Shown: positions 1 to 64,000 of the stretch, in pieces
Layout: every line of letters begins with the position of its first letter
Numbering within the stretch: position 1 is the stretch's first letter
Source: Turneriella parva DSM 21527
GTDB lineage: Bacteria > Spirochaetota > Leptospiria > Turneriellales > Turneriellaceae
Direction: 5' to 3'
DNA length: 64,000 bases
Assembly: GCF_000266885.1 (NCBI RefSeq)
Contig: NC_018020.1
Coordinates: 4,154,001 to 4,218,000, forward strand
The notes under the pieces: model-generated
Database searches by the model: none
What the model was told of the DNA's origin: nothing
The model's input: the letters and a program-made list of their open reading frames with translations, nothing else
Program-made: the position numbers and the translations under genes

Positions 1-953
1 ACCGCCTGGCCAAAGAAATGGCGCTCGAACACGGTTATGCAGTTTTTACGCTTGATGTTCGGGGCAGGTCACGCGAGACCCTGCCCAATAAGTTCTTGAA
101 TAACTACCACTGGTCGGTGGATAATTATATCTGGGAAGATTTTCCCGCAGCGCTGCAGTGGATCAAAGAGACGCACCCCGGCAAAAAGGTCGTTGTGTTC
201 GGCCACAGCATGGGGGGCATGATTCCCCTCTTTTATTCGGCTGCCTATGACAAATACGGCCGCAAACGCTCGGGCGACCTCGCGATTAAACCCGAATCGA
301 TTATCGACGGCATCGTTTCAATCACATCGCCGATCTATATTCGCATCGCGGCCGAGTCGACCTGGTTCAACATGTTTCGCCAATCGGCAAAGCTGCTGAC
401 CGGCAATATTCTTGCCGAACCACTGATGCGGCTGATCAACTTCACGCTCACCTCGACGATCGGTGGCATCGACCTGAATAAATTCTTCACCTTTCTGCAC
501 AACATCTCGGCTTCGATTCGCACCATGTCGTTCGACGTGTCGTACCGACTGCCAACGCTGAAAGAATTCATCGGCTACGAGCAGATCACGCCGCCCGAAT
601 GGTACTTTTTTATGGAGGATGTATTCTGCGAAGAATCGATGCTCGTGATCAGCCAGTTCATTCGCTCACTCATCGACGGCGACAATTTCGTGTCGATTGA
701 CAAAGAGATCAATTACACGCTTGAACTGAATGAACTCGAGATACCCCACTTTACAGTCGTAGGCACCGTAGACGAAATCGCTCCCCCCGATACGGTGCGT
801 CAGGGCCACCTTGCCGGCAAGTCACCGAAGAACCGCATCGCCGAATATAAGCAAGGTCATTTGGGTATCATCACGCACCCCGAAACAGTGCGCCAGATAG
901 CGATCGATACAGACGATTGGATTCGGTCCCTACCCGCGAATTATATTAGTTGA
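1..953 (+). CDS. Alpha/beta hydrolase, 5' end cut by window edge
   Basis: The reading frame is open from the first complete codon at base 3, so the gene starts left of the window. The visible part carries the nucleophile elbow GHSMGG (bases about 201-218), preceded by a strand-turn segment ending LDVRGRSRE. Late in the protein come a candidate acid, the D of GTVDEIAPP, and a candidate histidine in KQGHLGIITH, giving the Ser-Asp-His order of a lipase or esterase-type hydrolase. The substrate cannot be told; a lysophospholipase or polyester-hydrolase-like role is possible. The stop codon lies inside a long hairpin shared with the convergent kinase gene. Confidence 0.8.
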   Translation, partial: RLAKEMALEHGYAVFTLDVRGRSRETLPNKFLNNYHWSVDNYIWEDFPAALQWIKETHPGKKVVVFGHSMGGMIPLFYSAAYDKYGRKRSGDLAIKPESIIDGIVSITSPIYIRIAAESTWFNMFRQSAKLLTGNILAEPLMRLINFTLTSTIGGIDLNKFFTFLHNISASIRTMSFDVSYRLPTLKEFIGYEQITPPEWYFFMEDVFCEESMLVISQFIRSLIDGDNFVSIDKEINYTLELNELEIPHFTVVGTVDEIAPPDTVRQGHLAGKSPKNRIAEYKQGHLGIITHPETVRQIAIDTDDWIRSLPANYIS

Positions 954-988
954 TTGATTGGGAAGCTTCGCTTCCCAATCAATCAACT
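948..988. terminator. Perfect 19-bp hairpin, bidirectional terminator
   Basis: The arms at 948-966 and 970-988 are exact reverse complements around a TTC loop. The left arm contains the hydrolase stop codon (951-953), and the right arm reaches the first base of the stop codon of the convergent PfkB gene. There is no long T-run. The position between two converging genes supports a two-way terminator. Confidence 0.75.
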
Positions 989-1899
989 CAGAATGCTGAA
1001 AGACCTTTCAGCACTTCGACCCGCCTGGTGATACTCTTCTTATCAGCCTTAGCGATGCCTGAAGTTGAAAAGCCTTCGACCGCAAAACTCGCAGTCGCAG
1101 AACCCCAGGCGACTGCGCGGCGCAAAACTTCAGAAGTGATCTTTTTTCCCGGTTGTGTGTTCGCCACCAGATAGCTCATGCATCCGCCGGCAAAACTATC
1201 GCCTGCACCCGTTGGGTCGATGACCTTCTCGGTCGGGTAAGAGGGACTGACGAAGATCTCATTCTTGGTGATGGCAGTAACGCCGTGCTCGCCTTTTTTG
1301 ACGATCACGACACCGGGCCCCTGCTTCTGTATCATTTTCGCCGCCTTGATCAGCGAGGCTTCGCCCGCGAGCATACGCACCTCGGCGTCGTTGAGAAAAA
1401 GTATATCTACCTGTTTGATGACTTTCATGAGATCTTTTTTCTTGCTCTCAATCCAGAAATTCATCGAATCCATGCCGACGAGCTGCACGTTTTTCATTTG
1501 TTTGAGCACCTTGTATTGTATCACAGGGTCAATGTTTGCGAGAAACAGAACCTGACGCTGCTTATCTTCTTCGGTCAGTTTCGGTTCAAACGTGGCGAAA
1601 GCACCGAGCTCTGTGCTGCGTGTGTGCGCGACCGCCATGTCGTGTTCGTAGAAACCCGACCAATGGAAAGTCGTCTCGCTGCTGCGCTCGATGCCACTCG
1701 TGTCAATGCCGAAGTTGCCCAGGTATTTTACATATTTTTCAGGGAAATCACTGCCGACAACGGCGATAATTTTCGGCTCAATCAGCGGAGCCGAAGCGAT
1801 CGAGAAGTGGCTGGCGGCGCCACCGAGCACATTCTTCTTTTCGCCGAACGGGGTCTTGATATCGTCGAACGCGACAGACCCAACCACAAGCATACGCAT
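988..1899 (-). CDS. PfkB-family carbohydrate/nucleoside kinase
   Basis: A ribokinase/PfkB-fold kinase of about 303 residues that should phosphorylate a sugar or nucleoside with ATP in the cytoplasm. It has the N-terminal family start LVVGSVAFDDI, a glycine-rich GGAASHFS segment and the C-terminal anion-hole/catalytic motif DPTGAGDSFAGG with the catalytic Asp. The exact substrate is not readable. I start at the ATG giving MRMLVVGS, as in the family. An in-frame GTG at 1923 has a GGAG 12 bases upstream and would add eight residues. The gene lies downstream of a hotdog thioesterase gene on the same strand, separated by a nested hairpin. Confidence 0.85.
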   Translation of the reverse strand: MRMLVVGSVAFDDIKTPFGEKKNVLGGAASHFSIASAPLIEPKIIAVVGSDFPEKYVKYLGNFGIDTSGIERSSETTFHWSGFYEHDMAVAHTRSTELGAFATFEPKLTEEDKQRQVLFLANIDPVIQYKVLKQMKNVQLVGMDSMNFWIESKKKDLMKVIKQVDILFLNDAEVRMLAGEASLIKAAKMIQKQGPGVVIVKKGEHGVTAITKNEIFVSPSYPTEKVIDPTGAGDSFAGGCMSYLVANTQPGKKITSEVLRRAVAWGSATASFAVEGFSTSGIAKADKKSITRRVEVLKGLSAF

Positions 1900-1923
1900 T
1901 GGGCAGGCATGCCGAAAAGACAC

Positions 1924-1978
1924 TCATCGCGTAAACTCCGTTAAGCGCGTTGTGACGCGCTTTTCTACACCGCGATGA
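1924..1978. repeat. Nested inverted repeat between thioesterase and PfkB genes
   Basis: An outer stem pairs TCATCGCG (1924-1931) with CGCGATGA (1971-1978). An inner hairpin pairs AAGCGCGT (1943-1950) with ACGCGCTT (1955-1962). The plus strand continues with TTTTC after the inner stem. It could be an intra-operon processing or attenuation element, or a small palindromic repeat. Confidence 0.5.
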
Positions 1979-1983
1979 CAAGA

Positions 1984-2544
1984 TCAGACGGCGGTCGTGA
2001 CTTTTGCCGCGCGCAGACGCCGGCGAATTTCTTTCGCCCGCACTCGGTTAGGTTCGAGAAATGATTTCAGCCGGTTTTCCATGCCGCCATTCCCGAAACG
2101 GCGCTCGAGCAGCCTTTCGGGTATAATGTACCATTTGATTTTGGACTCCACCAGTACTTCATCGCCGAGCTGTATGCGCGCTTTGGTGTAGAGCCGCTTT
2201 GATCGCGCCGAAGTGAGCCACGCAGTGATGCGCAGGTCGCGGTAGAGCGGTGTCGCCTTATAGTACTTTATCGAAAAACCATCGGTCATGACAAAGTGCC
2301 CGAGGTGATGGCAGAGAACGCCCTGCGCTTCGTCGAGAATCAGCGCCAGGCCACCACCGTGTGCATAACCCGGAGCGCCCTCGTGCTCGCGGCGCAGTTG
2401 AAAAGTGAATTCGACTTCGCCCTTCTGTTCATCAAAGGTCGACGGTATGTGAAAAGAGTAGTTGTTGAGCGCACCACAACCCAGGCAATTGTCGTGGTGC
2501 AACTGCTGGCCTACGAGACTGGCATTCGTGTGCACGCGGCTCAT
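1984..2544 (-). CDS. Hotdog-fold thioesterase (PaaI/acyl-CoA thioesterase-like)
   Basis: A protein of about 186 residues with a single hotdog domain. The segment GYAHGGGLALILDEAQG matches the conserved HGG-x-x-D/E helix of PaaI-type thioesterases, and an N-terminal NCLGCG precedes the domain as in many members. It probably hydrolyses acyl-CoA thioesters in the cytoplasm; the chain length is unknown. I chose the ATG at 2544. An upstream TTG at 2592 is in frame and would add 16 residues of low-complexity sequence. It lies 85 bases downstream of rpmF on the same strand and may be co-transcribed with it. Confidence 0.8.
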   Translation of the reverse strand: MSRVHTNASLVGQQLHHDNCLGCGALNNYSFHIPSTFDEQKGEVEFTFQLRREHEGAPGYAHGGGLALILDEAQGVLCHHLGHFVMTDGFSIKYYKATPLYRDLRITAWLTSARSKRLYTKARIQLGDEVLVESKIKWYIIPERLLERRFGNGGMENRLKSFLEPNRVRAKEIRRRLRAAKVTTAV

Positions 2545-2629
2545 GGGCGAGTTGCCCCGATTTGCGGATGCAGAATGTTCATGCTGGGCCAAAAGTCTGA
2601 AAAGCCTGCTGGCAGTTCAGACAACCGCA

Positions 2630-2833
2630 TTATTCTTTGTCTGACTTGGCTTTTTTCGCGCGCGGTATCAGAACCTGTACGCCTTTATAGTAGCCACAGG
2701 CGGTGCAGATGCGGTGCGGCATACCGTAGGCGCCGCAGTTGGCGCAGGGTCGCAGGTTCGGTTTGCCGATTGCGTGGTGGGCACGACGGTTGCGTCGGCG
2801 GACATGCGAAATTCTTCTCTTGGGTACGGCCAT
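2630..2833 (-). CDS. rpmF: 50S ribosomal protein L32
   Basis: A 67-residue basic protein starting [20 protein letters not shown], the standard L32 N-terminus, followed by a zinc ribbon with the pairs CANC and CTAC. Length and sequence fit bL32, a structural protein of the large ribosomal subunit. Unusually, the fatty-acid genes plsX/fabH that often follow rpmF are absent here; a hotdog thioesterase gene follows instead. All four cysteines are present, so this is the zinc-binding form. Only a weak Shine-Dalgarno sequence is visible, and two inverted repeats lie in the upstream region. Confidence 0.97.
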
Positions 2834-2844
2834 TCAAGCCCAAA

Positions 2845-2880
2845 ACACGATCAAAGACAGGCTGTCAACTTAGATCGTGT
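2845..2880. repeat. Inverted repeat upstream of rpmF
   Basis: ACACGATC (2845-2852) and GATCGTGT (2873-2880) are perfect inverted arms. A second small palindrome, GACAGGCTGTC (2857-2867), lies inside. On the minus strand this region carries a TTGACA hexamer (2863-2868) that could be the -35 box of rpmF, but no convincing -10 box follows. The repeat could be an operator or part of a palindromic element. Confidence 0.4.
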
Positions 2881-2889
2881 CGGTAATTC

Positions 2890-2940
2890 GGGCTGCGCGG
2901 CAGGTTGTAAAATTCACAAATATGGCGAGCTGCCGCGCAG
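2890..2940. repeat. Palindromic element downstream of hisG
   Basis: CTGCGCGGCAG (2893-2903) pairs perfectly with CTGCCGCGCAG (2930-2940), and an inner TTGT/ACAA hairpin lies between them. It follows the hisG stop codon and may terminate that operon, although no T-run follows. The 16 bases at 2890-2905 are the exact reverse complement of 9354-9369 in another palindromic region, so the arm is a dispersed repeat. Confidence 0.55.
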
Positions 2941-2953
2941 TCCACTCGCTGCT

Positions 2954-3583
2954 TCAGGCCGAAATCAGCTGGCGCACGAAACCGCCCAGACGCTCCCGCC
3001 GCAGGGCCAGAGCCGATGGGTTCAGAATGAGACGCGCCGTGCTCTTCATGATAATCTCTTCTTCGACGAGATTATTCGCCTTTAGCGTGGCACCGGTGCT
3101 CACCAGATCGACGATGACGTCAGAAAGCCCGGTCAGGGGGGCGATTTCGATTGAACCATAAAGCTCGATAATTCGAATATTGAAGCCGCGGCGAAAGAAA
3201 TATTCGGTCGCCAGCCGGGGATATTTTGTCGCCACGCGCAGATCGCGCTTCTTGTACCAGTCGGTCTGCCCGTTCGGAAAGGCCACCGACAGACGGCATT
3301 CGCCGAACGGCAGCGCGGCAGGAATATACACATCGAAACGGTGCTCGAGTAAGAGGTCGAGCCCCATGATGCCGAGGTCGGCCGCCCCCTGCTCGACATA
3401 TGCACCGACATCTTTGCTGCGTATCAGATAAAAATCGATTTGGCTCTTTTCGTCTTTGAGAATCAGCTCGCGGCCTTCGCCGGTCTTGGAAAGACTGCAA
3501 AGCCCCTTCGAAACGAAATATTCGAGGCTCTCATCGCTCATGCGCCCCTTGGGCAGCGCAATTCTGAGGGGCTGCTCTGCCAA
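2954..3583 (-). CDS. hisG: ATP phosphoribosyltransferase, short form
   Basis: First enzyme of histidine synthesis, joining ATP and PRPP. The 209-residue product is the short HisG type, which lacks the C-terminal regulatory domain and works with a separate HisZ subunit; no hisZ is seen in this window. The family start LRIALPKGRM and the PRPP-binding loop DLVSTGATLKANNL are clear. I place the start at the TTG at 3583, one base after the stop codon of the upstream gene. An earlier in-frame start would overlap that gene and add 14 unlike residues. hisF and hisC are also in the window but far away, so the his genes are scattered. Confidence 0.93.
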   Translation of the reverse strand: MAEQPLRIALPKGRMSDESLEYFVSKGLCSLSKTGEGRELILKDEKSQIDFYLIRSKDVGAYVEQGAADLGIMGLDLLLEHRFDVYIPAALPFGECRLSVAFPNGQTDWYKKRDLRVATKYPRLATEYFFRRGFNIRIIELYGSIEIAPLTGLSDVIVDLVSTGATLKANNLVEEEIIMKSTARLILNPSALALRRERLGGFVRQLISA

Positions 3584-3584
3584 G

Positions 3585-4409
3585 TTAGTTTTTCGGCGAC
3601 ACGAGATCGCGTGCCTGACCGCCACCCTGGGCGGCGCCTTCGCGGCCTTTCGCCGCTGCGCTGCGCTGAGCGTTCAGCATCGAAATATAGTTGCGGCTCG
3701 GTGCGGCGAATTCTTTGCCTTCGCTCTCCCGCGAAATTTTCACGAATTTTTCTTCGGCCTCGTCGAATTTGCCGAGGTAATAGAGCATGCGCGCCTGGTG
3801 AAAAACCGCCATTTCAGATTTTTTGACCGCTGCATATGGCCCTTCGAGCTGTTTGTAAATCGCCAGGGCCTTTTCAAAATCTTTACCGCTTTCGAGAGCC
3901 TGCGCCTGCATAAACCGGGCAACACTCACCATTGCGTCCGTATCGTAAGCGGATGCAGCACGCGAGAAGGCATCTGCCGCCTGCGCATAATCACGCCCCT
4001 CGAGCAATGCGTTACCGGCCGTGAGGCAGGCTGCTGCGCTCTCTAATGTGCTGATCATCTGTTCGCAGACGGGCTTCAGCGACACGCCAAATTCTTTCAT
4101 CTGCAGGGACCGCGCCTCACCCTTGGGCAAAATCTTGATCTGGTCATACTTTTCGAGTGCCGTGTGCAGCTTCTTGCTGTGCTCGTCACGCGCGGCCGCG
4201 TGCAGTACAAATACGAGTATGACGATCAGGGTGATGCCGAGAACGGTGTAGAGGCCGTTTCTGAGCGTGCGGGGGTTATCGTTGATCCATTGCAGAATCT
4301 GCTGCGAAAGCGGAACCTTCTCTTCGTAGCTCTGCGTCTGTACCGATTCTGGTTCGTTTGTTTCACCCTTGCGCCGGCGCGCCCTGAAACCCTTGATGCC
4401 CAATGCCAT
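3585..4409 (-). CDS. Single-pass membrane protein with TPR-like repeats
   Basis: A protein of about 274 residues with a charged cytoplasmic N-terminus, one transmembrane helix (GLYTVLGITLIVILVFVLHA, around residue 50) and a helical, alanine-rich outer part with TPR-like repeats such as YAQAADAFSRAASAYDTD and DFEKALAIYKQLEGPYAAV. The layout resembles YfgM-type or TPR_21 membrane proteins that assist the Sec translocon or envelope assembly, but that is only a similarity of layout. I start at the ATG at 4409; a TTG six codons earlier is possible. Its stop codon abuts the hisG start, so the two are probably co-transcribed. Confidence 0.65.
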   Translation of the reverse strand: MALGIKGFRARRRKGETNEPESVQTQSYEEKVPLSQQILQWINDNPRTLRNGLYTVLGITLIVILVFVLHAAARDEHSKKLHTALEKYDQIKILPKGEARSLQMKEFGVSLKPVCEQMISTLESAAACLTAGNALLEGRDYAQAADAFSRAASAYDTDAMVSVARFMQAQALESGKDFEKALAIYKQLEGPYAAVKKSEMAVFHQARMLYYLGKFDEAEEKFVKISRESEGKEFAAPSRNYISMLNAQRSAAAKGREGAAQGGGQARDLVSPKN

Positions 4410-4561
4410 GCGGCACAACCTTGCCAAGAAACACCTTGTCCATTATTTGCGTTGGTAGTCACCCGAATGAAGGCCGTGAGGCCGGGTAACCGGTGAGCGG
4501 TACCGACTGCAATCAGGGCAATAAAGGCTTGTCAGCCGATGCTCCGCCTTTTTTTCGCGGT

Positions 4562-6232
4562 ATGAATATCGCAAAATGTCTTTTGCTGGTGGCGTTTGCA
4601 ACCCAGCAGCTCGTTGCCCTCGCCCCGCAAGACCGCACCCCGGCCGATACGGCCGTTTTTATTGAAGGTGGTCCCATCGCCGAAAATCTGGATTCGCTGC
4701 GCACGCTTGTTGGTAGTGTTGCTGGTGAAGGTGTCTGGTCTATTTTCGCGGCGAACCTCGAACAGAAGAGCGGCGTGAATCTGCTCGATGCGCAAAAACT
4801 CGAAGAGATCGGTGTTTCGAGCAAAGAAGCATGGGCGATTGCACTCAATATGGAAATTGAAAGTACCGGCACCCCGTCAAAGCCGGCGTTTGTGCTGATT
4901 ATTCCCGCTCAAAACAACACGAAGCTATACGATTTTCTGAAAGGTAAGGTTGCCGAGGCACAAATGCCGGTGAACAAAGAAATTGAGCCGGGCCGTTTGC
5001 TGAACTTCGGCGCTGAGAATGACCCGGGTTTTCTCGTTCGCACGCCGAACGCAGTGCTCGTCAGCAACGATCAGGCGATGGTGAAGGCGCTGCAGTCGAA
5101 AGCGTCAAACCCGATCGCCAAAGCGCCGCACTATACTTCGATGCGCACACATCTTTACGGACGTAACCAGAATAAGGCACCTCTGGTTGCCTTCTACCTG
5201 CACCCCCGTTTGATTGTTGCTTCGCTGAAATCGCAGAGTGAACTTCTGCGCAACCTGCAGCGCGATCTGAACAAAGGCGACGAGAATGCTCCCGTGATTG
5301 ACGACAACTCACCCTACGTGGCTGAGATTCGTGAAAATCTGCAATCCTCAGGTGGGGCGATTGTCGCCAATGCCGAAAAACTTTCGTTTTACTTCTCTTA
5401 TAAATACAAGGAGGGTTACCTGAGCGACACGACCAAAATTTACCCTAAGATTGTGCAGGTTAAAACCGCACCGCTCGCGTCTGACACACTCGCCCGCAAC
5501 CCGGTTCATTACACGCTGATCAAAGTGAATGCACTCGCGATGATCGAACTTTTCAAATCACTGAGCCCTGTTTTTACCGAGAAGTATAACAAGGGGCTTC
5601 AAGATGTGAACACCAAACTCGCGATTGATTTCGAAGCTGATATTCTGCGTTCACTCCGCGGAAATTACAACTTTCAGGTACTGAACATACCTTCAGAGGC
5701 AAAAACGAAAGACATCCTGGCTTGGGAACTTTACGGCACCTTCGGCATCAAAGAAGGCACCGCAAACAATTGGGTGAAGCTCATCAAGAATGTTGAGAAG
5801 ATGGTGAAAAAAGCCGAGGCCAAAAAGCCCAACAAGTCAAAATTCGCGTATGAAGACATCGACGAGGGCAAGATTATCACGATCACGGGTGAAGACCGCA
5901 TGAGCGGCCCTAAAGCAAAACCGATTTCGGTTATAATACTGGTGCGCGAAACAGAAATTATCGTGAGCAACTCGAAAGCAAACGCAATCAAGGCAACGAA
6001 AGGCGGCGACAAGACGCTCAGCGAACGCCTCACGCGCCTCACCTATGATTCGGCCCAGGGAATTTTCTTTCTCGACCTGCAACAGGTCTATAAGGCCGTG
6101 ATGAAGATGAAACAGGGCGGCTCGCTGAAACCTTACGCGAACATGCTCGAAAAGCTGAAAAACTTCTCGATCTTGTCGACCGTCACGGGTGATTTTGCCA
6201 CTGCCGAGACGACTCTGCAACTGAGGAAATAA
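4562..6232 (+). CDS. Exported protein of unknown function (DUF3352-like)
   Basis: A product of 556 residues beginning with a Sec signal peptide (MNIAKCLLLVAFATQQLVALA). The mature part has long alternating stretches such as AFVLIIPAQNNTKLYDFLKG and VRTPNAVLVSNDQAMVKAL, which recall the DUF3352 family of exported proteins with tandem alpha/beta units. No catalytic motif is visible. An in-frame start 23 codons earlier would bury the signal peptide, so I use the ATG at 4562. The ABC ATPase gene downstream begins four bases after the stop and uses a ribosome-binding site inside this gene, so the two are translationally linked. Confidence 0.6.
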   Translation: MNIAKCLLLVAFATQQLVALAPQDRTPADTAVFIEGGPIAENLDSLRTLVGSVAGEGVWSIFAANLEQKSGVNLLDAQKLEEIGVSSKEAWAIALNMEIESTGTPSKPAFVLIIPAQNNTKLYDFLKGKVAEAQMPVNKEIEPGRLLNFGAENDPGFLVRTPNAVLVSNDQAMVKALQSKASNPIAKAPHYTSMRTHLYGRNQNKAPLVAFYLHPRLIVASLKSQSELLRNLQRDLNKGDENAPVIDDNSPYVAEIRENLQSSGGAIVANAEKLSFYFSYKYKEGYLSDTTKIYPKIVQVKTAPLASDTLARNPVHYTLIKVNALAMIELFKSLSPVFTEKYNKGLQDVNTKLAIDFEADILRSLRGNYNFQVLNIPSEAKTKDILAWELYGTFGIKEGTANNWVKLIKNVEKMVKKAEAKKPNKSKFAYEDIDEGKIITITGEDRMSGPKAKPISVIILVRETEIIVSNSKANAIKATKGGDKTLSERLTRLTYDSAQGIFFLDLQQVYKAVMKMKQGGSLKPYANMLEKLKNFSILSTVTGDFATAETTLQLRK

Positions 6233-6239
6233 CCGCTTG
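6223..6239 (+). promoter_or_regulatory. Ribosome-binding site deciding a TTG start
   Basis: GAGGA at 6223-6227, within the last codons of the preceding gene, stands nine bases before the TTG at 6237. No ATG or GTG is available before the Walker A region, so this site supports the TTG start. Confidence 0.6.
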
Positions 6240-6944
6240 CTGCAGATACAGAATCTGTCAAAACATTACGGGCACCGGCGCGCCGTCGACGGTGTATCGT
6301 TCGAGCTGAAAAAAGGCGAAATCTCGGCGCTCTTGGGTATCAACGGCGCCGGTAAGACCACAACGCTGCGCATGCTGACGGGTTACATCACTCCGACTGC
6401 TGGTGCTGTGCTGTTAGATGGGCAGAACATCATTGACGAACGTGAGACACTGCTCACGCATATCGGTTATCTGCCCGAAACGCCTGCACTTTATACCGAC
6501 ATGACGATTGAAGACTTCTTGCGCTATATGTTTCGCCTGCGGGTACAAAACACTGCTACCGAAGACGCGTCGATTGACCGGGCGCTCACCCGCTGCGGCC
6601 TCACCGAGCGCCGGCACGATTATATCGCCTCGCTTTCTGCGGGCTTTCGCAAGCGCGTGGGCCTTGCTCAGGCGATTATTCACGAGCCAAAAGTGCTGCT
6701 GCTCGACGAGCCGATCGCAGACCTCGACCCGCGCCAGATTCGCGACATCAAAATTCTGCTCGGCGAATTTAAGCAAGACCATGCAGTGCTCGTCTCAAGC
6801 CATATTCTGAAAGAAGTGCATGAGTTCGCCGACAGAATTTTTCTGATTCACGGTGGTAAAATTCTTGCTGAAGCCGAAACGAAGACTATTCCCGCCGGTG
6901 AGCTTGAGAACTGGTTCATGCGCCACACCGAAACCGCAGCGTGA
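6237..6944 (+). CDS. ABC transporter ATP-binding protein (GldA/CcmA-like), no permease nearby
   Basis: A 235-residue ATPase subunit with Walker A GINGAGKTT, signature LSAGFRKRVGLAQ, Walker B VLLLDEP and the switch histidine in VSSHILKE. The stretch after Walker A (LTHIGYLPETPALYTDMT) is typical of the GldA/NatA/CcmA branch, whose partners are multi-span permeases. No permease gene follows; the next genes are a lipoprotein and kdsA, so the partner must be encoded elsewhere. The stop codon overlaps the GTG start of the next gene. The TTG start is supported by a GAGGA site. Confidence 0.88.
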   Translation: MLQIQNLSKHYGHRRAVDGVSFELKKGEISALLGINGAGKTTTLRMLTGYITPTAGAVLLDGQNIIDERETLLTHIGYLPETPALYTDMTIEDFLRYMFRLRVQNTATEDASIDRALTRCGLTERRHDYIASLSAGFRKRVGLAQAIIHEPKVLLLDEPIADLDPRQIRDIKILLGEFKQDHAVLVSSHILKEVHEFADRIFLIHGGKILAEAETKTIPAGELENWFMRHTETAA

Positions 6945-7264
6945 AACCGGCAGTCTCTGCAGCGATTGTCATACTGAGTTTTGGCTGCGGCGGCGGCAAG
7001 TTTGTCGTCAGCGATGCGGATATCTGGCGTGACGGAGCGGCCCTTGGGGGCAAATATGTTCAGCTCGTCGAAACGCAGGTCTCGCCGAAACTTTTGCAGC
7101 CGGCCGCTCAGCAGTTTGCAGAAAATTGCCGCGCTGCAGAGGCCAGGGCGGTTGCCCGGTTTCGGGGCGAACACCCGCAGTCAAAAGACGAGGGCAAGCG
7201 GCTCGGCGAAAAATTTGAGCTGAACGCGGGCTGCACCGTGCGCATGGCGTTCACAGCCGAATAG
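6941..7264 (+). CDS. Small putative lipoprotein
   Basis: A 107-residue protein with a short hydrophobic leader (MKPAVSAAIVILSFGC), where the Cys could be lipidated under the relaxed spirochaetal lipobox. The rest is soluble and helical with one further Cys near the C-terminus (NAGCTVRM). The GTG start overlaps the TGA of the ABC ATPase gene (GTGA), indicating translational coupling. No family is recognised. It could be a surface or periplasmic accessory factor of the ABC system, by neighbourhood only. Confidence 0.6.
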   Translation: MKPAVSAAIVILSFGCGGGKFVVSDADIWRDGAALGGKYVQLVETQVSPKLLQPAAQQFAENCRAAEARAVARFRGEHPQSKDEGKRLGEKFELNAGCTVRMAFTAE

Positions 7265-7273
7265 GAGCAACAA

Positions 7274-8113
7274 ATGATGGCAGCAAATAATGCAGAGCGC
7301 GAGTTTCTCGCCGGTTCAAAGATCGGCGGTACCAACCCCCCGTTCTTTATCGCAGGCCCCTGCGTGATCGAGAGCGCCGGGCTTTTGCAGACCGTCGCAA
7401 AAGAAGTGCGCCGGGTTGCCGATGCGCACCAGGTAACGATACTATTTAAGTCATCTTTTGACAAGGCCAACCGATCATCGATCGATTCGTTTCGCGGCCC
7501 CGGCATCAGAGAAGGTCTGCAAATGCTGAAAGAGGCGGCCGCAGTGCATAATTTGCCGACGCTCACCGATATCCACAGCCCCGAAGAAGCCGAGATCGCC
7601 GCTGAGTACGTCGATATGCTGCAGATACCGGCGTTTCTCTGCCGCCAGACCGACCTCGTTGTCGCCGCCGCCCGCACCGGCAAATGGACGAACATCAAGA
7701 AAGGCCAGTTCGTCGCCCCCGAAGATGCATTGCAGATCGCAGACAAGTTTCGCAAATCAGGTTCAGACAAGGTGACGCTGTGCGAACGCGGCTACACATT
7801 TGGTTACAACAACCTCGTCGTCGACATGCGCGCCTTTGAAATTATGCGCAGCGCCGGGCTACATGTCGTATTCGACGCGACACATTCGACACAGCTGCCC
7901 GGTGGTGGCAAAACTTCTGGCGGCGACAGACGAATGGCTTTTCCATTAATGCGCGCAGCCGTTGCCGTGGGGTTAGATGGTATCTTCGCAGAGATACATC
8001 CCAACCCGCCTGAGGCAAAATCGGACGCGACGAACCAGCTCTATCTGAAAGACTTTGAAAACTTTGTTCAGACGGCGCTAAAAATCGATCGTTTGGTAAA
8101 GGCAGACGTCTAA
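7274..8113 (+). CDS. kdsA: 2-dehydro-3-deoxyphosphooctonate aldolase (KDO-8-P synthase)
   Basis: Condenses phosphoenolpyruvate with arabinose 5-phosphate to KDO 8-phosphate for the LPS inner core. The 279-residue product has the family motifs IAGPCVIES, LFKSSFDKANRSS, GTHSTQLPG-like DATHSTQLPG and FAEIHPNP. Cys30 in AGPCVIES replaces the Asn of the E. coli enzyme and marks the metal-dependent class, with His, Glu and Asp ligands further along. Its presence implies the organism makes KDO-containing LPS. The stop codon overlaps the start of the next small exported-protein gene by one base. Confidence 0.96.
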   Translation: MMAANNAEREFLAGSKIGGTNPPFFIAGPCVIESAGLLQTVAKEVRRVADAHQVTILFKSSFDKANRSSIDSFRGPGIREGLQMLKEAAAVHNLPTLTDIHSPEEAEIAAEYVDMLQIPAFLCRQTDLVVAAARTGKWTNIKKGQFVAPEDALQIADKFRKSGSDKVTLCERGYTFGYNNLVVDMRAFEIMRSAGLHVVFDATHSTQLPGGGKTSGGDRRMAFPLMRAAVAVGLDGIFAEIHPNPPEAKSDATNQLYLKDFENFVQTALKIDRLVKADV

Positions 8114-8493
8114 TGACCATGAAGCGAATGACCATGAGTGCCAGCCTGCTCGTCACGGGCATTTTTCTGCCGTTCTGCGCAAGCTCGCTCGCGTGCGCGA
8201 CCGGTGGATGGCGCGAGGGTTTTCGTGGCGAAAACCAGCTGCAGCTCGTAGGTGAAGGCCATGCAAACGCCTCTTTGCCGCAGGTACAACGGCAGGCAAT
8301 GGCGAAAGAAGCCGCAATTATCGACGCGATGAGCCATTGGACAAAATTCTGCGCGGCACAGAACACAGACGAAGGTATCGCGCGGTTTCGCGTCGAAAAC
8401 CAGAAGAAACGCGTGGTCGAATGCGAAGATTCAACCTGCCGCGCGCGCGTGGTGATCGAAAAAGACAAACTGCGCGAGCAGTGTTCAGGCTAA
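8113..8493 (+). CDS. Small exported protein, LPP20-like
   Basis: A 126-residue protein with a signal peptide (about residues 1-28, ending SSLACA) and a short domain containing LVGEGHANASLPQVQRQAMA followed by a helical AAIIDAM segment. This G-x-G-x-A pattern resembles the LPP20/FlgT-N group of secreted proteins, but the match is weak. Five cysteines lie in the mature part and could form disulfides. The ATG overlaps the last base of kdsA (TAATG), so the two genes form one unit. A long palindromic repeat begins 26 bases after the stop. Confidence 0.6.
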   Translation: MTMKRMTMSASLLVTGIFLPFCASSLACATGGWREGFRGENQLQLVGEGHANASLPQVQRQAMAKEAAIIDAMSHWTKFCAAQNTDEGIARFRVENQKKRVVECEDSTCRARVVIEKDKLREQCSG

Positions 8494-8518
8494 GGTTTAA
8501 CGGGTTTATATCTGTTTT

Positions 8519-8659
8519 AGGCTGTCCCGCAACCCGGTGATTTGGCATGCATGCGCTGTTGCGAGACGAGCGGCGGCAGGCCGTTTCGGCCGCTTTAACA
8601 GGCGTTTGCGCACGCAAATGCCGAGGCCGACGCTGGTCTTCCGGGTTACGGGACAGCCT
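8519..8659. repeat. Palindromic multi-hairpin element, copy 1
   Basis: The 19-base ends AGGCTGTCCCGCAACCCGG (8519-8537) and 8641-8659 are inverted repeats with one mismatch. Between them lie two further hairpins: GGCCG/CGGCC around TTT (8579-8591) and the TTTGCG/CGCAAA stem (8604-8617). The core at 8571-8608 matches 29242-29280, inside rsmG, at about 32 of 39 aligned positions. The right end covers the last four codons and stop of the minus-strand gene at 8646. It looks like a small mobile or structured repeat. Confidence 0.75.
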
Positions 8660-9167
8660 TGATTTGTTCGTCGGGTGTCGGCGCAGGCTTATCGACAGCG
8701 CACTTTGCCTGGTTTTCGATATACCAGGCGCCCTTCGTATACGCGAATGAAAATGTACCCGAAGGGGCTGCGTCAGTACGGTAGCAAGCCTTGTTGTCTC
8801 TGATCACAATATCTTTTACAGAAATCTGTTTCAGCACATTGAGAAGCTTAACGCCCTTCTCACTGCCCCAGACTTCATAGTTGATGCCGCCCTGTTTGGC
8901 GTATGCCTGCTCGAACCGGCGCCGGTCTTCGGGCGAAACGAATGCCTGAATGAACTGTTCGTATGCCTTGCCCTCGAGCATCAGCACGCCGGCGTCGATC
9001 AGGTTTCTGAGCATCACCTCGCGCTCGTCAATTTTGGCAACAGGTGAGGATGCAGAGTTTTTAGCGGCCGGTGCCTCGGCTGCGGTGAGTGGGGTCGCCG
9101 TACCATAAAACGAGGCCCCGGTAAATATCACCCCGAGCCACAGATGCAGCTGCCACATTTTCAGCAT
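8646..9167 (-). CDS. Exported protein of unknown function
   Basis: A 173-residue product with a hydrophobic N-terminus (residues 8-24) and an alanine-rich linker typical of a Sec-exported periplasmic protein. The middle part (MLEGKAYEQFIQAFVSPEDR) and the C-terminal half with two Cys are not assigned to a family. The last codons, encoding KAVP and the stop, lie inside the right arm of a palindromic repeat, so the present C-terminus may have been set by that element. It is transcribed alone, converging on the kdsA cluster. Confidence 0.6.
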   Translation of the reverse strand: MLKMWQLHLWLGVIFTGASFYGTATPLTAAEAPAAKNSASSPVAKIDEREVMLRNLIDAGVLMLEGKAYEQFIQAFVSPEDRRRFEQAYAKQGGINYEVWGSEKGVKLLNVLKQISVKDIVIRDNKACYRTDAAPSGTFSFAYTKGAWYIENQAKCAVDKPAPTPDEQIKAVP

Positions 9168-9523
9168 GGAGTAAAGGAGCAGAGCGAGGCGAGCGCGTCC
9201 ACAGAAAAACAGGTTGCGCGACAGGTCGCAATACGACGAAATTCAGGAAAAGACCCGCGATTTTCCGCGCGAAAATCGCTGTATGAACGGGCTTTGGCCC
9301 GCTTTTCCTGAATTTCGTCGTTTCGCCTTGGAGCTGAAATATCCAATACGGCGACCTGCCGCGCAGCCCCATGCGGCTTTTGCTTGTCGCACTGTTTCAA
9401 AGCCCCATTAAGGCGGGAAGAGCCGGGTCGCCAAAGTGCATTCTGGCCTTATATAAGGGAGAAATCCACCTATGGCAAGAGTGCCGCAGGCGGTTTTTTC
9501 CATAAAACGGACAGGGAGCAGCA
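9168..9523. other. 356-base intergenic region with nested inverted repeats
   Basis: This divergent intergenic region separates the exported-protein gene from the beta-oxidation operon. Positions 9212-9368 are a nested palindromic element, listed separately. The rest (9369-9523) must hold the operon promoter. A CTTATATAAGG palindrome near 9449-9459 could include a -10-like TATA sequence, but I cannot define a clear -35. A GGGAG ribosome-binding site lies just before the ATG at 9524. No small gene is convincing here. Confidence 0.5.
9212..9368. repeat. Nested palindromic element upstream of the beta-oxidation operon
   Basis: Outer arms at 9212-9229 and 9351-9368 pair at 16 of 18 positions. Inner arms CGACGAAATTCAGGAAAAG (9234-9252) and 9302-9320 pair perfectly over 19 bases. 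Within the loop, GCGATTTTC pairs with GAAAATCGC, and CGGGC pairs with GCCCG. Bases 9354-9369 are identical to the reverse complement of 2890-2905. The architecture is a long stem with side hairpins, like the elements near 8.6 kb and in rsmG. Confidence 0.75.
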
Positions 9524-10825
9524 ATGGCTAAATCTACGCGCGTTATCAAGAAGGTCGGGGTGCTCGGCGCTTCGGGCAATATGGGTTCACTTTCAGGCGG
9601 CATTTTCGCCCAGGCAGACATCGAATGCGTTTTTTTCGCACGGTCACTCGATAAGGCGACCGCAGGCCTCGAAGCCGCAGTCGGTCAGGCCCGGTCAGAC
9701 GTGCTGCGCAAATACATCAAGGCTGCAAGCTACGACGATCTCGAAAAAGAAATACCTACCTGCGACTGGATCTTCGAAGGCCTCGCCGAAGATATGGCAA
9801 TCAAAAATGAATTCTTCGCAAAAATCGAAAAGCTCAAGAAACCCGGCGCAATTGTCAGCACGGTTTCATCGGGCCTCTCGATTCGCAAAATGGGCGAAGG
9901 CCGCACAGACGACTTTCGACAGTCGTTCATGGGCACACACTTTTATAATCCCCCCGGCAAGCTGCCTGCGAACGAGCTGATTTTTCACCCCGACGTACCA
10001 AAAGAGACGCGCGATTTCGTTTACGACTTCTGCGAAAAGGTACTGCGCCGCGTGAACATTATCACCGAAGATACGGCTGCTTTTGCGGGTAACCGCATTG
10101 GCTTTCAGTTCTTGAATGAAGCCGCAATCTATGCTGAAAAGCACGGCGTCGACAAGGTGGATTACCTACTCGGGCCATATACCGGACGCGCACTGGCGCC
10201 TCTGGCGACAATCGACCTCGTCGGTCTCGACGTGCACAAGGCAATCGTCGATAACGTTGTCGCGCACGTGAAAGACGAGCGTATCGACACGTACAAAATG
10301 CCTACATACATGCAGAAGATGATCGACCAGGGTATGCTCGGCCGCAAAGCAAAGGGCAAAGGTGGTTACTTTAACCGCGACGCAGAGAAGAACAAGACAA
10401 CGCTCAACATTGCTGACCTCAGCTTTGCGCCGACCAAAAAAGAAAAGATCGACTGGGTTGAAAAAACCAAACAGGCGATTCAAGACGGCATGTATGCGCG
10501 TGCGATTGAACTCATCAAAACAGCGCCCGGCGCAGAAGGCGAACTCGTGCGCCACTTCATTCTGGGCTACGTCGCTTACAGCTTCGCGCGCATTGGCGAA
10601 GTTACTCCCGAGGCCGACGGCATTCACGGCATCGACCGTGTCATGTCTTCGGGCTTTTCATGGCTGCCCCCCTCTGGCTGGGTTGACCTCTTCGGCGGTG
10701 TCAAAGAAACCGTGGCGATGATTGAAAAGGCAGGCCTCACCGCACCCGCACAACTCAAAGGCATCAAAGATAAGGGTAAAATCTGCCGCGTGGCAGACGT
10801 CAGTAAATTTCTGATCGGTAGATAA
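9524..10825 (+). CDS. 3-hydroxyacyl-CoA dehydrogenase
   Basis: Oxidises 3-hydroxyacyl-CoA to 3-ketoacyl-CoA with NAD in fatty-acid beta-oxidation. The 433-residue protein has an N-terminal NAD-binding fold (GVLGASGNMG, a variant of GxGxxG) and the catalytic region GTHFYNPPGKLPANELI with the His-Glu pair. A dimerisation domain with AGNRIGFQFLNEA follows. It lacks the enoyl-CoA hydratase domain of FadB-type fusions. It is the first gene of an operon with a thiolase (13 bases on) and an acyl-CoA dehydrogenase, and a GGGAG site precedes its ATG. Confidence 0.93.
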   Translation: MAKSTRVIKKVGVLGASGNMGSLSGGIFAQADIECVFFARSLDKATAGLEAAVGQARSDVLRKYIKAASYDDLEKEIPTCDWIFEGLAEDMAIKNEFFAKIEKLKKPGAIVSTVSSGLSIRKMGEGRTDDFRQSFMGTHFYNPPGKLPANELIFHPDVPKETRDFVYDFCEKVLRRVNIITEDTAAFAGNRIGFQFLNEAAIYAEKHGVDKVDYLLGPYTGRALAPLATIDLVGLDVHKAIVDNVVAHVKDERIDTYKMPTYMQKMIDQGMLGRKAKGKGGYFNRDAEKNKTTLNIADLSFAPTKKEKIDWVEKTKQAIQDGMYARAIELIKTAPGAEGELVRHFILGYVAYSFARIGEVTPEADGIHGIDRVMSSGFSWLPPSGWVDLFGGVKETVAMIEKAGLTAPAQLKGIKDKGKICRVADVSKFLIGR

Positions 10826-10838
10826 GAAGGAGACTCCA

Positions 10839-12098
10839 ATGGCAAAAAATAAGAAAGTTTACATTCTCGGCGGCTACCAGACAGACTTCGCCCGCAACTG
10901 GGCGAAAGAAGGTAAAACGATTCAGGCACTCATGCACGAAGCAATGGACGGTGCGTTTGCAGCGACCAATATCGACCCGGCAGATGTGGGTTCGATTCAC
11001 GTCGGCAACTTTGCCGGCGAGCTCTACACAATGCAGGGCCACCTCGGCGCGATGACCGTGAACTATAGCGAGAAGCTGCGCGGTGTGCCCACAAGCCGCC
11101 ACGAAGCCGCTTGCGCATCGGGCGCTATTTCAACGCTCGTTGCCCGCACCGAAATCGAAGCCGGCCACTACGACCTTTCGATGGTTGTCGGCATTGAAAT
11201 GATGAAATCCGTTGATTCAAAGACCGGCGGTGACTTTCTCGGCACTGCGGCATGGTACGACAAAGAAGCGAAGGGCGTGCAGTTTCCCTTTCCCAAACTT
11301 TTCGGTCGCCTCGGCACCGTTTACGAAGAACTCTATGGCCTGAAATACGACCACCTCGCAGAAATTTCGGCCATCAACTACGAAAACGCGCGCAAAAACC
11401 CTCTGGCCCAGACTCGCGAATGGTACATGAACAAGCAGCACGCGCTCTCGCGTGGTAACTTCAACATGGAAGTCGGCGGCATCATTCACATCACCGACTG
11501 CTCGCAGGTAACAGATGGCGCGGCGGTCACGTTTCTCGCCTCAGAAAAGTTTGCGAAGCGTTACGCCAAGCAGCACGGCCTGAAGCTCAAGAACATTCCC
11601 TATATTATGGGCTGGGGCCACGCAACGGCACCGATGCTGTTCGACATCAAGACTGAAGAGGCTTACGCCGCGAAAAAAGAAGGTGGCTACATTCTGCCGC
11701 ACACGCGAAAAGCAATTGTCGATGCGTATAAGCGCGCCGGCATCAAAGGTCCGAAAGATCTCGATCTGGTCGAGACGCACGACTGCTTCACCACCTCTGA
11801 ATATGCGGCGATCGAACATTTCGGTCTGACTGCACCCGGTGAAGCCTACAAGGCAATCGACAACGGTGATATTCGTATCGGCGGTAAGCTGCCGTTCAAC
11901 CCTTCAGGCGGGCTGATCGGCGCCGGCCACCCGGTCGGTGCAACGGGCTCACGCCAGCTGCTCGATGTCTACAAGCAGCTCACGAACACCGCGGGCGAAA
12001 ATCAGGTTGAAGGCGCGAAAATTGCGGCGGCTCTCAATATCGGCGGCTCGGCGACGACCAACGTCGTACACATTGTCGGCGTCGACAAAGGTAAATAA
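10839..12098 (+). CDS. Acetyl-CoA acetyltransferase / thiolase
   Basis: A 419-residue thiolase that cleaves 3-ketoacyl-CoA (or condenses acetyl-CoA) as the last step of beta-oxidation. The nucleophilic Cys is in HEAACASGA, the general-base His in GAGHPVGATG, and an ETHDCFT segment occupies the place of the NEAFA motif. That last feature places it in the SCP2/thiolase-like branch rather than with FadA. A good ribosome-binding site (AGAAGGAG) precedes the ATG. The stop codon is one base before the start of the acyl-CoA dehydrogenase gene, so the three enzymes are made from one message. Confidence 0.93.
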   Translation: MAKNKKVYILGGYQTDFARNWAKEGKTIQALMHEAMDGAFAATNIDPADVGSIHVGNFAGELYTMQGHLGAMTVNYSEKLRGVPTSRHEAACASGAISTLVARTEIEAGHYDLSMVVGIEMMKSVDSKTGGDFLGTAAWYDKEAKGVQFPFPKLFGRLGTVYEELYGLKYDHLAEISAINYENARKNPLAQTREWYMNKQHALSRGNFNMEVGGIIHITDCSQVTDGAAVTFLASEKFAKRYAKQHGLKLKNIPYIMGWGHATAPMLFDIKTEEAYAAKKEGGYILPHTRKAIVDAYKRAGIKGPKDLDLVETHDCFTTSEYAAIEHFGLTAPGEAYKAIDNGDIRIGGKLPFNPSGGLIGAGHPVGATGSRQLLDVYKQLTNTAGENQVEGAKIAAALNIGGSATTNVVHIVGVDKGK

Positions 12099-12099
12099 T

Positions 12100-13764
12100 A
12101 TGTCGCTCAGCCAAGCACAGGGCATTGTCAAGAACGTCAAAGCGTTCTATAACCGCTTTGAAAAATATCTTGCTGACAAGGCTTTTGAAAACAATAACAT
12201 CTCAACCGACAAGATGGACCAGGATCAGGTCGCAAACTACGACCTCGCCTGGATAGCCGCAGAAATTTTTGCGATCGATGAAATGATCGCCTACCCTGCG
12301 AAAGTCGAAAAGGGTGCGGGCAGCATTGAAGAGAACCTTTCGCTTTTCTTCATCGCCGATGCGCTGAACGACATCGTCGCGCGTTTTCGCCTCGCGGCTC
12401 ATAAGATGGGCATAACCTCTGAGCAGGCCGAAAAAGAGCTAGGCACCAAAGACATCTATGACTTTATCGCAAAATTCAGCTCTGAAGAATTCGCGGGCAA
12501 AATCTCTGACACGCTGGCATCAACGCGCGATTATGGCGCCTATGGCCTGAACGACGACCAGGCGATGATGGCCGACACCTTTCGCAAGTTTGCCGAAGGC
12601 CAGGTGAAGCCCATCGCTGAAAAAGTACACCGTCAAGACCTCACGATTCCCGATGAAATCATCGACGGCCTCGCCGAGATGGGCTGCTTTGGGCTTTCGA
12701 TCGCCGACACCTATGGCGGATTTCAATCTGAAGCAAACCCCGACCACACATCGATGGCGGTGGTCACTGAAGAGCTGTCACGCGGCAGCGTCGGTGTTGC
12801 GGGTAGTCTCATTACCCGACCTGAAATTGTCGCCAAGGCAATCGCCGCGGGCGGCACTGAAGAACAGAAGCAGAAATGGCTACCGCTTTTGGCATCGGGT
12901 GAGAAAAAATGTGCTGTAGCGGTGACTGAACCCGATTTTGGTTCTGATGTAGCCGGCATGAAAGTTGCGGCTGTCAAAGTCGACGGCGGCTGGAAAATCA
13001 ACGGCGTCAAAACCTGGTGTACATTTGCCGGTATGGCCGATGTGCTGCTCGTTCTCGTGCGCACAAACCCCGACATGTCGCTCAAACATCGCGGGCTTTC
13101 TATTTTGCTCGCCGAAAAGGCGCCCACGCGCGACCATGAATTCGATTACACGCAGCCAGAAGGCGGGCGTATGCATGGTAAGGCGATCTCGACGATTGGC
13201 TACCGCGGCATGCACTCGTACGAAGTGGTGTTCGAAGACTACTTTGTACCCGATGCAAACCTCGTCGGCGGCGAAGCCGGCCTCGGTAAAGGTTTCTACC
13301 TGCAGATGGCAGGCTTTGCCGGCGGCAGATTGCAGACCGCTGCACGCGCAACCGGTGTGATGCAGGCTGCAGTCGAAAAAGCGCTGCAGTATGCTATGGA
13401 TCGCAAAATCTTCGGCAAGCCAATCGCGGCTTACGGTATCAACCGCCATAAGATTGCGAAAATGGCGGCGATTACACAGGCCGTACGCCAGATGACTTAT
13501 AAATCCGCACGCCTCATGGATAAGCACGAAGGGCAGATGGAAGCTTCACTCGTGAAGTTCTATTCGTGCCGCATCGCTGAATGGGTCACGCGTGAAGCAT
13601 TGCAGATTCACGGCGGTATGGGTTACGCAGAAGAGTATGAAGTTTCACGTCTTTTCGTCGATGCGCGCGTCTTTAGCATTTTTGAAGGCGCAGAAGAAGT
13701 GCTCGCGCTTCGGGTAATCGCGCGTGCGCTGCTCGCGCGCGCTTTGGGTCTCAAAGCCGCCTGA
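12100..13764 (+). CDS. Acyl-CoA dehydrogenase
   Basis: FAD enzyme catalysing the first step of beta-oxidation. The 554-residue product is longer than the usual 380-400 because a helical N-terminal extension of about 150 residues precedes the ACAD core. Core motifs are VTEPDFGSDVAGM (FAD and substrate binding), TWCTFAGMADVLLVLVRT, and QIHGGMGYAEEYEVSRLF. The catalytic Glu is in SIFEGAEEV, at the MCAD position. I use the ATG at 12100, one base after the thiolase stop; an earlier in-frame start would lie within the thiolase gene. Large ACADs with an N-terminal extension are known for long-chain substrates. Confidence 0.93.
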   Translation: MSLSQAQGIVKNVKAFYNRFEKYLADKAFENNNISTDKMDQDQVANYDLAWIAAEIFAIDEMIAYPAKVEKGAGSIEENLSLFFIADALNDIVARFRLAAHKMGITSEQAEKELGTKDIYDFIAKFSSEEFAGKISDTLASTRDYGAYGLNDDQAMMADTFRKFAEGQVKPIAEKVHRQDLTIPDEIIDGLAEMGCFGLSIADTYGGFQSEANPDHTSMAVVTEELSRGSVGVAGSLITRPEIVAKAIAAGGTEEQKQKWLPLLASGEKKCAVAVTEPDFGSDVAGMKVAAVKVDGGWKINGVKTWCTFAGMADVLLVLVRTNPDMSLKHRGLSILLAEKAPTRDHEFDYTQPEGGRMHGKAISTIGYRGMHSYEVVFEDYFVPDANLVGGEAGLGKGFYLQMAGFAGGRLQTAARATGVMQAAVEKALQYAMDRKIFGKPIAAYGINRHKIAKMAAITQAVRQMTYKSARLMDKHEGQMEASLVKFYSCRIAEWVTREALQIHGGMGYAEEYEVSRLFVDARVFSIFEGAEEVLALRVIARALLARALGLKAA

Positions 13765-13773
13765 CCTGTTACC

Positions 13774-16131
13774 ATGCAGAGGGAAATCGCCCGATTCTCC
13801 CTCTGCGTAATGCTGGCCCTCGGCGTGCGCGCCGAGGCTGTTCCGTGGCGTGAAAAAGGTGCGATACGTTTTGCATCCTCATTACCCAAACGGCTCATCG
13901 ATTCGATCATGGCGCAGGGAAACTGGAACCTGCTTTTTCAAGAGGGGCCTTTTGCCGAATTTCAGCGGCAGATTGCAATCGCTAACTATTTCGCGCTGCG
14001 CGGCGAGAGCGGCGATGCAGAACAATACTTCAAAAAGGCAGAATCTGCGCTGACGATTGCGTACGCGTCGCTGCGCGGCAAGTACGACTGGCCGCGGTTG
14101 CCGCAGGGGCTCGTCGCGAAAGATTTGCCGTGGGGTGAAAACCGCGAAACCTTTCAGGATTTCGTACTCTGCTCACTGCAGCTCTACCTTGAATCGGGCC
14201 TCAGAGCGCACGAATCGGGCAAGATCGATTTTGAAGCAATCGAACCTGCCCTCGCCAACGCAGAACGCCAGTTATCCGCCTCTATTCGGCAGAAAGACGC
14301 GGATCTCTTCGCCTTTGTTTCACTTCTGCAAGACGCGCTGAAGATCAGGCAGGCGCGCCAGCTCAACGCACTCGAAAAAGCCGATCGTTTCGCTGAGCGA
14401 AGCAGCCTGGAGTCTGGTGGCGGCAAAAACTACTGGAACCGGCGCGCCTTTTTGTTTCGCATATTCGAGAACATTCACCATGGCAATCTCGGCAGGGCGC
14501 GGGCTATGGCCGATGACCTCTACCAAAGGCAGGGTGACCAGCTTGACCCGCTGGCGGCCGCGCGCATCTACGTGGCAACCGCCGCCTATGACGAGGCAGA
14601 AAAGATCTGCGAAGCGGCGCTCAGGTCGAATGATCAAAAACTCGCCGAAAACCAGATCAACTACATCAGGCACAGTGTGCTGTTGCAGAACCTGCAGCTG
14701 CTTCGCCGCCAATACGAAAGTGCAGAACGCACGGCAAAGCAAACCGCTGAACACCTGCAGGCGATCTTTGAATCGGGCGTGACAGCCAATGAAGAGCGTG
14801 TTGCCCTGCGCCGTTCGCTGCGTGACCAGCAGCTGCGCAGCCTGATGTTTGCGTTTCTGCATGACCGCCGCTGCCCGGCAGCAAACGAATTCACCGACAC
14901 GCTCGAAATGGAACCCGAATGGCGCGTCAAAGCGCGACTCTTCTATGAAAACTGCGGGCTGGGCCATGACCGCCTTTGGTGGCAGGCCATTGTTACAACC
15001 CCGGGTGCGGGTAGCGAAATTTCGGCGATAGCGGCCTATGCAGACCGGCGACTGACTGAGAAAATGGCAGCCGGTTCTGATTTGCTGCGGCTTTTGCTGA
15101 ACCACCAGCTATTGATTGGTGCGCGGCCCAAGGGCCCTGTAGCAGCGAATGCGGTCACGGCCTACCTGCAGCTCGCGCCAGATTACCCGGCTGATTTTCT
15201 GTTTCTCGACTGGGGCATAGTGGCGCCTGAAATCGCCGATGCCGAACTTATCGCACTATTGCCGCAGAAACTCGAGAGCCGGCAGGCGTTGAAAATATTC
15301 ACCGCGCTGCACAGAAATTACGCTGCAAGAATCACCCGCGGCGCTCCGCTGAATCTTTTTGTGCCCCCCGATGCCGCCCGGCTTTCCCGGCACAATTCAG
15401 GCCGTGCGCTCGATCAGGTACGTCCCGAACCTTCTGCACCTGAAGCGTTCAGGGTGCAACATTCACTGCGCTACGGCGGCGATAATGTGGAAATCTTCTA
15501 CGACAGGACCACCGGTCGGCTGTCGCAGAACAGCTCAGCCGCCCCGGCGGTCGTGAACTTCGGCAAGCTTGGGGTTCAGGTAAAATCTACCGCACAGCGG
15601 CAGTATCTTGCACCCCTCTACTTTTGGTGTGAAAATTGTCGCGCGACAAGCGAAAGGCCTGCACGCCTTTTCGTCGATCGCGGCGCCGACAGGGCCTGGC
15701 GCACCACATTCGCTGAAATCGCCGACACTTTTTCTCTGACTCTGGAATATAATTCGCTCGATGCCTGCGGCCTCGAAACCGTACCTGCCAACGATACGCT
15801 ACTCTTGAACGGGGGCACCCGCACGACCATGCTGCAGCGTTGCCCATGGCGCAGCACTAACCTGGTGATCGATGAAGGCGCCCGCACGTCACCCATGGCC
15901 GCGCAGATGCTGCTGACGCTGGGCTGGCGCAGTGATCTTTCGGCGATCACTCTGCCCGCAGCGGCCCCCGTGCCGATGAGAACCGCCCTGCTCTACGATT
16001 TCTTTCAGCGCAAGAACCGGCGGGGAATGCCGTCAACCACCGCCTTTCAGGAAAGTTATTCCCGGGCAGAAAAATCGTTTTCAGCTGATAGCGCCTTTGA
16101 GCGCATACAATTTTATGAAAGTCTCGATTAG
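13774..16131 (+). CDS. Large exported TPR protein with CHAT-like C-terminus
   Basis: A 785-residue product with a signal peptide (residues 1-22, ending RAEA), a long helical middle with TPR-like units (YDEAEKICEAALRSNDQ, YESAERTAKQTAEHLQ), and a C-terminal region about 615-770 resembling CHAT peptidases. There LEYNSLDACGLETV recalls the catalytic Cys strand, and a late helix pair (RTALLYDFFQRKNRRGM) matches the CHAT ending. I do not see the usual catalytic His, so it may be inactive or only CHAT-like. It starts nine bases after the acyl-CoA dehydrogenase, an odd operon partner. The call is a resemblance, not a proven assignment. Confidence 0.5.
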   Translation: MQREIARFSLCVMLALGVRAEAVPWREKGAIRFASSLPKRLIDSIMAQGNWNLLFQEGPFAEFQRQIAIANYFALRGESGDAEQYFKKAESALTIAYASLRGKYDWPRLPQGLVAKDLPWGENRETFQDFVLCSLQLYLESGLRAHESGKIDFEAIEPALANAERQLSASIRQKDADLFAFVSLLQDALKIRQARQLNALEKADRFAERSSLESGGGKNYWNRRAFLFRIFENIHHGNLGRARAMADDLYQRQGDQLDPLAAARIYVATAAYDEAEKICEAALRSNDQKLAENQINYIRHSVLLQNLQLLRRQYESAERTAKQTAEHLQAIFESGVTANEERVALRRSLRDQQLRSLMFAFLHDRRCPAANEFTDTLEMEPEWRVKARLFYENCGLGHDRLWWQAIVTTPGAGSEISAIAAYADRRLTEKMAAGSDLLRLLLNHQLLIGARPKGPVAANAVTAYLQLAPDYPADFLFLDWGIVAPEIADAELIALLPQKLESRQALKIFTALHRNYAARITRGAPLNLFVPPDAARLSRHNSGRALDQVRPEPSAPEAFRVQHSLRYGGDNVEIFYDRTTGRLSQNSSAAPAVVNFGKLGVQVKSTAQRQYLAPLYFWCENCRATSERPARLFVDRGADRAWRTTFAEIADTFSLTLEYNSLDACGLETVPANDTLLLNGGTRTTMLQRCPWRSTNLVIDEGARTSPMAAQMLLTLGWRSDLSAITLPAAAPVPMRTALLYDFFQRKNRRGMPSTTAFQESYSRAEKSFSADSAFERIQFYESLD

Positions 16132-16426
16132 GCTCGCGCGCACGGCGATAGCATTTGCTGCCAGCAGCTGCCTGCTCTTAACCTCTGCTTGTGGAAACCG
16201 CCGCATAAGCGTCGAAAAAGAGCTGGTAGAGCAGGTCGTCACCGAATTCACCACGGAGCGTATTCTGCACTATCTGCACGGGGGTGGGCCAAAATCGAAT
16301 GCGGAGACGCTGGGCCGGGTATTAAAACGGCATTCGCTCACTCTGAACGAATTTTCGCCAGCGTTCAAGCGGTTTTTACCCGAGACACATCACCGCGTTC
16401 TTGGCGATTTACCCGCAAAACGTTGA
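16115..16426 (+). CDS. Small lipoprotein
   Basis: A 103-residue protein with a lipoprotein signal peptide ending LLLTSAC, where the Cys is at about residue 26. The short mature part is helical and charged, with no known domain. The ATG at 16115 lies 17 bases before the end of the preceding large TPR gene, so the two are translationally coupled and probably function together in the envelope. An earlier in-frame start would add six residues without improving the signal peptide. Confidence 0.65.
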   Translation: MKVSIRLARTAIAFAASSCLLLTSACGNRRISVEKELVEQVVTEFTTERILHYLHGGGPKSNAETLGRVLKRHSLTLNEFSPAFKRFLPETHHRVLGDLPAKR

Positions 16427-16438
16427 TGAGAATTGAAA

Positions 16439-16461
16439 GGGCCGCACAGACTCGGCGGCCC
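16439..16461 (-). terminator. Hairpin terminator between convergent lipoprotein genes
   Basis: GGGCCGC (16439-16445) pairs with GCGGCCC (16455-16461). On the minus strand the stem is followed by TTTCAATTCT, a weak T-rich tail. It stands just after the stop codon of the minus-strand gene at 16473 and 12 bases after the plus-strand lipoprotein gene, so it may serve both. Confidence 0.6.
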
Positions 16462-16472
16462 CTGATACGAAA

Positions 16473-17210
16473 TTACTTCTTGGGTTCTTCGGGCGCAGGT
16501 GCAGGGGCCGCTGCTGCGGCTTCACGCTTTTTACGCGCTTCTTCACGCTGCTCTTTAACGTAGGTCGCAATATCAAAATCTTTGTTGGTTTCGATACGGT
16601 ATTTCTGCGTCGCATTCTTCAGCAGGGTGCGCTGCTTTTCCATCGCTGAAGCCATAACCATGCGACCCTTGATCATTTCGAGACCCTGATCAACCGGAAT
16701 CGTCTTCAGACGCGCGTCTTCGCGTTTGGCCTTTTCCCACGCGGCATAAGCCTCTGCGTCGCTGATCTTGATCTCTTGCAGTTTCAGCAGGTCAAACAGG
16801 TACATGTTCGCCAGAAAGTACTTCTGCAAAAACTCGAGTTTTGCCTTTACTTCTGGGCGACGTGCATAGCCGTCTTTCTGCGCTTCCATGTTGAGAATCA
16901 GCATATCTTTGTATTGCTCAGAGAACAGGTCTTTACCGAAACTCTTGAACATTTCTGCGAGCTGCGGGTTACCCGAACGATCGGGATCTTCGAGCAGTTG
17001 CTTAAACTCTTCTTCGGGAATAAAACGCCCCATTCTCTGTTGCAGCTGTTCTTTCATGAGAACACCGAAGCCGCTGTAGGCTTCATCGAGCTGCTTCATG
17101 CTGACTGATTTGCCTTCAATTTTCCATAGCCATTGCGATTTGTCGCTGCCACAGGCGAGCGCGATCAGGGCGAGAATGCCCGCCACGGCCGTGATTCTGA
17201 TTTTTTTCAT
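16473..17210 (-). CDS. Lipoprotein, SurA N-terminal-like
   Basis: A 245-residue lipoprotein with signal peptide MKKIRITAVAGILALIALAC, lipidated at Cys20. The mature part (FKQLLEDPDRSGNPQ, then a helix LILNMEAQKDGYARRPEVKAKLE) resembles the N-terminal chaperone domain of SurA/PpiD-like proteins, where a helix is followed by DGYA-RRPEV. No parvulin isomerase domain follows. The tail is a Lys/Arg then Ala/Pro-rich stretch ending EEPKK. It may be an outer-membrane-protein chaperone anchored in the inner or outer membrane; that role is inferred from the domain only. It is a single gene with a terminator hairpin. Confidence 0.7.
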   Translation of the reverse strand: MKKIRITAVAGILALIALACGSDKSQWLWKIEGKSVSMKQLDEAYSGFGVLMKEQLQQRMGRFIPEEEFKQLLEDPDRSGNPQLAEMFKSFGKDLFSEQYKDMLILNMEAQKDGYARRPEVKAKLEFLQKYFLANMYLFDLLKLQEIKISDAEAYAAWEKAKREDARLKTIPVDQGLEMIKGRMVMASAMEKQRTLLKNATQKYRIETNKDFDIATYVKEQREEARKKREAAAAAPAPAPEEPKK

Positions 17211-17285
17211 TTAGGTCTCCGTAGTTGAAATATGGGGTAGTTTCGCGTTGTCACACTCACGGGAAAGCATTATGGCCGCTTGGCG

Positions 17286-18557
17286 TCAGTTAAACTGCAG
17301 TACTGAACGCTGGCGGTATTCGCGTAATAGCCAGGCGAGCTGCAGCACCGTCACAACGGCGAAAACCGATACCGTCGTCAGCATCAGGTCTCGCCGCAGC
17401 AGACTCGCAATACCGAGTACCAGAAGAAAAAACATGGGAATGCGTACCAACTCGACAATGAGCCCCCATTTCTTGCGCATCATTAATCCACCGGTAGCCG
17501 CAAGGCCAATAATCGCCGGCAGAGCCAGAATTGCCTGCTGCAAAAGCGGCAAACCTTTGGTCTGCTGCATAATCAGAAAGACCGGAAGCGTCATCGCGAA
17601 CACGACACCGGCATAGGCCTTGAGCGAAGGCAGGTTTGGCGCGTCGTATTTCTGGTAGCTATTCGGATTAATTTCGGGAATCATCGCTTTGCCACCGAGA
17701 TATTCGGGTTTCCAGCCCGGGCCCTTAAACCAGACTTTAATCTTGTCGAGGCCACGGCTCTGCCGCGACAGCTGAATCAGGTGCCACCAGTAGTGTAGCT
17801 GCGCCCAAACCGGGTTGAACGTCGTCAGGGGCTTCACTGTGCCGTAATAAGGCTCTTCGTCTTCGGGCTGAAAAGTGCCGAACATTTTATCCCAGATGAT
17901 CAGCATGCCCGCGTGATTTTTATCGATGTATTTGGGGTTCACGCCGTGGTGCACGCGGTGGTGCGATGGTGTGTTCATGAAGTATTCGAGAAAACCCAGT
18001 TTTTTCACGAGGCGCGTGTGGATAAAGAACTGGTACAGGGTATTGATCTGCGAGCAGACCATAAACTGCACCGGTGAAAAACCGACGAGCGCCATGGGCA
18101 GGTAATAGGGAAAAGAAAACAGGCGCTGAAAGGCGCCCTGGCGCAGCGCAACCGAAAGGTTGTATTCCTGGCTTGAATGGTGCGCTTCGTGCGAACCCCA
18201 GATCACGGCAATATTGTGTGAATTGCGGTGAAACCAGTAATAGACAAAATCGACGAGTAAAAAGACAACGATCCATGTGACGATGTTGACCGGTATACCA
18301 TATGCCTGACCCGGCACGGCATTCGCCGGCCTATGCACCGCGTCGAAGAGCATAATATAGACACCGAAGAGCAGTACCTTGGTAAAAACCCCCACCAGCT
18401 CTTGCAGCATACCGGCGCTGAGATCTGAAACCGAGTCATTGAACCGGTAAACCTTGCGTTTCATGAGCAGCGACGCGACGATTTCTATCGCAATGGAAAT
18501 AAAAAAGACCGGTACCGCCAGCGCTATCAGATTCTCAAATTTTGCATTATCACCCAT
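17286..18557 (-). CDS. Fatty acid hydroxylase / sterol desaturase family, AGMO-like
   Basis: A 423-residue multi-span membrane protein with the di-iron histidine boxes HRNSH, HEAHH and HRVHHG in the order of the fatty-acid hydroxylase superfamily. The overall layout, with further membrane spans after the His boxes, resembles alkylglycerol monooxygenase (TMEM195) more than the short bacterial desaturases. It probably hydroxylates a lipid using oxygen. Its neighbours do not define the substrate. It starts four bases after the stop of a START-like protein gene and is co-transcribed with it. Confidence 0.85.
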   Translation of the reverse strand: MGDNAKFENLIALAVPVFFISIAIEIVASLLMKRKVYRFNDSVSDLSAGMLQELVGVFTKVLLFGVYIMLFDAVHRPANAVPGQAYGIPVNIVTWIVVFLLVDFVYYWFHRNSHNIAVIWGSHEAHHSSQEYNLSVALRQGAFQRLFSFPYYLPMALVGFSPVQFMVCSQINTLYQFFIHTRLVKKLGFLEYFMNTPSHHRVHHGVNPKYIDKNHAGMLIIWDKMFGTFQPEDEEPYYGTVKPLTTFNPVWAQLHYWWHLIQLSRQSRGLDKIKVWFKGPGWKPEYLGGKAMIPEINPNSYQKYDAPNLPSLKAYAGVVFAMTLPVFLIMQQTKGLPLLQQAILALPAIIGLAATGGLMMRKKWGLIVELVRIPMFFLLVLGIASLLRRDLMLTTVSVFAVVTVLQLAWLLREYRQRSVLQFN

Positions 18558-18561
18558 TCGT

Positions 18562-19167
18562 TTACCTTCTTCGCGCTGACTTACGCCGAGTCGGCTTTGT
18601 GGCGGCTACCTTCTTTTTGGCCGCAGCTGTCTTTTTCGGGCGAGCGATACCCTTACTTTTTTTGGCACCAGACTTTTTTGCAGACGCCGCTTGTTTTTTG
18701 GTCTTTTTGACTCCCCCACTTTTGCGTGCCGGCAGTGCCTTGCGTGCAGGCTTTTTTACAGATGAGGATCTACCCCGTACTGCGAAATATTTCTGCATCG
18801 GGTTGGCATAATAGTCTATCCAGCCGGCCCGGTATTGCAGCCCCTGGCCCGGCGGTATGTCTTTGTGCTCGAGATCGACTTCAGTGATGCCCTGGTTTTC
18901 AATCAGCTGAATCGAAAGCACCGAGTCAGGCGCGTCGTCAGGAAACTCAGACGAACGCCAGCTCTGCACGATTTTCTTTCCCGGAATCAACAGCAGATTT
19001 TTGCCCGTAATGTAACCGTTCCAGGCGCTGAATTCACCGCCGACTTCGCGCGATGCGGTCGCTTTTTCGCCGGTCATTGCCGTGTGCTCATCAGAGTCAA
19101 GCCACGCATTATAGATGTCTTTTGCGGCTGCGTGCAGAGAAAACGTTACCGTAATGGATTCTGGCAT
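18562..19167 (-). CDS. START-like (AHSA1/SRPBCC) protein with histone-H1-like tail
   Basis: Residues 1 to about 130 form an AHSA1-type SRPBCC domain: ITVTFSLHAAAKDIYNAWLD at the start, a central NGYITGKNLLLIPGKKIVQSW, and a C-terminal helix with GWIDYYANPMQKYF. From about residue 135 to 201 the protein is almost only Lys, Ala, Arg, Pro and Ser (for example KKTKKQAASAKKSGAKK), like the C-terminal tail of histone H1 or of chlamydial and Bordetella H1-like proteins. The tail should bind DNA or another polyanion. The combination is unusual. The gene lies four bases upstream of the AGMO-like gene. Confidence 0.8.
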   Translation of the reverse strand: MPESITVTFSLHAAAKDIYNAWLDSDEHTAMTGEKATASREVGGEFSAWNGYITGKNLLLIPGKKIVQSWRSSEFPDDAPDSVLSIQLIENQGITEVDLEHKDIPPGQGLQYRAGWIDYYANPMQKYFAVRGRSSSVKKPARKALPARKSGGVKKTKKQAASAKKSGAKKSKGIARPKKTAAAKKKVAATKPTRRKSARRR

Positions 19168-19185
19168 GGCCTGCCGTAGCAGGCC
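19168..19185. repeat. Short hairpin upstream of the START-like gene
   Basis: GGCCTGC and GCAGGCC pair perfectly around CGTA directly in front of the start codon at 19167 on the minus strand. It could affect translation initiation of that gene, because the stem would occupy the ribosome-binding region; no other Shine-Dalgarno sequence is obvious. Confidence 0.4.
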
Positions 19186-19207
19186 TGCGATAACGCCGCA
19201 ATCAAAA

Positions 19208-19277
19208 AAAGAAAAGGGGCTGTCTAAAGATTCGCCGCTCAGCGCGGTTCGCAGATTTTTGGGCAGAGCTTAGACAG
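19208..19277 (-). terminator. Terminator of the dut-rnj-hisF operon
   Basis: CTGTCTAA (19220-19227) pairs with TTAGACAG (19270-19277), and the right arm includes the hisF stop codon. An inner CCGC/GCGG hairpin lies in the loop. On the minus strand the stem is followed by CCCCTTTTCTTTTTTTG, a clear T-run, so this is a plausible intrinsic terminator for the hisF operon. Confidence 0.65.
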
Positions 19278-20040
19278 ATTCCTGGGTTTCGCGCCGCATC
19301 GGGTAACCGCGCTCAGCCAGGTAATCTTTTAAGACGGGTATTTTCAGTTCATTGAAGTGAAAAAGCGAGGCGGCGAGTGCCGCGCGCGCTCCGGCGTCAA
19401 ACGCCTCGGCGAAGTGCTCCATTTTGCCTGCGCCGCCCGAGGCAATAACGGGAATCGAAACTGCCTGCGTAATTTCGCGCGTGATCTTCAGGTCAAAGCC
19501 GGTGCGCGCCCCGTCGGTATCCATCGACGTCAGCAGAATTTCGCCCGCGCCGCGCCGTTCTGCCTCGAGCGCCCATTCGACCGCCGGGCGGCCGGTCGGT
19601 GTTCGACCGCCATGCAGGTATACCTCGTGAAAGCTGCCGTTAAATTTCACATCGATCGCGCAGACGATGCACTGGCTGCCGAAGTGTTCGGCGCCCTGCG
19701 TCAGAATTTCGGGTTTCTCAAACGCCGCTGTATTCACCGAAATTTTGTCGGCACCCTCGGCGAGTATCTGTTGCATATCGTCGAGGGTGCGAATGCCGCC
19801 ACCGACACAGAAAGGTATAAAGACATGTTCGGCCACGTGCTTTACGAGATCGAGAATGATCGCGCGCTTATCTGATGAAGCGGTAATGTCGAGAAACACG
19901 AGCTCGTCGGCGCCTTCGCGGTCGTACGCCCGCGCGCATTCAACCGCGTCGCCCGCGTCACGCAGGTTCACAAAGTTGACGCCTTTCACGACACGGCCGT
20001 CTTTGACGTCAAGGCAGGGAATAATGCGCAAAGCATTCAT
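19270..20040 (-). CDS. hisF: Imidazole glycerol phosphate synthase, cyclase subunit
   Basis: The 256-residue (beta/alpha)8 barrel that uses ammonia from HisH to close the imidazole ring in histidine synthesis. The N-terminal [18 protein letters not shown] holds catalytic Asp11-equivalent, and CAIDVKFNG holds the second catalytic Asp. Phosphate-binding segments [10 protein letters not shown] and ASGGAG are present. The ATG overlaps the rnj stop codon (ATGA). No hisH or hisA lies in the window. Length and motifs are normal. Confidence 0.97.
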
Positions 20041-21722
20041 CGCTCGGCTCCGGTGGCGATCAGTTTAATATACGGGTTCTTGCCGATAGTCTCTTCGTGA
20101 AATCTGCCGAGACGGTCGCGAAACTTCTTTTCGCGGAGCGCGGCCTGACTGCCCGCAACGGCCGCCGCAGTCGCCTGCGCTTCTGCGAGCAGCCGGCCCT
20201 TGAGTTCGGCAAGTTTAGTTTCGCTCATCACTCCTACATAGTCGACAGCTGTCACCTCGAAGCGCTGCGGATGCAGAACCACAAGGCAGATGCCCTGCTC
20301 GGCCATGTGGTTGCGTTCGCGGTAGATGGTTTCGCCGAAGTGAATTTCACCGGGTTCGACAAGGCAGGTCTCGTCGGGCACCGATTCGATGAAGACCGGC
20401 TCTTCGCGCAGCGCATAGATGCGGTGCCCTTCGGTGATCGCGACATTCACTTTGACATTCTCGATGAATTGCAGAAACGCATGAAAGTGCAGCGGGTCGC
20501 CATGCACCGGCATCACATGACGCGGCTTGAGGTAGCTGATCAGCTTCAAGATGTCGCCACGGCGGCCATGCCCGCTCGCGTGCACACGCACATCGCCGCT
20601 GACGCCGATGACTTTGACGCCGGCGTCGGCCGCCAGATTCAGCGCCTCATAAATTTTTGCTTCGTTGCCGGGAATCATGCTCGCTGAATAGATGAGAGTA
20701 TCGCCCGCTTTGAGTTTCACCCGTGGCATAATGCCGTGGGTAAGCCGTGTGAATGAAGAGTTGCGGTCGCCCTGGCAACCGGCAACGAGCCAAATCGAAT
20801 TCTGCGCGGAGTAAGGCGGCGGTTTCAAAAGGTGCAGCGGTGACGACACCTCTTTCGCAGTAAACGCAGCCTCCCACTGGGTTTTGAGCGACCGGCCGAT
20901 AAAACCTATTGGGCGCCCTAACCGTGCCGCAGTCGCGGCGAGATTTTTGATACGTTCAACCTGCGAGGCGAAGGTGGTGATGAAGATGCGTCCGCTCGTG
21001 CGGGTGATCAGCTTTTCGAGCGATTGCTGCACCTCGCGCTCATCGACTGTTTCGCCTTCTTGCAATGAGCCCGTCGAGTCAACGAAGAGGTAATCGACTG
21101 GTGCGAATTTTTTGAGATGCGCGACCTTGTGCCTGATTTCGGCGCCGTTCATCTTGAAGTCGCTGCTGAAATACACGCGCTTGCGGCCATCGTGCGTTTC
21201 GGCCTCGAGGCCAACGGAAAAGCATTGCGGTATCGAATGCGGCATGAAAAACGTTGAGACCCTAAAGGCGCCAATATCAATAGTCGAATCTTCTTCGATC
21301 AGTTCAAACTGCCAGCGCGCCGGGTCGACGCCGCGGTCTTTGAGGCGCTGCGTGATGAGCGCTGTCGTGAAGGGCGACGCATAAATAGGAGTGCCCTCGG
21401 GTATGACGTCGCGCAGGTGGGGCAAGGCTCCGATGTGGTCTTCATGGCCATGCGTCAGAAAAATGGCGGTCGGCGGCAACCCCAGCAACAACTGCCGGTT
21501 CGGCAGATTTTTCTCCATGCCCGGTGTGTGGTGGTTCGCAAAACCCGAACCGATATCTATCCAAACAGAAACACCGTTAAGGTGGAAAACCGTAAAATTT
21601 GTGCCGAAGCGACCGACACCGCCACCGAACGCAAAGTACAGATGGCCTGGTTCAAGGCGGCGCGGGTAATCAATTATACCGGCAGGGTCAGCGCTTACCT
21701 GTGGAACCAAATTTTCCCTCAC
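20037..21722 (-). CDS. rnj: Ribonuclease J-type metallo-beta-lactamase nuclease
   Basis: About 561 residues of the RNase J family, which process and degrade RNA from 5' ends. The metal site is in [15 protein letters not shown], with further ligands in YFSSDFK (Asp) and MPVHGD (His). The beta-CASP region holds [14 protein letters not shown] and SGHGRRGD. I place the start at the GTG at 21722, which lies inside the 3' end of dut; frames further upstream overlap dut still more. The stop codon overlaps the hisF start. The choice of start is uncertain because no ATG occurs before the catalytic domain. Confidence 0.88.
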
Positions 21723-22161
21723 CCCGCTCAGTCTCGCCGAGTTCACTTTCTTGCCACACAATCGTGTGCGTCTGCTCGAGCAAAAGCTGCGCAATACGGT
21801 CGCCGTGCTTTATCGTATAGTCTTCGCGCCCCAAATTGATGAGCGGTACGAATATTTCACCGCGGTAATCGGCGTCGATCGTACCGGGAGTATTCACCGG
21901 CGTAAGGCCATGTTTGACGGCCATACCCGACCGGGCGCGTATCGAAATATGAAATCCAGGGGGGATTTCAACCGCGAGGCCGGTGGCAACCGGTGTAATG
22001 CTGCCGCGGTCGATTGTCAGGTTGTGATCGAGGCATGCGTAGACATCGTAGCCAGCCGCATGCTCAGATTGCCGTGCGGGCAAGCTAGCGGCGGCATGCA
22101 ATTTTCGAAATTTGACCGTGACGGGCTGCATCGACTCAGGACGAGACAAGCGTAGATTCAT
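21688..22161 (-). CDS. dut: dUTP diphosphatase
   Basis: Hydrolyses dUTP to dUMP, keeping uracil out of DNA and supplying dUMP for thymidylate. The 157-residue trimeric-type enzyme shows the conserved motifs in order: GYDVYA, RARSGMAVKHG, TIDADYRGEI with the catalytic Asp, RIAQLLLE and the C-terminal arm [10 protein letters not shown]. The first ATG gives 10 extra residues before the usual MQPVTVKFRKL-type start, so the true start may be at 22131. It is the first gene of dut-rnj-hisF and begins just after the glnA terminator. Confidence 0.96.
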   Translation of the reverse strand: MNLRLSRPESMQPVTVKFRKLHAAASLPARQSEHAAGYDVYACLDHNLTIDRGSITPVATGLAVEIPPGFHISIRARSGMAVKHGLTPVNTPGTIDADYRGEIFVPLINLGREDYTIKHGDRIAQLLLEQTHTIVWQESELGETERGEGKFGSTGKR

Positions 22162-22172
22162 GGCGTAAAATC

Positions 22173-22214
22173 AATAAACGACAAAGGGGCCTTTCGGCCC
22201 CTTTGTCGTTTATT
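22173..22214. terminator. Terminator of glnA, perfect 19-bp stem
   Basis: AATAAACGACAAAGGGGCC (22173-22191) and 22196-22214 are exact reverse complements around a TTTC loop. The stem stands 25 bases after the glnA stop codon, and on the minus strand it runs into GATTTTACG. It separates glnA from dut and is the strongest terminator in the window. Confidence 0.9.
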
Positions 22215-22238
22215 TTACACGCCTTGTCGGCGCTGGTT

Positions 22239-23675
22239 TTAGCAGCTGTAAGTAGACAGAAATTCGTATGGGTGCGGACGCGCTTCCCATGGCCAGATTT
22301 CTGCTTCAAACTTGAGCTCTTTGTACGTATCGATGAACTCTTTCGTGAACACGCCACCCTGCTCAAACACCGCACGGTTTGTGAGCATGGTTTCAACGGC
22401 TTCGCGCAGAGTGTGGGGCATCTGCTGAATACCCTTTTCGCGAATCTCGTCGAGCGAGAGTTCGAACAGGTCTTCTTCCATCGGTTTACCCGGATCGATC
22501 TTGTCTTGAACGCCCTTGAGGCCTGCCATCATCATTGCTGAAAAGCAGAGGTACGGGTTTGCGGTTGAATCGGGAAAGCGAAACTCAACGCGCTTCGCCT
22601 TGGCGCCCGAAACAAACGGAATGCGGCAAGAAGCCGAACGGTTCTGCGCCGAGTAGGTCAGAATCGAAGGTGCTTCGAAACCGGGTATCAGACGCTTGTA
22701 TGAGTTGGTCGAAGCATTCGAGAATGCGGCGATCGCGCGCGCGTACTTGAGAACTCCGCCTACGTAGTTGAGTGCAAAATCACTCAGGTCTTGGTATTTG
22801 TCGCCCGCGAACTGGTTTTCGCCGCCTTTCCAGATTGACTGGTGAACGTGCATACCGTTGCCGTTGTCACCGAAGAGGGGCTTCGGCATGAACGTTGCGG
22901 TCTTGCCATGGCGCTTCGCGACGTTTTTCACGACGTACTTAAGCTTCTGCACGTTATCCGCAGCTTCGATGAGCGTGCCGTACTTAACGCCGATTTCGCC
23001 CTGTGCCTGCGCAACTTCGTGGTGAACCACGAATGTTTCCAGGCCGATCTGGTGCAGCGTCTTTACGATTTCAGCGCGTATATCGACCTGAGAGTCGCGC
23101 GGTGAAACGGGAAAGTAACCGCCTTTGGTGCCAGGACGGTGGCCGAGGTTGTGGCCGTCGTTGTATTGCGCAGTTGCGGTGTTCCACGAACCTTCGTTAC
23201 TGTCGATTTCGTGGTACTGGCAGTTGATATCGTCGCGCACACGAATCGAGTCAAAAATGAAAAATTCGTTTTCAGGGCCAAAGAATGCCGTATCGCCGAG
23301 ACCGGTTGACTTGAGGTATTCGAGCGCCTTTTTCGCGATTGAGCGTGGGCACTTTTCGTACATCTGCTTCTTATAGATGTCGTAGACGTCACAGAAGATC
23401 ACGAGGGTGACATCAGCGGTGAACGGGTCTAAGAACGCGCCTTCGAGATCGGGAATCAGCTGCATGTCAGACTGGTTAATCGGCTGCCATTTGGTGATCG
23501 AGCTGCCATCGAACGGCAGACCCTTGAATGAGTCTTCGGTGATAGAATCTGAGTGATACGACACATGGTGCCATGCACCGCCTATGTCAGAAAAACGGAA
23601 GTCGTAGAAGAGCACGCCGCTTTTTTTTGCGAAATCGATGACTTCTTTCCACGAGCCGAACTTTAATTTTGCCAT
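22239..23675 (-). CDS. glnA: Glutamine synthetase, type I (GlnA)
   Basis: Makes glutamine from glutamate, ammonia and ATP. The 478-residue subunit aligns along its length with the GSI-beta type: [48 protein letters not shown] and NRSASCRIP. In GSI-beta enzymes a Tyr in the segment KNLYDLPP is adenylylated by GlnE; here that segment reads EEDLFELS, with Phe404 (codon TTC at 22464-22466). That suggests it is not controlled by adenylylation at this site. A strong AGGAG ribosome-binding site precedes the ATG. It is transcribed alone from a candidate promoter 110-140 bases upstream. Confidence 0.97.
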
Positions 23676-24008
23676 ATTTTCTCCTGTTGTCTGTAGTCAG
23701 CGGGATCTCAGGCCTGCGATTACGCTTGTGCCGCCGTCCCTCTTGTTGCTTGGTCAGCAAACTTGATGCCAACCTCAGAACTTACGAGAAAGTATGTCTC
23801 TTAGACACATTGTCAACGAGTAGAGTAAAATACGGCTACATAACTCTGAGGGCGCTCGCGTAGCGAAGTCATAAGGCGATTTTTTCAGAGGCACTTGCAC
23901 TCCTCACGAAAATCTTGACGGCCGCTGAGCAGATTCAAACCCCATTTGCAGCAGCGACCGTCGCCTTTGGCCGGCGAGTTGCTGCACGTTTTTTAGGGAT
24001 GGTACACT
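23676..24008. other. Divergent intergenic region of glnA and an SDR gene
   Basis: This 333-base stretch carries the glnA leader and promoter, described separately, and must also hold the promoter of the SDR gene at 24009. I see no gene in it. On the glnA side an AGGAG ribosome-binding site lies five bases before the ATG. On the SDR side no strong promoter or ribosome-binding site is visible; AGGGATGG occurs 10-15 bases before its ATG. Confidence 0.5.
23789..23816 (-). promoter_or_regulatory. Candidate glnA promoter with a palindrome in the spacer
   Basis: On the minus strand TTGACA (23811-23816) is followed, after 16 bases, by TACTTT (23789-23794). The spacer contains the inverted repeat TGTCT-AAG-AGACA (23795-23807), a likely operator between the two boxes. 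The -10 box is poor, so the promoter would need help or be weak. The resulting leader would be about 105 bases. Confidence 0.5.
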
Positions 24009-24794
24009 ATGACCGATTTTCGCAACCGCTACGGCGCCTGGGCTCTGATCACCGGGGCATCGAGTGGGCTTGGCGCTGAATTCGCGCGCCAGCTCGCTGC
24101 TGAAAAGCTCGACCTGATTCTCGTCGCCCGGCGCCGCGACCGGTTGAATGAACTCGCAACTGCGCTCAAGGTTGAACATGGCATTCAGGTCAAAGTTGTG
24201 CCGCTCGATTTGGGCAAACCCAACTTTATGGCAGTGCTCAAGAAGCAGACGGCAAAACTCAATATAGGTCTCGTGATCAATAACGCGGGGTTCGGTATTG
24301 CCGGTGAATTCACCGAAAACGACCTCGAACGTGAGGTTGCGATGCTCGACGTCAACTGCCGCGCCCCGCTGATTATTGCGCACGAGTTCGGCCGCGCGAT
24401 GGCATCGCACCGCCGCGGGGGCATCATCATGGTGAGTTCGGTTGTCTCGTTTCAGGGCGTGCCTTACATGAGCCACTACGCAGCGACGAAGGCTTACGAC
24501 CTGTTACTCGGCGAAGGTTTGCACTATGAGTTGAAAAAGCACAAGGTGGATGTATTAACGCTCTGCCCCGGTGCGACACAGACCGAATTTGCCAACGTGG
24601 CAGACACGGGGCCCGTGCCGGGTTCGATGCCGGTCGGCCCGGTTGTCACGGCAGCGCTAGAAGCGCTCGGCAAAAAGTCCGTGGTTGTCGCAGGGTTCAA
24701 GAACAAGCTGATGGTTTTCAGCACACGCCTCGTTTCACGCGGCATCGGCACCTATATCGCGGCGCAGGTTATGAAAAAAATCGGACGCAGCTGA
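24009..24794 (+). CDS. Short-chain dehydrogenase/reductase
   Basis: A 261-residue classical SDR with the cofactor motif TGASSGLG, the structural motif NNAGFG, and the catalytic Ser-Tyr-Lys as VSSVVSFQ and HYAATKAYD. ARRRDRL after the second strand suggests NADP preference. It probably reduces a ketone or ketoacyl compound. The C-terminal AALEALGKKSVVVAGFKNK resembles the second SDR at 33067-33849, so the two are paralogs. The next gene overlaps the stop codon by one base. Confidence 0.88.
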   Translation: MTDFRNRYGAWALITGASSGLGAEFARQLAAEKLDLILVARRRDRLNELATALKVEHGIQVKVVPLDLGKPNFMAVLKKQTAKLNIGLVINNAGFGIAGEFTENDLEREVAMLDVNCRAPLIIAHEFGRAMASHRRGGIIMVSSVVSFQGVPYMSHYAATKAYDLLLGEGLHYELKKHKVDVLTLCPGATQTEFANVADTGPVPGSMPVGPVVTAALEALGKKSVVVAGFKNKLMVFSTRLVSRGIGTYIAAQVMKKIGRS

Positions 24795-25198
24795 TGCACA
24801 AGCCGCTGCTGCTGCTCGTACTCTTTGCGGCTGCAGATCTGTCGGCAGTCGAAACCGTATGGGTTCAGCGAACTTATGTCGGCGGCCCGCTCTGCGCAAA
24901 AACCGGGGCTGAAATCAAGTTTATCGCGCCAGGCACTGAAGCAACATCAGTAGCTCTAAAAGAGCGCAAGCTAGTCATTTACCGCAGTTTTTTCAGAAAC
25001 CAGCCGACCTGTCAGGCATGCGGCAAATGCCCTACCTACCACCGGGAACTATTCTTTGAAATCGATGCATCGAGAATCGCAGACGCCGAAAAAGCAGGCT
25101 ACATAAAGGCGCCGAATGCGCCGGCCGAAACCGAACTCGCCGACTTCGAGCGAAGCAAAATCTTTCGCCCACTGCCCGACCTGCCTGCAGAAGATTAA
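24794..25198 (+). CDS. Small exported protein with CxxC motifs
   Basis: A 134-residue protein with a signal peptide (MHKPLLLLVLFAAADLSAVE) and a Cys-rich middle, TCQACGKCPTYHRELFFE, that might bind a metal or form disulfides. No family is recognised. It starts on the last base of the SDR stop codon (TGATG), so it is translationally coupled to the SDR, and it converges on corA with only three bases between the stops. Confidence 0.6.
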   Translation: MHKPLLLLVLFAAADLSAVETVWVQRTYVGGPLCAKTGAEIKFIAPGTEATSVALKERKLVIYRSFFRNQPTCQACGKCPTYHRELFFEIDASRIADAEKAGYIKAPNAPAETELADFERSKIFRPLPDLPAED

Positions 25199-25201
25199 TC
25201 C

Positions 25202-26230
25202 TCAGAGCCAACGCTTTTTGAGAAAAAAGACCATCATGACACCTGCGAGAATAGCCATTCCAATTATGGTTTTCAGGTAGCCATTGTGGTCTTCGGTCAT
25301 GGGCAGGTGTTTGAAGTTCATGCCAAAATAGCCGGTAACCAGCGTGAGCGGCAGCATAATCGCCGTCATGATCGTGAGTATGCGAATGATGTCGTTCGTG
25401 CGCTTCGTTGAAATTGTATTATAGGCTTCAATCGCCGAAGCGATTGCCTGCACGATGCCGTCGATGGTATCGATAATCTTGATCGCATGGTCGCGCACGT
25501 CGCGAAAGAACGCCTGCGATTCGGGTGAAAAATGCTTCAAGTCGTGCTGGTGCATCTCGTCAAAGATTTCTTTGTGCGTCAGAATCAGTTTTTTGATGAG
25601 GGCGAGCGACGATTTCAGCTCGAATACCATGGATATATCGAGGCTTGCGCTGTGCGCCATCAGCGCCCCTTCGCAGCGTTCAAACGCCAGATCGATTTCA
25701 TGCACAATGTGAAGCGTATGGTCAGTTTCGACGTCGAGAATGCGGTGCAGAATGAATTCAGGCCCTTTGCGCAGCAGGTCGCGGCAGAGCGCCTTGTCGG
25801 CAAGCAGCTTATCGATCGTCGTGCGCTCGCTTTCTGAAACCGTGATGATGGTTTTTTTCGTGATAATAAAGTTGAAATCTTTCGTCGTGATATAACTGCC
25901 CGCCAGGTGAACTCCCCGAAAGCAAAGGTAAGTGTAGTGCGGAAACTTTTCGCGCTTGATACGGTTCGAGCTGTTGAAAATATCTTCGACCGTCAAAGGG
26001 TGAATGTCATATTTCTGCAAGAGCTCAATCAGGTCGCGTTCATTGCGCGGGTAGAGGTGCACCCAAACCGGTTTATTGCCGAACAGAGGCACCCCTGCAT
26101 CTTTCGCACGAAACTTTTCATGTTTTGTGAGCGTCACAATGTGGTGCTCGTACCAGTCATGCGCCGCTTCAGGTTCGCTTTGAGGGGTTTTGCGGCTGAG
26201 CCGCAGCCACGACATGACTTTGTATCTCAT
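25202..26230 (-). CDS. corA: CorA-type magnesium/cobalt transporter
   Basis: A 342-residue pentameric cation channel of the inner membrane. The long N-terminal cytoplasmic domain is followed by two C-terminal transmembrane helices; the GMN selectivity motif is in TGYFGMNFKHLP, and the last helix ends FFLKKRWL. The ATG at 26230 overlaps the hisC stop codon (ATGA), so I use it rather than an earlier start within hisC. It is the last gene of the rsmG-parA-parB-hisC-corA string. Confidence 0.95.
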   Translation of the reverse strand: MRYKVMSWLRLSRKTPQSEPEAAHDWYEHHIVTLTKHEKFRAKDAGVPLFGNKPVWVHLYPRNERDLIELLQKYDIHPLTVEDIFNSSNRIKREKFPHYTYLCFRGVHLAGSYITTKDFNFIITKKTIITVSESERTTIDKLLADKALCRDLLRKGPEFILHRILDVETDHTLHIVHEIDLAFERCEGALMAHSASLDISMVFELKSSLALIKKLILTHKEIFDEMHQHDLKHFSPESQAFFRDVRDHAIKIIDTIDGIVQAIASAIEAYNTISTKRTNDIIRILTIMTAIMLPLTLVTGYFGMNFKHLPMTEDHNGYLKTIIGMAILAGVMMVFFLKKRWL

Positions 26231-27324
26231 GCGCCTCTGAGAATTTCTTTTAACGAGCCAATGAGCTTCGCGTTCTCGCCTTCTGCGCCGACGCTGAAAC
26301 GAATACAATCCGCGAACTGCGAACCGGCATAATGCCGTACCAGAATCTTATAATCCCGCAGGCGCTGCACAATCTTGGGAGCCACAAGATTCTTTGGTTC
26401 GCGCGCCAGAATATAATTTGCCTCAGAATCAAAACAGGTAAACCCCAGTGCAGTGAGTTCAGAGCGCAAGAATTCACGCCCGGTCAGCACGGCGCGAATT
26501 GTGCGCTCATGCCAGGCCGTATCGGCGAGTGCGGCCGCCGCAAGCCGCGTGGCCAAAGCATCTTCGTTATAAGAATCTTTATGCGCCAAAAGACCTTGAA
26601 TCAGGCCTCGGTTACCCGAGGCGAGGTAGCCAACCCTGAGGCCTGCAAGCGCATGCGTTTTCGAGAACGTGCGGGTAACGATAAGATTCTGCAGCTTTTC
26701 GATATACTGCATCATCGTCGCCTTCGGCCCGGCAAAATCATTGTATGCTTCATCGACAACCCAAAGAGAATTCGAGGCTGCGATCACTTCTGCGAGCTTT
26801 GCGGCATCGGTGTACTCGCCCGTAATGGCATTGGGGTTGGCGAGAAAAATGGCATGGCCGTCGAATTTCGCCAGAGCATCGATATCGATACCGTAGGGTT
26901 GCCCGATTCTTTCGACCATCGGCACCTCAGTATATGAGGCGCCGGCATTCGTGACAAGTGTGCCGTAGAGACTATACGTCACCGCGGGAAAAACAGCCGG
27001 GCGTTCGGGCCCGAGGGTCGCGCGGCAGATGAGTGTCAGCGCTTCGTCAGACCCGTTCGTCACGATGAGATGCTCTTTGCTGAGTTTCCAGTAATCAGCG
27101 AGCGCACCGAGCAGCGGCTCACCCAAGGGGTGGCTGTATTTGCGCAAAATATCGCCCTGGCCCACGAGCTCGGCCATCACGCGAAACACATTCGGTGAGG
27201 GCGGCAGCGGGCTCTCGTTGGTGTTGAGTTTTATCCAACCGGGTTCGTTGACCTGCTCGCCGGGGGTATAATGCGCGGCGCCACGCGTTACAGCGTTTAA
27301 GAAATTGCGATTCGAATCTGCCAT
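26227..27324 (-). CDS. hisC: Histidinol-phosphate aminotransferase
   Basis: A PLP-dependent class I/II aminotransferase of 365 residues acting in histidine synthesis. The family N-terminal segment KLNTNESPLPPS, the cofactor region VVDEAYNDF and the PLP-lysine motif TFSKTHALAGLRVGY are all present. I start at the ATG at 27324, just after the parB stop; a TTG two codons earlier overlaps parB. Its position between parB and corA is unrelated to histidine, typical of scattered his genes. Some HisC-like enzymes also act on other amino acids, so specificity is likely but not certain. Confidence 0.93.
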   Translation of the reverse strand: MADSNRNFLNAVTRGAAHYTPGEQVNEPGWIKLNTNESPLPPSPNVFRVMAELVGQGDILRKYSHPLGEPLLGALADYWKLSKEHLIVTNGSDEALTLICRATLGPERPAVFPAVTYSLYGTLVTNAGASYTEVPMVERIGQPYGIDIDALAKFDGHAIFLANPNAITGEYTDAAKLAEVIAASNSLWVVDEAYNDFAGPKATMMQYIEKLQNLIVTRTFSKTHALAGLRVGYLASGNRGLIQGLLAHKDSYNEDALATRLAAAALADTAWHERTIRAVLTGREFLRSELTALGFTCFDSEANYILAREPKNLVAPKIVQRLRDYKILVRHYAGSQFADCIRFSVGAEGENAKLIGSLKEILRGA

Positions 27325-27326
27325 AA

Positions 27327-28205
27327 TCAAAGCGAGACGCGCCTGAGCCCCATCATCTTGAGCAGTTTCTCAAGGTCGTCGGGTGAAAAAAAATCGATCG
27401 TGATGCTGCCGCTCTTTTTCTGAGGGTTATAGTTGATGCGCGTGCGCATACCGGTATGCTCTTCGACCTTTTGCGCCACCGCACGAATATTCGCATCGGA
27501 CTTTTTGCCCTTGGCATTTTTTTTATCTTCTTTAGGATTGCTCAACGCACGCGCACGCGCCTCGATGGCGCGCGCATTCAGCCCGTTTTCGGTAATTTCC
27601 CGAAAGAGCTTCATCTGCAGTTCCGCATTTTTGACCGCGAGCAGCGGCCGCGCCTGCCCTTCGGTGAGGCGGCCATCGGCGATCGCCGCCTGAATATGCT
27701 CGGGTAAACCCAGAAGCCGCAGCCGATTGGCAATTGTCGCGCGGTTCTTGCCGACCTGATTCGCCAGATCTTCTTGCGTCATTGCATAGTCGGCGATGAG
27801 CGATTTGTAGACGCTGGCTTCTTCTATCGGGTCGAGTTGTTCACGCTGAATGTTTTCGATGAGCGACACTTCGAGCGTTTTTTTGCGGTCGAATTCTTTG
27901 ACGATACAGGGCGCTTTGGGGTAGCCGAGGCTCATCAGCGAACGCAGGCGACGCTCGCCAGAGATCACCACATAGATGTCGCCCTGCTTCTGCACCAGAA
28001 TCGGCTGCAATAGCCCATGCTGCTTTATTGTCTGCGCGAGCTCTTCTATCGCAGTACGGTCAAATTTCTTGCGGGGATTTTCAGGGTTTGGCTTGATCTT
28101 CGCGATCTCAATCTCTTGCACGCGTTCGCCCGCATCGGGCACCGCTGAACTGTCGAGCAGGTTCGACAGGCCCCGCCCGAGTACCTTACCCTGCGGTTTG
28201 CTCAT
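27327..28205 (-). CDS. parB: Chromosome partition protein ParB
   Basis: The 292-residue CTPase and parS-binding protein of chromosome segregation. The N-terminal domain has IKPNPENPRKKFD and the CTP-binding SGERRLRS motif. The helix-turn-helix region is TQEDLANQVGKNRATIANRLRLL, and the C-terminal dimerisation part is short. It overlaps parA by four bases (ATGA) and hisC follows at once. I searched by eye for the parS consensus TGTTTCACGTGAAACA and found no good copy in this window. Confidence 0.96.
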   Translation of the reverse strand: MSKPQGKVLGRGLSNLLDSSAVPDAGERVQEIEIAKIKPNPENPRKKFDRTAIEELAQTIKQHGLLQPILVQKQGDIYVVISGERRLRSLMSLGYPKAPCIVKEFDRKKTLEVSLIENIQREQLDPIEEASVYKSLIADYAMTQEDLANQVGKNRATIANRLRLLGLPEHIQAAIADGRLTEGQARPLLAVKNAELQMKLFREITENGLNARAIEARARALSNPKEDKKNAKGKKSDANIRAVAQKVEEHTGMRTRINYNPQKKSGSITIDFFSPDDLEKLLKMMGLRRVSL

Positions 28206-28969
28206 ACGGCCACCTTCTGCCGGCTGAGCAGATCTTTTGCGAGTGTCTTATAGGCGATTGCCCCCGTCGACTGCGGATCGTAAACACTGATCGGCTGCCC
28301 GAATGACGGCGCCTCAGACAGTTTGACGTTTCGCGGTATAATCACGTCATATACCTGTTTCTTGAAATGTTCGCGCACATCTTGCACCACCTGAGAGGCA
28401 AGGCGCGTGCGCGCATCGAACATGGTGAGCAGCACACCCTCGATTTCGAGCGCAGTATTGAGTTTCGTGCGCACAAGATTGATGATGCGCAAGAGCTGCG
28501 TTAACCCTTCGAGCGCGAAATATTCGCACTGCAGCGGAATCAGCACCGAATTGGCAGCGGTGAGCGCGTTGATGGTGAGAATGCCGAGGCTTGGCGGGCA
28601 GTCGATAAGCACAAAATCAAAATCGTTGGCGAGTGTTTTGAGCCGGTCTTTGAGCACGAAGTCGCGATTCGCGTTGTCGCGCACGTCAATTTCAAAACCC
28701 GAAAGGTCGATATTCGCGGGTATTATTTTCAGGTTCGGCTGATTGGTCGGTTGCGCCGGCGAGGTATCGTCGGTACCAATCAGCCAGTGGTATATGGTAT
28801 TCTTAGCCTCGGCGATGTTAAGGCCGAGGCCGCTGCCGGCATTACCCTGAGGGTCGATATCGATGATCAGCACGCGCTGCCCTTCGTTCGCGAGGTATGC
28901 GCCGAGATTGATCGTCGTCGTCGTTTTGCCGACGCCACCTTTCTGGTTTGCCAATGCCACTACTTTCAT
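28202..28969 (-). CDS. parA: Chromosome partition ATPase ParA
   Basis: A 255-residue deviant Walker A ATPase (KGGVGKTTTTINLG at residues 10-23), with Walker A' IDIDPQGNAGSGLG and Walker B FVLIDCPPSLG. It binds DNA without sequence specificity in the ATP state and moves ParB-parS complexes. The start codon overlaps the rsmG stop (TAATG), and the end overlaps parB. The order rsmG-parA-parB is often near the replication origin, so the origin may not be far away, although no dnaA or mnmG is seen. Confidence 0.97.
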   Translation of the reverse strand: MKVVALANQKGGVGKTTTTINLGAYLANEGQRVLIIDIDPQGNAGSGLGLNIAEAKNTIYHWLIGTDDTSPAQPTNQPNLKIIPANIDLSGFEIDVRDNANRDFVLKDRLKTLANDFDFVLIDCPPSLGILTINALTAANSVLIPLQCEYFALEGLTQLLRIINLVRTKLNTALEIEGVLLTMFDARTRLASQVVQDVREHFKKQVYDVIIPRNVKLSEAPSFGQPISVYDPQSTGAIAYKTLAKDLLSRQKVAV

Positions 28970-29877
28970 TATGACTCTGTATCAACGAGCGTGTCGGCTG
29001 AGATTTTTTTCCACGAGCGGGGGTACGGTTTTTTAGCAGCCGTTTCGTGCGCGAACGTATAAAGCCCCCGCGGCAATACACTCGCAGCGGATTCAAATTT
29101 AACAAATGATTCTGTTTTGTACCCGAGGTCTGTCACACGCTGCTCTCCAGCGGCAGAAAATGGCACTCTCTGAGACCGCCAGTAAAGCAATTTTGGCGAT
29201 TGCAAAGCAATCGCCTCAGACCGCAACGGCCCCGCAAAATTCGGCGGGCAGCCCGCTTCGGGCGCTTTAGCAGAAGTTTGTTGCGGCGTTTTCTGAAACG
29301 ACGCGGGCAAACTTCGAGGCCCGTCCGATTTTGCGGATCCAGGCCGTTGCCGGTCTTTTGGCGCTGCGCTCAACACATGCAAAGCCAACTCCAGTGAAGC
29401 GAGTATCTTTCTGAACGCTCTGAAAACGACAACGTCGGCCTTCGGCGCGGCAGCGTATTTTTTGGGAAAATCCTGCACGACGCCGTGGTAGACCGTGACG
29501 TTACTCAATCCTAATTTTGCTGCTGCAGACTCTGCAAAACGGCAACGCTTCTCTTGCGCATCGAGCAGGTGAAATTTGTGCTGCGGATAGAGAATCGCAA
29601 GGGGTAGCGACGGCAAACCTGAACCGGCGCCGAGATCGAAGACATTGAGCCCTTCGCCCGCATTCAGCGGAAATCGCTCGCGTGTTTCGGGTGCAATCGC
29701 GGGCAACACCGAATCAAAAATATGCCGCAATTCAAGGTCGGCGCGCGTACACTCACCGATAAAACCTGCGGGCATTGCTTCGGCTTCAAGCAGATCGGCG
29801 AAGGTCTGCAGGTTGGCGAGTACGGGCGCTGTCAGATGCGCAGACAGCGGGGCGTAGGCGATATCGGCGACAGACAC
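28969..29877 (-). CDS. rsmG: 16S rRNA (guanine-527-N7)-methyltransferase with in-frame insertion
   Basis: Methylates G527 of 16S rRNA with SAM. Family parts are ELRHIFDSVL, the SAM-binding motif VFDLGAGSGLPSLPLA, LLDAQEKRCRF and the catalytic-region segment VVVFRAFRKIL. RsmG is normally 205-240 residues; this one is 302. The excess is about 57 residues (173-229), rich in Pro, Ser, Lys and Gln, lying before LLYWRSQR where the fold normally continues. That segment is encoded by a palindromic DNA element, copy 2 of the repeat found near 8.6 kb. The frame is kept through it, so the protein may still work. Confidence 0.9.
   Translation of the reverse strand: MSVADIAYAPLSAHLTAPVLANLQTFADLLEAEAMPAGFIGECTRADLELRHIFDSVLPAIAPETRERFPLNAGEGLNVFDLGAGSGLPSLPLAILYPQHKFHLLDAQEKRCRFAESAAAKLGLSNVTVYHGVVQDFPKKYAAAPKADVVVFRAFRKILASLELALHVLSAAPKDRQRPGSAKSDGPRSLPASFQKTPQQTSAKAPEAGCPPNFAGPLRSEAIALQSPKLLYWRSQRVPFSAAGEQRVTDLGYKTESFVKFESAASVLPRGLYTFAHETAAKKPYPRSWKKISADTLVDTES
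29191..29361. repeat. Palindromic multi-hairpin element inserted in frame in rsmG, copy 2
   Basis: The segment contains a 9-bp hairpin GGCGATTGC/GCAATCGCC (29195-29215). Long outer arms follow: GACCGCAACGGCC at 29219-29231 pairs with 29342-29355 apart from one bulged base, and CCGCAAAAT at 29232-29240 pairs with 29328-29336. Inner hairpins are GCGGG/CCCGC, GCCCG/CGGGC and GAAGTTTG/CAAACTTC with CGTTT/AAACG inside. The core matches the intergenic element at 8571-8608. Its length, about 171 bases, is a multiple of three. The exact ends are estimated from where RsmG homology stops. Confidence 0.75.
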
Positions 29878-29915
29878 CCGATCAGTTCGGCGCCGTGAAA
29901 CAGGGCGTAAAGCCG

Positions 29916-30362
29916 TCAGTGCCTGCGGTGTTCTAAATGGCCACTCGGCAGATGCCGCAGCGTAAACAGCAAAATTGCCGCCACAAGCAAGCGCGCGAGC
30001 AGTGCGAACGCCGCGAGAGTCAGAATGCCGTCGTAGTTCGCCGGCAGCTGAAAATAGTCGGCATCGAATTTTTCGATGTAACGGCTGCGTGCAACCGCGT
30101 ATTCGACCAATGAACCTATGAGCGCAACGGCGCCCAGGGTGATCAGAAACACCCGGCTGCGGCGCATCGCGTGCCGTTCTGCAACCACGAACAGCAGCAA
30201 GATCGAAGCAAAGTGCGTAATAACGACCAGCGGCGATGCGGTGAGGTAGATGTACTGCCCCGCCAGAAAATAAATGAGGGCTTCTGAAAGAAGATAATAG
30301 AGCGCAATGAGCAGAGCGTGAACCATTGGTGCAACAATCAAGACTCGCGCACCCGCGAGCAA
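29916..30362 (-). CDS. Small integral membrane protein
   Basis: A 148-residue protein with about four transmembrane helices (for example ALLIALYYLLSEALIYFLAG and LVVITHFASILLLFVVAE) and a His/Arg-rich C-terminus. It has no recognised family. It precedes rsmG on the same strand with 38 bases between, so it may be the first gene of the par operon. A start at the internal ATG at 30326 is also possible and would remove 12 residues. Confidence 0.55.
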   Translation of the reverse strand: MLAGARVLIVAPMVHALLIALYYLLSEALIYFLAGQYIYLTASPLVVITHFASILLLFVVAERHAMRRSRVFLITLGAVALIGSLVEYAVARSRYIEKFDADYFQLPANYDGILTLAAFALLARLLVAAILLFTLRHLPSGHLEHRRH

Positions 30363-30427
30363 GCGCTTTTGCAGTAGACCTCCAGAAATTGACTTTTCGC
30401 CGCGTGCGGATATGCTCGTTTGAACGT

Positions 30428-30745
30428 ATGCCGATAACCGAGGTGATACTCTATGTCGTTCTGCCGACTGCCCTCTTAACTTCAGTCGTAACAGCCACGG
30501 TTGTCTATTTTCTCGCCCGCAAGCTCTATTACGACGAAATTGAAAAGCCGGTTGACGACCTGCCAGACCGCATTGCGCTCAAGGTCGAAGAAGCCGGCGA
30601 AAGACTTTTGCCCAAATTCGAAGAACGCGTAAAAAAGGGCTTTCTTTCGGCGCTCAAAGACTCGCCCAAGCTTGGCCCCGAAATGACCGTCGGCGTCATC
30701 GAAAGCGCCCTCAAGAGCATGGACCAGATCATGGGCAGGCGATAA
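30428..30745 (+). CDS. Small membrane-anchored protein
   Basis: A 105-residue protein with one N-terminal transmembrane helix (TEVILYVVLPTALLTSVVTA) and a charged helical cytoplasmic part containing AGERLLPKFEERVKKGF and GPEMTVGVIESALKSM. No family is recognised. I choose the ATG at 30428 because it starts directly before the helix; an earlier frame opening would overlap the divergent gene. The next gene begins six bases after the stop, so they form a pair. Confidence 0.55.
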   Translation: MPITEVILYVVLPTALLTSVVTATVVYFLARKLYYDEIEKPVDDLPDRIALKVEEAGERLLPKFEERVKKGFLSALKDSPKLGPEMTVGVIESALKSMDQIMGRR

Positions 30746-30751
30746 CTTTAA

Positions 30752-31657
30752 ATGGCGCTGCGTTCGCATAATATTCCCGCACTCTTGACGCAGGTCGCGC
30801 GCGATCTCGCGGCCGAGCGAAGCGTCGATGAATCTGCTGCTTTCGTTGAACTCGTCGCAACAGAGACGGCGTGGGCAGAAATTTTTCGCCACATCGACAC
30901 GATCAGCGACTTTGCGGTCAGACATAAACTTAGAAATCTTGAACTTGATTACACAGTGGCGTTCGTACGCAACGAAATGCAGCAGGTACTGCCGCGCAGC
31001 GGCAACGATGTCTGGGCACTCGAACGCACGAGCTATCTGACCGGGCTTTTTTCAGACGCGTTCAATCTCTGGGACGAATATTGCGCGGCGCTCGATATGC
31101 TCGAAGTCGACCTGCGCGAAGAACTCGAAGCAAGTTCGCTCACCCCAAGGCGGGTTAAGAACCGCATGCACGACATTGAACTCGTGCGCGAGATACTCGG
31201 CGCAATGAACAGGGTCATCTTTGAACGTACAGGTCTTGCCGGTGAAGAAGGTGCAATAAATAAAGTAGAATCACATTCCGCGCAGCTGGTCCTGTGCGAG
31301 CGAGTACCGGGAATTCCCCTGTCGCTCGCAGTCATCTATCTCATCACCGGTTCACGTCTCGGTTTTCCCCTTTATGGCGTGAACACACCCGGCAGGTTTT
31401 TGCTGAAATGGCAACTGGGAGATCTCGAAATTTTTGTCGACGTATTCGACAAAGGGTCGCTCGTCACCCGGCAAAATCTCGAAATGCTGCTTTCCGCAAA
31501 CCTCAGCGGCTATTCTACCCGCCTGCTCGACCCGGCACCGTTTGAAATAATCACGCGCCGGTCACTCGCCAACCTCGCTGCGCTCGCTATTCGCGGCGAA
31601 GACACAGACCGCGCGCGCAAACTCGAGAATCTGTCGCGGGGCCTGTTCGGATTCTAA
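30752..31657 (+). CDS. SirB1/transglutaminase-like family protein
   Basis: A 301-residue soluble protein. The C-terminal half carries the SirB1-type signature: a Cys in QLVLCERVPGIPLSLAVIYL, then GSRLGFPLYGVNTPGRFLLKW, followed by an acidic-aromatic segment EIFVDVFDKG. The family usually has PGHF at the position that here reads PGRF, so the catalytic His may be missing. The N-terminal half is helical and unassigned. Family members have a transglutaminase-like fold of unclear role. It is paired with the small membrane protein gene upstream. Confidence 0.7.
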   Translation: MALRSHNIPALLTQVARDLAAERSVDESAAFVELVATETAWAEIFRHIDTISDFAVRHKLRNLELDYTVAFVRNEMQQVLPRSGNDVWALERTSYLTGLFSDAFNLWDEYCAALDMLEVDLREELEASSLTPRRVKNRMHDIELVREILGAMNRVIFERTGLAGEEGAINKVESHSAQLVLCERVPGIPLSLAVIYLITGSRLGFPLYGVNTPGRFLLKWQLGDLEIFVDVFDKGSLVTRQNLEMLLSANLSGYSTRLLDPAPFEIITRRSLANLAALAIRGEDTDRARKLENLSRGLFGF

Positions 31658-31705
31658 GGGCGATGGGCTAAATACGAACCGAGCGATCATGGAGTTTTCA
31701 CTGAG

Positions 31706-32413
31706 ATGAATAAGACTGTCACCAATGCAGAAGCCGCAATCGCCGATATACACAGTGGCGCCGTGCTGGGTATCGGTGGGTTTGGACTCTGCGGTATTCC
31801 TGAAAATTGTCTGGCGGCGCTGGTTAAGAAGGGTGTCAAAAACCTGACCTGCATCTCTAACAATGCCGGCGTCGAAGATTTCGGTATCGGGCTTTTGCTC
31901 AAGACCCGGCAGGTGAAAAAGATGATCGCTTCATATGTCGGCGAGAATGCTGAATTCGAACGGCAGCTGCTTTCGGGTGAACTCGATGTGGAGCTCGTGC
32001 CGCAAGGCACTCTGGCGACGCGGTGCATGGCTGCAGGCTATGGTATGCCTGCAATCTTCACGCCCGCAGGTATAGGTACCGAAGTCGCCGAGGGCAAAGA
32101 GACACGCAAATTTCTGGTCGATGGCGCCGAAAAAGAATTTCTCATGGAATATGCTTTCCAGATCGATTTCGCGCTCGTCAAAGCCTGGAAAGGCGACACG
32201 CACGGCAATCTGGTATTTCGCGGCACCGCGCGCAACTTCAACCCCTTAATGGCAATGGCCGGCAAGATCACGATTGCAGAGGTTGAAGAACTGGTGCCTG
32301 CCGGCACGCTCGACCCCAATTATATTCACACTCCGGGAATCTATGTGCACAGAATTTTTCAGGGCGCAGGCTATGAGAAGCGCATAGAACAGAGAACAAC
32401 CCGTAAGAGGTAA
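31706..32413 (+). CDS. scoA: 3-oxoacid CoA-transferase, subunit A
   Basis: A 235-residue family I CoA-transferase subunit, probably moving CoA between succinyl-CoA and acetoacetate. It has GAVLGIGGFGLCGIPENC near the N-terminus (CoA-binding loop), then SNNAGVEDFGIG and GTLATRCMAAGYGMPAIFTP as in SCOT subunit A. The B subunit follows after three bases. With the beta-oxidation enzymes and thiolase elsewhere in the window, it fits use of acetoacetate or other short ketoacids. The substrate is inferred from the family. Confidence 0.93.
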   Translation: MNKTVTNAEAAIADIHSGAVLGIGGFGLCGIPENCLAALVKKGVKNLTCISNNAGVEDFGIGLLLKTRQVKKMIASYVGENAEFERQLLSGELDVELVPQGTLATRCMAAGYGMPAIFTPAGIGTEVAEGKETRKFLVDGAEKEFLMEYAFQIDFALVKAWKGDTHGNLVFRGTARNFNPLMAMAGKITIAEVEELVPAGTLDPNYIHTPGIYVHRIFQGAGYEKRIEQRTTRKR

Positions 32414-32416
32414 GCC

Positions 32417-33070
32417 ATGCTCGATAAAACAGGTATCGCAAAACGTATCGCGTGCGAGGTTAAAGACGGCTACTACGTCAACCTGGGCATTGGCATTCCG
32501 ACTTTGGTTTCGAATTACATACCAGAAGGATTAAACGTCGTACTGCAGTCAGAAAACGGCCTTTTGGGCATGGGGCCGTTTCCTTACGAGGGTGAAGAAG
32601 ACCCCGACTACATCAACGCCGGCAAGCAGACCATCACTACCCTGCCGGGCTCGTCGATCTTTGACTCGGCGATGAGCTTCGGCATGATACGCGCCCGCAA
32701 AGTCGACCTGACGATTTTGGGCGCGATGGAAGTTGCAGAAAACGGCGATATTGCGAACTGGAAGATTCCCGGCAAGATGGTCAAGGGCATGGGCGGCGCG
32801 ATGGACCTCGTGGCCTCGGCCAAGAACATCATCGTCGCAATGCAGCATGTGAACAAGGCGAATGAATCAAAACTGCTTAAGCGCTGCACGCTGCCACTGA
32901 CAGGTGTTCGCTGCGTGAAGAAGATCGTGACCGAACTGGCAGTTATCGACGTGACCCCTCAGGGTTTCAAACTGCTCGAGACTGCGCCGGGAGTGAGTGT
33001 CGAGCAGGTGAAGAATGCCACTGAAGGCCGGTTAATTATCGAGGGCAATGTGCCTGAAATGCAAATTTAA
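32417..33070 (+). CDS. scoB: 3-oxoacid CoA-transferase, subunit B
   Basis: A 217-residue B subunit with the catalytic Glu in VVLQSENGLLGMG, the position that forms the glutamyl-CoA thioester. GMIRARKVDLTILGAMEV and the C-terminal ELAVIDVTPQGFKLLETAPGV are standard for SCOT/acetoacetate CoA-transferase B subunits. It is encoded directly after subunit A with a Shine-Dalgarno-like AAGAGGTAAG, and its stop overlaps the end of the convergent SDR gene by four bases. Confidence 0.94.
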   Translation: MLDKTGIAKRIACEVKDGYYVNLGIGIPTLVSNYIPEGLNVVLQSENGLLGMGPFPYEGEEDPDYINAGKQTITTLPGSSIFDSAMSFGMIRARKVDLTILGAMEVAENGDIANWKIPGKMVKGMGGAMDLVASAKNIIVAMQHVNKANESKLLKRCTLPLTGVRCVKKIVTELAVIDVTPQGFKLLETAPGVSVEQVKNATEGRLIIEGNVPEMQI

Positions 33071-33849
33071 GCACCGCCGTTCAAGTACCCCGCAATCTTG
33101 CGCACGATGAAGCGCGGGCTGAATTTTCCAGAGATAACCATGATCTTGTTCATAAACCCATGGATGATCAGGGTTTTGCCTTTAAGAAATTTATTCACTC
33201 CATAAATCGCGACTGCTTCTGCTGTGGCAGGCTTCATCAGTTTTGAACTGAAGAGCCGTGACTTGTGCATACCGGCGGTGTCGGCAAATTCTGTCACGGT
33301 CGCACCAGGGCAGAGAACCGAAACCTGCACTCCGCGGGGTTGCAACTCGTCGGCGATCGCTTCAGAGAAATGCAGCACGAATGCTTTTGTGGCATAGTAG
33401 ACCGCCATGAAAGGCCCAGGCTGAAAAGCCGCGGTAGACGCTACGTTTAAGATCCGCCCCTTTTTTCTCTTCGCCATTTCGGCGCCGTAAATATGGCTGA
33501 GCTCAGTCAGCACGCGTATGTTCAGGTCAATCTGCATCAGTTCACGCTTGAGGTCGAGATCAACGAATCGACCGCTCGAACCGAAGCCCGCATTGTTCAC
33601 CAGCACATCGATCTCGAGTTTGGCCTTTTTCGTTTTGGTAAACAAAGACTGCGCCGCTTTGGGTGCGGCAAGATCGAGGGGTATCGAAGTTACTTTCACG
33701 AGCGGTGAAAGATTGTCTTGCAATGCTTTGAGGTTTTTGGCGCTGCGCGCAACAACCACGAGATCGTAACCGCGTGCCGCGAAAATTTTGGCCATTTCAT
33801 AGCCGATGCCGGTCGATGCGCCGGTGATGAGAGCTACAGGTTTGTGCAT
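33067..33849 (-). CDS. Short-chain dehydrogenase/reductase (paralog of the 24-kb SDR)
   Basis: A 260-residue classical SDR with TGASTGIG, NNAGFG, and the catalytic pair ASTAAF and YYATKAF. VVARSAKNL suggests NADP use. The C-terminal segment KPATAEAVAIYGVNKFLKG-LIIHGFMNK resembles that of the SDR at 24009, and both are of the acyl-reductase-like (HSD/DhrS-type) group. Its promoter region faces the toxin-antitoxin module. The substrate is unknown; a lipid or ketone is likely from family. Confidence 0.88.
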   Translation of the reverse strand: MHKPVALITGASTGIGYEMAKIFAARGYDLVVVARSAKNLKALQDNLSPLVKVTSIPLDLAAPKAAQSLFTKTKKAKLEIDVLVNNAGFGSSGRFVDLDLKRELMQIDLNIRVLTELSHIYGAEMAKRKKGRILNVASTAAFQPGPFMAVYYATKAFVLHFSEAIADELQPRGVQVSVLCPGATVTEFADTAGMHKSRLFSSKLMKPATAEAVAIYGVNKFLKGKTLIIHGFMNKIMVISGKFSPRFIVRKIAGYLNGGA

Positions 33850-33863
33850 GGGACACGAATACT

Positions 33864-33938
33864 TTGCACAATGCTCTGAAATCCAAAATATGATAAAAAT
33901 ATGAATAATAGTGGTCGCGCTCTACTTGGTCAAGTAGA
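33864..33938 (+). promoter_or_regulatory. Promoter/operator region of the Phd-PIN module
   Basis: The perfect inverted repeat TCTACTTG-GT-CAAGTAGA (33921-33938) lies just upstream of the antitoxin start and is a likely autoregulatory operator. A TATGAT box (33889-33894) with a TTGCAC 19 bases before it (33864-33869) is a possible promoter. The stretch is AT-richer than its surroundings. Confidence 0.55.
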
Positions 33939-33946
33939 TTGACCAT

Positions 33947-34180
33947 GTGGCAGCCACAACAAATATACTGGAGGCAAAGACCCATCTTTCAAAGCTCATT
34001 AAGCGCGCCTTGGCCGGCGAAGAAGTGATAATCTCAAAGGCGAATAAGCCCCTCGTCAAACTCGTGCCATATACCGACCCGCAGGCAAAGAAGCGTCGCC
34101 CCGTCGGGTCAAAACTCGGCCCAGTCTGGGTCGCCGACGATTTTGATGCCCCGCTACAAGAGATGAAGGATTATATGTAG
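33947..34180 (+). CDS. Antitoxin, Phd/YefM family
   Basis: A 77-residue protein with the Phd/YefM N-terminal fold: AATTNILEAKTHLSKLIKRA, then GEEVIISKANKPLVKLVPY, and a C-terminal toxin-binding tail ending DDFDAPLQEMKDYM, typical of Phd partners of PIN toxins. It should neutralise the PIN toxin and repress the operon through the palindrome at 33921-33938. The start is a GTG at 33947; the ATG at 33945 is in another frame. The stop overlaps the toxin start (TAGTG). Confidence 0.88.
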   Translation: MAATTNILEAKTHLSKLIKRALAGEEVIISKANKPLVKLVPYTDPQAKKRRPVGSKLGPVWVADDFDAPLQEMKDYM

Positions 34181-34572
34181 TGCGCCTTTTGATAGACACA
34201 CAAATTCTGCTGTGGTGGGTTCGTGGTGAACCAGAATCGCAGCTGAAAAAATCGCATTTGGAAACTCTACTTGATCCCGAAGTGGAGCTGCTTTTCAGCC
34301 ACGTCAGTGTATGGGAAATGGCAATAAAGCAGAGCATTGGTAAATTAAGATTGCCTGCGCCTGCCGGGGATTTTGCCGAATTCGAAGCACAAGATAAATT
34401 TTTCAGGTTCTTGCCCATTCAACTCGAGCATATCGCGGCCTATCAGAAGTTACCGATGGACCACCGCGATCCGTTTGATCGCATGCTTGCCGCGCAGGCT
34501 CAGGTCGAGGGCCTGCAACTCATGACCAGCAACAAAAACTTCGACAGGCTCGGTATAAAGAGGTATTGGTAG
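34180..34572 (+). CDS. PIN-domain toxin (VapC-like)
   Basis: A 130-residue PIN ribonuclease. Acidic residues appear at the expected places: Asp in LLIDTQILLWW, Glu in HVSVWEMAIKQ, Asp in MDHRDPFDRMLAAQA and the late TSNKNFDRLG segment. This subgroup pairs with Phd/YefM antitoxins. It would cleave RNA, probably tRNA or mRNA, when freed from the antitoxin. Its GTG start overlaps the antitoxin stop codon. The YgiQ-like gene begins on its own stop codon, so the module is wedged tightly into the transcription unit. Confidence 0.88.
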   Translation: MRLLIDTQILLWWVRGEPESQLKKSHLETLLDPEVELLFSHVSVWEMAIKQSIGKLRLPAPAGDFAEFEAQDKFFRFLPIQLEHIAAYQKLPMDHRDPFDRMLAAQAQVEGLQLMTSNKNFDRLGIKRYW

Positions 34573-36419
34573 TGCCCGAACTCTTAGACACGAGAAAATG
34601 GCTGCCCATCACGGCCGAAGAACTCGAACGCAAAGGGTTCGGCCCCGGCGAACTCGACGTGATTCTTGTCTCAGGCGATGCGTACGTCGACCACCCGTCT
34701 TTTGGCACGGCGGTCATCGGGCGAATGCTCGAAGCTGAGGGCCTCAGCGTCGCGATTATTCCGCAGCCCAACTGGCGCGACGATTTGCGCGACTTCAAGA
34801 AGTTCGGCGCTCCCCGACTGTTCTTCGGCGTCACCGCCGGCAATATGGATTCGATGGTGAACCATTACACCGCTCGCAAGCGAAGGCGCTCGAGCGACGC
34901 GTACACGCCTGGCGGGGCGAGCGGCTTTCGTCCCGACTATGCCTCATACACCTACACAAAAATTCTGAAACAACTTTACCCCGATGTGCCGGTGCTGCTC
35001 GGCGGTATTGAAGCCTCGCTGCGCCGCGTGACGCACTACGACTACTGGTCTGACAGCCTCAAGCCGACAATTCTTGCCGACACCGGCGCAGACCTGCTTG
35101 TCTATGGCAACGGCGAATTGCCGCTCAAAGAAATTATCCGGCTTGTGAAACGCGGCGTACCGTTCAACAAACTCAACACCGTACCGCAGACAGCTCTGCT
35201 CACAGAACATGTGCCGCTGAACAAAAGCTGGCAAGATGTGGAGATCACCCCGCACGAAACCTGCCTGAAAGACAAAAAAGTCTACTCACAGAATTTCAAG
35301 ATCATCGAGCGCGAATCAAACAAGACCAACGCACGGCGCATCTTGCAGAGAGTCGACCATCGCACGCTTGTGATAAATCCCCCTTACCCACCGATGGATT
35401 CGGCGACGCTCGATCGCAGCTTTGAATACCCTTACACGCGCATGCCGCACCCGAAGTACCGTAAGCGCGGCCCTATCGCCGCATACGAGATGATCAAATT
35501 TTCGATCAACACGCACCGTGGCTGTTTTGGTGGATGTAGTTTCTGCACGATTTCGGCGCACCAGGGCAAGTTCATCGCTTCGCGGTCTAAAGAGAGTATC
35601 GCGCGTGAACTCGAGGCACTCGCCGAACACCCTGAATTCAAGGGCGTGATCAGCGACATGGGCGGCCCTTCGGCCAACATGTACAAGATGCAGGGCAAAG
35701 ATCTTTCGATCTGCGACCGGTGCAGCGCGCCTTCGTGCATCTTTCCTAAAATCTGCAAGAACCTCGACACCGACCACCACGCACTCACCGAGATCTACCG
35801 CATGGTAAAAAGCCACCCGAAGGTGAAGCATGCGTTCGTCGGTTCGGGCGTTCGTTACGACATGCTGGTACCCAGGGACGAAAAACACGACCGCGATAAT
35901 GGCCTCAGCCAATACACCGAACAGCTGATCGCGAACCATGTGTCAGGACGTCTGAAGGTTGCGCCTGAGCACACGGCCGACCACGTGCTCAAGGTGATGC
36001 GCAAACCTTCGTTTAAACTTTTCCACGCGTTCAAACGGCAGTTCGAAAAAATCAACCAGCGCATCGGCAAGAAGCAGCAGCTGATTCCCTACTTTATTTC
36101 TTCGCATCCCGGTACGAGCACAGAAGACATGGCCGACCTCGCGACCGAGACTGCCGAACTCGGTTTTCATCTCGAACAGGTGCAGGATTTCACCCCCACA
36201 CCGATGACCGTCGCCACCGAAATTTATTACTCTGGCGTTCATCCGTATACGGGCAAGCCGGTATCACAGAATAAAGACGAGCGCACCAAGAAGCTGCAGA
36301 ACAGTTTTTTCTTTTGGTATAAGAAAGAAAACATTGGCACGATTAAGCGCGAGCTCTCAAAGATCAAGCGCGGTGATTTGTGGGAAAGGCTGACGAATTC
36401 CAGGGGCAATAAGGCATAA
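34572..36419 (+). CDS. YgiQ-family radical SAM protein
   Basis: A 615-residue radical SAM enzyme of unknown substrate. The cluster motif is THRGCFGGCSFCTISAHQG (CX3CX2C, near residue 318), preceded by a YgiQ-type N-terminal domain with LLGGIEASLRRVTHYDYW and followed by VAPEHTADHVLKVMRKPS. The C-terminal extension NSFFFWYKKEN matches the family. I start at the GTG at 34572, which overlaps the PIN stop codon; a TTG two codons earlier is also possible. The stop codon is inside a perfect 21-bp hairpin shared with the convergent gene. Confidence 0.9.
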   Translation: MPELLDTRKWLPITAEELERKGFGPGELDVILVSGDAYVDHPSFGTAVIGRMLEAEGLSVAIIPQPNWRDDLRDFKKFGAPRLFFGVTAGNMDSMVNHYTARKRRRSSDAYTPGGASGFRPDYASYTYTKILKQLYPDVPVLLGGIEASLRRVTHYDYWSDSLKPTILADTGADLLVYGNGELPLKEIIRLVKRGVPFNKLNTVPQTALLTEHVPLNKSWQDVEITPHETCLKDKKVYSQNFKIIERESNKTNARRILQRVDHRTLVINPPYPPMDSATLDRSFEYPYTRMPHPKYRKRGPIAAYEMIKFSINTHRGCFGGCSFCTISAHQGKFIASRSKESIARELEALAEHPEFKGVISDMGGPSANMYKMQGKDLSICDRCSAPSCIFPKICKNLDTDHHALTEIYRMVKSHPKVKHAFVGSGVRYDMLVPRDEKHDRDNGLSQYTEQLIANHVSGRLKVAPEHTADHVLKVMRKPSFKLFHAFKRQFEKINQRIGKKQQLIPYFISSHPGTSTEDMADLATETAELGFHLEQVQDFTPTPMTVATEIYYSGVHPYTGKPVSQNKDERTKKLQNSFFFWYKKENIGTIKRELSKIKRGDLWERLTNSRGNKA

Positions 36420-36449
36420 ATGCGCTTTGCGCATTTATGCCTTATTGCC
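36405..36449. terminator. Perfect 21-bp hairpin holding both convergent stop codons
   Basis: GGCAATAAGGCATAAATGCGC runs from 36405 to 36425, and its exact reverse complement from 36429 to 36449, with loop TTT. The left arm includes the YgiQ stop codon (36417-36419); the right arm includes the stop codon of the minus-strand gene (36442-36444). It is a two-way terminator-like structure with no separate T-run. Confidence 0.8.
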
Positions 36450-36999
36450 ACATCAATCTATATATCTTTCGACTCCACGCCTTGAACTGCAGGTGCGGGC
36501 GTTTGGGAAACGTCACGTTGGGTATCACCTCGTAGAGACCCGTCTGCACATAATGCTGGTAGTATTGCGGAAAATAACGTGTCTCGAGGTTCATCTCGTT
36601 CTGCAGTGTTGACGAAACCATGCGTACCGCGCGCAGCTCGTCGCGGCCGAGCACGTTTAAGAGCGGCGCATCGCTTTCAAACACCATGCCGCGAAGTACC
36701 ATAATCTGCCTGCCCTCGATAACTTCGGGCGCGACGTGCGGCACGACACGCACCTCACCTTTTGCAACCATCGCGGCGATGATTTCGTTGAAGTGCCGCG
36801 GCACGGGCGATGCTTCGATGTGCATATAATCGGCGCCGCTGATACTCTTACCGTGCTTCTGAAAATGGTGCATCTCAGAATAATAGAGGTTCTTGCAAAG
36901 CGCGACCCGATTGAGTTTGCCCGGCAGCTTGCGCAGAATGAAAATGATCATCGCGCGTAATTTGACTGAGTCTTCGTAGATGCCCTGGGTGTGTCGCAT
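36442..36999 (-). CDS. Panacea-domain (DUF4065/SocA-like) protein
   Basis: A 185-residue protein whose N-terminal half matches the Panacea/DUF4065 pattern: GKLNRVALCKNLYYSEMHHF followed by KHGKSISGADYMHIEASPVPRHFNEII, as in SocA and GepA-like antitoxins. Such proteins often neutralise diverse toxins or act as proteolytic adaptors. No toxin gene is next to it; the upstream neighbour is ccr, divergent. The C-terminal half is unassigned. It may therefore be a solitary regulator rather than part of a toxin-antitoxin pair. Confidence 0.65.
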   Translation of the reverse strand: MRHTQGIYEDSVKLRAMIIFILRKLPGKLNRVALCKNLYYSEMHHFQKHGKSISGADYMHIEASPVPRHFNEIIAAMVAKGEVRVVPHVAPEVIEGRQIMVLRGMVFESDAPLLNVLGRDELRAVRMVSSTLQNEMNLETRYFPQYYQHYVQTGLYEVIPNVTFPKRPHLQFKAWSRKIYRLMWQ

Positions 37000-37088
37000 G
37001 ATGAGTTAGTTCAATATCGAAGTATTTTTCGTGCTATCCATAGTTCAAAGATTTTGACAGCGTGTCTCGCAAATAAACACTCCCGCCC

Positions 37089-38315
37089 ATGGCAAAAGAA
37101 CTCTACGAACTGAATGAAGCTATCCCCGTTGGGGAAGTTCCCAAGAAAATGTACGCGATGGCGATTCGCAAAGAACGCTATGGCGAACCGAAAAACGCGT
37201 TTAAGAAAGAAGTGATCGACGTGCCAGAAATCGGGCCAGACGATGCGCTCGTGCTCGTGCGTGCTGCGGGCATCAACTACAACAACGTCTGGGCTTCTCT
37301 CGGCATTCCGCTCGACATGATCGACGTTCACGTGAAAGACCAGAATGACCACTCAGGTGTTCATATCGGTGGTTCCGATGCATCGGGCATCGTTTACAAA
37401 GTTGGCGCGAACGTGAAAAACGTTAAAGTGGGCGACGAAGTGGTTGTCCACTGCGGCATGTGGGATGTCAACAATGCCGATATCAAAGCGGGTAAAGTTG
37501 ACCCGATCGTTCATACATCCAACCGCATCTGGGGTTACGAAGTCAGCTACGGCAGCTTCGCGCAGTTCACCAAAGTTCAGGCACACCAGTGCCTGCCGCG
37601 CCCCAAACACCTGAGCTGGGAGGCTTCGGCTGCCTACATGCTCGTCGGTGCAACGGCGTACCGCATGCTCATGGGTTTCGCAGAACACACCGTGCGCAAA
37701 GACGACGTGGTGCTCATCTGGGGCGGCGCGGGCGGCCTCGGTTCCATGGCGATTCAGATCGTGCGCGAGATGGGCGGCAAGCCGATTGCAGTCGTGAACG
37801 ACACGAGTAAATTCGATTTCTGCAAGAGCCTCGGCGCAGTGGGAGTCATCAACAGGAAAGATTTTAACCACTGGGGCATGCTGCCACACTGGAAAGACGA
37901 AGCGAAATATGCCGAGTGGATCAAAGGCGCGCGCGCGTTCGGCAAGGCAATCTGGGAGATCGTCGGCAAAGGCGTGAACCCGCGCATCGTGTTTGAGCAC
38001 CCGGGTGAAACCACAATACCGACTTCGTGCATGGTCGTTGACCGCGGCGGTATGGTTGTCATCTGCGCCGGCACAACCGGTTACAATGCAACCGTCGACC
38101 TGCGCTACCACTGGATGCACCAGAAGCGTCTGCAGGGTTCGCACTTTGCGAACGACGAACAGTGCACCGCTTTCAACAACCTCGTTCTCGAAAAGCGCAT
38201 CGACCCATGCCTGTCGCAAACATTCACGTTTGAACAGATCGGTGACGTGCACCAAATGATGTACGAAAACAAGCACCCACATGGGAACATGGTTGCGACA
38301 GTTCAGCTCGGCTAA
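37089..38315 (+). CDS. ccr: Crotonyl-CoA carboxylase/reductase
   Basis: A 408-residue medium-chain reductase that reduces and carboxylates crotonyl-CoA to ethylmalonyl-CoA, or reduces it to butyryl-CoA. Family marks are [14 protein letters not shown] near the N-terminus, [18 protein letters not shown], the NADPH loop [15 protein letters not shown] and [13 protein letters not shown] with the CO2-site His. It supplies ethylmalonyl-CoA for the assimilation of acetyl-CoA, which fits an organism degrading fatty acids, but no other ethylmalonyl-CoA pathway genes are seen here. The stop codon is embedded in a perfect palindrome, and a short second copy of the 3' end follows. Confidence 0.93.
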
Positions 38316-38353
38316 GCCGAGCTGAACGCGCCATCCGTGGCTTGTCGCAACCT
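38291..38353. repeat. Palindrome over the ccr stop codon, with outer inverted arms
   Basis: GTTCAGCTCGGCT and AGCCGAGCTGAAC (38301-38327) are exact mirror arms around one A, covering the last codons and TAA of ccr. Outside them GGTTGCGACA (38291-38300) is inverted again at 38344-38353. It may act as a terminator, but the second inverted copy of coding sequence suggests a fold-back duplication. Confidence 0.6.
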
Positions 38354-38369
38354 AGGGACTTCGTGTCCC

Positions 38370-38396
38370 ATGGTCGCCACGGTACAACTGGGCTAG
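38370..38396 (+). pseudogene. Remnant of a second ccr 3' end
   Basis: These 27 bases encode MVATVQLG and a stop, the same eight residues and stop that end ccr at 38289-38315. The two copies differ at seven bases, all at third codon positions, with TAA versus TAG as stop. Nothing upstream in this frame resembles ccr. It looks like the tail left from a deleted or recombined paralog. Confidence 0.5.
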
Positions 38397-38408
38397 GCCT
38401 TGTTGTAA

Positions 38409-38457
38409 TCGGGGCACAAAAAGGCCGCGCTATGCGCGGTTTTTTTGTGCCCCGATA
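38409..38457. terminator. Nested hairpin terminator downstream of ccr
   Basis: ATCGGGGCACAAAAA (38409-38423) pairs with TTTTTGTGCCCCGAT (38443-38457). Inside, CCGCGC pairs with GCGCGG around TAT, followed by TTTTTTT. On the plus strand the inner stem plus T-run is a classic intrinsic terminator for ccr, standing 36 bases before the next gene cluster begins. Confidence 0.85.
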
Positions 38458-38495
38458 GATTTTGACGCTGTGTCGCATAGCCCCGGGCGTACACC

Positions 38496-39284
38496 ATGGA
38501 TATCGTGCGCGTCTTCTTTCAGGGCAAACGGAAATATTTCACAATTGCGTTTATGGTTGCCGTCGGCCTTTTTGCGCTGCAGCGCATTCGCTCCGCCCCA
38601 CCGACGGTTGAACTTCCGCTGAAGAAGACAACAATCGTGCGGACTGTCTATGGCCTGGGAACCGTGCAGGCCGAGCGCGAATACCAGCTGAAAATTGGTA
38701 TCGCCGCAAACATTCGCCGGCTCTACGTGCACGAAGGCGACGCGGTAAAAGCCGGCGATAAGCTGGTTGAATTCGATCAGGTGCCGACCATGCGCTCGCC
38801 GATTTCGGGCGTCGTCTCGACTGTTTCGTTTGAAGAGGGTGAAGCGGTTTTTCCGCAAAACCCTGTGCTCAAGGTTATCGACCTGACGCGCCGTTATATC
38901 ACCGTTTCGCTCGATGAAAAGGCCGCCGTACTCGTCAAGAAAGCGCAGAAGGTGCGCATCGCTTTCGAAGGTATACCGGGAAAATACTTCGCGGGCAGCG
39001 TGGTTTCGATCTATCCATCAGAGGGGCAGTTCTTTGTCAAAGTCGATTCGAAAGAGCTACCTGCAGAAATATTGCCAGGCATGTCGGCCGACCTCGCGAT
39101 CGAAGCCGGTACGAAAGACAATGTCTTTGTCGCGCCGATTCGCGCAGTGCAAGACCGTAAGGTGACAATCATTCGCGCAGGGAAAAAGCTGCGCGTACCT
39201 GTGCAGTTAGGGCTCACGCAGGGCGAACATGTCGAGATCGTCGCGGCAGAACTTGCCGAGGGCGATATTCTTCGGTATCAGTAG
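38496..39284 (+). CDS. Efflux/lipoprotein-export adaptor (HlyD/MacA-like)
   Basis: A 262-residue periplasmic adaptor with one N-terminal membrane helix (FTIAFMVAVGLFALQRI). A biotinyl-lipoyl-like hairpin follows, in which VRTVYGLGTVQAEREYQLK and IRRLYVHEGDAVKAGDKLVEFD are separated from RSPISGVVSTVSFEEGEAV by only a short loop. The coiled-coil hairpin of MacA is absent, so it is a short adaptor that may not reach a TolC-like channel by itself. It is followed directly by a permease and an ATPase, forming a complete ABC system. Confidence 0.85.
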   Translation: MDIVRVFFQGKRKYFTIAFMVAVGLFALQRIRSAPPTVELPLKKTTIVRTVYGLGTVQAEREYQLKIGIAANIRRLYVHEGDAVKAGDKLVEFDQVPTMRSPISGVVSTVSFEEGEAVFPQNPVLKVIDLTRRYITVSLDEKAAVLVKKAQKVRIAFEGIPGKYFAGSVVSIYPSEGQFFVKVDSKELPAEILPGMSADLAIEAGTKDNVFVAPIRAVQDRKVTIIRAGKKLRVPVQLGLTQGEHVEIVAAELAEGDILRYQ

Positions 39285-39292
39285 AGATCCCC

Positions 39293-40543
39293 ATGATCTT
39301 TATTGCCCTCAGACAACTCTGGGCGCGCAAGCGCCAGACGATTCTGACGCTGCTCGGTGTCATGCTCGGCGCTGCGGCATACATTGCAATCTCGGGAATT
39401 CTGCTCGGCTTTCGCGAATACCTGCTCGACCAGATGGTGAATAACGACGCGCACGTGCGCATCGCGGCGAAGGCGAGGCTCGTCGAAGAGACAGGTCTCG
39501 ATCATGTCTTTGCGAACAAGAACGAATCGTTGTTCTGGCTGGTGCCGCCTTCGGGGCGCAAAGACAGCCAGAAGATCGACAACGTGCAAGAATGGTACCA
39601 GCGCCTGCGTGATGATGAGGATGTAGAAGCGTTCGCACCGCAACTCACCGTGACGGTGCTTTACCGCAAAGGCAAAGTCACGCAGAATGGGCGCGTGATG
39701 GGCATTGTACCATCGATGCAGACGCGCGTGGCGATGCTCGAAAAAAATATTCTCAAAGGCACGCTCAGCGAACTCGCCGAAAACGGGCAGAAGATTATGC
39801 TCGGCGAGGGCTTGCGCGAGAATCTGGGCCTGCGTTATGGCGATTCGATCACGGTCGTGAACAGCCGGGGCGACAGGCAACAGTTCAAGGTATCGGGTTC
39901 ATTTTCAAGTGGCAACCGCCAGATCGATGAAAGCCTGGCCTACGTCTCGCTCACGACTGCGCAGTTGATTGCCGGCAGCCCCGGCCAGGTTTCAGACATT
40001 GCGGTGAGGCTGCGCGATGTAAGAAAATCTTACCCCAAGGCGCAGCTATGGTCGAACGACGAATCAGCCAAAGTGCAGAGCTGGGAGCAGATCAACGCTT
40101 CGATTCTCGACGTCTTTCAGGTACAAGACATGACACGCTACATGATGTCGGCGATCATTCTGATCGTCGCGGGTTTTGGCATCTATAATATTCTGAGCAT
40201 CGTCATCAGCCAGAAGAAACGCGAAATTGCCATTCTGCGCTCGATCGGCTATGAAAGCGCCGACATTCTCACGATCTTCATGACACAGGGTATGCTGCTC
40301 GGTTTCGCGGGGGGATTTCTGGGCGTACTGCTGGGTTATGTGCTCTGCTGGCAGCTTTCGCACGTCACCTTCTCGAGCCCGATGACGAAGACGAAAGCGA
40401 CGACCATGATGATTTCGTTCAATTATCTGATTTACGTCTATGGCTTTCTGATGGCTTTGATATCCACAACCATCGCGAGCTTTCTGCCAGCGCTCAAGGC
40501 CGGCAAGATGTCGCCGATCGACATCATTCGGGGGCAAGAATGA
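39293..40543 (+). CDS. ABC transporter permease (MacB/LolC-like)
   Basis: A 416-residue permease of the MacB/FtsX fold: one N-terminal helix (TILTLLGVMLGAAAYIAISGI), a large periplasmic domain, and three C-terminal helices, including YNILSIVISQKKREIAILRSIGYES, the coupling-helix signature of the family, and LGFAGGFLGVLLGYVLCW. It would move a lipoprotein or hydrophobic compound out of the inner membrane by a mechanical stroke driven by the downstream ATPase. Its stop codon overlaps the ATPase start by four bases. The cargo is not evident. Confidence 0.9.
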   Translation: MIFIALRQLWARKRQTILTLLGVMLGAAAYIAISGILLGFREYLLDQMVNNDAHVRIAAKARLVEETGLDHVFANKNESLFWLVPPSGRKDSQKIDNVQEWYQRLRDDEDVEAFAPQLTVTVLYRKGKVTQNGRVMGIVPSMQTRVAMLEKNILKGTLSELAENGQKIMLGEGLRENLGLRYGDSITVVNSRGDRQQFKVSGSFSSGNRQIDESLAYVSLTTAQLIAGSPGQVSDIAVRLRDVRKSYPKAQLWSNDESAKVQSWEQINASILDVFQVQDMTRYMMSAIILIVAGFGIYNILSIVISQKKREIAILRSIGYESADILTIFMTQGMLLGFAGGFLGVLLGYVLCWQLSHVTFSSPMTKTKATTMMISFNYLIYVYGFLMALISTTIASFLPALKAGKMSPIDIIRGQE

Positions 40544-41256
40544 GCATTCGCCTCGAGAATGTCGTAAAGTCATTCGGCGAACCGCCGACGCAGATTATCA
40601 AGAATGTCTCATTTGAGCTGAAAGACGGCGAGTTCGTCGCCCTCACCGGCCGTTCGGGCTCTGGCAAGAGCACCCTGCTCTACATGGTGAGTTCGCTCGA
40701 CAACCCCACTTCGGGCAGCGTGTGGCTGCAAGAGCAGAATGTCGCGACGATGGCGCCGCAAGATCTGCACGCGTTTCGCAACAAACAAATGGGATTCATA
40801 TTTCAATACCATTATTTGCTGCCAGAATTCACGGCGCTCGAAAACGTGCTCATGCCGGCGATCAAGGCAGGCACGGCGCAGCAGAAACGCGCAGAGGCGA
40901 TTGAACTCTTGAAGCGCTTCGACCTCGAAGCGCGCCAGCACCACCTGCCTTCACAGCTTTCGGGCGGTGAATCGCAGCGCGTCGCGATCGCGCGGGCGCT
41001 CATTATGAACCCGAGGTTTATTTTCGCGGACGAACCCACCGGCTCGCTCGACTCAGCGAATGCCCTGAATGTGATGCAGATATTTCAGCAGGTCAACCGC
41101 GAAACCGGCTGCACGATCGTTTACGTGACACACGACCCCGATTTTGCAGCGATGGCACAGAAGCAGATTTTACTCGTTGACGGCGAGGTGAATTCGATTA
41201 CTTTAAGCAAGCATGCAAAGACGAAGGCCGCGCCAAAGTCAAAGAGGGCTAGATAA
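40540..41256 (+). CDS. ABC transporter ATP-binding protein (MacB/LolD-like)
   Basis: A 238-residue ATPase with Walker [12 protein letters not shown], signature [15 protein letters not shown], Walker [14 protein letters not shown] and the switch His in VYVTHDPD. The LolD/MacB-type [10 protein letters not shown] and the [11 protein letters not shown] segment assign it to the permease before it. The three genes form one operon: adaptor, permease, ATPase. The Lys-rich C-terminus ([16 protein letters not shown]) extends beyond the family core and is probably an unstructured tail. Confidence 0.94.
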
Positions 41257-41271
41257 GACGGCAGCGGGTGA

Positions 41272-42135
41272 TTATGCTGTCGGCTGCTTATGACTGATTT
41301 TTTTCGTCCGCACTAATCTTGCGGATGTGATAAATGACCTGGCAGCGTCAATATCTGCGATCGCGTCCAAATTGATCTGGGCAGGACGCATTTCATAGAC
41401 CTGTTCGAGCCAACCTTCACTCTGATTCCAATCCGACGTTGTAATCTCGAGCAGACCGCCGGGATTTTCGTATGAAACTACATACGTTAGCTTTATTTTT
41501 TGTGTGTCTCGTCTGAATACCCGCGTTCGTGAGGTCTCACGCATATTGCCATGCGAGGCCGCGATATAAAACTCTGAGCCTTCGCCCGAATCTTCGTAGT
41601 CCCGCACATGTATTTCAGGGGCAGACGGGTCGGCGTTTCGCCAAGTTGTATACTTTTTGCGTCCAGGCCATTTCTCTGTAAGCACCGTGAAATCCTTTCT
41701 TCCAGCTAGGTACCCGTAAAATGTTTCTGTATCTCCGTGGTATTCATATTGTCCGGTTTGTAGCGGCTCGCCGTTGCCGGGGTCATAGACCGTCGCGATG
41801 ATGCGCCCGTTCGCATCGAGGGTATTTAGCGAAAGCGTTTTATGACCAGCCGCTTCGCATTGCCGCCGGTGGTGATCTTCTGTATCGCTGAGGACAGTGC
41901 GGCAAATTCTTGCGCCCTCGGCATTAGATTCGGTTGTGCTCACCAACTCATTTGGCCAAATCAATGGGCTAACCGCAGTTTTTTTCACTGCCTTGCCATC
42001 TTCGGGTAGGTAAACTTCAGTTTCATAAACCGGCCATTTTGAGCTCTGGAACTTCGCCAACATACTCTGTGGCTCGGTTGCGTTGCTACAGGCCGCGAAG
42101 AAGCATGCGGGGATTATGAGCAGGAGTAATCTCAT
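41272..42135 (-). CDS. Lipoprotein of unknown function
   Basis: A 287-residue lipoprotein with signal peptide MRLLLLIIPACFFAAC, lipidated at Cys16. The mature part is beta-rich with motifs such as TGQYEYHGDTETFYGYLAG and GRKKYTTWRN but matches no known domain. Codon use appears less GC-rich than in its neighbours, so it may be a recent acquisition. It is convergent with the ABC operon and separated by 112 bases from the DUF1993 gene upstream, where I see no other feature. Confidence 0.65.
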   Translation of the reverse strand: MRLLLLIIPACFFAACSNATEPQSMLAKFQSSKWPVYETEVYLPEDGKAVKKTAVSPLIWPNELVSTTESNAEGARICRTVLSDTEDHHRRQCEAAGHKTLSLNTLDANGRIIATVYDPGNGEPLQTGQYEYHGDTETFYGYLAGRKDFTVLTEKWPGRKKYTTWRNADPSAPEIHVRDYEDSGEGSEFYIAASHGNMRETSRTRVFRRDTQKIKLTYVVSYENPGGLLEITTSDWNQSEGWLEQVYEMRPAQINLDAIADIDAARSFITSARLVRTKKISHKQPTA

Positions 42136-42247
42136 GGTTCTATTTTCGTCAGAAAACTCCGTTTGCCCAAGAATTGCAGAACTTGGTCATTTGTCTTGGC
42201 AGCTGTTCTGATTGCGGCACAACTGCCAAACTTAATGCGTATCACGC

Positions 42248-42757
42248 CTAATCTTTGAGCGGCAACGCCCCCAAATAATCACCCTTACCAACCTCTACAC
42301 CGCCCTGGCGTAGCAGGTTGTACGCAGTCACCACATGAAAATGAAAATTCGGCGACTGCCGGCAGATCAGAAAATCGTGGCCAGTCATGTATTTGCCTTT
42401 AAAGCTTTTTAGGCTAACCTTCACCTCGGCGGCGTTGGCGAACTGCTCGGGTTTGAAGCTCTCGATGTAGCTGATCGCCGAGGCCAGGCGCGCTTTATAA
42501 TCGGCCCAGGTTTTTTCATTGTCTTCGGTGACAGGTGGCGTCTGGCCTGAAAGATATGCGGCTGCGAATTTGCTCGCGTCGGTCAGAATGCGAATTTGCG
42601 CCGAAAACGGCAGCATGTTAGGGAAAAGCCTCAGCGTGAGATAATTCTCGGGTTCGAATTTGAGCCGCGCGGCATGCTCTTCAGCTTTGGCAAGAATTGC
42701 CTGCAGGTTGCGCATCGTCTGCGCCATCTGTGCAATAATATCGTAATAGATGTTCAT
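42248..42757 (-). CDS. DUF1993 family protein
   Basis: A 169-residue protein with the layout of the DUF1993 family (DinB-like four-helix bundle): MNIYYDIIAQMAQTMRNL at the start, FPNMLPFSAQIRILTDASK, and the C-terminal HFHVVTAYNLLRQGGVEVGKGDYLG. The His-rich HFHVVTAYNLLR stretch may bind a metal. Its function is unknown. I use the ATG giving MNIYYDII rather than one ten codons earlier. It follows argF by 37 bases on the same strand. Confidence 0.8.
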   Translation of the reverse strand: MNIYYDIIAQMAQTMRNLQAILAKAEEHAARLKFEPENYLTLRLFPNMLPFSAQIRILTDASKFAAAYLSGQTPPVTEDNEKTWADYKARLASAISYIESFKPEQFANAAEVKVSLKSFKGKYMTGHDFLICRQSPNFHFHVVTAYNLLRQGGVEVGKGDYLGALPLKD

Positions 42758-42794
42758 TCGGCCAAGATACAAATAAATTCGGGGCAAGCCCGTT

Positions 42795-43697
42795 TTATTT
42801 TATCAGAAATTCAAGAATTGCTTTTTGTGCGTGCAGGCGGTTTTCTGCCTGATCAAATATGCGAGAGTTACGCGCCTCGAAAGCGCCTTCGGTGATTTCT
42901 TCGCCCTTATGCGCCGGCAGGCAGTGCAGAATTATCGCCGAAGGTTTCGCGAGAGATATCAGTTCTTCGTTAATCTGGTACGGGCCGAGCAGCCTCTTCT
43001 TCGCTTCAGCTTCTTTTTCTTGCCCCATAGAAACCCAAACGTCGGTATAAAGCACATCGGCATTCTTCGCCGCCTCACGCGCATCTTGAGTGATCTTCAC
43101 CTGCGCCCCAAGCCGCGCGGCGATCGTCAGCACCTGCGCGTCGGGCAGAAGTTCGGCCGGGGTTGCAATCACGATTTCGCAGCCATAGTGCGCAGAGCCG
43201 ATAATCAACGAATGCGCCATGTTCGACGAGCCATCGCCACAAAAGACGAACCGGCCGCCCTGCGGAACGTTGTTTTCGCGCAGCGTCATGTAATCGGCGA
43301 GCGCCTGACACGGGTGAAACTTTTCAGAGAGGCCGTTAATGACGGGAATGCCCGAATAGCTCGCGAGCGCTTCGAGCGTTGCGTGGCTTTTGACGCGAGC
43401 CATGATGCCGTGAACGTAGCGGCGCATCACGCGCGCGGTGTCGGCGATATCTTCGCCGCGTGAGAGTTGCAGATCGTTTTGCGTCAGAACAATCGGCTGC
43501 CCGCCGAGCTGGTAGACGCCGACTTCGAAAGAGATTCGGGTGCGGGTCGAGGGTTTCTCAAAAAAAAGCGCTACCGATTTACCGGCGAGCGGTTTACCCC
43601 AGAGCCCATTATCTCTTTTGCCGGCGATTGCACGATCAAGCAGATCAGAAAATTCTGAACTGCTGAGCGAACTTAAACTCAGAAAACTACGGCTCAT
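42795..43697 (-). CDS. argF: Ornithine carbamoyltransferase
   Basis: A 300-residue enzyme joining carbamoyl phosphate and ornithine to citrulline in arginine synthesis. The carbamoyl-phosphate motif KPSTRTRISFE, the ornithine loop region ending CLPAHKGEEITEG with HCLPA, and VINGLSEKFHPCQALADY with the HPCQ motif are all in place. It is in an operon with the SPOR protein and coaE upstream and the DUF1993 gene downstream. Length is slightly short for the family but complete. Confidence 0.96.
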   Translation of the reverse strand: MSRSFLSLSSLSSSEFSDLLDRAIAGKRDNGLWGKPLAGKSVALFFEKPSTRTRISFEVGVYQLGGQPIVLTQNDLQLSRGEDIADTARVMRRYVHGIMARVKSHATLEALASYSGIPVINGLSEKFHPCQALADYMTLRENNVPQGGRFVFCGDGSSNMAHSLIIGSAHYGCEIVIATPAELLPDAQVLTIAARLGAQVKITQDAREAAKNADVLYTDVWVSMGQEKEAEAKKRLLGPYQINEELISLAKPSAIILHCLPAHKGEEITEGAFEARNSRIFDQAENRLHAQKAILEFLIK

Positions 43698-43718
43698 GGC
43701 TTTGCTTTTCGCGAGATC

Positions 43719-44465
43719 TTAAGTCTCTTCTGTATCAGTGCTGATTTTGCGAATGTAGGCTTCGTACTCGAGTTCTTTAAGGCGCGCGAGAGCCTTCGCG
43801 AGCTTCTCTTTCGATTTGCTGCGCCCGACGGTCACAAGGTAAAAACCGCCATTCTTTTCGCTGCGTGCTTTGATGCCCTCTTCTTTGAGTTTGCTGATAA
43901 GACCCGACGCTTCGCCGGCGCGCTTAAACGCTGCGACCTGTATCGTGAAACGTACGCCGTCGGTCTTTGCAGAATCGGCCACCGCTTTGCGTTTTTTTGA
44001 GTGCTCAACTTTGCCCGCGAGTTCTACGTTCTCGTCAGCAGGCCGTACTTTGGCTTTTTTGGAGCGCACCTTAGGAGTCGCTGCCTCGCTCTCGCGAGAA
44101 GAGTCGCCGAGACGCGCCACAGGTTTGCGCGCCGTTTTTTTGCGGGGCGGGCCCTGTACGAGCGGGTCTTCTTGCAGGGGGATATCCCCCTGTACTGCGG
44201 CGGGTTTCGTCTCTGCAGCTGCAGGCTCATTGATCGCGGCCGGCCCCGCTGCAATCACCAGTTTGTCGGCGGGTTTAGCGGTGGGGTCGCCCGGCAAACC
44301 AGGTTTCTGCGCCAATTCGTCGTTCAGTTGTGCTACTGCGCGCTCGCCCTGCCCGCGGCCGATAGACATACCGACCATGAGGGTAATACCCAGCGCGACC
44401 AGCGCGCCACCGGCAATAATCGCCATGCGGCGCCAGTCAAGATTGAGCACGTAGAATTCTTTCAT
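43719..44465 (-). CDS. SPOR-domain membrane protein
   Basis: A 248-residue protein with a short cytoplasmic N-terminus (MKEFYVLNLDWRR), one transmembrane helix (MAIIAGGALVALGITLMVGMSI), a Pro/Lys-rich linker, and a C-terminal SPOR domain (FTIQVAAFKRAGEASGLISKLKEEGIKARSEKNGGFYLVTVGRSKSKEKL, about residues 165-240). SPOR domains bind denuded septal peptidoglycan, so it is likely a cell-division or cell-wall protein. I start at the ATG at 44465, just after the coaE stop. It lies between coaE and argF. Confidence 0.85.
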   Translation of the reverse strand: MKEFYVLNLDWRRMAIIAGGALVALGITLMVGMSIGRGQGERAVAQLNDELAQKPGLPGDPTAKPADKLVIAAGPAAINEPAAAETKPAAVQGDIPLQEDPLVQGPPRKKTARKPVARLGDSSRESEAATPKVRSKKAKVRPADENVELAGKVEHSKKRKAVADSAKTDGVRFTIQVAAFKRAGEASGLISKLKEEGIKARSEKNGGFYLVTVGRSKSKEKLAKALARLKELEYEAYIRKISTDTEET

Positions 44466-44466
44466 A

Positions 44467-45105
44467 TTATTCCAGTTTTTGACAGAGCCCGGTAACCTGC
44501 GCCCGAAGTGCAGCCAGATCACCTGAGTTATCTATTACATAGTCGGCGAGTTCTCGCTTTTTTTCAATGGAAATTTGCTGCCCCAGCCTCGCGCGCGCTT
44601 CGTCTGCTGTGAGCTTTTGCCCCTGCCCGGCAGCGCGCGCGACCGCCCGGGCGACGCAGATTTCTTCGGGCGCGTAGACGACGATCGTCTTCTTCACCTG
44701 CTCATGCAGGCGCCCCTCAAAGAGCAGCGGCACGTCGTAGACAATGCGTCTGCCGGCAGGTATCGCTGCGACGCGGCGCGAAAACTCTGCCTGAATGTGA
44801 GGATGCATAATTTCACCGAGTTTCTTCGTCTTTGCGCTGTCGGCGAACGCCACCTTCGCCAGCGCAGCCCTGACGAGGCTGCCGTCGGCTCGAAACAGTG
44901 GCTCTGTGCTCAGAGGCTCAAATGCGGCAATGAGTTTCAGCTTAATATCGGCATAAGAATCTGATTGCGGATCTATAACGTCGCGCGCTATGCTATCCGC
45001 ATCGAGCACAATGACCCCGGCTTCTGCGAGCAACTTCGCAGCAGTCGATTTTCCGCTGCCCATAACGCCCGTCAGGCCATAAACACGGGCATACGGATTT
45101 TTCAT
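44467..45105 (-). CDS. coaE: Dephospho-CoA kinase
   Basis: The last step of CoA synthesis, phosphorylating the 3'-hydroxyl of dephospho-CoA. The 212-residue kinase has the P-loop GLTGVMGSGKSTAAKLL, the catalytic DADSIARDVI and VPLLFEGRLHEQV, followed by QQISIEKKRELADYVIDNSG, as in CoaE. It is first in the operon with the SPOR protein, argF and DUF1993. Supply of CoA fits a genome rich in acyl-CoA enzymes. Confidence 0.95.
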   Translation of the reverse strand: MKNPYARVYGLTGVMGSGKSTAAKLLAEAGVIVLDADSIARDVIDPQSDSYADIKLKLIAAFEPLSTEPLFRADGSLVRAALAKVAFADSAKTKKLGEIMHPHIQAEFSRRVAAIPAGRRIVYDVPLLFEGRLHEQVKKTIVVYAPEEICVARAVARAAGQGQKLTADEARARLGQQISIEKKRELADYVIDNSGDLAALRAQVTGLCQKLE

Positions 45106-45250
45106 AGGGTCAAAGCGATGCAGCGCAATGCAGCAAACAGCCGAAAATCGATGCGCATTTGTACCGGCTTATGCCTGCTTGCGCGCGTTGGTGCACAAGC
45201 TCTTAATGCGGTTGACCTGCCACTCGCCGCGGTGTTTTTCGCCAACACCC

Positions 45251-47146
45251 ATGCAGAAGCCCAAAACGTTTTATGACCTGTTCGCGTACGCCGCAGAGCA
45301 GAAGCCCGCGCTTGAGACTTTCAAAATTCGCAAGAAAAGCGGCGTCATTCAGGGCCGCACCTTCAAACGTATTCATGAACTGGTCACCGAACTGGCTGCA
45401 GGCCTCAAAAGCGCGGGGGTCGCCGCCGACGACCGCGTCACCCTGCTCTGCGACAGCTCACCCAACTGGATTCTTGCCGACGCAGCCATTGTTGCAGCAG
45501 GCGCCGTCTGCGTGCCCCGCGGCACCGACGTCACCGACGACGACATTCTCTACATCGTCGGCCACAGCGAAAGCCGTTGGGCGATTGTGCAAAAAGCAAA
45601 AGACCGCGACAGGCTGCTGAAATTTCAGAAAGAACTGCCCGCGCTCGAAAAGATCTGGGTACTCGAAGACGATGACTCTGAACTCGCAGCGGGCGAGAGC
45701 TCGGCAGAAGAGCTGCTCGCACTCGGCAAAACCGCATTGCATAAAGACAGCGCGCTTGTTATCAAACTCAATGCTTCGGCTGACCCGGCCAAGATGGCGA
45801 CGATCATCTATACGAGTGGCACGACAGGGGCACCGAAAGGCGTGATGCTCAACCAGACGGGCTGGCTGAATGCGCTGGGGCGCGCCCTCGAAATGAAGGT
45901 GATCACCGAAAAAGATACCGCGCTGTCGCTGCTGCCACCATGGCATGCATTCGAACGTGCGGTCGAATATGGCGTCATGATGGCGCAGTGCGAATTCATG
46001 ATCTCGGGCATCAACACGCTCCGCCAGGATCTGGGTGACTTTAAGCCGACAAGCTTTCCCTCGGTGCCCCGTATCTGGGAATCGCTCTACAACGGCATTA
46101 TGCAGAAGCTCGAAAAAGAGTCGCCGGTGAAGCGCAATGTCTTCTACTTTTTTCTCGATGTCGGCGCCGCATGGGCAAAACACGAGGCGATCTTCAATGG
46201 CTATGACCTTCAGGTTAAGCCTAAGCCAGCTCTGCAGCAGGTACTCGACCGGGCCGCATCGGGCGCAGTTCTGGCTGCGCTATTGCCGCTAAAGCTGGCC
46301 TCGCAGGCGGTTTTCGCGCCGATTCATCAGGCACTCGGCGGCAACGTCAGCAAATCGGCTTCCGGTGGTTCGGCACTACCGCAGGTGGTCGACAGGTTCT
46401 TGACGGCAATTGGCATTAAGGTGCTCGAAGGTTATGGCATGACGGAGACTTCGGCGCTTATTAGCCTACGCGACGTGCAAAAGCCCGTGAGCGGCACAGT
46501 GGGCCGTCCGTTTCCAGGGTACAAAATTAAGCTCAAGAACGACCTCGGCGCTGAGGTGCCGCTCGCGCCGGGCGCGAAAGGTACCCTGTGGGTGCATTCT
46601 AACCAGCTGCTTTTGGGGTATTACAAACGCCCTGAACTCAATGCTGTAATTTTTGATAAAGACGGTTTTTTCGACACCGGTGACATTATGGTTTTGACCG
46701 CGGCGGGCGACCTCATGTTCGCAGGTCGCAGCAAAGAGACCATTGCACTCGCGGGTGGTGAAAACATCGAACCCGTGCCGATCGAAGACAAGCTGCTCGC
46801 TTCAGAATTCATCGATCAGGTAATGATTGTGGGTGATGACCGCAAAACCCTAGGCGCGATCATCGTGCCGAATTTCGAGAAAGTGCGTAGCCATGCCGGC
46901 ATCAAGGGCATACCCGAATCGCAGTGGAATGATAATGCACAGGTGCGAGAGATTTTTAAGAATGAAATTTCACAGCGTATATCGGCTAAAACGGGTTTCA
47001 AGAGTTTTGAGCAGATACCTAAAAATCTGTTCTATCTGGTGCCGCGCCAATTTGAAATCGGGCAAGAGCTGACACGCACGTACAAGCTGCGGCGCACGGT
47101 AATTAAAGACATGTACAAGAACGAGATCGATTCGATGTACAGTTAA
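45251..47146 (+). CDS. Long-chain acyl-CoA synthetase (AMP-forming)
   Basis: A 631-residue ANL-family ligase. The AMP-binding motif IIYTSGTTGAPKGVML, the A5 motif LEGYGMTETSALIS and the FDTGDIMVL hinge region with Asp are present, ending with a C-terminal domain containing AGRSKETIALAGGENIEPVPIED. The length and the ERA-like LPPWHAFERAVEYG segment match fatty-acid-activating enzymes. It activates fatty acids before beta-oxidation or lipid synthesis. I start at the ATG at 45251; earlier in-frame starts add unlike residues. Confidence 0.94.
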   Translation: MQKPKTFYDLFAYAAEQKPALETFKIRKKSGVIQGRTFKRIHELVTELAAGLKSAGVAADDRVTLLCDSSPNWILADAAIVAAGAVCVPRGTDVTDDDILYIVGHSESRWAIVQKAKDRDRLLKFQKELPALEKIWVLEDDDSELAAGESSAEELLALGKTALHKDSALVIKLNASADPAKMATIIYTSGTTGAPKGVMLNQTGWLNALGRALEMKVITEKDTALSLLPPWHAFERAVEYGVMMAQCEFMISGINTLRQDLGDFKPTSFPSVPRIWESLYNGIMQKLEKESPVKRNVFYFFLDVGAAWAKHEAIFNGYDLQVKPKPALQQVLDRAASGAVLAALLPLKLASQAVFAPIHQALGGNVSKSASGGSALPQVVDRFLTAIGIKVLEGYGMTETSALISLRDVQKPVSGTVGRPFPGYKIKLKNDLGAEVPLAPGAKGTLWVHSNQLLLGYYKRPELNAVIFDKDGFFDTGDIMVLTAAGDLMFAGRSKETIALAGGENIEPVPIEDKLLASEFIDQVMIVGDDRKTLGAIIVPNFEKVRSHAGIKGIPESQWNDNAQVREIFKNEISQRISAKTGFKSFEQIPKNLFYLVPRQFEIGQELTRTYKLRRTVIKDMYKNEIDSMYS

Positions 47147-47169
47147 ACGGTATCTGAAGTACGGACCTG

Positions 47170-49215
47170 TCAGGGTTTTCTGCCCCTCAGAAAAAAGGCC
47201 TTCACTGCGCCCCGGCCCTTGACGTCGACCATGCCGCGCTCTTCGACAATGAACCTGTCGCTGAGGCGTACGGCAGTCGCTTCGGTGATCTGTATCATGC
47301 CCGGTATGCCGTTTGATTCCATGCGGCTGGCGAGGTTAACCGCATCACCCCAGATATCATAGATAAACTTCTTCTTGCCGATGACACCGGCGACCACCGG
47401 GCCGGTATTGATGCCCACACGCATCGTGAGTTCGTCGCCGGTTTTCAGCTTAAAACGGCTGAGGCGTTCCTGGCTTTCGAGCGCAAAGTTCGCCACAGCT
47501 TCGACATGGTTTGAAAGTGGATTCGGCAAGCCCCCGACGACCATGTAGGCGTCACCGATTGTCTTGATCTTTTCAAGCCCGTACTTTTCAACGAGCTCGT
47601 CAAAGACCGAGAATATGCGGTTCAAAATGCCGACAATGACCTCAGGCCTGAATTTGTGCGCAAGCCTAGTGAAATCGACTATATCCGCAAATAGAACCGA
47701 CACTTCGGGAAAGCTGTTGGCAATGACTTCACGGTTGTCTTTGAGCTGTGAGGCGATCTTTTCGGGCAAAACGTTGAGCAGCAGCTTCTCGGCGCGCTCT
47801 TGTTCAAACTGTACCTTGGTATAGGCCTCGATAATTTCAGCTTTGGCTTTCGTATTTTCGTCGAGAGTCTCGCGCACCTTTTTCAAGACTTCATTATACC
47901 GTTCTGCAATCTGCCCGACTTCGGTGAACGGCTCGACAGGCACGTCGTACGTGAGGTCACCTGTCTGTTTCTGGTGGTCCATCACGAAGAAGAGATCGAT
48001 TAGGTCGGTACGTGCGCGGTGCTCTGAAATATTGAGGCCGGTTTTTTCATCTTCAGGGGTCACGCGCAGCGGGTGTATCTTGCCGAGCAGATACAGCAGC
48101 AGGTAAGCGACGCTGAACGCGAAAGCGCCGACGACGGCAATGCCGGTGAGCTGCGCGCCGATCTGGTCGATGCGACTGAGGCCAGTGCCCAGAATCTGCG
48201 GATTGCCAAACATACCGACGGCGAGCGTGCCCCAGATGCCGCCGACCAGGTGAACGGGTATAGCTCCCACTGCGTCGTCGATTTTGAGCTTTTCGAGCAG
48301 AGCTTCGGTGGGCAAAATGAGCAGACCTCCCATAAGCCCAATCAAAGCCGCCTGCCATTCATTCACGGCATGACAGCCGGCCGTAATCGAGACTAGACCT
48401 GCGAGTGAACCATTGAGTGGCTGCGTTGCTTCTGCATAACCATGCTTTAGCCAACCTGAGAAGAGCGCCGCGAGCATGCCGATGGCACCCGCAAGCAGAG
48501 TCTTCGCAATAATCGGGCCCACAGCGTTATTGAGAGCAAGCGTGCTGCCGCCGTTAAAGCCAATCCATCCGAACCAGAGTATAATGCCGCCGAGCATCGC
48601 GAGCGGCAGATTGCTCGGGTTCATTTTCTGCGCCGGCCCGTCTTCGGGAAAGCGGCCAATGCGCGCGCCGATGAGCAAGAGCGCCGCTAGCGCCACCCAG
48701 CCGCCGACGCTGTGCACGACAGTCGACCCGGCAAAATCCACGAAGCCATGCGCAGCAAGCCAGCCTTTGCCCGTGTTGGCGAGCGCGCCACCCCATGCCC
48801 AGTGTCCAGCCACCGGATAAATAAGCAGTGAAATGATCGTCGTGTTCACCAGATACGCGGTGAAACTCATGCGCTCGGCAACTGCGCCTGAAACGATCGT
48901 CGACGCGGTACCGCAGAATACGAGCTGAAAAATGAAGAATGTCGAGAGCCAGCCCCCTTGTCCGTTGAAGGCTACCAGAAAATTTGAAGTGCCGAAAATG
49001 CCTGAGAAGCTCGCGCCAAACATCACGCCAAAACCGACGAGCCAGTAGAACAGCGTCGCCACGCCGAAATCCGTCACATTCTTGATAGCAACGTTGATCG
49101 AATTTTTTGTGCGGGTTAGCCCTGATTCAACGCATAAGAATCCCGCCTGCATAAACAAAACCAGGCCACTGGCGAGCAGAACCCAGAGTTGGTCAATTAT
49201 CGGCTTTTCGATCAT
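47170..49215 (-). CDS. Ammonium transporter-adenylate cyclase fusion
   Basis: A 681-residue fusion. Residues about 8-380 form an Amt channel with about 11 helices: the twin-His pair is His168 (STVVHSVGGW) and His322 (PVHLVGG), and the Phe gate regions (AERMSFT, GWIGFNGGS) are kept. A signalling segment with DVPVEPFTEVGQIAERYNEV (about 424-445) and a helix leads to a class III cyclase (about 500-665). Cyclase residues are complete: metal Asp511 and Asp555, Lys551 and Asp620 for adenine, Asn627 and Arg631 for catalysis. It should make cAMP in response to ammonium. An AGGGA site supports the start at 49215. Confidence 0.92.
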   Translation of the reverse strand: MIEKPIIDQLWVLLASGLVLFMQAGFLCVESGLTRTKNSINVAIKNVTDFGVATLFYWLVGFGVMFGASFSGIFGTSNFLVAFNGQGGWLSTFFIFQLVFCGTASTIVSGAVAERMSFTAYLVNTTIISLLIYPVAGHWAWGGALANTGKGWLAAHGFVDFAGSTVVHSVGGWVALAALLLIGARIGRFPEDGPAQKMNPSNLPLAMLGGIILWFGWIGFNGGSTLALNNAVGPIIAKTLLAGAIGMLAALFSGWLKHGYAEATQPLNGSLAGLVSITAGCHAVNEWQAALIGLMGGLLILPTEALLEKLKIDDAVGAIPVHLVGGIWGTLAVGMFGNPQILGTGLSRIDQIGAQLTGIAVVGAFAFSVAYLLLYLLGKIHPLRVTPEDEKTGLNISEHRARTDLIDLFFVMDHQKQTGDLTYDVPVEPFTEVGQIAERYNEVLKKVRETLDENTKAKAEIIEAYTKVQFEQERAEKLLLNVLPEKIASQLKDNREVIANSFPEVSVLFADIVDFTRLAHKFRPEVIVGILNRIFSVFDELVEKYGLEKIKTIGDAYMVVGGLPNPLSNHVEAVANFALESQERLSRFKLKTGDELTMRVGINTGPVVAGVIGKKKFIYDIWGDAVNLASRMESNGIPGMIQITEATAVRLSDRFIVEERGMVDVKGRGAVKAFFLRGRKP

Positions 49216-49304
49216 GCGCTGTCCCTGCGGGCCGCATGCGCAGACCCGCGCCTTAACCTGAGCAATTTGAGTGCCAAGAATTGGCGCAGTGCACAATGAG
49301 GATT

Positions 49305-50336
49305 TCAGAAGTCAAACAGCCGGGCACGCACACGCTGCGGCAGCTGTGGAAACTTCTGTAAGAATGCCTCGCGTTCAGTGGCATTGTATTCGTGAAACTC
49401 TTTGCGCCAGCCATAACGATCGCGCAGCTGATTGAAAAGCTGCGGCTGCGCGGCAAACCGTTCGGCCTCGTTTTCAAGAAACCAGGCCTCACCTGCGGGA
49501 TACGCAACAGCCGCCGCAAGTTCTGGCGCGAGCGCGGCAAGACCCTTGACGATGCCGCCGAGCCGCCCGCGCGTCGAGTAGCCGGCGATGTGTGGGGTCG
49601 AAAACCGCGCGCGGGCCAGGTCGCGAGGGTGCGGCGGCTCTTGCGGGTACACGTCTTGCGCCAGAATTTTCAGCTGCGGGTGTGAGGCGAGCTGTGCGTA
49701 AAAATCTGCATTCCAGATACCACCCCGGCTCGCCTGAATAATCTGCAACGGCTTCTGTACTTTCGAGAAATATTCGGCATTCAGCATCGCCTGCGTCGCG
49801 TGCGGCCCGGCAGCTGTCAGGGGCACATGGAAAGTCACGACGTCCGAAGCGAGAACCTCAGAAAGTGAACCGGTCTCTGCCCGAAACGGGTCGTAATGCG
49901 CAACAGCCGCACCGATTTCACGAAAAAACCCGATGAGCAGCGAGCCGATGCTTCCCGCGCCGACAACGCCGAGCTTATCGCGCTCAAAATCGAAGCCCCC
50001 ATAACACAGTGCCTGCAAAACATAATCGAAGACGGCGCGGGCGTTGGCGCCCTCGCCCGTCGTCAGCCGAATACCGCGTTGAGCGAGCGCCTGGGCGTCG
50101 ACATTATCGGCCCCGGTTGAAACAAGCGCCGCAAGTTTCAGTTGGGGCAGTAAATCAAGCAGCGGGGCGTTCAGCCGAAAGTTGGCGCGAAAGAAAATAG
50201 CCGTGGCCGACGGGTTCTCTTGAAAAGTGCGCGCCGCTTTATCAGTGGCCGTTGAGAACCTCGCGGTGGTGAATCCCCGCTGGGCGAGCGCCGAAAAAAA
50301 GATGTCGGGAATACCGTCTTGAAAAAGTATCAGCAC
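49305..50336 (-). CDS. D-2-hydroxyacid dehydrogenase (PdxB-like)
   Basis: A 343-residue NAD-dependent dehydrogenase. The cofactor motif is GVVGAGSIGSLLI, followed by the catalytic Arg in IIQASRGGIWN, acidic QDVYPQEPPHP, and catalytic His in STPHIAGYSTRGR. The PHIAGYS motif plus the C-terminal extension is typical of erythronate-4-phosphate dehydrogenase (PdxB) of the vitamin B6 pathway, though the segment around QDVY differs from the usual DVWE. Substrate specificity therefore remains uncertain. It lies next to an ABC ATPase gene in the same direction. Confidence 0.8.
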   Translation of the reverse strand: MLILFQDGIPDIFFSALAQRGFTTARFSTATDKAARTFQENPSATAIFFRANFRLNAPLLDLLPQLKLAALVSTGADNVDAQALAQRGIRLTTGEGANARAVFDYVLQALCYGGFDFERDKLGVVGAGSIGSLLIGFFREIGAAVAHYDPFRAETGSLSEVLASDVVTFHVPLTAAGPHATQAMLNAEYFSKVQKPLQIIQASRGGIWNADFYAQLASHPQLKILAQDVYPQEPPHPRDLARARFSTPHIAGYSTRGRLGGIVKGLAALAPELAAAVAYPAGEAWFLENEAERFAAQPQLFNQLRDRYGWRKEFHEYNATEREAFLQKFPQLPQRVRARLFDF

Positions 50337-50359
50337 AGTCAGCGTGCCACCCTACGGCC

Positions 50360-51079
50360 TTATTTGATCAGCGCGCTGATCTGGCCGTTGCGCATTTCAA
50401 ATACCGATGCGGCGTCAGACGCGAGCTTGCTGTCGTGCGTGACGAGCAGAATACCTTTGCCACGATCGTGCTCTTCACGCAGCAATTTTTTCACGCGCGA
50501 CACCGATTCAGGGTCAAGGTCACCTGACGGTTCATCTGCCAGAATGAAAGGCGAATCTTTAATGAGCGCCCGCGCGATTGCGGTCTTCTGCAACTGACCG
50601 CCCGAAAGTTTGGTCGGGTAGGCCTGCATGAGCGCATGCATGTCGAGTTTATCTGCGAGGTATTTCAGTCGGTCTGCATAACCCGCATCGATCTGGCCAT
50701 GCGCTGCCACGTAGGCGAAGCGCAGGTTTTCTTCAACGGTAAACCTGCCGAGCATTTCTGAAAATTGAAAGATGATACCAAAATAGCGGCCGCGTATTTT
50801 TGCCTGCCTGCCGCGGCCCGCGCGCGAAATCTTGTACTTATCGACGTAAACATCGCCTTTCGCCACGGCGATCAAACCCGCAATCGCCGTGATGAGCGTG
50901 CTCTTGCCGCTGCCCGAAGGCCCGATAATCGCGACGTAGTCGTTTGAATTAAGGTCGAGTGTGACACCGCGCAGCGCCTGCACAATCTCATGCGCACGCT
51001 CGCCCGATTGCAGGCCTTTCGACCAACCCAGCGCCGAGGTTTGCGAGTAGTTGATATGCACATCGAGAATGCGGATCAT
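50360..51079 (-). CDS. ABC transporter ATP-binding protein (LolD/MacB-like), orphan
   Basis: A 239-residue ATPase with Walker [12 protein letters not shown]-loop FQFSEML, signature LSGGQLQKTAIARAL, Walker B FILADEPSGDLDPES and a switch His in LVTHDSK. The LolD/MacB branch works with FtsX-like permeases, but no permease or adaptor gene is adjacent. An unusual segment, SQTSALGWSKGLQSGERAHE, of about 20 residues precedes Walker A. Upstream lies a perfect 44-bp palindrome shared with the divergent gene. Confidence 0.88.
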   Translation of the reverse strand: MIRILDVHINYSQTSALGWSKGLQSGERAHEIVQALRGVTLDLNSNDYVAIIGPSGSGKSTLITAIAGLIAVAKGDVYVDKYKISRAGRGRQAKIRGRYFGIIFQFSEMLGRFTVEENLRFAYVAAHGQIDAGYADRLKYLADKLDMHALMQAYPTKLSGGQLQKTAIARALIKDSPFILADEPSGDLDPESVSRVKKLLREEHDRGKGILLVTHDSKLASDAASVFEMRNGQISALIK

Positions 51080-51132
51080 CTTTTACCCCAAGTATTATGT
51101 CACATTACAGGGTCAAACAGTTATAAGTTAAC

Positions 51133-51176
51133 CCCGTTCCGTAGGGGTAGGTTTAAACCTACCCCTACGGAACGGG
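51133..51176. repeat. Perfect 44-bp palindrome
   Basis: CCCGTTCCGTAGGGGTAGG and its continuation to the centre at 51154/51155 are mirrored exactly to 51176, with no loop and GTTTAAAC at the centre. It lies between the divergent ABC ATPase gene and the gene at 51218. It could be an operator for both, a cruciform site or a mobile-element scar. Confidence 0.85.
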
Positions 51177-51217
51177 AACTCCATACGGCTTAACGGCCAA
51201 TCAGCCGAAAATAGAAT

Positions 51218-51847
51218 ATGAACGTCAGCACGCTGCAAACCCTCGAATCGCAGGGCGCCCACACGCAGATCGACCAGGAACTGGCTGCCGCGCTCAAAAA
51301 CGGCAGCTCACCCGAAACCCTGAAATATGCAGCAGCCTATTATGTGCGCCGTGGTAACCCCGGCAAGTCGCTCGCCAGCTACGCCGCATACGTGCAGAAC
51401 ACCACAGCCGAAAGTCGCGACCTGCAGGCCGTCGAATGGGCAATCGACTGCGCCCGGCGCATGGGAAAGCAAGAACTGGTGCGCAATTTTTTTCTGAGCT
51501 TAGACGTGCGTGAGCGCGAAAACCTCGCGACTGCAAGCCTTATACACGTGGCCGCAGCCTTTATCAGCGCCAAGCAACTTGATGAAGCCGAAAGGATATT
51601 GAACTTCGCGCGGCATAAATCGGGCGCAAAGCAGCTCGTCACCTTTGCCGAACTCATCAAGTCTCGATTCGGCAGTCTCGACAACGCACGCAAATTTACG
51701 GCTGAAACGGATGCCAGGTTCGACAAGGGGGATTTATACTCCAACGTCAAAAAGGCCGTCAACCTGGCACTCGCGCACATGGCGCAGGGCAACTACTCGA
51801 CTGCAGAGAATATTCTGGTCTCGTGTAAGGCCACCGTCACGGCCTAG
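51218..51847 (+). CDS. Helical-repeat (TPR-like) protein
   Basis: A 209-residue soluble protein composed of amphipathic helices of TPR type: PETLKYAAAYYVRRGNPGKSLASYAAY, KQLDEAERILNFARHKSG and LALAHMAQGNYSTAENILVSCKA. No signal peptide or catalytic domain is visible, and no specific family is recognised. Its N-terminus (MNVSTLQTLESQGAHTQIDQEL) suggests a cytoplasmic adaptor. It converges on hemN with a small hairpin between the stops. Confidence 0.65.
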   Translation: MNVSTLQTLESQGAHTQIDQELAAALKNGSSPETLKYAAAYYVRRGNPGKSLASYAAYVQNTTAESRDLQAVEWAIDCARRMGKQELVRNFFLSLDVRERENLATASLIHVAAAFISAKQLDEAERILNFARHKSGAKQLVTFAELIKSRFGSLDNARKFTAETDARFDKGDLYSNVKKAVNLALAHMAQGNYSTAENILVSCKATVTA

Positions 51848-51848
51848 C

Positions 51849-51873
51849 GCAATTCGACCTTCGGTCAAATTGC
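51849..51873. terminator. Hairpin between convergent stop codons
   Basis: GCAATTCGACC and GGTCAAATTGC pair around TTC apart from one mismatch. The hairpin overlaps the end of hemN and directly follows the stop codon of the TPR-like gene, so it may end transcription from both sides. Confidence 0.6.
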
Positions 51874-53232
51874 TTTAGAAAATGCCTTGGCCACACCACT
51901 CTTACGGTAGGCGTCGAACACCGAAGCGATATGCCTGATAATAAAGCTGCCTGTTTCACTCGCTGTGAACGACTCGTTCGTCAGGGTTCCGTGGCCGTCG
52001 GCTGCGAATTCCTGGAACTTCTGCATCTCGTCGGCGAAATGCACTTCGAATTGAATACCGAATTGATTTTCAATCGCCCGAAAATTGACGTGAAAGTTTG
52101 CCATCAGCATCGTGATGACTTCGTGCCGCAGCCTGTCTTCGTCTGACATCACATAACCCTTCTCAAACCAGTTTTTGCCGGTTTCGATTGCGCTACGGTA
52201 GCCGCTGAGTTTCAGGTGGTTTTGCATATAAACACCTGAAACGAAACCGATCGCGCTTGTGCCAAATGCAAGCATGTCGAGCGTCTTCTGCGTCGTGTAG
52301 CCCATAAAGTTGCGGTGCAGCGTTTTTTCATGGAACGCGCGGGTCAACGTGTCGTCTGCCAAACCAAAGTGATCCATACCGATCTGCTCATACCCGAGTG
52401 ACGCAAAGTGTTCACGTGCGGCAAGGTAGATGAGTAATTTTTCAGCGGGCTGGGTCAACGCCGCAGCATCCATACGTTTTTGGTGGTGCTTCAGCCAGGG
52501 CACGTGCGCATAGCTGAAGAGCGCGATACGATCGGGCCGAATGTCGCCGACGAAGTCGAGGTTCGCACGATAACTTGCGAGCGTCTGGTGCGGCAGACCG
52601 TAAATAAGGTCAATATTCACCGACGAAAAGCCGAGCCGACGGCTGGCAGCGACGACGCCTTTGATGCGGCCTATATCCTGCGGGCGGTTGACGGCTTCGA
52701 GCACCTTCGGCGTGACGTCTTGCACACCATAGCTCACGCGGTGCATACCGAGCGAACGCAGGTGAGCGAGGTAGTCGTCTGAAACATACATCGGGTCGAG
52801 TTCTACCGAAATCTCTGCATCGTCGGTGAAGATGAACCGTTCGCGCAACCTGGCGAAAATTTTATCCCAGTCGCCAGGGCGCAGAAAATTGGGAGTTCCC
52901 CCGCCGAAGTGTAGCTGGCTGACTTTCGGCCTGAACTCCAAAATGTCTGTTTTGGCATCGATCTCGGCAAGCAGCAACGGTATATATTCGTCGAGTACCT
53001 CGATTTTGCGCGAGAGCAGCACATTGCAGCCGCAGTAGAGGCATAGATTTTCGCAAAACGGCAAATGAATGTAGACGCTGACCGGGCGCCCGGGCTCGCA
53101 GCGTCGGTAGCTGTTCAAAAGTTCAGAATCGGCGAGCGGCACAAATTCGAGCGCCGTCGGGTAAGAGGTGTACCGGGGCACGGGAGAATCGTAACGGGCA
53201 ATGAGCGCCTGCACCGTGGCATTGTCGAGCAT
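51865..53232 (-). CDS. hemN: Oxygen-independent coproporphyrinogen III oxidase
   Basis: A 455-residue radical SAM enzyme of haem synthesis. The cluster motif is HLPFCENLCLYCGC (CX3CX2CXC), preceded by the family start VPRYTSYPTALEF. HFGGGTPNF and the C-terminal winged domain with MLANFHVNFRAIENQFG follow. Complete HemN, not the HemW paralog, is indicated by the RYTSYPTA N-terminus. I start at the ATG at 53232; an earlier start adds 16 unlike residues. It implies the organism makes haem with limited oxygen. Confidence 0.94.
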   Translation of the reverse strand: MLDNATVQALIARYDSPVPRYTSYPTALEFVPLADSELLNSYRRCEPGRPVSVYIHLPFCENLCLYCGCNVLLSRKIEVLDEYIPLLLAEIDAKTDILEFRPKVSQLHFGGGTPNFLRPGDWDKIFARLRERFIFTDDAEISVELDPMYVSDDYLAHLRSLGMHRVSYGVQDVTPKVLEAVNRPQDIGRIKGVVAASRRLGFSSVNIDLIYGLPHQTLASYRANLDFVGDIRPDRIALFSYAHVPWLKHHQKRMDAAALTQPAEKLLIYLAAREHFASLGYEQIGMDHFGLADDTLTRAFHEKTLHRNFMGYTTQKTLDMLAFGTSAIGFVSGVYMQNHLKLSGYRSAIETGKNWFEKGYVMSDEDRLRHEVITMLMANFHVNFRAIENQFGIQFEVHFADEMQKFQEFAADGHGTLTNESFTASETGSFIIRHIASVFDAYRKSGVAKAFSKAI

Positions 53233-53377
53233 GGGGTCGTTTGCGTGCACCGGCGTAAACGTCAAGCCGCGGGCCTTCACGGGTCACCAATTTGTAATGG
53301 AAGTACTGCCTCGCAAATACCGGATAATTTAGTCTGATATTAGTTTGCACGGTGAGCCCCTGCACAAACGTCTACGC

Positions 53378-53698
53378 ATGGATACGCAGAACGCCCGCAT
53401 TCAACTCGAAAGTCTGCGTACGCAGCTTCTATCGCGACTTGACCGCATCGAGGGCCATATTCGCAGCGACGGTGAGGCTCTGAATCAAGACAGCGAAGAA
53501 GCGGCGGTTGAACGCGAGAACGACCAGGTGCTCGACGGCCTGAGCCTGCACGACCGCGAAGAGCTTAGCCAGATAGACCACGCGCTCGGGCGCATAGCGA
53601 ACGGTCAATATCAGGTTTGCAGTAAGTGCGGCGGAGCGATTACCGCTGACCGCCTCAGCGCCCTACCCTACACGACAGTCTGTACCGGCTGCGCCTGA
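53378..53698 (+). CDS. DksA/TraR-family zinc-finger protein
   Basis: A 106-residue protein with a coiled-coil N-terminus (RIQLESLRTQLLSRLDRIEGH), the segment NQDSEEAAVERENDQVLDGL and a C-terminal zinc finger CSKCGG...CTGC. Length is near that of TraR/YocK-type proteins rather than full DksA, and the DxxDxA tip motif of DksA is not obvious. It may bind RNA polymerase in the secondary channel. I start at the ATG at 53378; an earlier frame opening lacks support. Confidence 0.85.
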   Translation: MDTQNARIQLESLRTQLLSRLDRIEGHIRSDGEALNQDSEEAAVERENDQVLDGLSLHDREELSQIDHALGRIANGQYQVCSKCGGAITADRLSALPYTTVCTGCA

Positions 53699-54334
53699 TC
53701 AGGGCTGCTCGGTTTCAGCGTTATCTTCGGCGGCATCGGGGCGGGTCAGCGCCGGCAGCATCATCTTGCGGGTGATCTCTGCACGCCGGTCGGGCTGAAA
53801 CAGCGTTAACAGATACGGTACGATTGACGGGTTACCCTCGAGTTCGGCGTCTTTATCCATCTGGCGCATGACGTCGATGATGTCAAAGTCGCGCCAGCTC
53901 TGCATCATCTCTTGCGCCTTCTGCGGCGGCATGTTACGCACTTTTTCGGCAAGGTCTTTCACTTTCTTCTGGCGGTCTTCCCATTCTTTCTGCGCGGCGA
54001 TAAATTTTTCTTTTTCGGCCCTGAGCGCACGGCGCGTTTCTTCGATCTCGCGCTTTTGGTCTTCGCCGCCGGTTTCTTTTGACTTGAGCTCGGCTTCGCG
54101 GCGCGCGAGCGCCTCTTCGCGCTCGATCAGCTTCTGCTCCCATTTCTGAAATTCAACTTTCTCAACTTCGGTAGGGTAGTCTTTGTCTTCAATGCGCAGC
54201 GGATTTTTTGGTGCCAGAAATGGCAGAATATCAGAGGCACGTATCATGCCCGTGGCATCGAGGGCGTAAAAGATACCGCCTGAAAAGACCACAATTAGAA
54301 GCAGCAGAAAAAGTATAAAACGCTTCTGGTTCAT
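53699..54334 (-). CDS. flbB: Flagellar collar protein FlbB-like
   Basis: A 211-residue protein with one N-terminal transmembrane helix (FILFLLLLIVVFSGGIFYAL), a long coiled coil (about 60-125, with EREEALARREAELKSKET) and a C-terminal domain with PSIVPYLLTLFQPDRRAEITRKM, similar to the MgtE-N/MotE-type end. Position after fliJ and this layout match spirochaetal FlbB, a collar component of the periplasmic flagellar motor. Its start overlaps the stop of the small gene upstream. The Shine-Dalgarno GGGGG is in the loop of a hairpin. Confidence 0.8.
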   Translation of the reverse strand: MNQKRFILFLLLLIVVFSGGIFYALDATGMIRASDILPFLAPKNPLRIEDKDYPTEVEKVEFQKWEQKLIEREEALARREAELKSKETGGEDQKREIEETRRALRAEKEKFIAAQKEWEDRQKKVKDLAEKVRNMPPQKAQEMMQSWRDFDIIDVMRQMDKDAELEGNPSIVPYLLTLFQPDRRAEITRKMMLPALTRPDAAEDNAETEQP

Positions 54335-54627
54335 GTTTCACCCCCTGAAACATAAGGCCCCCACATGTTATGGCCTACCGGTGACTGGCATTGCGCGTTT
54401 TTTGCGGATACACCGCTGTCACGCGACTCACCGCGCACGCAGGCCGACTCTACCCCTGTCAGCCCCTGCACCAGGTGACGGCTGCGGCTCAGGCATGTGC
54501 CCATGTCGTCGATATTGCGCACCAGGCAGCTGATGTTTTTTTTCAGCTCACGCAGGTTTTGCCAGACTTCATGCGCAGAATAGCGCAGGCGCTTGAAGGC
54601 TTTCTTTGCAACAACGGGGTAGTTCAT
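54331..54627 (-). CDS. Small gene between fliJ and flbB, unknown
   Basis: A 98-residue protein in the flagellar operon, overlapping both neighbours by four bases (ATGA at each end), which strongly supports that it is translated. It starts MNYPVVAKKAFKRLRYSAHE, basic and helical, has NISCLVRNIDDMGTCLS in the middle and a loose, Cys-containing tail. No transmembrane helix or signal peptide is seen. I do not recognise a family. It is perhaps a spirochaete-specific flagellar factor. Confidence 0.6.
   Translation of the reverse strand: MNYPVVAKKAFKRLRYSAHEVWQNLRELKKNISCLVRNIDDMGTCLSRSRHLVQGLTGVESACVRGESRDSGVSAKNAQCQSPVGHNMWGPYVSGGET
54333..54353 (-). promoter_or_regulatory. Hairpin enclosing the flbB ribosome-binding site
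   Basis: On the minus strand ATGTTTCA pairs with TGAAACAT, and the loop is GGGGG, the likely Shine-Dalgarno of flbB. The start codon ATG is part of the second arm. Folding would hide the start, so flbB translation may depend on ribosomes ending the upstream small gene. Confidence 0.5.
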
Positions 54628-55067
54628 GGGGTCTTTCTCCTCAACTGGTTGGCTTCATCGAAAAACTGCATCTCTTCTTTTTCAACAGCGGCTTTAAAAT
54701 CAGCGAAACGGCGCTCGCGCATTATTTCGATTACACGCCGCTCTTTGCGCGCCGAATTGTAGGCGTCTCGCTTTGCCGCGAGTTCGGGTTCAAGCTCTGC
54801 AATCTGGCGGGTCGCTGTGTCTTTGCGCAGTCTCAGCGCTCCCAGGTATTCGTACATATTGCGCAGGTCGGTTATGGGCACTGGTTTACTGACGAACTCA
54901 GTACGTTGCGCCTGCAGCATCGAATTATACTCGCTGTCGAACGCCTGCTGCCGTTCACGGTAGACGTTGACTTTTCCCATGACCTGCGCGAGTTCACCCA
55001 GTTTCTGCTGCTCTTTCACTTTCTTTACTTTCAGATAACCTTCGAGATGAAACTTGAACTTTTTCAT
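54624..55067 (-). CDS. fliJ: Flagellar export chaperone/stalk protein FliJ
   Basis: A 147-residue coiled-coil protein starting MKKFKFHLEGYLKVKKVKEQ, as FliJ proteins do (KFKF-x-LE-x-x-L). It continues with KLGELAQVMGKVNVYRERQ and ELEPELAAKRDAYNSARKERRVIE. It joins the FliI ATPase ring to the FlhA export gate. It lies eight bases after fliI and overlaps the small gene by four bases. Confidence 0.92.
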   Translation of the reverse strand: MKKFKFHLEGYLKVKKVKEQQKLGELAQVMGKVNVYRERQQAFDSEYNSMLQAQRTEFVSKPVPITDLRNMYEYLGALRLRKDTATRQIAELEPELAAKRDAYNSARKERRVIEIMRERRFADFKAAVEKEEMQFFDEANQLRRKTP

Positions 55068-55075
55068 GACTTAGT

Positions 55076-56488
55076 CTATGCCCCGCGCCTTGCCGGTACA
55101 TTGCCACGGGCCCGTACCTGACCCAGAATCTCGCGCAGCTGCCGCCGCGTCTCTTCAAACGGAATCTGCTCTTCAGGTGTCTGGCGCAAGAACCGCCGCA
55201 TCGGCTCGCGCAGCAAAATTGCGTTGTCGATCACCGGGTCGGCACCGCGAGCGTAGGCCCCGAGATTGATCGTCTCTTCGTTTTCTTTATACGCAGTGTA
55301 GATTTCACGAAAATCCTGCGCGTTCTTGAGGTGCTCTTTGTCGACGACGTTCACCATCGTGCGGCTGATCGAATCGGCGATATCGATTGCGGGGTACTGG
55401 TTCTGGGTGTTGAGACGGCGCGACAGCGTGATATGCCCATCGAGCACACCACGCGCCGTGTCGGCGATGGGCTCATTCATATCGTCGCCTTCGACGAGCA
55501 CGCTGTAGATGCCTGTAATCGAACCTTTATCGCTTGTGCCCGCGCGCTCCATAAGGCCGGGAATCAGCGAAAATACAGAAGGCGGATATCCCCTCGTCGT
55601 GGGTGGTTCACCGCGTGAGAGACCTATCTCCCTCTGTGCATGCGCGAGCCGCGTGATCGAATCCATCATCAGCAGAACGTTCTTGCCCTGGTCGCGAAAA
55701 TATTCGGCAATCGTCGTCGCGAGATACCCCGCGCGCACCCGGTTCATCGGCGACTCAGAAGCAATCGAAGCGATGACGACAGATTTTTTGCGTCCGCTTT
55801 CGCCGAGTTGTTCCTGAATGAATTCTGCAACCTCGCGACCCCGCTCGCCAATGAGCGCAATCACGTTCACGTCGGCTGTCGAATATTTGGCGATCATGCC
55901 GAGCAGCGTCGACTTACCGACACCCGAACCCGCAAAGATACCGACGCGCTGGCCCTGCCCCAGCGTCAAAAACGCATCGATCGCCTTGACGCCGGTATAC
56001 ATGGGAGTGCGAATCAACGGCCGCGACAGCGGTTGCGGTGGATCGCCGTACAGGCCACGCGTTTCGCCTTCGACCAGCATACCGCGGTTGTCGATCGGCC
56101 GGCCCATGCCATCGATCACGCGACCCAAGACTGCCGACGTCAGCGAAACCGAAGGCATATTGCCGGTCGAAACCACGCGGTTGCCCGCAGAGACGCCCAC
56201 GATTTTCTCGAGCGGCGCCAGCACGACGGTGCTCTCACGAAAACCAACAACTTCTGCTAGAATATAATTTTCTTCTGCGCGCTTACCCGTAGGCGAGAAA
56301 CGCTCAATGGTGGAGTTCACTTCGATATGGCAGAGTTCACCCAGGCGAACCTCTGGCCCTTTTGAAAAAACGACATTGCCCTGTATTTCAAGCACCGACC
56401 CCAGCGACCGAATCGTGTCGGTTTTCCGTATTATGTCTCTATATTTGTCGAGCAGTCTGATCTCTTTACTGACGTTTCTCGCTATCAT
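55076..56488 (-). CDS. fliI: Flagellum-specific ATP synthase FliI
   Basis: The export ATPase of the flagellar type III system, 470 residues, homologous to F1-beta. Walker A is GIFAGSGVGKSTLLGMIAKY, Walker B is NVLLMMDSITR, followed by ARTA-like HAQREIGLSRGEPPTTRGYPPSVFS. I start at the ATG at 56488, which has an AAGGA site nine bases upstream; the longer frame opening adds 16 residues through a region that folds into hairpins. It is followed by fliJ. Confidence 0.96.
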   Translation of the reverse strand: MIARNVSKEIRLLDKYRDIIRKTDTIRSLGSVLEIQGNVVFSKGPEVRLGELCHIEVNSTIERFSPTGKRAEENYILAEVVGFRESTVVLAPLEKIVGVSAGNRVVSTGNMPSVSLTSAVLGRVIDGMGRPIDNRGMLVEGETRGLYGDPPQPLSRPLIRTPMYTGVKAIDAFLTLGQGQRVGIFAGSGVGKSTLLGMIAKYSTADVNVIALIGERGREVAEFIQEQLGESGRKKSVVIASIASESPMNRVRAGYLATTIAEYFRDQGKNVLLMMDSITRLAHAQREIGLSRGEPPTTRGYPPSVFSLIPGLMERAGTSDKGSITGIYSVLVEGDDMNEPIADTARGVLDGHITLSRRLNTQNQYPAIDIADSISRTMVNVVDKEHLKNAQDFREIYTAYKENEETINLGAYARGADPVIDNAILLREPMRRFLRQTPEEQIPFEETRRQLREILGQVRARGNVPARRGA

Positions 56489-56611
56489 CGTGCTTATCCT
56501 TGCAAAAAGCCTGCGGCTTTTCGTACAAATGCGCACGACGTGCGCCCGAAAGAATGAATAAAGTATCTTAAGGGGATACTCCGTATCCCCTTAACAACCC
56601 CGGTAGATGAA
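56489..56611. repeat. fliH-fliI gap with two perfect hairpins
   Basis: The 123-base gap within the flagellar operon holds GCGCACG-A-CGTGCGC (56531-56545) and TTAAGGGGATAC-TCC-GTATCCCCTTAA (56568-56594). Neither is followed by a T-run. They may stabilise or cut the message between fliH and fliI. Confidence 0.6.
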
Positions 56612-57535
56612 TTACATCGGTTTTGCATCTCTGATTGCCTGTTCGATCTCTTTCAGCTGCGTCGATATACGCGCGTCGATTGCACCGACGTCGGTTTCGA
56701 TGATCACGCCGCCGCGGTCGACGCGTGAATCTTCGTAGATATTGACCTTGCGCAGAGATTCCATCATTTTAACAATTTCGTCTTTGTGCGCCGTCGTCAG
56801 TTCAAGGTCAGCGAAGTTAACACGAATGTCGATACGGTCGCGCTCTTTGATGCGCGCGAGACCTTCGCGAATATTATTCAACACAACCTCTTTACGCTCG
56901 ATGATTTCGTCTTTAATGACCTTGCGCGCAATCATCAGAATCATTTCAACCATCAGCTTCTCTGATTCTTTGATGATCTGCTCGCGCACGTCGATGGCGT
57001 TACCAAGAATCGTACCGAGACGGTCGATGAGGCGACGGACTTCGCCCATACCTTCTTTATAACCCTGCTCGCGACCGGCGTTGTAGCCCTTCTGGTACGC
57101 CTCGTGGTTGATATCCTGAACTCTGAGCTCGGCCTCTTTGACCATGCGCTCGACTTCAAGCTTCGCACGCTCGATAATCTGGCTTGACTGCAGGCGCGCA
57201 GACTCTTCTTCTTTACGCGCTTTTTCTTTGGCATCTTGTATCAGGCGAAAGGCTTCGGCTTTGCCTTCTTCGGTAATGCGCTGCGAGTCCTTTTCAGCCT
57301 CTTTCTGGCGAATCTTGATTTCTTGTTCGGTCTCTTCGCGGTATCTCTGCAATTCGGCTTCGATCTCTTCGATTGAAGGGCCGGTGTATTGCTCAACGAT
57401 ATTACCTTCGGCATCGAGCTCGAACTCCGCTAGCTCATCAAGCTGTTGAAACTTCTTGTAACGGTCTGGCAGTTCCAGTACGATAGCAGAGTTCTGCTTC
57501 GAGATTTCGTTGTTGTTGAATACCAGACGTGACAT
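56612..57535 (-). CDS. fliH: Flagellar assembly protein FliH
   Basis: A 307-residue regulator of the FliI ATPase. It has an N-terminal segment ending in a long coiled coil rich in Glu, Arg and Lys (EEIEAELQRYREETEQEIKIRQKEAEK), then the GxxxG-like helix GYNAGREQGYKEGMGEVRRLI, typical of FliH, and a C-terminal domain with VKDEIIERKEVVLNNIREGLARIKER and VDRGGVIIETDVGAIDARISTQLKEIEQAI. It follows fliG in the operon, but the two are separated by a 221-base cloverleaf-like stretch. Confidence 0.94.
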   Translation of the reverse strand: MSRLVFNNNEISKQNSAIVLELPDRYKKFQQLDELAEFELDAEGNIVEQYTGPSIEEIEAELQRYREETEQEIKIRQKEAEKDSQRITEEGKAEAFRLIQDAKEKARKEEESARLQSSQIIERAKLEVERMVKEAELRVQDINHEAYQKGYNAGREQGYKEGMGEVRRLIDRLGTILGNAIDVREQIIKESEKLMVEMILMIARKVIKDEIIERKEVVLNNIREGLARIKERDRIDIRVNFADLELTTAHKDEIVKMMESLRKVNIYEDSRVDRGGVIIETDVGAIDARISTQLKEIEQAIRDAKPM

Positions 57536-57548
57536 AATATGTTACAGG

Positions 57549-57560
57549 GGGATTAATCCC
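57549..57560. repeat. Small palindrome upstream of fliH
   Basis: GGGATTAATCCC (57549-57560) is a perfect 12-bp palindrome 14 bases before the fliH start on the minus strand. It may overlap the fliH ribosome-binding region. It is too short to call a terminator. Confidence 0.4.
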
Positions 57561-57630
57561 TCTACTCGTTTACTTATCGGAATCTCAGGGATTGTACTGA
57601 ATACTATGCCGGTTGGGAACTGCGCACGCT

Positions 57631-57739
57631 GAGAAGAGGGAAACGCCGTTGTTTGCTGCGCAAACACCACGCGAACCTCGCGTTTGCCTTGGCAAACGCT
57701 GCGGGTTTCCCTCCTCTCTTTTGCCCTTGCAGGGCAAAA
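57631..57739. repeat. Cloverleaf-like element between fliG and fliH
   Basis: Outer arms GAGAAGAGGGAAAC (57631-57644) and GTTTCCCTCCTCTC (57704-57717) pair with one mismatch. Inside lie GTTTGC-TGC-GCAAAC (57651-57665), CGCGA-ACC-TCGCG (57670-57682) and GCGTTTGCC-TT-GGCAAACGC (57680-57699). Outside, towards fliG, lies TTTTGCCCT-TGC-AGGGCAAAA (57719-57739). The element sits within the flagellar operon message. Confidence 0.75.
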
Positions 57740-57756
57740 TCGCGTACTTCGTTCCA

Positions 57757-58773
57757 TTAGGTAACCAACTCGTCTTCGCCGGCGCGCGCGACCACGATTT
57801 CGCCGTCTTCTTCGAGCTTACGAATGATATTCACAATCTTCTGCTGCGCCTCTTCAACGTCTTTGAGGCGAATCGGGCCCATGAATTCCATATCTTCGCG
57901 GAGCAGCGCCGCAGCACGTTTTGACATGTTGCGGAAAATCTTCTCTTGCACCTCGGTATCGACCGCCTTGAGGGCCTTTGCGAGATCCTGGTTGTCGAGC
58001 TCGCGCAGAACTTTCTGAATCGCCTTGTCGTCGAGAAGCACGATATCTTCGAACACGAACATCTTCTTCTTGATCTCTTCTGCGAGTTCTGGGTCTTCTT
58101 CTTCGAGCGCCTCGATGATCGACTTTTCTGTCGAACGGTCGACGTTGTTCAAAACCTCGACCACCACGTCGACACCACCGGCCATCGTATAGTCTTCGTT
58201 CGACAAGGTAGAAAGTTTGCGTTCGAGAACGCGCTCGACTTCGCGCAGAACCTCGGGTGACGTGCGGTCCATCTTGGCGATGCGGCGCGTCACGTCTGCC
58301 TGAATCTGGTGCGGCAACGAGCTCATGATCAGCGCTGACTTGGGCGCGTCGAGGTAAGAGAGAATAAGCGCAATTGTCTGCGGGTGTTCATTCTGAATAA
58401 AGTTCAGAAGCTGTGCCGGGTCTTGGCGGCGCACAAAGTCAAACGGACGAACCTGCAGTGAAGAGGTCAGTCGATTGACAATGTCGATCGCCTTTTGCGT
58501 ACCGAGCGCTTTTTCAAGAATTGCCCTGGCCTGGTCGATACCGCCACGCGAGATGAATTCCTGAGCCATCATCAGCTCTTGAAATTCTTGTAATACCTTC
58601 TCTTTGTCTTCAGGGCGAATCTTGTCGAGACGTGCAATCTCGTAGGTAAGCGTATCCACCTCGGCCTCAGAGAGCCGCTTCATGATATCTGAAGCGACGT
58701 CTGGCCCGACGGTGAGCAAGAAGATAGCGGCCTTCTGTTTGCCGCTGTACTCTGTTTTGGCCGCTGTACTCAT
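57757..58773 (-). CDS. fliG: Flagellar motor switch protein FliG
   Basis: A 338-residue rotor protein that contacts MotA and FliF. It begins with GKQKAAIFLLTVGPDVASDIMKRL (N-domain), the ARM middle has the segment NEHPQTIALILSYL with the EHPQ motif, and the C-domain includes IVLLDDKAIQKVLRELDNQDLAKALK with the charged torque helix. FliG is one of the best-conserved motor proteins, and nothing is missing. It follows fliF by three bases. Confidence 0.97.
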   Translation of the reverse strand: MSTAAKTEYSGKQKAAIFLLTVGPDVASDIMKRLSEAEVDTLTYEIARLDKIRPEDKEKVLQEFQELMMAQEFISRGGIDQARAILEKALGTQKAIDIVNRLTSSLQVRPFDFVRRQDPAQLLNFIQNEHPQTIALILSYLDAPKSALIMSSLPHQIQADVTRRIAKMDRTSPEVLREVERVLERKLSTLSNEDYTMAGGVDVVVEVLNNVDRSTEKSIIEALEEEDPELAEEIKKKMFVFEDIVLLDDKAIQKVLRELDNQDLAKALKAVDTEVQEKIFRNMSKRAAALLREDMEFMGPIRLKDVEEAQQKIVNIIRKLEEDGEIVVARAGEDELVT

Positions 58774-58776
58774 ATA

Positions 58777-60474
58777 TTAATCCTCTGAAAGCCAGGTTCT
58801 CAGCAGCTGCACCACGTCGTCTGGCCGTTCTTTCGCAAGGTTAATCGCATTCTCTATCATTGCGCGTCGAGCCTGTTCTTCGATCGAGAGTTCAACCTCT
58901 ACGCCCTCTTCTTCAATAGCGCGTAAAGCAGCATCTCGCATCATCGCCTGGCGGGCAGCAAGCTCTTCTTCGCGCAGACGGCGGCGGCGCTCGATTTCGC
59001 GCTTGATAAAGATGTATGCCACGTAGGCAATCGCCAGTGCAATGAGCGTAATCAAGATGCCGATTAGAAGTTTGCGGCGGGCGATCTGCGCGCGCAGCTC
59101 TTCATCTTCAGCTTCAAACTGCTTGCTGCGGTCGATCTGCAGATGCTTGACAGAGATCATGTCGCCGCGCGCAATATCAAAACCAATCGATTTTTTCAGA
59201 ACGTCGGTGACTTTGAGCAACTCTTCGTCGGTTACGCCCAGGTACTTGCGCTCATAGCCCGACTGGTCGGCCTTGATGCCGAGACGCTCCCACTTGCCGT
59301 CGAGCAGCACCGCGAGGTTCACGCGCTCGAGTTCCCACGGTTGCTTTTTGATCTTGCGGTGCGTCTCGTTGAACTTGTTGTTCTTGATGTCTTCTTTTTT
59401 GGTGTACTTCGCCTTCTGGTAGTCACGGTCTTTGTATCCCGGGGGAATATTCGGCTCTGTGCCTGCAGGGCCTTCTGGGGTGAAGCCATTGCCCTCAAAG
59501 ACTTCTTCCGTAGATTTCGAAGAAACCTCGAGCGAATCTTTGACAACGCGCTCAGAATACGGTGTACGCGGGTCGTCAGGTGTCATAACGACCGGCTCTA
59601 CTTCATTTTTTTCGAGTTCTTCTTTGTCCCAGCGCAGCTTGGTTTCGAGGCGCACCACATCAAAGCGGTCGCCGTAGACACCCTCGCCGTAAAATTTCGT
59701 CAGAGATTTGCGAATATCGACCAGAAGCTTTGTGCGCTGGCTTTCCTGAATGCGCAATTTCGCCTCGACATTCTTCAGCTCGCTCTTCTCACGATCAGAA
59801 TCATTTTCAGGCTCATTCAGGCTCTCGCCGTCGGGGCCTGCAATCGTGATATGCTCTTTCTTGAGACCAGGCACGGAGCGCGAAACGAGGTTTTCTATAC
59901 CCCTGATTTCTTTCACTGTAAGCTTTTCTACCCCCGGTTTGTAATCGAGTAAAACGGCGGCCGTGACCGGCTCTGACTTCTCTTGAAAAAGCTCTTCGGC
60001 GGGAAACGCCAGATTCACCTGGGCTTTTTCTACACCCTTAACATTCTGCAGCGTCTGCGCAATGGCGCCAGAGAGCGCGCGCTGCTTCTTGATGTCTTTT
60101 TCGAACTGCGTCTCAGACCACTTGTCGATATCGAAGAGCTCCCACCCATGCACACCCTGCGGAATCAGGTTCTCTTGCGCCAACGCCACCATTGCCGCAT
60201 TCTTTTTGTCGGGTGAGATATAGATCGTGTCAGTGCCTGAACTGGTGTAATGAAAACCCATTTCACCGAGCTTGGCCGTCACCGATGCAAAGTCTTTCGT
60301 TTCCATGCCCTTAAAGAGCACGACGCTCGACTTTTCCGATGAGACATTGCCGATGATCGCGAGCGCCACAATCACGACCGCGACCGCCGACCCCAGAATG
60401 ATCTTCTTGGTGGTGTCGAGCTTGCCGCTCAGCGCCTTGACTCTATCGAGCAGATTTTTTACAAACGGTGGCAT
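58777..60474 (-). CDS. fliF: Flagellar MS-ring protein FliF
   Basis: A 565-residue membrane protein with an N-terminal helix (KIILGSAVAVVIVALAIIGNV), a large periplasmic domain with the ring-building motifs (GWELFDIDKWSETQFEKDIKKQRALSGAIAQTLQ), and a second helix near residue 455 (LLIGILITLIALAIAYVAYIFIK) followed by the FliG-binding C-terminus. It forms the MS ring of the motor. The gene is preceded by a 176-base gap with an inverted repeat. Confidence 0.97.
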   Translation of the reverse strand: MPPFVKNLLDRVKALSGKLDTTKKIILGSAVAVVIVALAIIGNVSSEKSSVVLFKGMETKDFASVTAKLGEMGFHYTSSGTDTIYISPDKKNAAMVALAQENLIPQGVHGWELFDIDKWSETQFEKDIKKQRALSGAIAQTLQNVKGVEKAQVNLAFPAEELFQEKSEPVTAAVLLDYKPGVEKLTVKEIRGIENLVSRSVPGLKKEHITIAGPDGESLNEPENDSDREKSELKNVEAKLRIQESQRTKLLVDIRKSLTKFYGEGVYGDRFDVVRLETKLRWDKEELEKNEVEPVVMTPDDPRTPYSERVVKDSLEVSSKSTEEVFEGNGFTPEGPAGTEPNIPPGYKDRDYQKAKYTKKEDIKNNKFNETHRKIKKQPWELERVNLAVLLDGKWERLGIKADQSGYERKYLGVTDEELLKVTDVLKKSIGFDIARGDMISVKHLQIDRSKQFEAEDEELRAQIARRKLLIGILITLIALAIAYVAYIFIKREIERRRRLREEELAARQAMMRDAALRAIEEEGVEVELSIEEQARRAMIENAINLAKERPDDVVQLLRTWLSED

Positions 60475-60650
60475 ATATTCTCCTTACTGGCCGTCACCCT
60501 TCGACGGGCTCGGCTTGACGATAATCGTCATGCTGCGAAGCGCTTGCGCGTCTCCGCCCCGGAGCTTGTCGAAGCATGCTGCGACCCTTTCTTCTGTCTT
60601 ATGTCTCTTCTTTGAATTGAATTTCATTTCAGTTACTCTTCGCGCCATTT
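60475..60650. repeat. fliE-fliF gap with dispersed-type inverted repeat
   Basis: CTTCGACGGGCTC (60499-60511) is mirrored with two mismatches by GAGCTTGTCGAAG (60562-60574), and GTCATGCTGCGA/GCATGCTGCGA occurs twice nearby. Arms of the form CTTCGACaaGCTC are common in dispersed bacterial repeats. It lies within the flagellar operon. Confidence 0.6.
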
Positions 60651-60995
60651 TTACCTTAGGTTAGAGAGTTCGCGGTACGTGCGCACTGCCAGGTCGGCGA
60701 TGTTTTTGACCAATGTCAGCGACATGCGCGCTTTTTCTGCCTGAATCATCAGCGTGTGTGCCTCGACCCCTTTTGGGTCAGACACAACTTTTTGGCCGAG
60801 CGTTTCGGCGCTCACCTGCTGCTCGTTGACTTTTTCGAGCGCCATCACGAGCGCATCGCTGAAGTTCTTCGCGGGGTCTTCGCCCAAGACCTTCACAGCG
60901 CGGCCATTGTTGTGGCGCGCGTCAGAAGTTTTGAGCGAAACGAAATCACCCGTGACGTTATTCTGATGAAAGAAGTTTTCGGTAATTGGTAACAT
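60651..60995 (-). CDS. fliE: Flagellar hook-basal body protein FliE
   Basis: A 114-residue protein joining the MS ring to the rod. The C-terminal half shows the family pattern FSDALVMALEKVNEQQVSAETL and VEAHTLMIQAEKARMSLTLVKNIADLAVRTYREL, ending in a helix with a near-terminal Arg. The N-terminal 40 residues differ from other FliE, as expected. It begins 12 bases after flgC. Confidence 0.93.
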   Translation of the reverse strand: MLPITENFFHQNNVTGDFVSLKTSDARHNNGRAVKVLGEDPAKNFSDALVMALEKVNEQQVSAETLGQKVVSDPKGVEAHTLMIQAEKARMSLTLVKNIADLAVRTYRELSNLR

Positions 60996-61007
60996 GGTTT
61001 ATCCTTT

Positions 61008-61466
61008 TTATGCTCTGCCTATCTGCAACGCGCTCTGAAACATTGACTTCGCGCCCTGAATCACCTGCGAGTTCGCCTCGTAGCTGCGGCTCGCCGCGAT
61101 CATGTCGACCATTTCAGACACGATATCGACATTCGGGTATTCGACGTAACCTTTCTTGGGGCCGACCTTGACTGCGTCGGGGTGAGAAGGATCAAAAACG
61201 AGCCTGACGGGCGACGTTTCGTCGCGCTCGATCTTGAGTACACGCACGCCCTCGCCATCACCCGCGCGCAACCCAAAAGGATACACGGGAGATTTCCAGC
61301 GGGTGCGCGTATTGACCGGCTGCATCACGACGCGGCGCTTGCGGTAAGGGCCGTCGCCCTCGTTGGTGCGCGTCGTTGAGGCGTTCGCGATGTTGTTCGA
61401 GATGACATCCATCTTCAGGCGCTGCGCCGTAAGACCTGTGGAGGCGATATTGACTGCTTCAAACAT
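61008..61466 (-). CDS. flgC: Flagellar basal-body rod protein FlgC
   Basis: A 152-residue proximal rod protein. The N-terminal FEAVNIASTGLTAQRLKMDVISNNIANASTT is the rod/hook signature (with ANxxT), VEYPNVDIVSEMVDMIAASRSYEANSQVIQGAKSMFQSALQIG is the C-terminal helix of the family. It follows flgB by one base. It is exported by the flagellar type III system. Confidence 0.97.
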   Translation of the reverse strand: MFEAVNIASTGLTAQRLKMDVISNNIANASTTRTNEGDGPYRKRRVVMQPVNTRTRWKSPVYPFGLRAGDGEGVRVLKIERDETSPVRLVFDPSHPDAVKVGPKKGYVEYPNVDIVSEMVDMIAASRSYEANSQVIQGAKSMFQSALQIGRA

Positions 61467-61467
61467 C

Positions 61468-61902
61468 TTATGCCACCCTGTTCACGATATTGATCGTTCT
61501 GAAATTATGGTTCATCAGCGTCGTAAGCGCCTGGTAGGTCATCATGTTCTTCGTCTGCTCGGCGACTTCGTGCTCGGGGTCGACGTTATTGCCGTCGTTT
61601 CGCATGGTTGAGTTGTAGTCGATATGCTGCCGAACCTGCACATCGCGTATATCGCGGGTGCGAAAGAAGGGAATGTGGCGCTCATCAGTCATGCGCGCAG
61701 GAATCGAATTTTCTTCGACGTGCTTTTCGATTTCGAGCGTGCGGCGCAGCTCGGCCTCAAAACCGACTTCGCTGCGCTTAAAGTGCGGCGTGTCGGCATT
61801 GGCAATATTGTCGGCAAAGACCTTATGTCTCATCTGCGCGACGTCCATGCCCTTTTCGAGCAGGTATTGTGTGCGACCCCAGAGTCCGTTTTCGGTTATC
61901 AT
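61468..61902 (-). CDS. flgB: Flagellar basal-body rod protein FlgB
   Basis: A 144-residue rod protein starting MITENGLWGRTQYLLEKGMDVAQMR and containing HKVFADNIANADTPHFKRSEVGFEAELRR, the FlgB signature, and a C-terminal helix NMMTYQALTTLMNHNFRTINIV. It is the first gene of the flagellar operon. The start at 61902 is supported by a GGAGGT ribosome-binding site six bases upstream; a longer frame opening would ignore it. Confidence 0.96.
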   Translation of the reverse strand: MITENGLWGRTQYLLEKGMDVAQMRHKVFADNIANADTPHFKRSEVGFEAELRRTLEIEKHVEENSIPARMTDERHIPFFRTRDIRDVQVRQHIDYNSTMRNDGNNVDPEHEVAEQTKNMMTYQALTTLMNHNFRTINIVNRVA

Positions 61903-61907
61903 GGCAT

Positions 61908-61914
61908 TACCTCC
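61908..61914 (-). promoter_or_regulatory. Strong ribosome-binding site of flgB
   Basis: On the minus strand GGAGGTA (61908-61914) is followed by five bases and the ATG at 61902. It decides the flgB start and suggests high translation of the first gene of the flagellar operon. Confidence 0.7.
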
Positions 61915-61929
61915 GGGAAACCAGTGCAA

Positions 61930-61972
61930 CCCGGCTTACGGAGGGCGGCAACACCGCACTCCGTAAGCCGGG
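61930..61972. repeat. Inverted repeat upstream of flgB
   Basis: CCCGGCTTACGGAG (61930-61943) pairs perfectly with CTCCGTAAGCCGGG (61959-61972) around a 15-base loop. It separates the upstream PIN toxin gene from flgB. No T-run follows, so it may be a regulator of the flagellar operon or a palindromic repeat rather than a terminator. Confidence 0.65.
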
Positions 61973-62005
61973 TATATCGCATAAAGCTCCCCATTAGTCT
62001 ATCGG

Positions 62006-62497
62006 TCATTGCGGCAGATCTCCCGAGGGATTTTCTGTATCTTCAGCGGTCGTCGAGGTCTTCTGACCAATAAAACTGGCTGGCGTGAACACAGACACAT
62101 GCGAGCCAACCCGCTCGAGCATCGCCGGGTCAAGACTCACCAGCACGCCACCGCTGAGGCGGGCAGTGACCGCGTAGATTGCGTCAGAAACGCGCAAGTC
62201 GCCTTGGTCGGCCAGCTCGCACGCAGCGCGCGTGAACTGGCTGTCGGCATCGAGCCAACGCACGTTGTCGGCGATCGCCCATTGGCGCGCGAGCGTGCTG
62301 TAGACCGACTTTACGTTGAGCATCGCACGCAGCGTCACGATCAATTCAAGCAAAAAGAGGCGCGGCAGATAGACCTCGTAGCCCTCTGACAGCACCTGGC
62401 GCAGAAAAACACGCGCTTCGTTCACGCCGCCCTCGCCCTTCTCGAGCGCTGCCAGATAGACGCTGGCATCAATCGTGAGCTTGCGCGCGCCGATCAT
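62006..62497 (-). CDS. vapC: PIN-domain toxin (VapC-like)
   Basis: A 163-residue PIN ribonuclease with Asp in KLTIDASVYLAAL, Glu in LFLLELIVTL, Asp in RVSDAIYAVTARLS and Asp in LVSLDPAMLERVG. The C-terminal 25 residues extend past the domain as a Ser/Thr/Pro tail. It overlaps the antitoxin by one base. It should cleave RNA when the antitoxin is degraded. It lies directly upstream of the flagellar operon on the same strand, with an inverted repeat between. Confidence 0.85.
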   Translation of the reverse strand: MIGARKLTIDASVYLAALEKGEGGVNEARVFLRQVLSEGYEVYLPRLFLLELIVTLRAMLNVKSVYSTLARQWAIADNVRWLDADSQFTRAACELADQGDLRVSDAIYAVTARLSGGVLVSLDPAMLERVGSHVSVFTPASFIGQKTSTTAEDTENPSGDLPQ

Positions 62498-62778
62498 CAG
62501 AACGCTCCAGCCCCCGAATCGGGCGAAGTATTTCTATTTGCCATGAGGCGGCCAAGGGGGCTTGCGGGGGCCTCGCCGACCTGACCGCTCAGTTCATCTA
62601 AAGAAGCCATGAATTCGTCGATTCTTACCGCCCCGGCACGGCCGAGCTCACTGTCGGCCCGATTAAGTTCGCGCGAAAGGCTCGTGACGACCATGTCGCG
62701 CAGCTTCACGCCACGTAGCGCCGCCTCGGCTTTCGCCTTACGATAGATATCCACCGGGAGGTCAATGGTGGTTCGCAT
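62497..62778 (-). CDS. vapB: Ribbon-helix-helix antitoxin (VapB-like)
   Basis: A 93-residue protein with an RHH N-terminus, MRTTIDLPVDIYRKAKAEAA, followed by a helix ALRGVKLRDMVVTSL, the pattern of CopG/VapB antitoxins. The C-terminal half holds ASPLGRLMANRN, likely to wrap the toxin. The AT-rich 45 bases upstream (62779-62823) likely hold the promoter and operator. The last codons overlap the toxin start. Confidence 0.8.
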   Translation of the reverse strand: MRTTIDLPVDIYRKAKAEAALRGVKLRDMVVTSLSRELNRADSELGRAGAVRIDEFMASLDELSGQVGEAPASPLGRLMANRNTSPDSGAGAF

Positions 62779-63073
62779 ATAAGCATAAATATGTTTGTGT
62801 GTTTATATGTAAAGCAATAAATGTGAATTTTTCGCATTTGTTGAAAATGTTCGTTGAGGTGGATTGAGGGGCGTTATGCGCCCGGGCGCTATTCGGGCCA
62901 GCTACGAATTTCCATAGCTATGACCGCCATCTTGAGAGAGCTATGGAATTTCGCAGCTATGGTTTGTACGAAAAGGGGGCCAGAAGCGCGCAGCGTACAG
63001 CCGGCGCCTGCTATGAAGATACTAATGATGACGAAGAATTCAATCTTGCCAAGCTGCTGCGCAGCCCCAACCG
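62779..63073. other. 295-base gap with inverted repeat, no gene seen
   Basis: The first 45 bases are AT-rich and likely carry the vapBC promoter. AGCTACGAATTTCCATAGCT (62900-62919) and its near mirror at 62939-62958 pair at 18 of 20 positions with a 19-base loop, and CATAGCTATG is palindromic inside. No convincing gene is seen. Confidence 0.6.
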
Positions 63074-64000
63074 TTATTCGCCGGGGGTGAAAAAAGTCGT
63101 GGCGATTGCGTCGCCGACGCCGTTGCAGTGCAGCTGCAGGTGATCCATGTACTCGTGCAGACCATAGGCGAGAATTTCGGGAAACTCTTTATAATCGAGT
63201 TCAGACAGCAGCACCCCCGTCCGCTTCTCGGCGATATTGTTGTACGAATAGGCCTGCGTACCGGTCAGCTCATGCAGCGAGTGGTTGATCCAAATGAGGC
63301 AATACCGCACCGCCCGGGGAAACTCGCGGTCGAGCACGAGAAATTCGGCGATCTTTTTGGGGTCGATAGAACCGTGCTGGCGGCGGTAAACCTGCAGCCC
63401 ACTTGTCGACTTTAAGAGCGCAGCCCACTGCAACTGGTCGAGCGAAGTGCCGACATCGGTCACTTTCGGCAGCAGTATAAAATACTTCATGTCGAGAATG
63501 CGGCAGGTTTTTTCGGCGCGCTCGAGAAACCGGCCCATGCGCCCGAAATGCCAGGCTTCGGCGTGCGCGATCGTATCTTCCATTGCGCCGGTGAAGAGCA
63601 TCATGTTGCGGCTGATCTCTTTGTAGAAGCGGATTAACTCTGTCGGCGAATGGTTTTTGCGCAGATCGCCGGCATGAGCCTGAAAGTTCTGAACCCAAAG
63701 ATAGAGAGTGTTTACTACCTCCCACATTTCGGTCGAAATATTCTCACGCACAATGCGGGCATTTTCCCTGGCAAGATTCAGGCATGACAATATCGAATTG
63801 GGGTTGCGCTTATCGGTCGACAAGAACCGCATGACGTTTTCAGCCGTTGCTTCGCCATAAAGTTCTTTGTACTGCTCGCTGTCGCCGGTTGTGTCAATGA
63901 GGGGCTGCCACTGCCCCGCATAACTCGGCGGCATTTCGAGATTGATGTTAAGATTGACGTCGATGAAGCGCGCATAGTTATCGGCCCGCTCAAGGTAGCG
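63074..64000 (-). CDS. Alpha-E domain (DUF403) protein, 5' end cut by window edge
   Basis: An all-helical protein whose frame is open to the window end (RYLERADNYARFIDVNLNINLE), so the N-terminus lies outside. The rest, with FLSTDKRNPNSILSCLNLARENARIVRENISTEMWEV, HFGRMGRFLERAEKTCRILDMKYF and the RAVRYCL-type segment, matches the alpha-E/DUF403 family. Such proteins are usually encoded next to a circularly permuted ATP-grasp protein and a transglutaminase-like protein, involved in unknown peptide synthesis. Those partners would be to the right of the window. Confidence 0.85.
   Translation of the reverse strand, partial: RYLERADNYARFIDVNLNINLEMPPSYAGQWQPLIDTTGDSEQYKELYGEATAENVMRFLSTDKRNPNSILSCLNLARENARIVRENISTEMWEVVNTLYLWVQNFQAHAGDLRKNHSPTELIRFYKEISRNMMLFTGAMEDTIAHAEAWHFGRMGRFLERAEKTCRILDMKYFILLPKVTDVGTSLDQLQWAALLKSTSGLQVYRRQHGSIDPKKIAEFLVLDREFPRAVRYCLIWINHSLHELTGTQAYSYNNIAEKRTGVLLSELDYKEFPEILAYGLHEYMDHLQLHCNGVGDAIATTFFTPGE

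Follow-up and report, generated by a model that had tools for sequence, protein, structure and literature searches.

The 141-nt palindrome at positions 8519-8659 of the window, a 64-kb stretch of Turneriella parva DNA, is a member of a family of structured, mobile, non-autonomous elements. Its inner 80 nt are the family head, which has about 50 copies in the T. parva genome. The copy number, the covariation among copies, the target duplications in relatives and the empty sites together establish a real mobile structured family, as the original prediction had proposed on the basis of shared pairing and a shared core. The family, its structure, its dispersal, the relatives' target duplications and the empty sites are all observed. 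The most probable overall explanation is that these are non-autonomous palindromic MITE-like transposable elements of the Turneriella group with a conserved four-branched head, which would be moved in trans by their ends while the head is kept for its shape.

Anatomy of the element at 8519-8659

The complete element (plus strand, taken as the strand reading GCTTTAACA) was delimited by inverted-repeat, folding and BLAST analyses. Arm complementarity and a search with the terminal inverted repeat (TIR) pattern placed the 19-nt left TIR at 8519-8537 (plus) and the 19-nt right TIR at 8641-8659 (minus). As first described, the ends are inverted with one mismatch: 18 of 19 positions pair (95% complementary). 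The 64-kb window has no further occurrence of the TIR pattern (0.04 expected), and in the T. parva genome only the window copy and C1:1059731-1059870 have paired TIRs of this type, AGRCTGYCCCGYAACCC. The folded strand has a z-score of -6.47 against dinucleotide shuffles, and the predicted fold of the 141-nt element is unusually stable.

The head occupies 8562-8641 (plus; genome C1:4162562-4162641), where the element matches the covariance model R1 from end to end. The score of 72.8 bits (genome-wide E 1e-14; the window copy is among the 23 copies from which the model was built) means that the element is more than chance. Within the head, GCA (8576-8578, plus) precedes hairpin H1, read and folded as GGCCG-TTT-CGGCC (8579-8591, plus). 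The invariant linker GCTTTA(G/A)CA follows (8592-8600, plus); in the drawn structure it forms a 2-bp mini-hairpin, GC-TTTA-GC, followed by an A. It reads GCTTTAACA in the window copy, with A for G, and GCTTTAGCA in nearly all others. Hairpin H2, of 9-10 bp (8601-8622, plus), is freely variable and covarying across copies, and in the alignment an unpaired GAG (8623-8625, plus) separates it from the outer stem. The same order of internal hairpins was read at about 29234-29334, in the copy within rsmG, as the first reading of the window had noted. The right arm supplies the stop codon (8646-8648, minus) and the last three sense codons of the convergent ORF 8646-9167 (minus), which therefore ends within the element.

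Two other inverted repeats were seen in the window. The palindrome at 9228-9326, in the spacer after the start of the next gene, has 25-nt arms that are 92% complementary and lie 49 nt apart. A perfect 22-nt inverted repeat with zero spacer is found at 51133-51176.

Copies and distribution

The T. parva genome was searched in full (4,409,302 bases in two contigs), and all copy counts come from such searches. BLAST with the 141-nt element returned partial copies, about a dozen in number, which with few exceptions cover its inner part. The strict pattern CGCTTTAGCAG-N14-44-CGAGGC gave 39 genome matches and none in the reversed control. One of the 39, C1:802514, folds differently from the others. 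A genome-wide search with a structure model had been suggested at the outset; R1, built from 23 aligned copies, yielded 50 T. parva matches at E<0.001. All six congeners examined contain R1 matches (5-27 each), as does a second genus of that family (5 matches), whereas a further 40 genomes from the class gave none. Across 84,980 species the strict pattern matched 30 times, always in spirochaete records. In viral contigs there were five pattern matches, of which two scored, weakly, with R1 (20-21 bits); these five are probably chance.

No Rfam 15 family matched the head above its gathering cut-off. At a relaxed threshold, five copies gave just tRNA and one sub-threshold match. The literature searched contains no paper describing this palindromic family, and it is apparently an undescribed family of small mobile DNA elements. 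At copy L033 (genome C1:252 kb), a stretch of about 20 bp resembling a tRNA 3' end recurs on either side, like an integrase attachment site, and copy L049 (genome C1:1.82 Mb) sits within a tRNA gene cluster.

Covariation and the folding strand

The copies share one plan: a long variable outer stem, A, H1, GCTTTAGC, A, H2, GAG and the outer stem back. H1 ranges from 7 to over 30 nt, and many T. parva copies carry an additional hairpin directly ahead of the outer stem. In the 23 aligned copies, 91.9% of the cells of the drawn structure are paired, against 70.6% after shuffling, and 149 cells are changed on both sides, against 44. The covariation score is 0.538 (0.164 when shuffled, 0.07-0.12 when the structure was slid). 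The head stems therefore covary massively, while the unpaired bases hardly vary: GCAG, CGCTTTA, CAG and CGAGGC are invariant in this alignment (the linker G is once A, in the window copy), for which the collecting pattern itself enriches. Most of the copies found with R1 that were read also keep these bases. In the G001 copies L264 and L267, two extra hairpins stand in place of part of the GAG segment.

Since the copies retain one four-branched fold despite differing stem sequences, some mechanism or selection preserves the folded shape. Such a mechanism could act without selection: template switching during replication would homogenise the arms of a palindrome, letting stems drift yet stay complementary. 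Stem changes are indeed nearly all double-sided and G.T pairs are rare. However, the unpaired A, A, GAG and linker survive uncorrected, and among the stems of 100 copies from all genomes there are 43 G.T and 15 A.C cells (18 and 4 in H2 alone), a roughly threefold excess that symmetrical correction does not predict. This makes arm homogenisation an improbable account of the covariation. The p-value of the asymmetry, 0.0003, is optimistic because the test takes related copies as independent. Equal numbers would be expected from pure duplex or from arm homogenisation, and from the inequality the strand whose folding matters appears to be the GCTTTAGCA strand.

GNA triloops, which are found in RNA as well, close 32 of 99 H1 hairpins. 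Many of these hairpins read exactly GCGNAGC, and each of the four bases is seen at N. By analogy, the loop types favour single-stranded DNA as the folding molecule and are compatible with RNA too: d(GCGNAGC) is an extraordinarily stable DNA mini-hairpin with a Tm of 78 C (PMC4686876). Under the preferred explanation, the head would fold on one strand once the palindrome is single-stranded, in replication, in an excised intermediate or in a transcript. It would be retained because a protein or process reads the unpaired A, A and GAG together with the shape, and not the stems.

Target duplications and empty sites

In the relatives G004, G005 and G006, copies lie within larger MITE-like palindromes with shared ends, namely GGGCGCGNGATTT.. 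with 8-bp duplications and GGGTGCGGGCGCGTTTTGTGGG with 9-bp duplications. The duplication scan required inverted ends and 8-9-bp direct repeats with at most one mismatch; 14 copies in relatives passed it, against 0.6 per shuffled control. Examples of the duplicated targets are GGTTGCTG, ACGGTTGC, GTTACCTA and GGGGTCGAG. The head was found inside several different TIR types. Near-identical copies at unrelated G004 sites show recent movement.

In T. parva, the majority of copies are built on long palindromic stems instead of a common TIR. The TIR-based scan of this genome found no target duplication, and a TIR-free scan found no excess of duplications over chance. The target-site duplications that were to be looked for are thus present in the relatives and probably at the rsmG copy, and none was found at the window copy.

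Comparison of relatives for presence and absence, also proposed originally, revealed empty sites for both copies in the window; neither site is occupied in every relative. At the locus of the window element, G006 has retained the three genes, and the short spacer there contains no element. The element is also absent from G001, G002 and G005, where the neighbours are rearranged. Among about 45 T. parva copies, 2 (at rpsI and tRNA-Gln) could be matched to a copy at the corresponding site of a relative, G003, a count that depends on incomplete drafts. Most T. parva copies look old and stationary.

The rsmG copy (29199-29355, plus) was identified from the pattern, R1 and alignments, and lies in frame within rsmG (ORF 28969-29877, minus); its head was located at about 29234-29334 by the R1 match. 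Flush with it is an 8-bp direct repeat, TTTTGGCG, with the left member at 29191-29198 (plus) and the second at 29356-29363. The 157-nt element and one 8-bp repeat make 165 bp, or 55 codons, inserted in frame. The insertion is absent from five relatives: their RsmG proteins align to residues 2-170 and 224-302, and between these blocks they have from a few residues up to about a dozen. Taken by itself, the repeat could be chance; the alignment breakpoints agree with a 157+8 bp insertion, and from the sequence TTTTGGCG is a probable target duplication.

Candidate movers

At roughly 140-250 nt the elements lie below the size limit of about 500 bp for a MITE and are too short for a transposase gene. 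An autonomous partner in organisms of the G004/G005 type would carry the TIR GGGCGCGCGATTT... or GGGTGCGGGCGCG.... TIR searches of T. parva and the relatives' draft genomes found neither an autonomous element nor a transposase bearing the family's ends, which is weak evidence as the relatives are drafts. The matches returned, including L186, which was read for ORFs, were rejected as partners, being only MITEs and truncated ends. With no autonomous source found, the elements are called MITE-like rather than proven MITEs.

Three MITEs (L182, L183 and L188) lack the head, have the same ends and are flanked by the duplications AATCAAATG, TTATATATT and TGCAAAAG. Their sequences resemble the outcome of slippage deletion between short repeats. 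As they retain target duplications, transposition does not require the head.

The original prediction had suggested a REP-type (RAYT) mover. Y1 HUH transposases bind single-stranded hairpins, which is what the family would offer; both of its hairpins are preceded by GCAG, as REP hairpins are by GTAG, and T. parva encodes three Y1 transposases. Nevertheless, none of the eight Y1 loci tested has a convincing family copy nearby, and PF01797 has no match in either G003 or G004 (drafts 82-83% complete), where 18 and 11 family copies, respectively, were found. On these results RAYT involvement was set aside as unsupported. The relatives also show long TIRs with 8-9-bp duplications, a pattern not known from Y1 enzymes. 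Movement by RAYT or another Y1 enzyme is therefore very unlikely.

Integron attC sites are recognised as folded single strands by their shape and extrahelical bases. The occurrence of the same head within several TIR types, and its conserved unpaired bases with free stems, recall this logic, and the head might be a recombination site that a recombinase reads as a folded single strand and that hitch-hikes in different MITEs. However, no attC R-box is visible by eye, there are no cassettes, the copies are scattered instead of arrayed, and the head-less copies resemble slippage deletions. Of all the explanations weighed this is the least credible. The preferred one is that a host transposase making 8-9-bp duplications would move the elements in trans via their ends.

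Genomic placement

Placement was assessed with a simple codon-based gene caller, without curated annotation. Nearly all of the roughly 42 T. parva copies examined are intergenic, the rsmG copy being the clear exception. The copy follows a gene read in the same direction in 29 of 41 cases, commonly with 46-98 nt from stop codon to linker. Convergent spacers are enriched: they hold 19 of 40 copies, while of the window's 59 gene pairs 10 are convergent (p 0.0015). The rpsI element varies less between species than its coding flanks (86% and 79% identity), with several of its differences in loops, which suggests that this copy may be used at the 3' end.

The elements could accordingly be cis-acting mRNA structures, terminators or 3'-end stabilisers kept by selection on expression, with incidental mobility. 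Their 3' placement and convergent bias agree with this, as do plus-strand folding and the conservation between species of the rpsI and tRNA-Gln copies, whose loops or neighbouring sequence diverged. On the other hand, copies also lie in divergent regions and opposite to the direction of both neighbours, and one is on the opposite strand within rsmG. A T-tract terminator scan of the window copy found none on the element, relatives have recent copies with target duplications, and Rfam offers no match. Overall, a cis-acting role as the main explanation is unlikely. Tolerance accounts for part of the convergent and 3' placement; as MITE-like elements, T. parva copies near stop codons, often between convergent genes, would be tolerated there and perhaps serve as a 3'-end structure or terminator.

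Comparison with known repeats

Bacterial MITEs such as QMITE2, ERIC and BOX are short and non-autonomous, with TIRs and transcripts that would fold; QMITE2 has direct repeats of 7-9 bp (PMC10969869). The Turneriella family resembles them in length, non-autonomy, TIRs and the 8-9-bp duplications of relatives. It differs in its multi-branched head with invariant unpaired bases, which is common to elements with differing TIRs and dispensable for movement. Rickettsia palindromic elements, palindromes of about 150 bp scattered in the genome, can sit in frame inside genes (PMC10969869). The scattered Turneriella palindromes are of similar size, with an in-frame insertion in rsmG. Rickettsia elements are mostly inside genes, whereas the Turneriella family is nearly all intergenic, with one clear in-gene case in about 42. 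REP/GTAG and CGTC repeats with RAYT (PMC3733652) are likewise short tagged hairpins with many intergenic copies. The Turneriella tag is GCAG, not GTAG or GTGG, and the four-way head, TIRs and duplications, with no RAYT association found, set the family apart. In its workings the Turneriella element resembles a MITE, and its rsmG copy a Rickettsia palindromic element.

Significance of the family

The dispersed repeats of a genome are usually alike in sequence; here about 50 copies differ at nearly every stem position, and the covariation signal is unusually strong for a mobile element. In a free-living spirochaete, the family is also a new source of in-frame insertions into proteins. A more speculative and rather unlikely possibility is that the head constitutes an autonomous signal of folded single-stranded DNA, recognised by its shape, which several transposon types carry and from which they draw a benefit other than transposition (e.g. 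protection, replication or targeting). If so, the head would represent a new class of mobile DNA signal, coded in structure. The family offers a ready system for asking whether selection acts on the way transposon DNA (or RNA) folds when single-stranded.

Follow-up and report, generated by a model that had tools for sequence, protein, structure and literature searches.

The rsmG (gidB) gene of Turneriella parva carries a clean in-frame insertion of a non-coding palindrome, which is a member of a new, lineage-restricted family of MITE-like elements with a conserved junction and freely exchanged arms. The family is confined to the Turneriella group, its branched fold is maintained by compensated changes, and subfamilies in two relatives are flanked by target-site duplications. 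That the rsmG insert represents a mobile structured repeat seems to us highly probable. The whole reading, i.e., a lineage-restricted non-coding MITE-like palindrome moved in trans, with a core carried as a structural passenger folded in one strand, and inserted in rsmG, we consider probable.

The analysis covered a window of 64 kb, positions 4154001–4218000 of the 4,384,015-bp chromosome (the T. parva genome has 4,409,302 bp in two replicons). In the window, rsmG is located at 28969–29877 on the minus strand and encodes a 302-aa ribosome-modifying enzyme with a Pfam GidB match of 81.7 bits. An earlier note, made from the sequence alone, had described this protein as overlong, with extra residues between conserved parts, and had set an alignment with relatives as the test of a clean insertion. 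Comparison with the orthologues of four congeners (G001, G002, G005, and G006; 63–70% identical) bore this out: the relatives can be aligned on both sides and lack residues ~173–227, so that a segment of ~165 bp within 29191–29363 is cleanly inserted in T. parva and is not common to the four. The insert is also open in the rsmG frame and a multiple of three, as the note had stated; if bounded by the direct repeats at its edges, it has 165 nt (157 + 8), equal to 55 codons. These repeats are exact and 8 bp long (CGCCAAAA in the rsmG sense, TTTTGGCG on the plus strand), with copies at 29191–29198 and 29356–29363. Excision of the 165 nt in silico gave HVLSAAPKLLYW, the corresponding sequence of the relative being HILRPTGSPKVLYW, and deletion of the element with one repeat copy restored SAA-PKLLYW. 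We regard CGCCAAAA as no more than a candidate target-site duplication, because another well-defined insertion, in an rRNA spacer, shows none and because the F hairpin adjoining the element shares four of its bases.

The two halves of RsmG that flank the insert are about equally conserved, so there is no decay of the gene. In an AlphaFold model based on a five-sequence alignment (mean pLDDT 74.5), strands and helices follow each other in a methyltransferase-like order, and the insert is a single disordered stretch, residues 177–223, preceding the strand 229–234; pLDDT falls below 50 for residues 177–197 and 199–223. As modelled, about 55 amino acids are added to a surface loop and the gene is left unbroken, and the insert would be tolerated because it lengthens a surface linker. 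The wealth of nested hairpins noticed earlier in this segment was evident from folding, both as DNA (z of 29191–29363, –8.95 for the plus and –7.75 for the minus strand; none of 200 shuffles was equal) and as RNA (z = –6.9 for 29160–29380 vs. chance).

The earlier note had placed the element at 29191–29361. This extent required correction, as the element proper and the adjoining hairpin together occupy ~29195–29355. All its parts are given here on the plus strand, in which the core (29236–29332; match to covariance model R1 of 67.8 bits, E ~1e-13) is antisense to rsmG and has the design P1-A-hpA-GCTTTAGCA-hpB-GAG-P1′. Folding placed the adjoining F hairpin, GGCGATTGC-AAA-GCAATCGCC, at 29195–29215. 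The outer stem P0 has its 5′ arm at 29219–29231 (DNA fold) and its 3′ arm, after a bulge at 29337–29341, at 29342–29355 (fold), while stem P1 is formed by the arms 29232–29249 (CCGCAAAATTCGGCGGGC; fold and R1 alignment) and 29319–29336 (R1 alignment). Two hairpins recognized from the fold, hpA (GCCCG-CTT-CGGGC, 29251–29263) and hpB (29273–29315, with an inner hairpin in the rsmG copy), are separated by the invariant linker GCTTTAGCA at 29264–29272, which can be read as a mini-hairpin GC-TTTA-GC plus A; the junction bases GAG follow at 29316–29318. The linker and GAG were delimited by alignment of the copies.

A blastn search with the rsmG segment gave many short matches in the T. parva genome. 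Model R1, built on 12 copies with both window copies excluded, found about 50 copies there, including those in rsmG and at 8.6 kb; the genome-wide search for further copies which the earlier note had proposed was therefore productive. Of the two outcomes by which the note would have had its idea fail, a long segment shared by relatives and a lack of other copies, neither was observed. The copies are non-coding and ~140–200 bp long. The second one in the window is situated between convergent genes at 8519–8659 (plus strand), with 19-bp ends AGGCTGTCCCGCAACCCGG / CCGGGTTACGGGACAGCCT and a core at 8564–8639 (plus strand; R1 match 78.9 bits). Its kinship to the rsmG segment, previously put at 32 of 39 bases, proved exact (39 columns, 32 identities), and both match R1. 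Each of the seven Turneriella genomes searched has copies of the element, as does one neighboring genus of the same taxonomic family (G009); across another 40 genomes of this class, the covariance model detected none. A stricter sequence pattern run against 84,980 species genomes matched MAGs of Spirochaetota alone, including one with the title Turneriella sp., and the scan of IMG/VR with the sequence pattern gave no match. Rfam returned only neighboring tRNAs and nothing above the gathering score for the family, in agreement, as far as Rfam goes, with the statement in the note that no such family was known in Leptospirales. Sister cores carry different linkers, GTTTTGCGA or GTTTTGCAA / GGC and GTTTCGCGTGTA / CAGCG (L094, L101, L186, L203, L204; L124; L068:935–1007), and the family is therefore wider than R1.

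What defines the family is a set of invariant unpaired junction bases combined with variable, compensated arms. The unpaired bases are the best-conserved part of the core, and the linker GCTTTAGCA occurs in 98 of the 110 copies in which a linker could be parsed. Across 51 T. parva copies, standard pairs make up 96.1% of pair cells, and double-sided changes number 291 against a shuffled mean of 71.5, with 28 one-sided cells; slid controls were merely 37–48% paired. This alignment was fitted to R1, and an unfitted alignment of 12 copies agrees with it (92.9% paired, with 60 double-sided changes against 2 one-sided); the counts are not independent, because the copies share descent. At orthologous sites of related species the stem sequences differ and pairing is kept. 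Eight double-sided changes distinguish L062 from L179, beside a 93%-identical protein, and seven distinguish L064 from L142, between tRNA genes. Whole arms change as well: hpA is replaced between L114 and L178, and L107 and L177, beside a 99%-identical gene, differ by an extra arm exactly at TTTAG^CAG. An arm of this kind (~TCGTCGACCAAGAGGTCAACGACCTATTGG) is seen at exactly this point of the linker in L122, L177, L197, and L202, and other arms in L205 and L185. One or two more hairpins, e.g., ACCCG-TCTT-CGGGT and CTCCG-CTT-CGGAG, take the place of GAG in L125, L126, L181, and L183. The T. parva copy L053 consists of one element nested in the hpB of another, and the same core was found within outer frames having quite different terminal repeats.

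Mobility is supported by the filled and empty states of the rsmG and 23S-5S sites, together with near-identical copies bearing duplications in two relatives. In the 23S-5S spacer of G001, the element is present in one rRNA operon and not in the other (L269, L272); the spacer of G003 is filled (L270), and both T. parva operons are empty (L268, L271). No target duplication was found at the G001 spacer insertion. The sequence ACCATATT beside the spacer copies was discarded as a target duplication, since it is also present in empty operons, and a hairpin equivalent to the F hairpin pre-exists in the empty operon of G001. Terminal inverted repeats are seen as the 19-bp ends of the 8.6 kb copy and in frames of G004, G005, and G006. 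In G004 and G005, near-identical copies lie at unrelated sites in frames whose terminal repeats are long (GGGCGCGGGATTTGTTAGGGGGG; GGGTGCGGGCGCGTTTTGTGGGT), with flanking target duplications of 8–9 bp, e.g., GGTTGCTG, CTGGATAG, and GGGGTCGAG. A direct-repeat search across the flanks returned some repeat for 65 of 127 copies, and also for 92 of 285 mismatched pairs; we therefore relied only on repeats located at consistent structural edges. A coreless 126-bp form in G005 (L234, L235) has transposed as well, each copy with its own 9-bp duplication, and the core is thus dispensable for movement by the G005 ends. These coreless elements were rejected as pre-insertion sites, as they retain part of P1 and show an apparent deletion between GATT repeats.

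As to the mover, a Y1 transposase (PF01797) is encoded by T. parva, G001, G002, G005, and G006, and was not found in the incomplete assemblies of the carriers G003, G004, and G009. A Y1 (RAYT) enzyme was rejected in this role, since the gene was not found in these three carriers and no core lies near the three T. parva genes. Judged by open-frame positions in partial genomes, the solitary ends have no autonomous element or transposase beside them.

Of 48 classifiable T. parva copies, 23 lie between convergent genes; of the gene junctions in the window, as defined by a crude gene caller, 11 of 64 are convergent (Fisher P = 8e-4). Most T. parva copies are at gene 3′ ends. Copies between tandem genes do not favor either orientation (11 sense, 10 antisense), and by eye the positions of the T. 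parva copies show no replication-strand bias. In ~20 copies the left edge of the element falls on the stop codon of the upstream gene; a TAA or TAG exactly at this edge, TAR^CAG, is seen in the T. parva copies L051, L056, L069, L076, L078, L111, L117, L121, and L123. As judged from open frames and recognizable flanking protein, only one of 51 T. parva copies, that of rsmG, is inside a protein gene. A further in-frame antisense copy was detected in an Rhs-type gene of G004 (L132, C107; core at 1139–1207), between the motifs SADTVIP and GFNRYAY. L072 and L101 were dismissed as in-gene insertions, since the element precedes the gene in both and it is only the open frame that is long.

To consider which strand folds, we turned to mispairs and loops. 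Read in core orientation, G.T mispairs exceed A.C by 34 to 7 in T. parva and by 34 to 4 in the relatives, and it thus appears to be the core-orientation strand that folds. Since the bias is weak when recent copies are considered (raw events, 39 vs. 24), the strand argument leans mainly on the loops and on older copies. When hpA has 7 bases, it reads GC-GNA-GC in 32 of 35 copies (GAA 21, GCA 7, GGA 3, GTA 1); hpA with a longer stem mostly has a TTT, CTT, or TCTT loop. GC-TTTA-GCAG loops occur 97 times among 133 copies, which are related by descent. DNA mini-hairpins with a GNA loop and two or more closing G-C pairs are those described as ‘extraordinarily stable’ (PMC4686876). The GC-GNA-GC and GC-TTTA-GC motifs suggest, as far as sequence can tell, that the fold is formed in one DNA strand. 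Folding of the core as single-stranded DNA is favored by these 2-bp mini-hairpins of the junction, with their GNA and TTTA loops, and by rare mispairs being G.T rather than A.C; we regard it as the most likely option, with a confidence about evenly balanced.

A structured RNA would be read from the same features in another way: the transcribed core would act as a processing site, a terminator, or a stabilizer of mRNA 3′ ends, and this function would keep the arms paired, leaving the rsmG copy as a stray. The strand asymmetry of mispairs fits such a role, as do the strong placement at gene 3′ ends and the compensation in orthologous stems, including those in tRNA and 23S-5S spacers with the core in the sense strand. 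Yet the balanced orientation between tandem genes, the scarcity of G.U pairs (~2.6% of cells), the 2-bp GNA/TTTA mini-hairpins, which suit DNA more than RNA, the lack of an Rfam match, and the absence of the element from both T. parva rRNA operons speak against it, and we deem an RNA function unlikely, if worth keeping in mind. To the same extent we doubt that the family is an ordinary MITE made of inverted ends and filler, its branched core being a roleless by-product of palindrome repair. The G004/G005 terminal repeats with their duplications and the transposed coreless form are as expected of such an element, and template switching can homogenize palindromic arms; however, identical junction bases in several unrelated outer frames and in G009 are unexpected of filler, and it is the unpaired junction bases that are most conserved. 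It is very improbable that the rsmG segment represents an ordinary protein extension peculiar to this lineage and hairpin-rich by chance, since, for all its open frame and the conservation of the remaining RsmG, it matches a dispersed family antisense to rsmG with the score given above, is predicted to be disordered, and is absent in four relatives.

The reading we prefer, a mobile palindrome with a folded passenger core, would work as follows. A transposase working on the outer inverted ends would move the copies in trans; where 8–9 bp duplications occur, it would presumably be of the DDE type. The core may travel as a structural passenger, of which one strand folds. Complementarity of the arms would be kept by selection on the fold, aided by template-switch repair of imperfect palindromes, and intergenic copies may persist at the 3′ ends of genes since they do no harm there. 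A bolder proposal, which we hold to be somewhat less likely than either the RNA or the ordinary MITE explanation, is a class of elements defined by a folded DNA junction and not by sequence. GNA/TTTA mini-hairpins on one strand would serve as a recognition hub, arms would be freely exchanged, gained, and lost, insertion would take place beside existing hairpins, and one core could reside in unrelated terminal-repeat frames or be placed alone.

Several known systems resemble the Turneriella element in part. Rickettsia palindromic elements are ~150 bp long, belong to several families, and are found in-frame in protein genes (review PMC10969869). The earlier note had pointed to this likeness, which holds in that a dispersed palindrome entered rsmG in frame and fails for the habitat: Rickettsia elements reside predominantly inside open reading frames, whereas the element described here, in another phylum, is mostly intergenic, with the single in-gene copy among 51. 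It also differs in its invariant unpaired junction bases, its freely changing arms, and, in some relatives, outer terminal repeats with target duplications. Because the habit of living inside genes, by which the Rickettsia elements are described, is not shared, we do not assign it to them. Bacterial MITEs such as ERIC and Correia/NEMIS are likewise short, non-coding, intergenic, and lineage-specific with inverted ends, but they are recognized by a conserved sequence, while in Turneriella the stems turn over, the junction and pairing stay, and one core occurs in several terminal-repeat frames. An effect on transcript processing is known for both NEMIS and ERIC (PMC10969869). REP/BIME elements with RAYT (Y1) share hairpins at gene 3′ ends and a one-strand fold; the Turneriella core is, however, branched and 70–100 nt long, and in three carriers the Y1 transposase was not found. 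Integron attC sites are recognized via a one-strand fold and have a variable stem sequence, and recognition of this kind would be a mechanistic parallel. The RYYYAAC/GTTRRRY core sites of attC are, by reading, absent from the invariant bases GCTTTAGCA and GAG of nearly all copies, no cassette arrays were seen, and the Turneriella junction has three to six arms. Fungal mitochondrial double-hairpin elements are also mobile hairpins with stems that vary with compensation; they belong to another genetic compartment and have no sequence in common with the Turneriella element, which has a conserved multi-arm junction.

In-frame lengthening of proteins by palindromic elements is thereby extended to a second, unrelated lineage of bacteria, and RsmG, an assayable enzyme, offers a direct comparison of one filled site with four empty ones. 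Across ~130 copies in eight genomes, nearly all of the stem sequence turns over and a few unpaired junction bases stay. The family therefore offers a test of whether the shape of DNA can maintain repeat families, and of whether the perfection of palindromes arises via selection on the fold or via template-switch repair.
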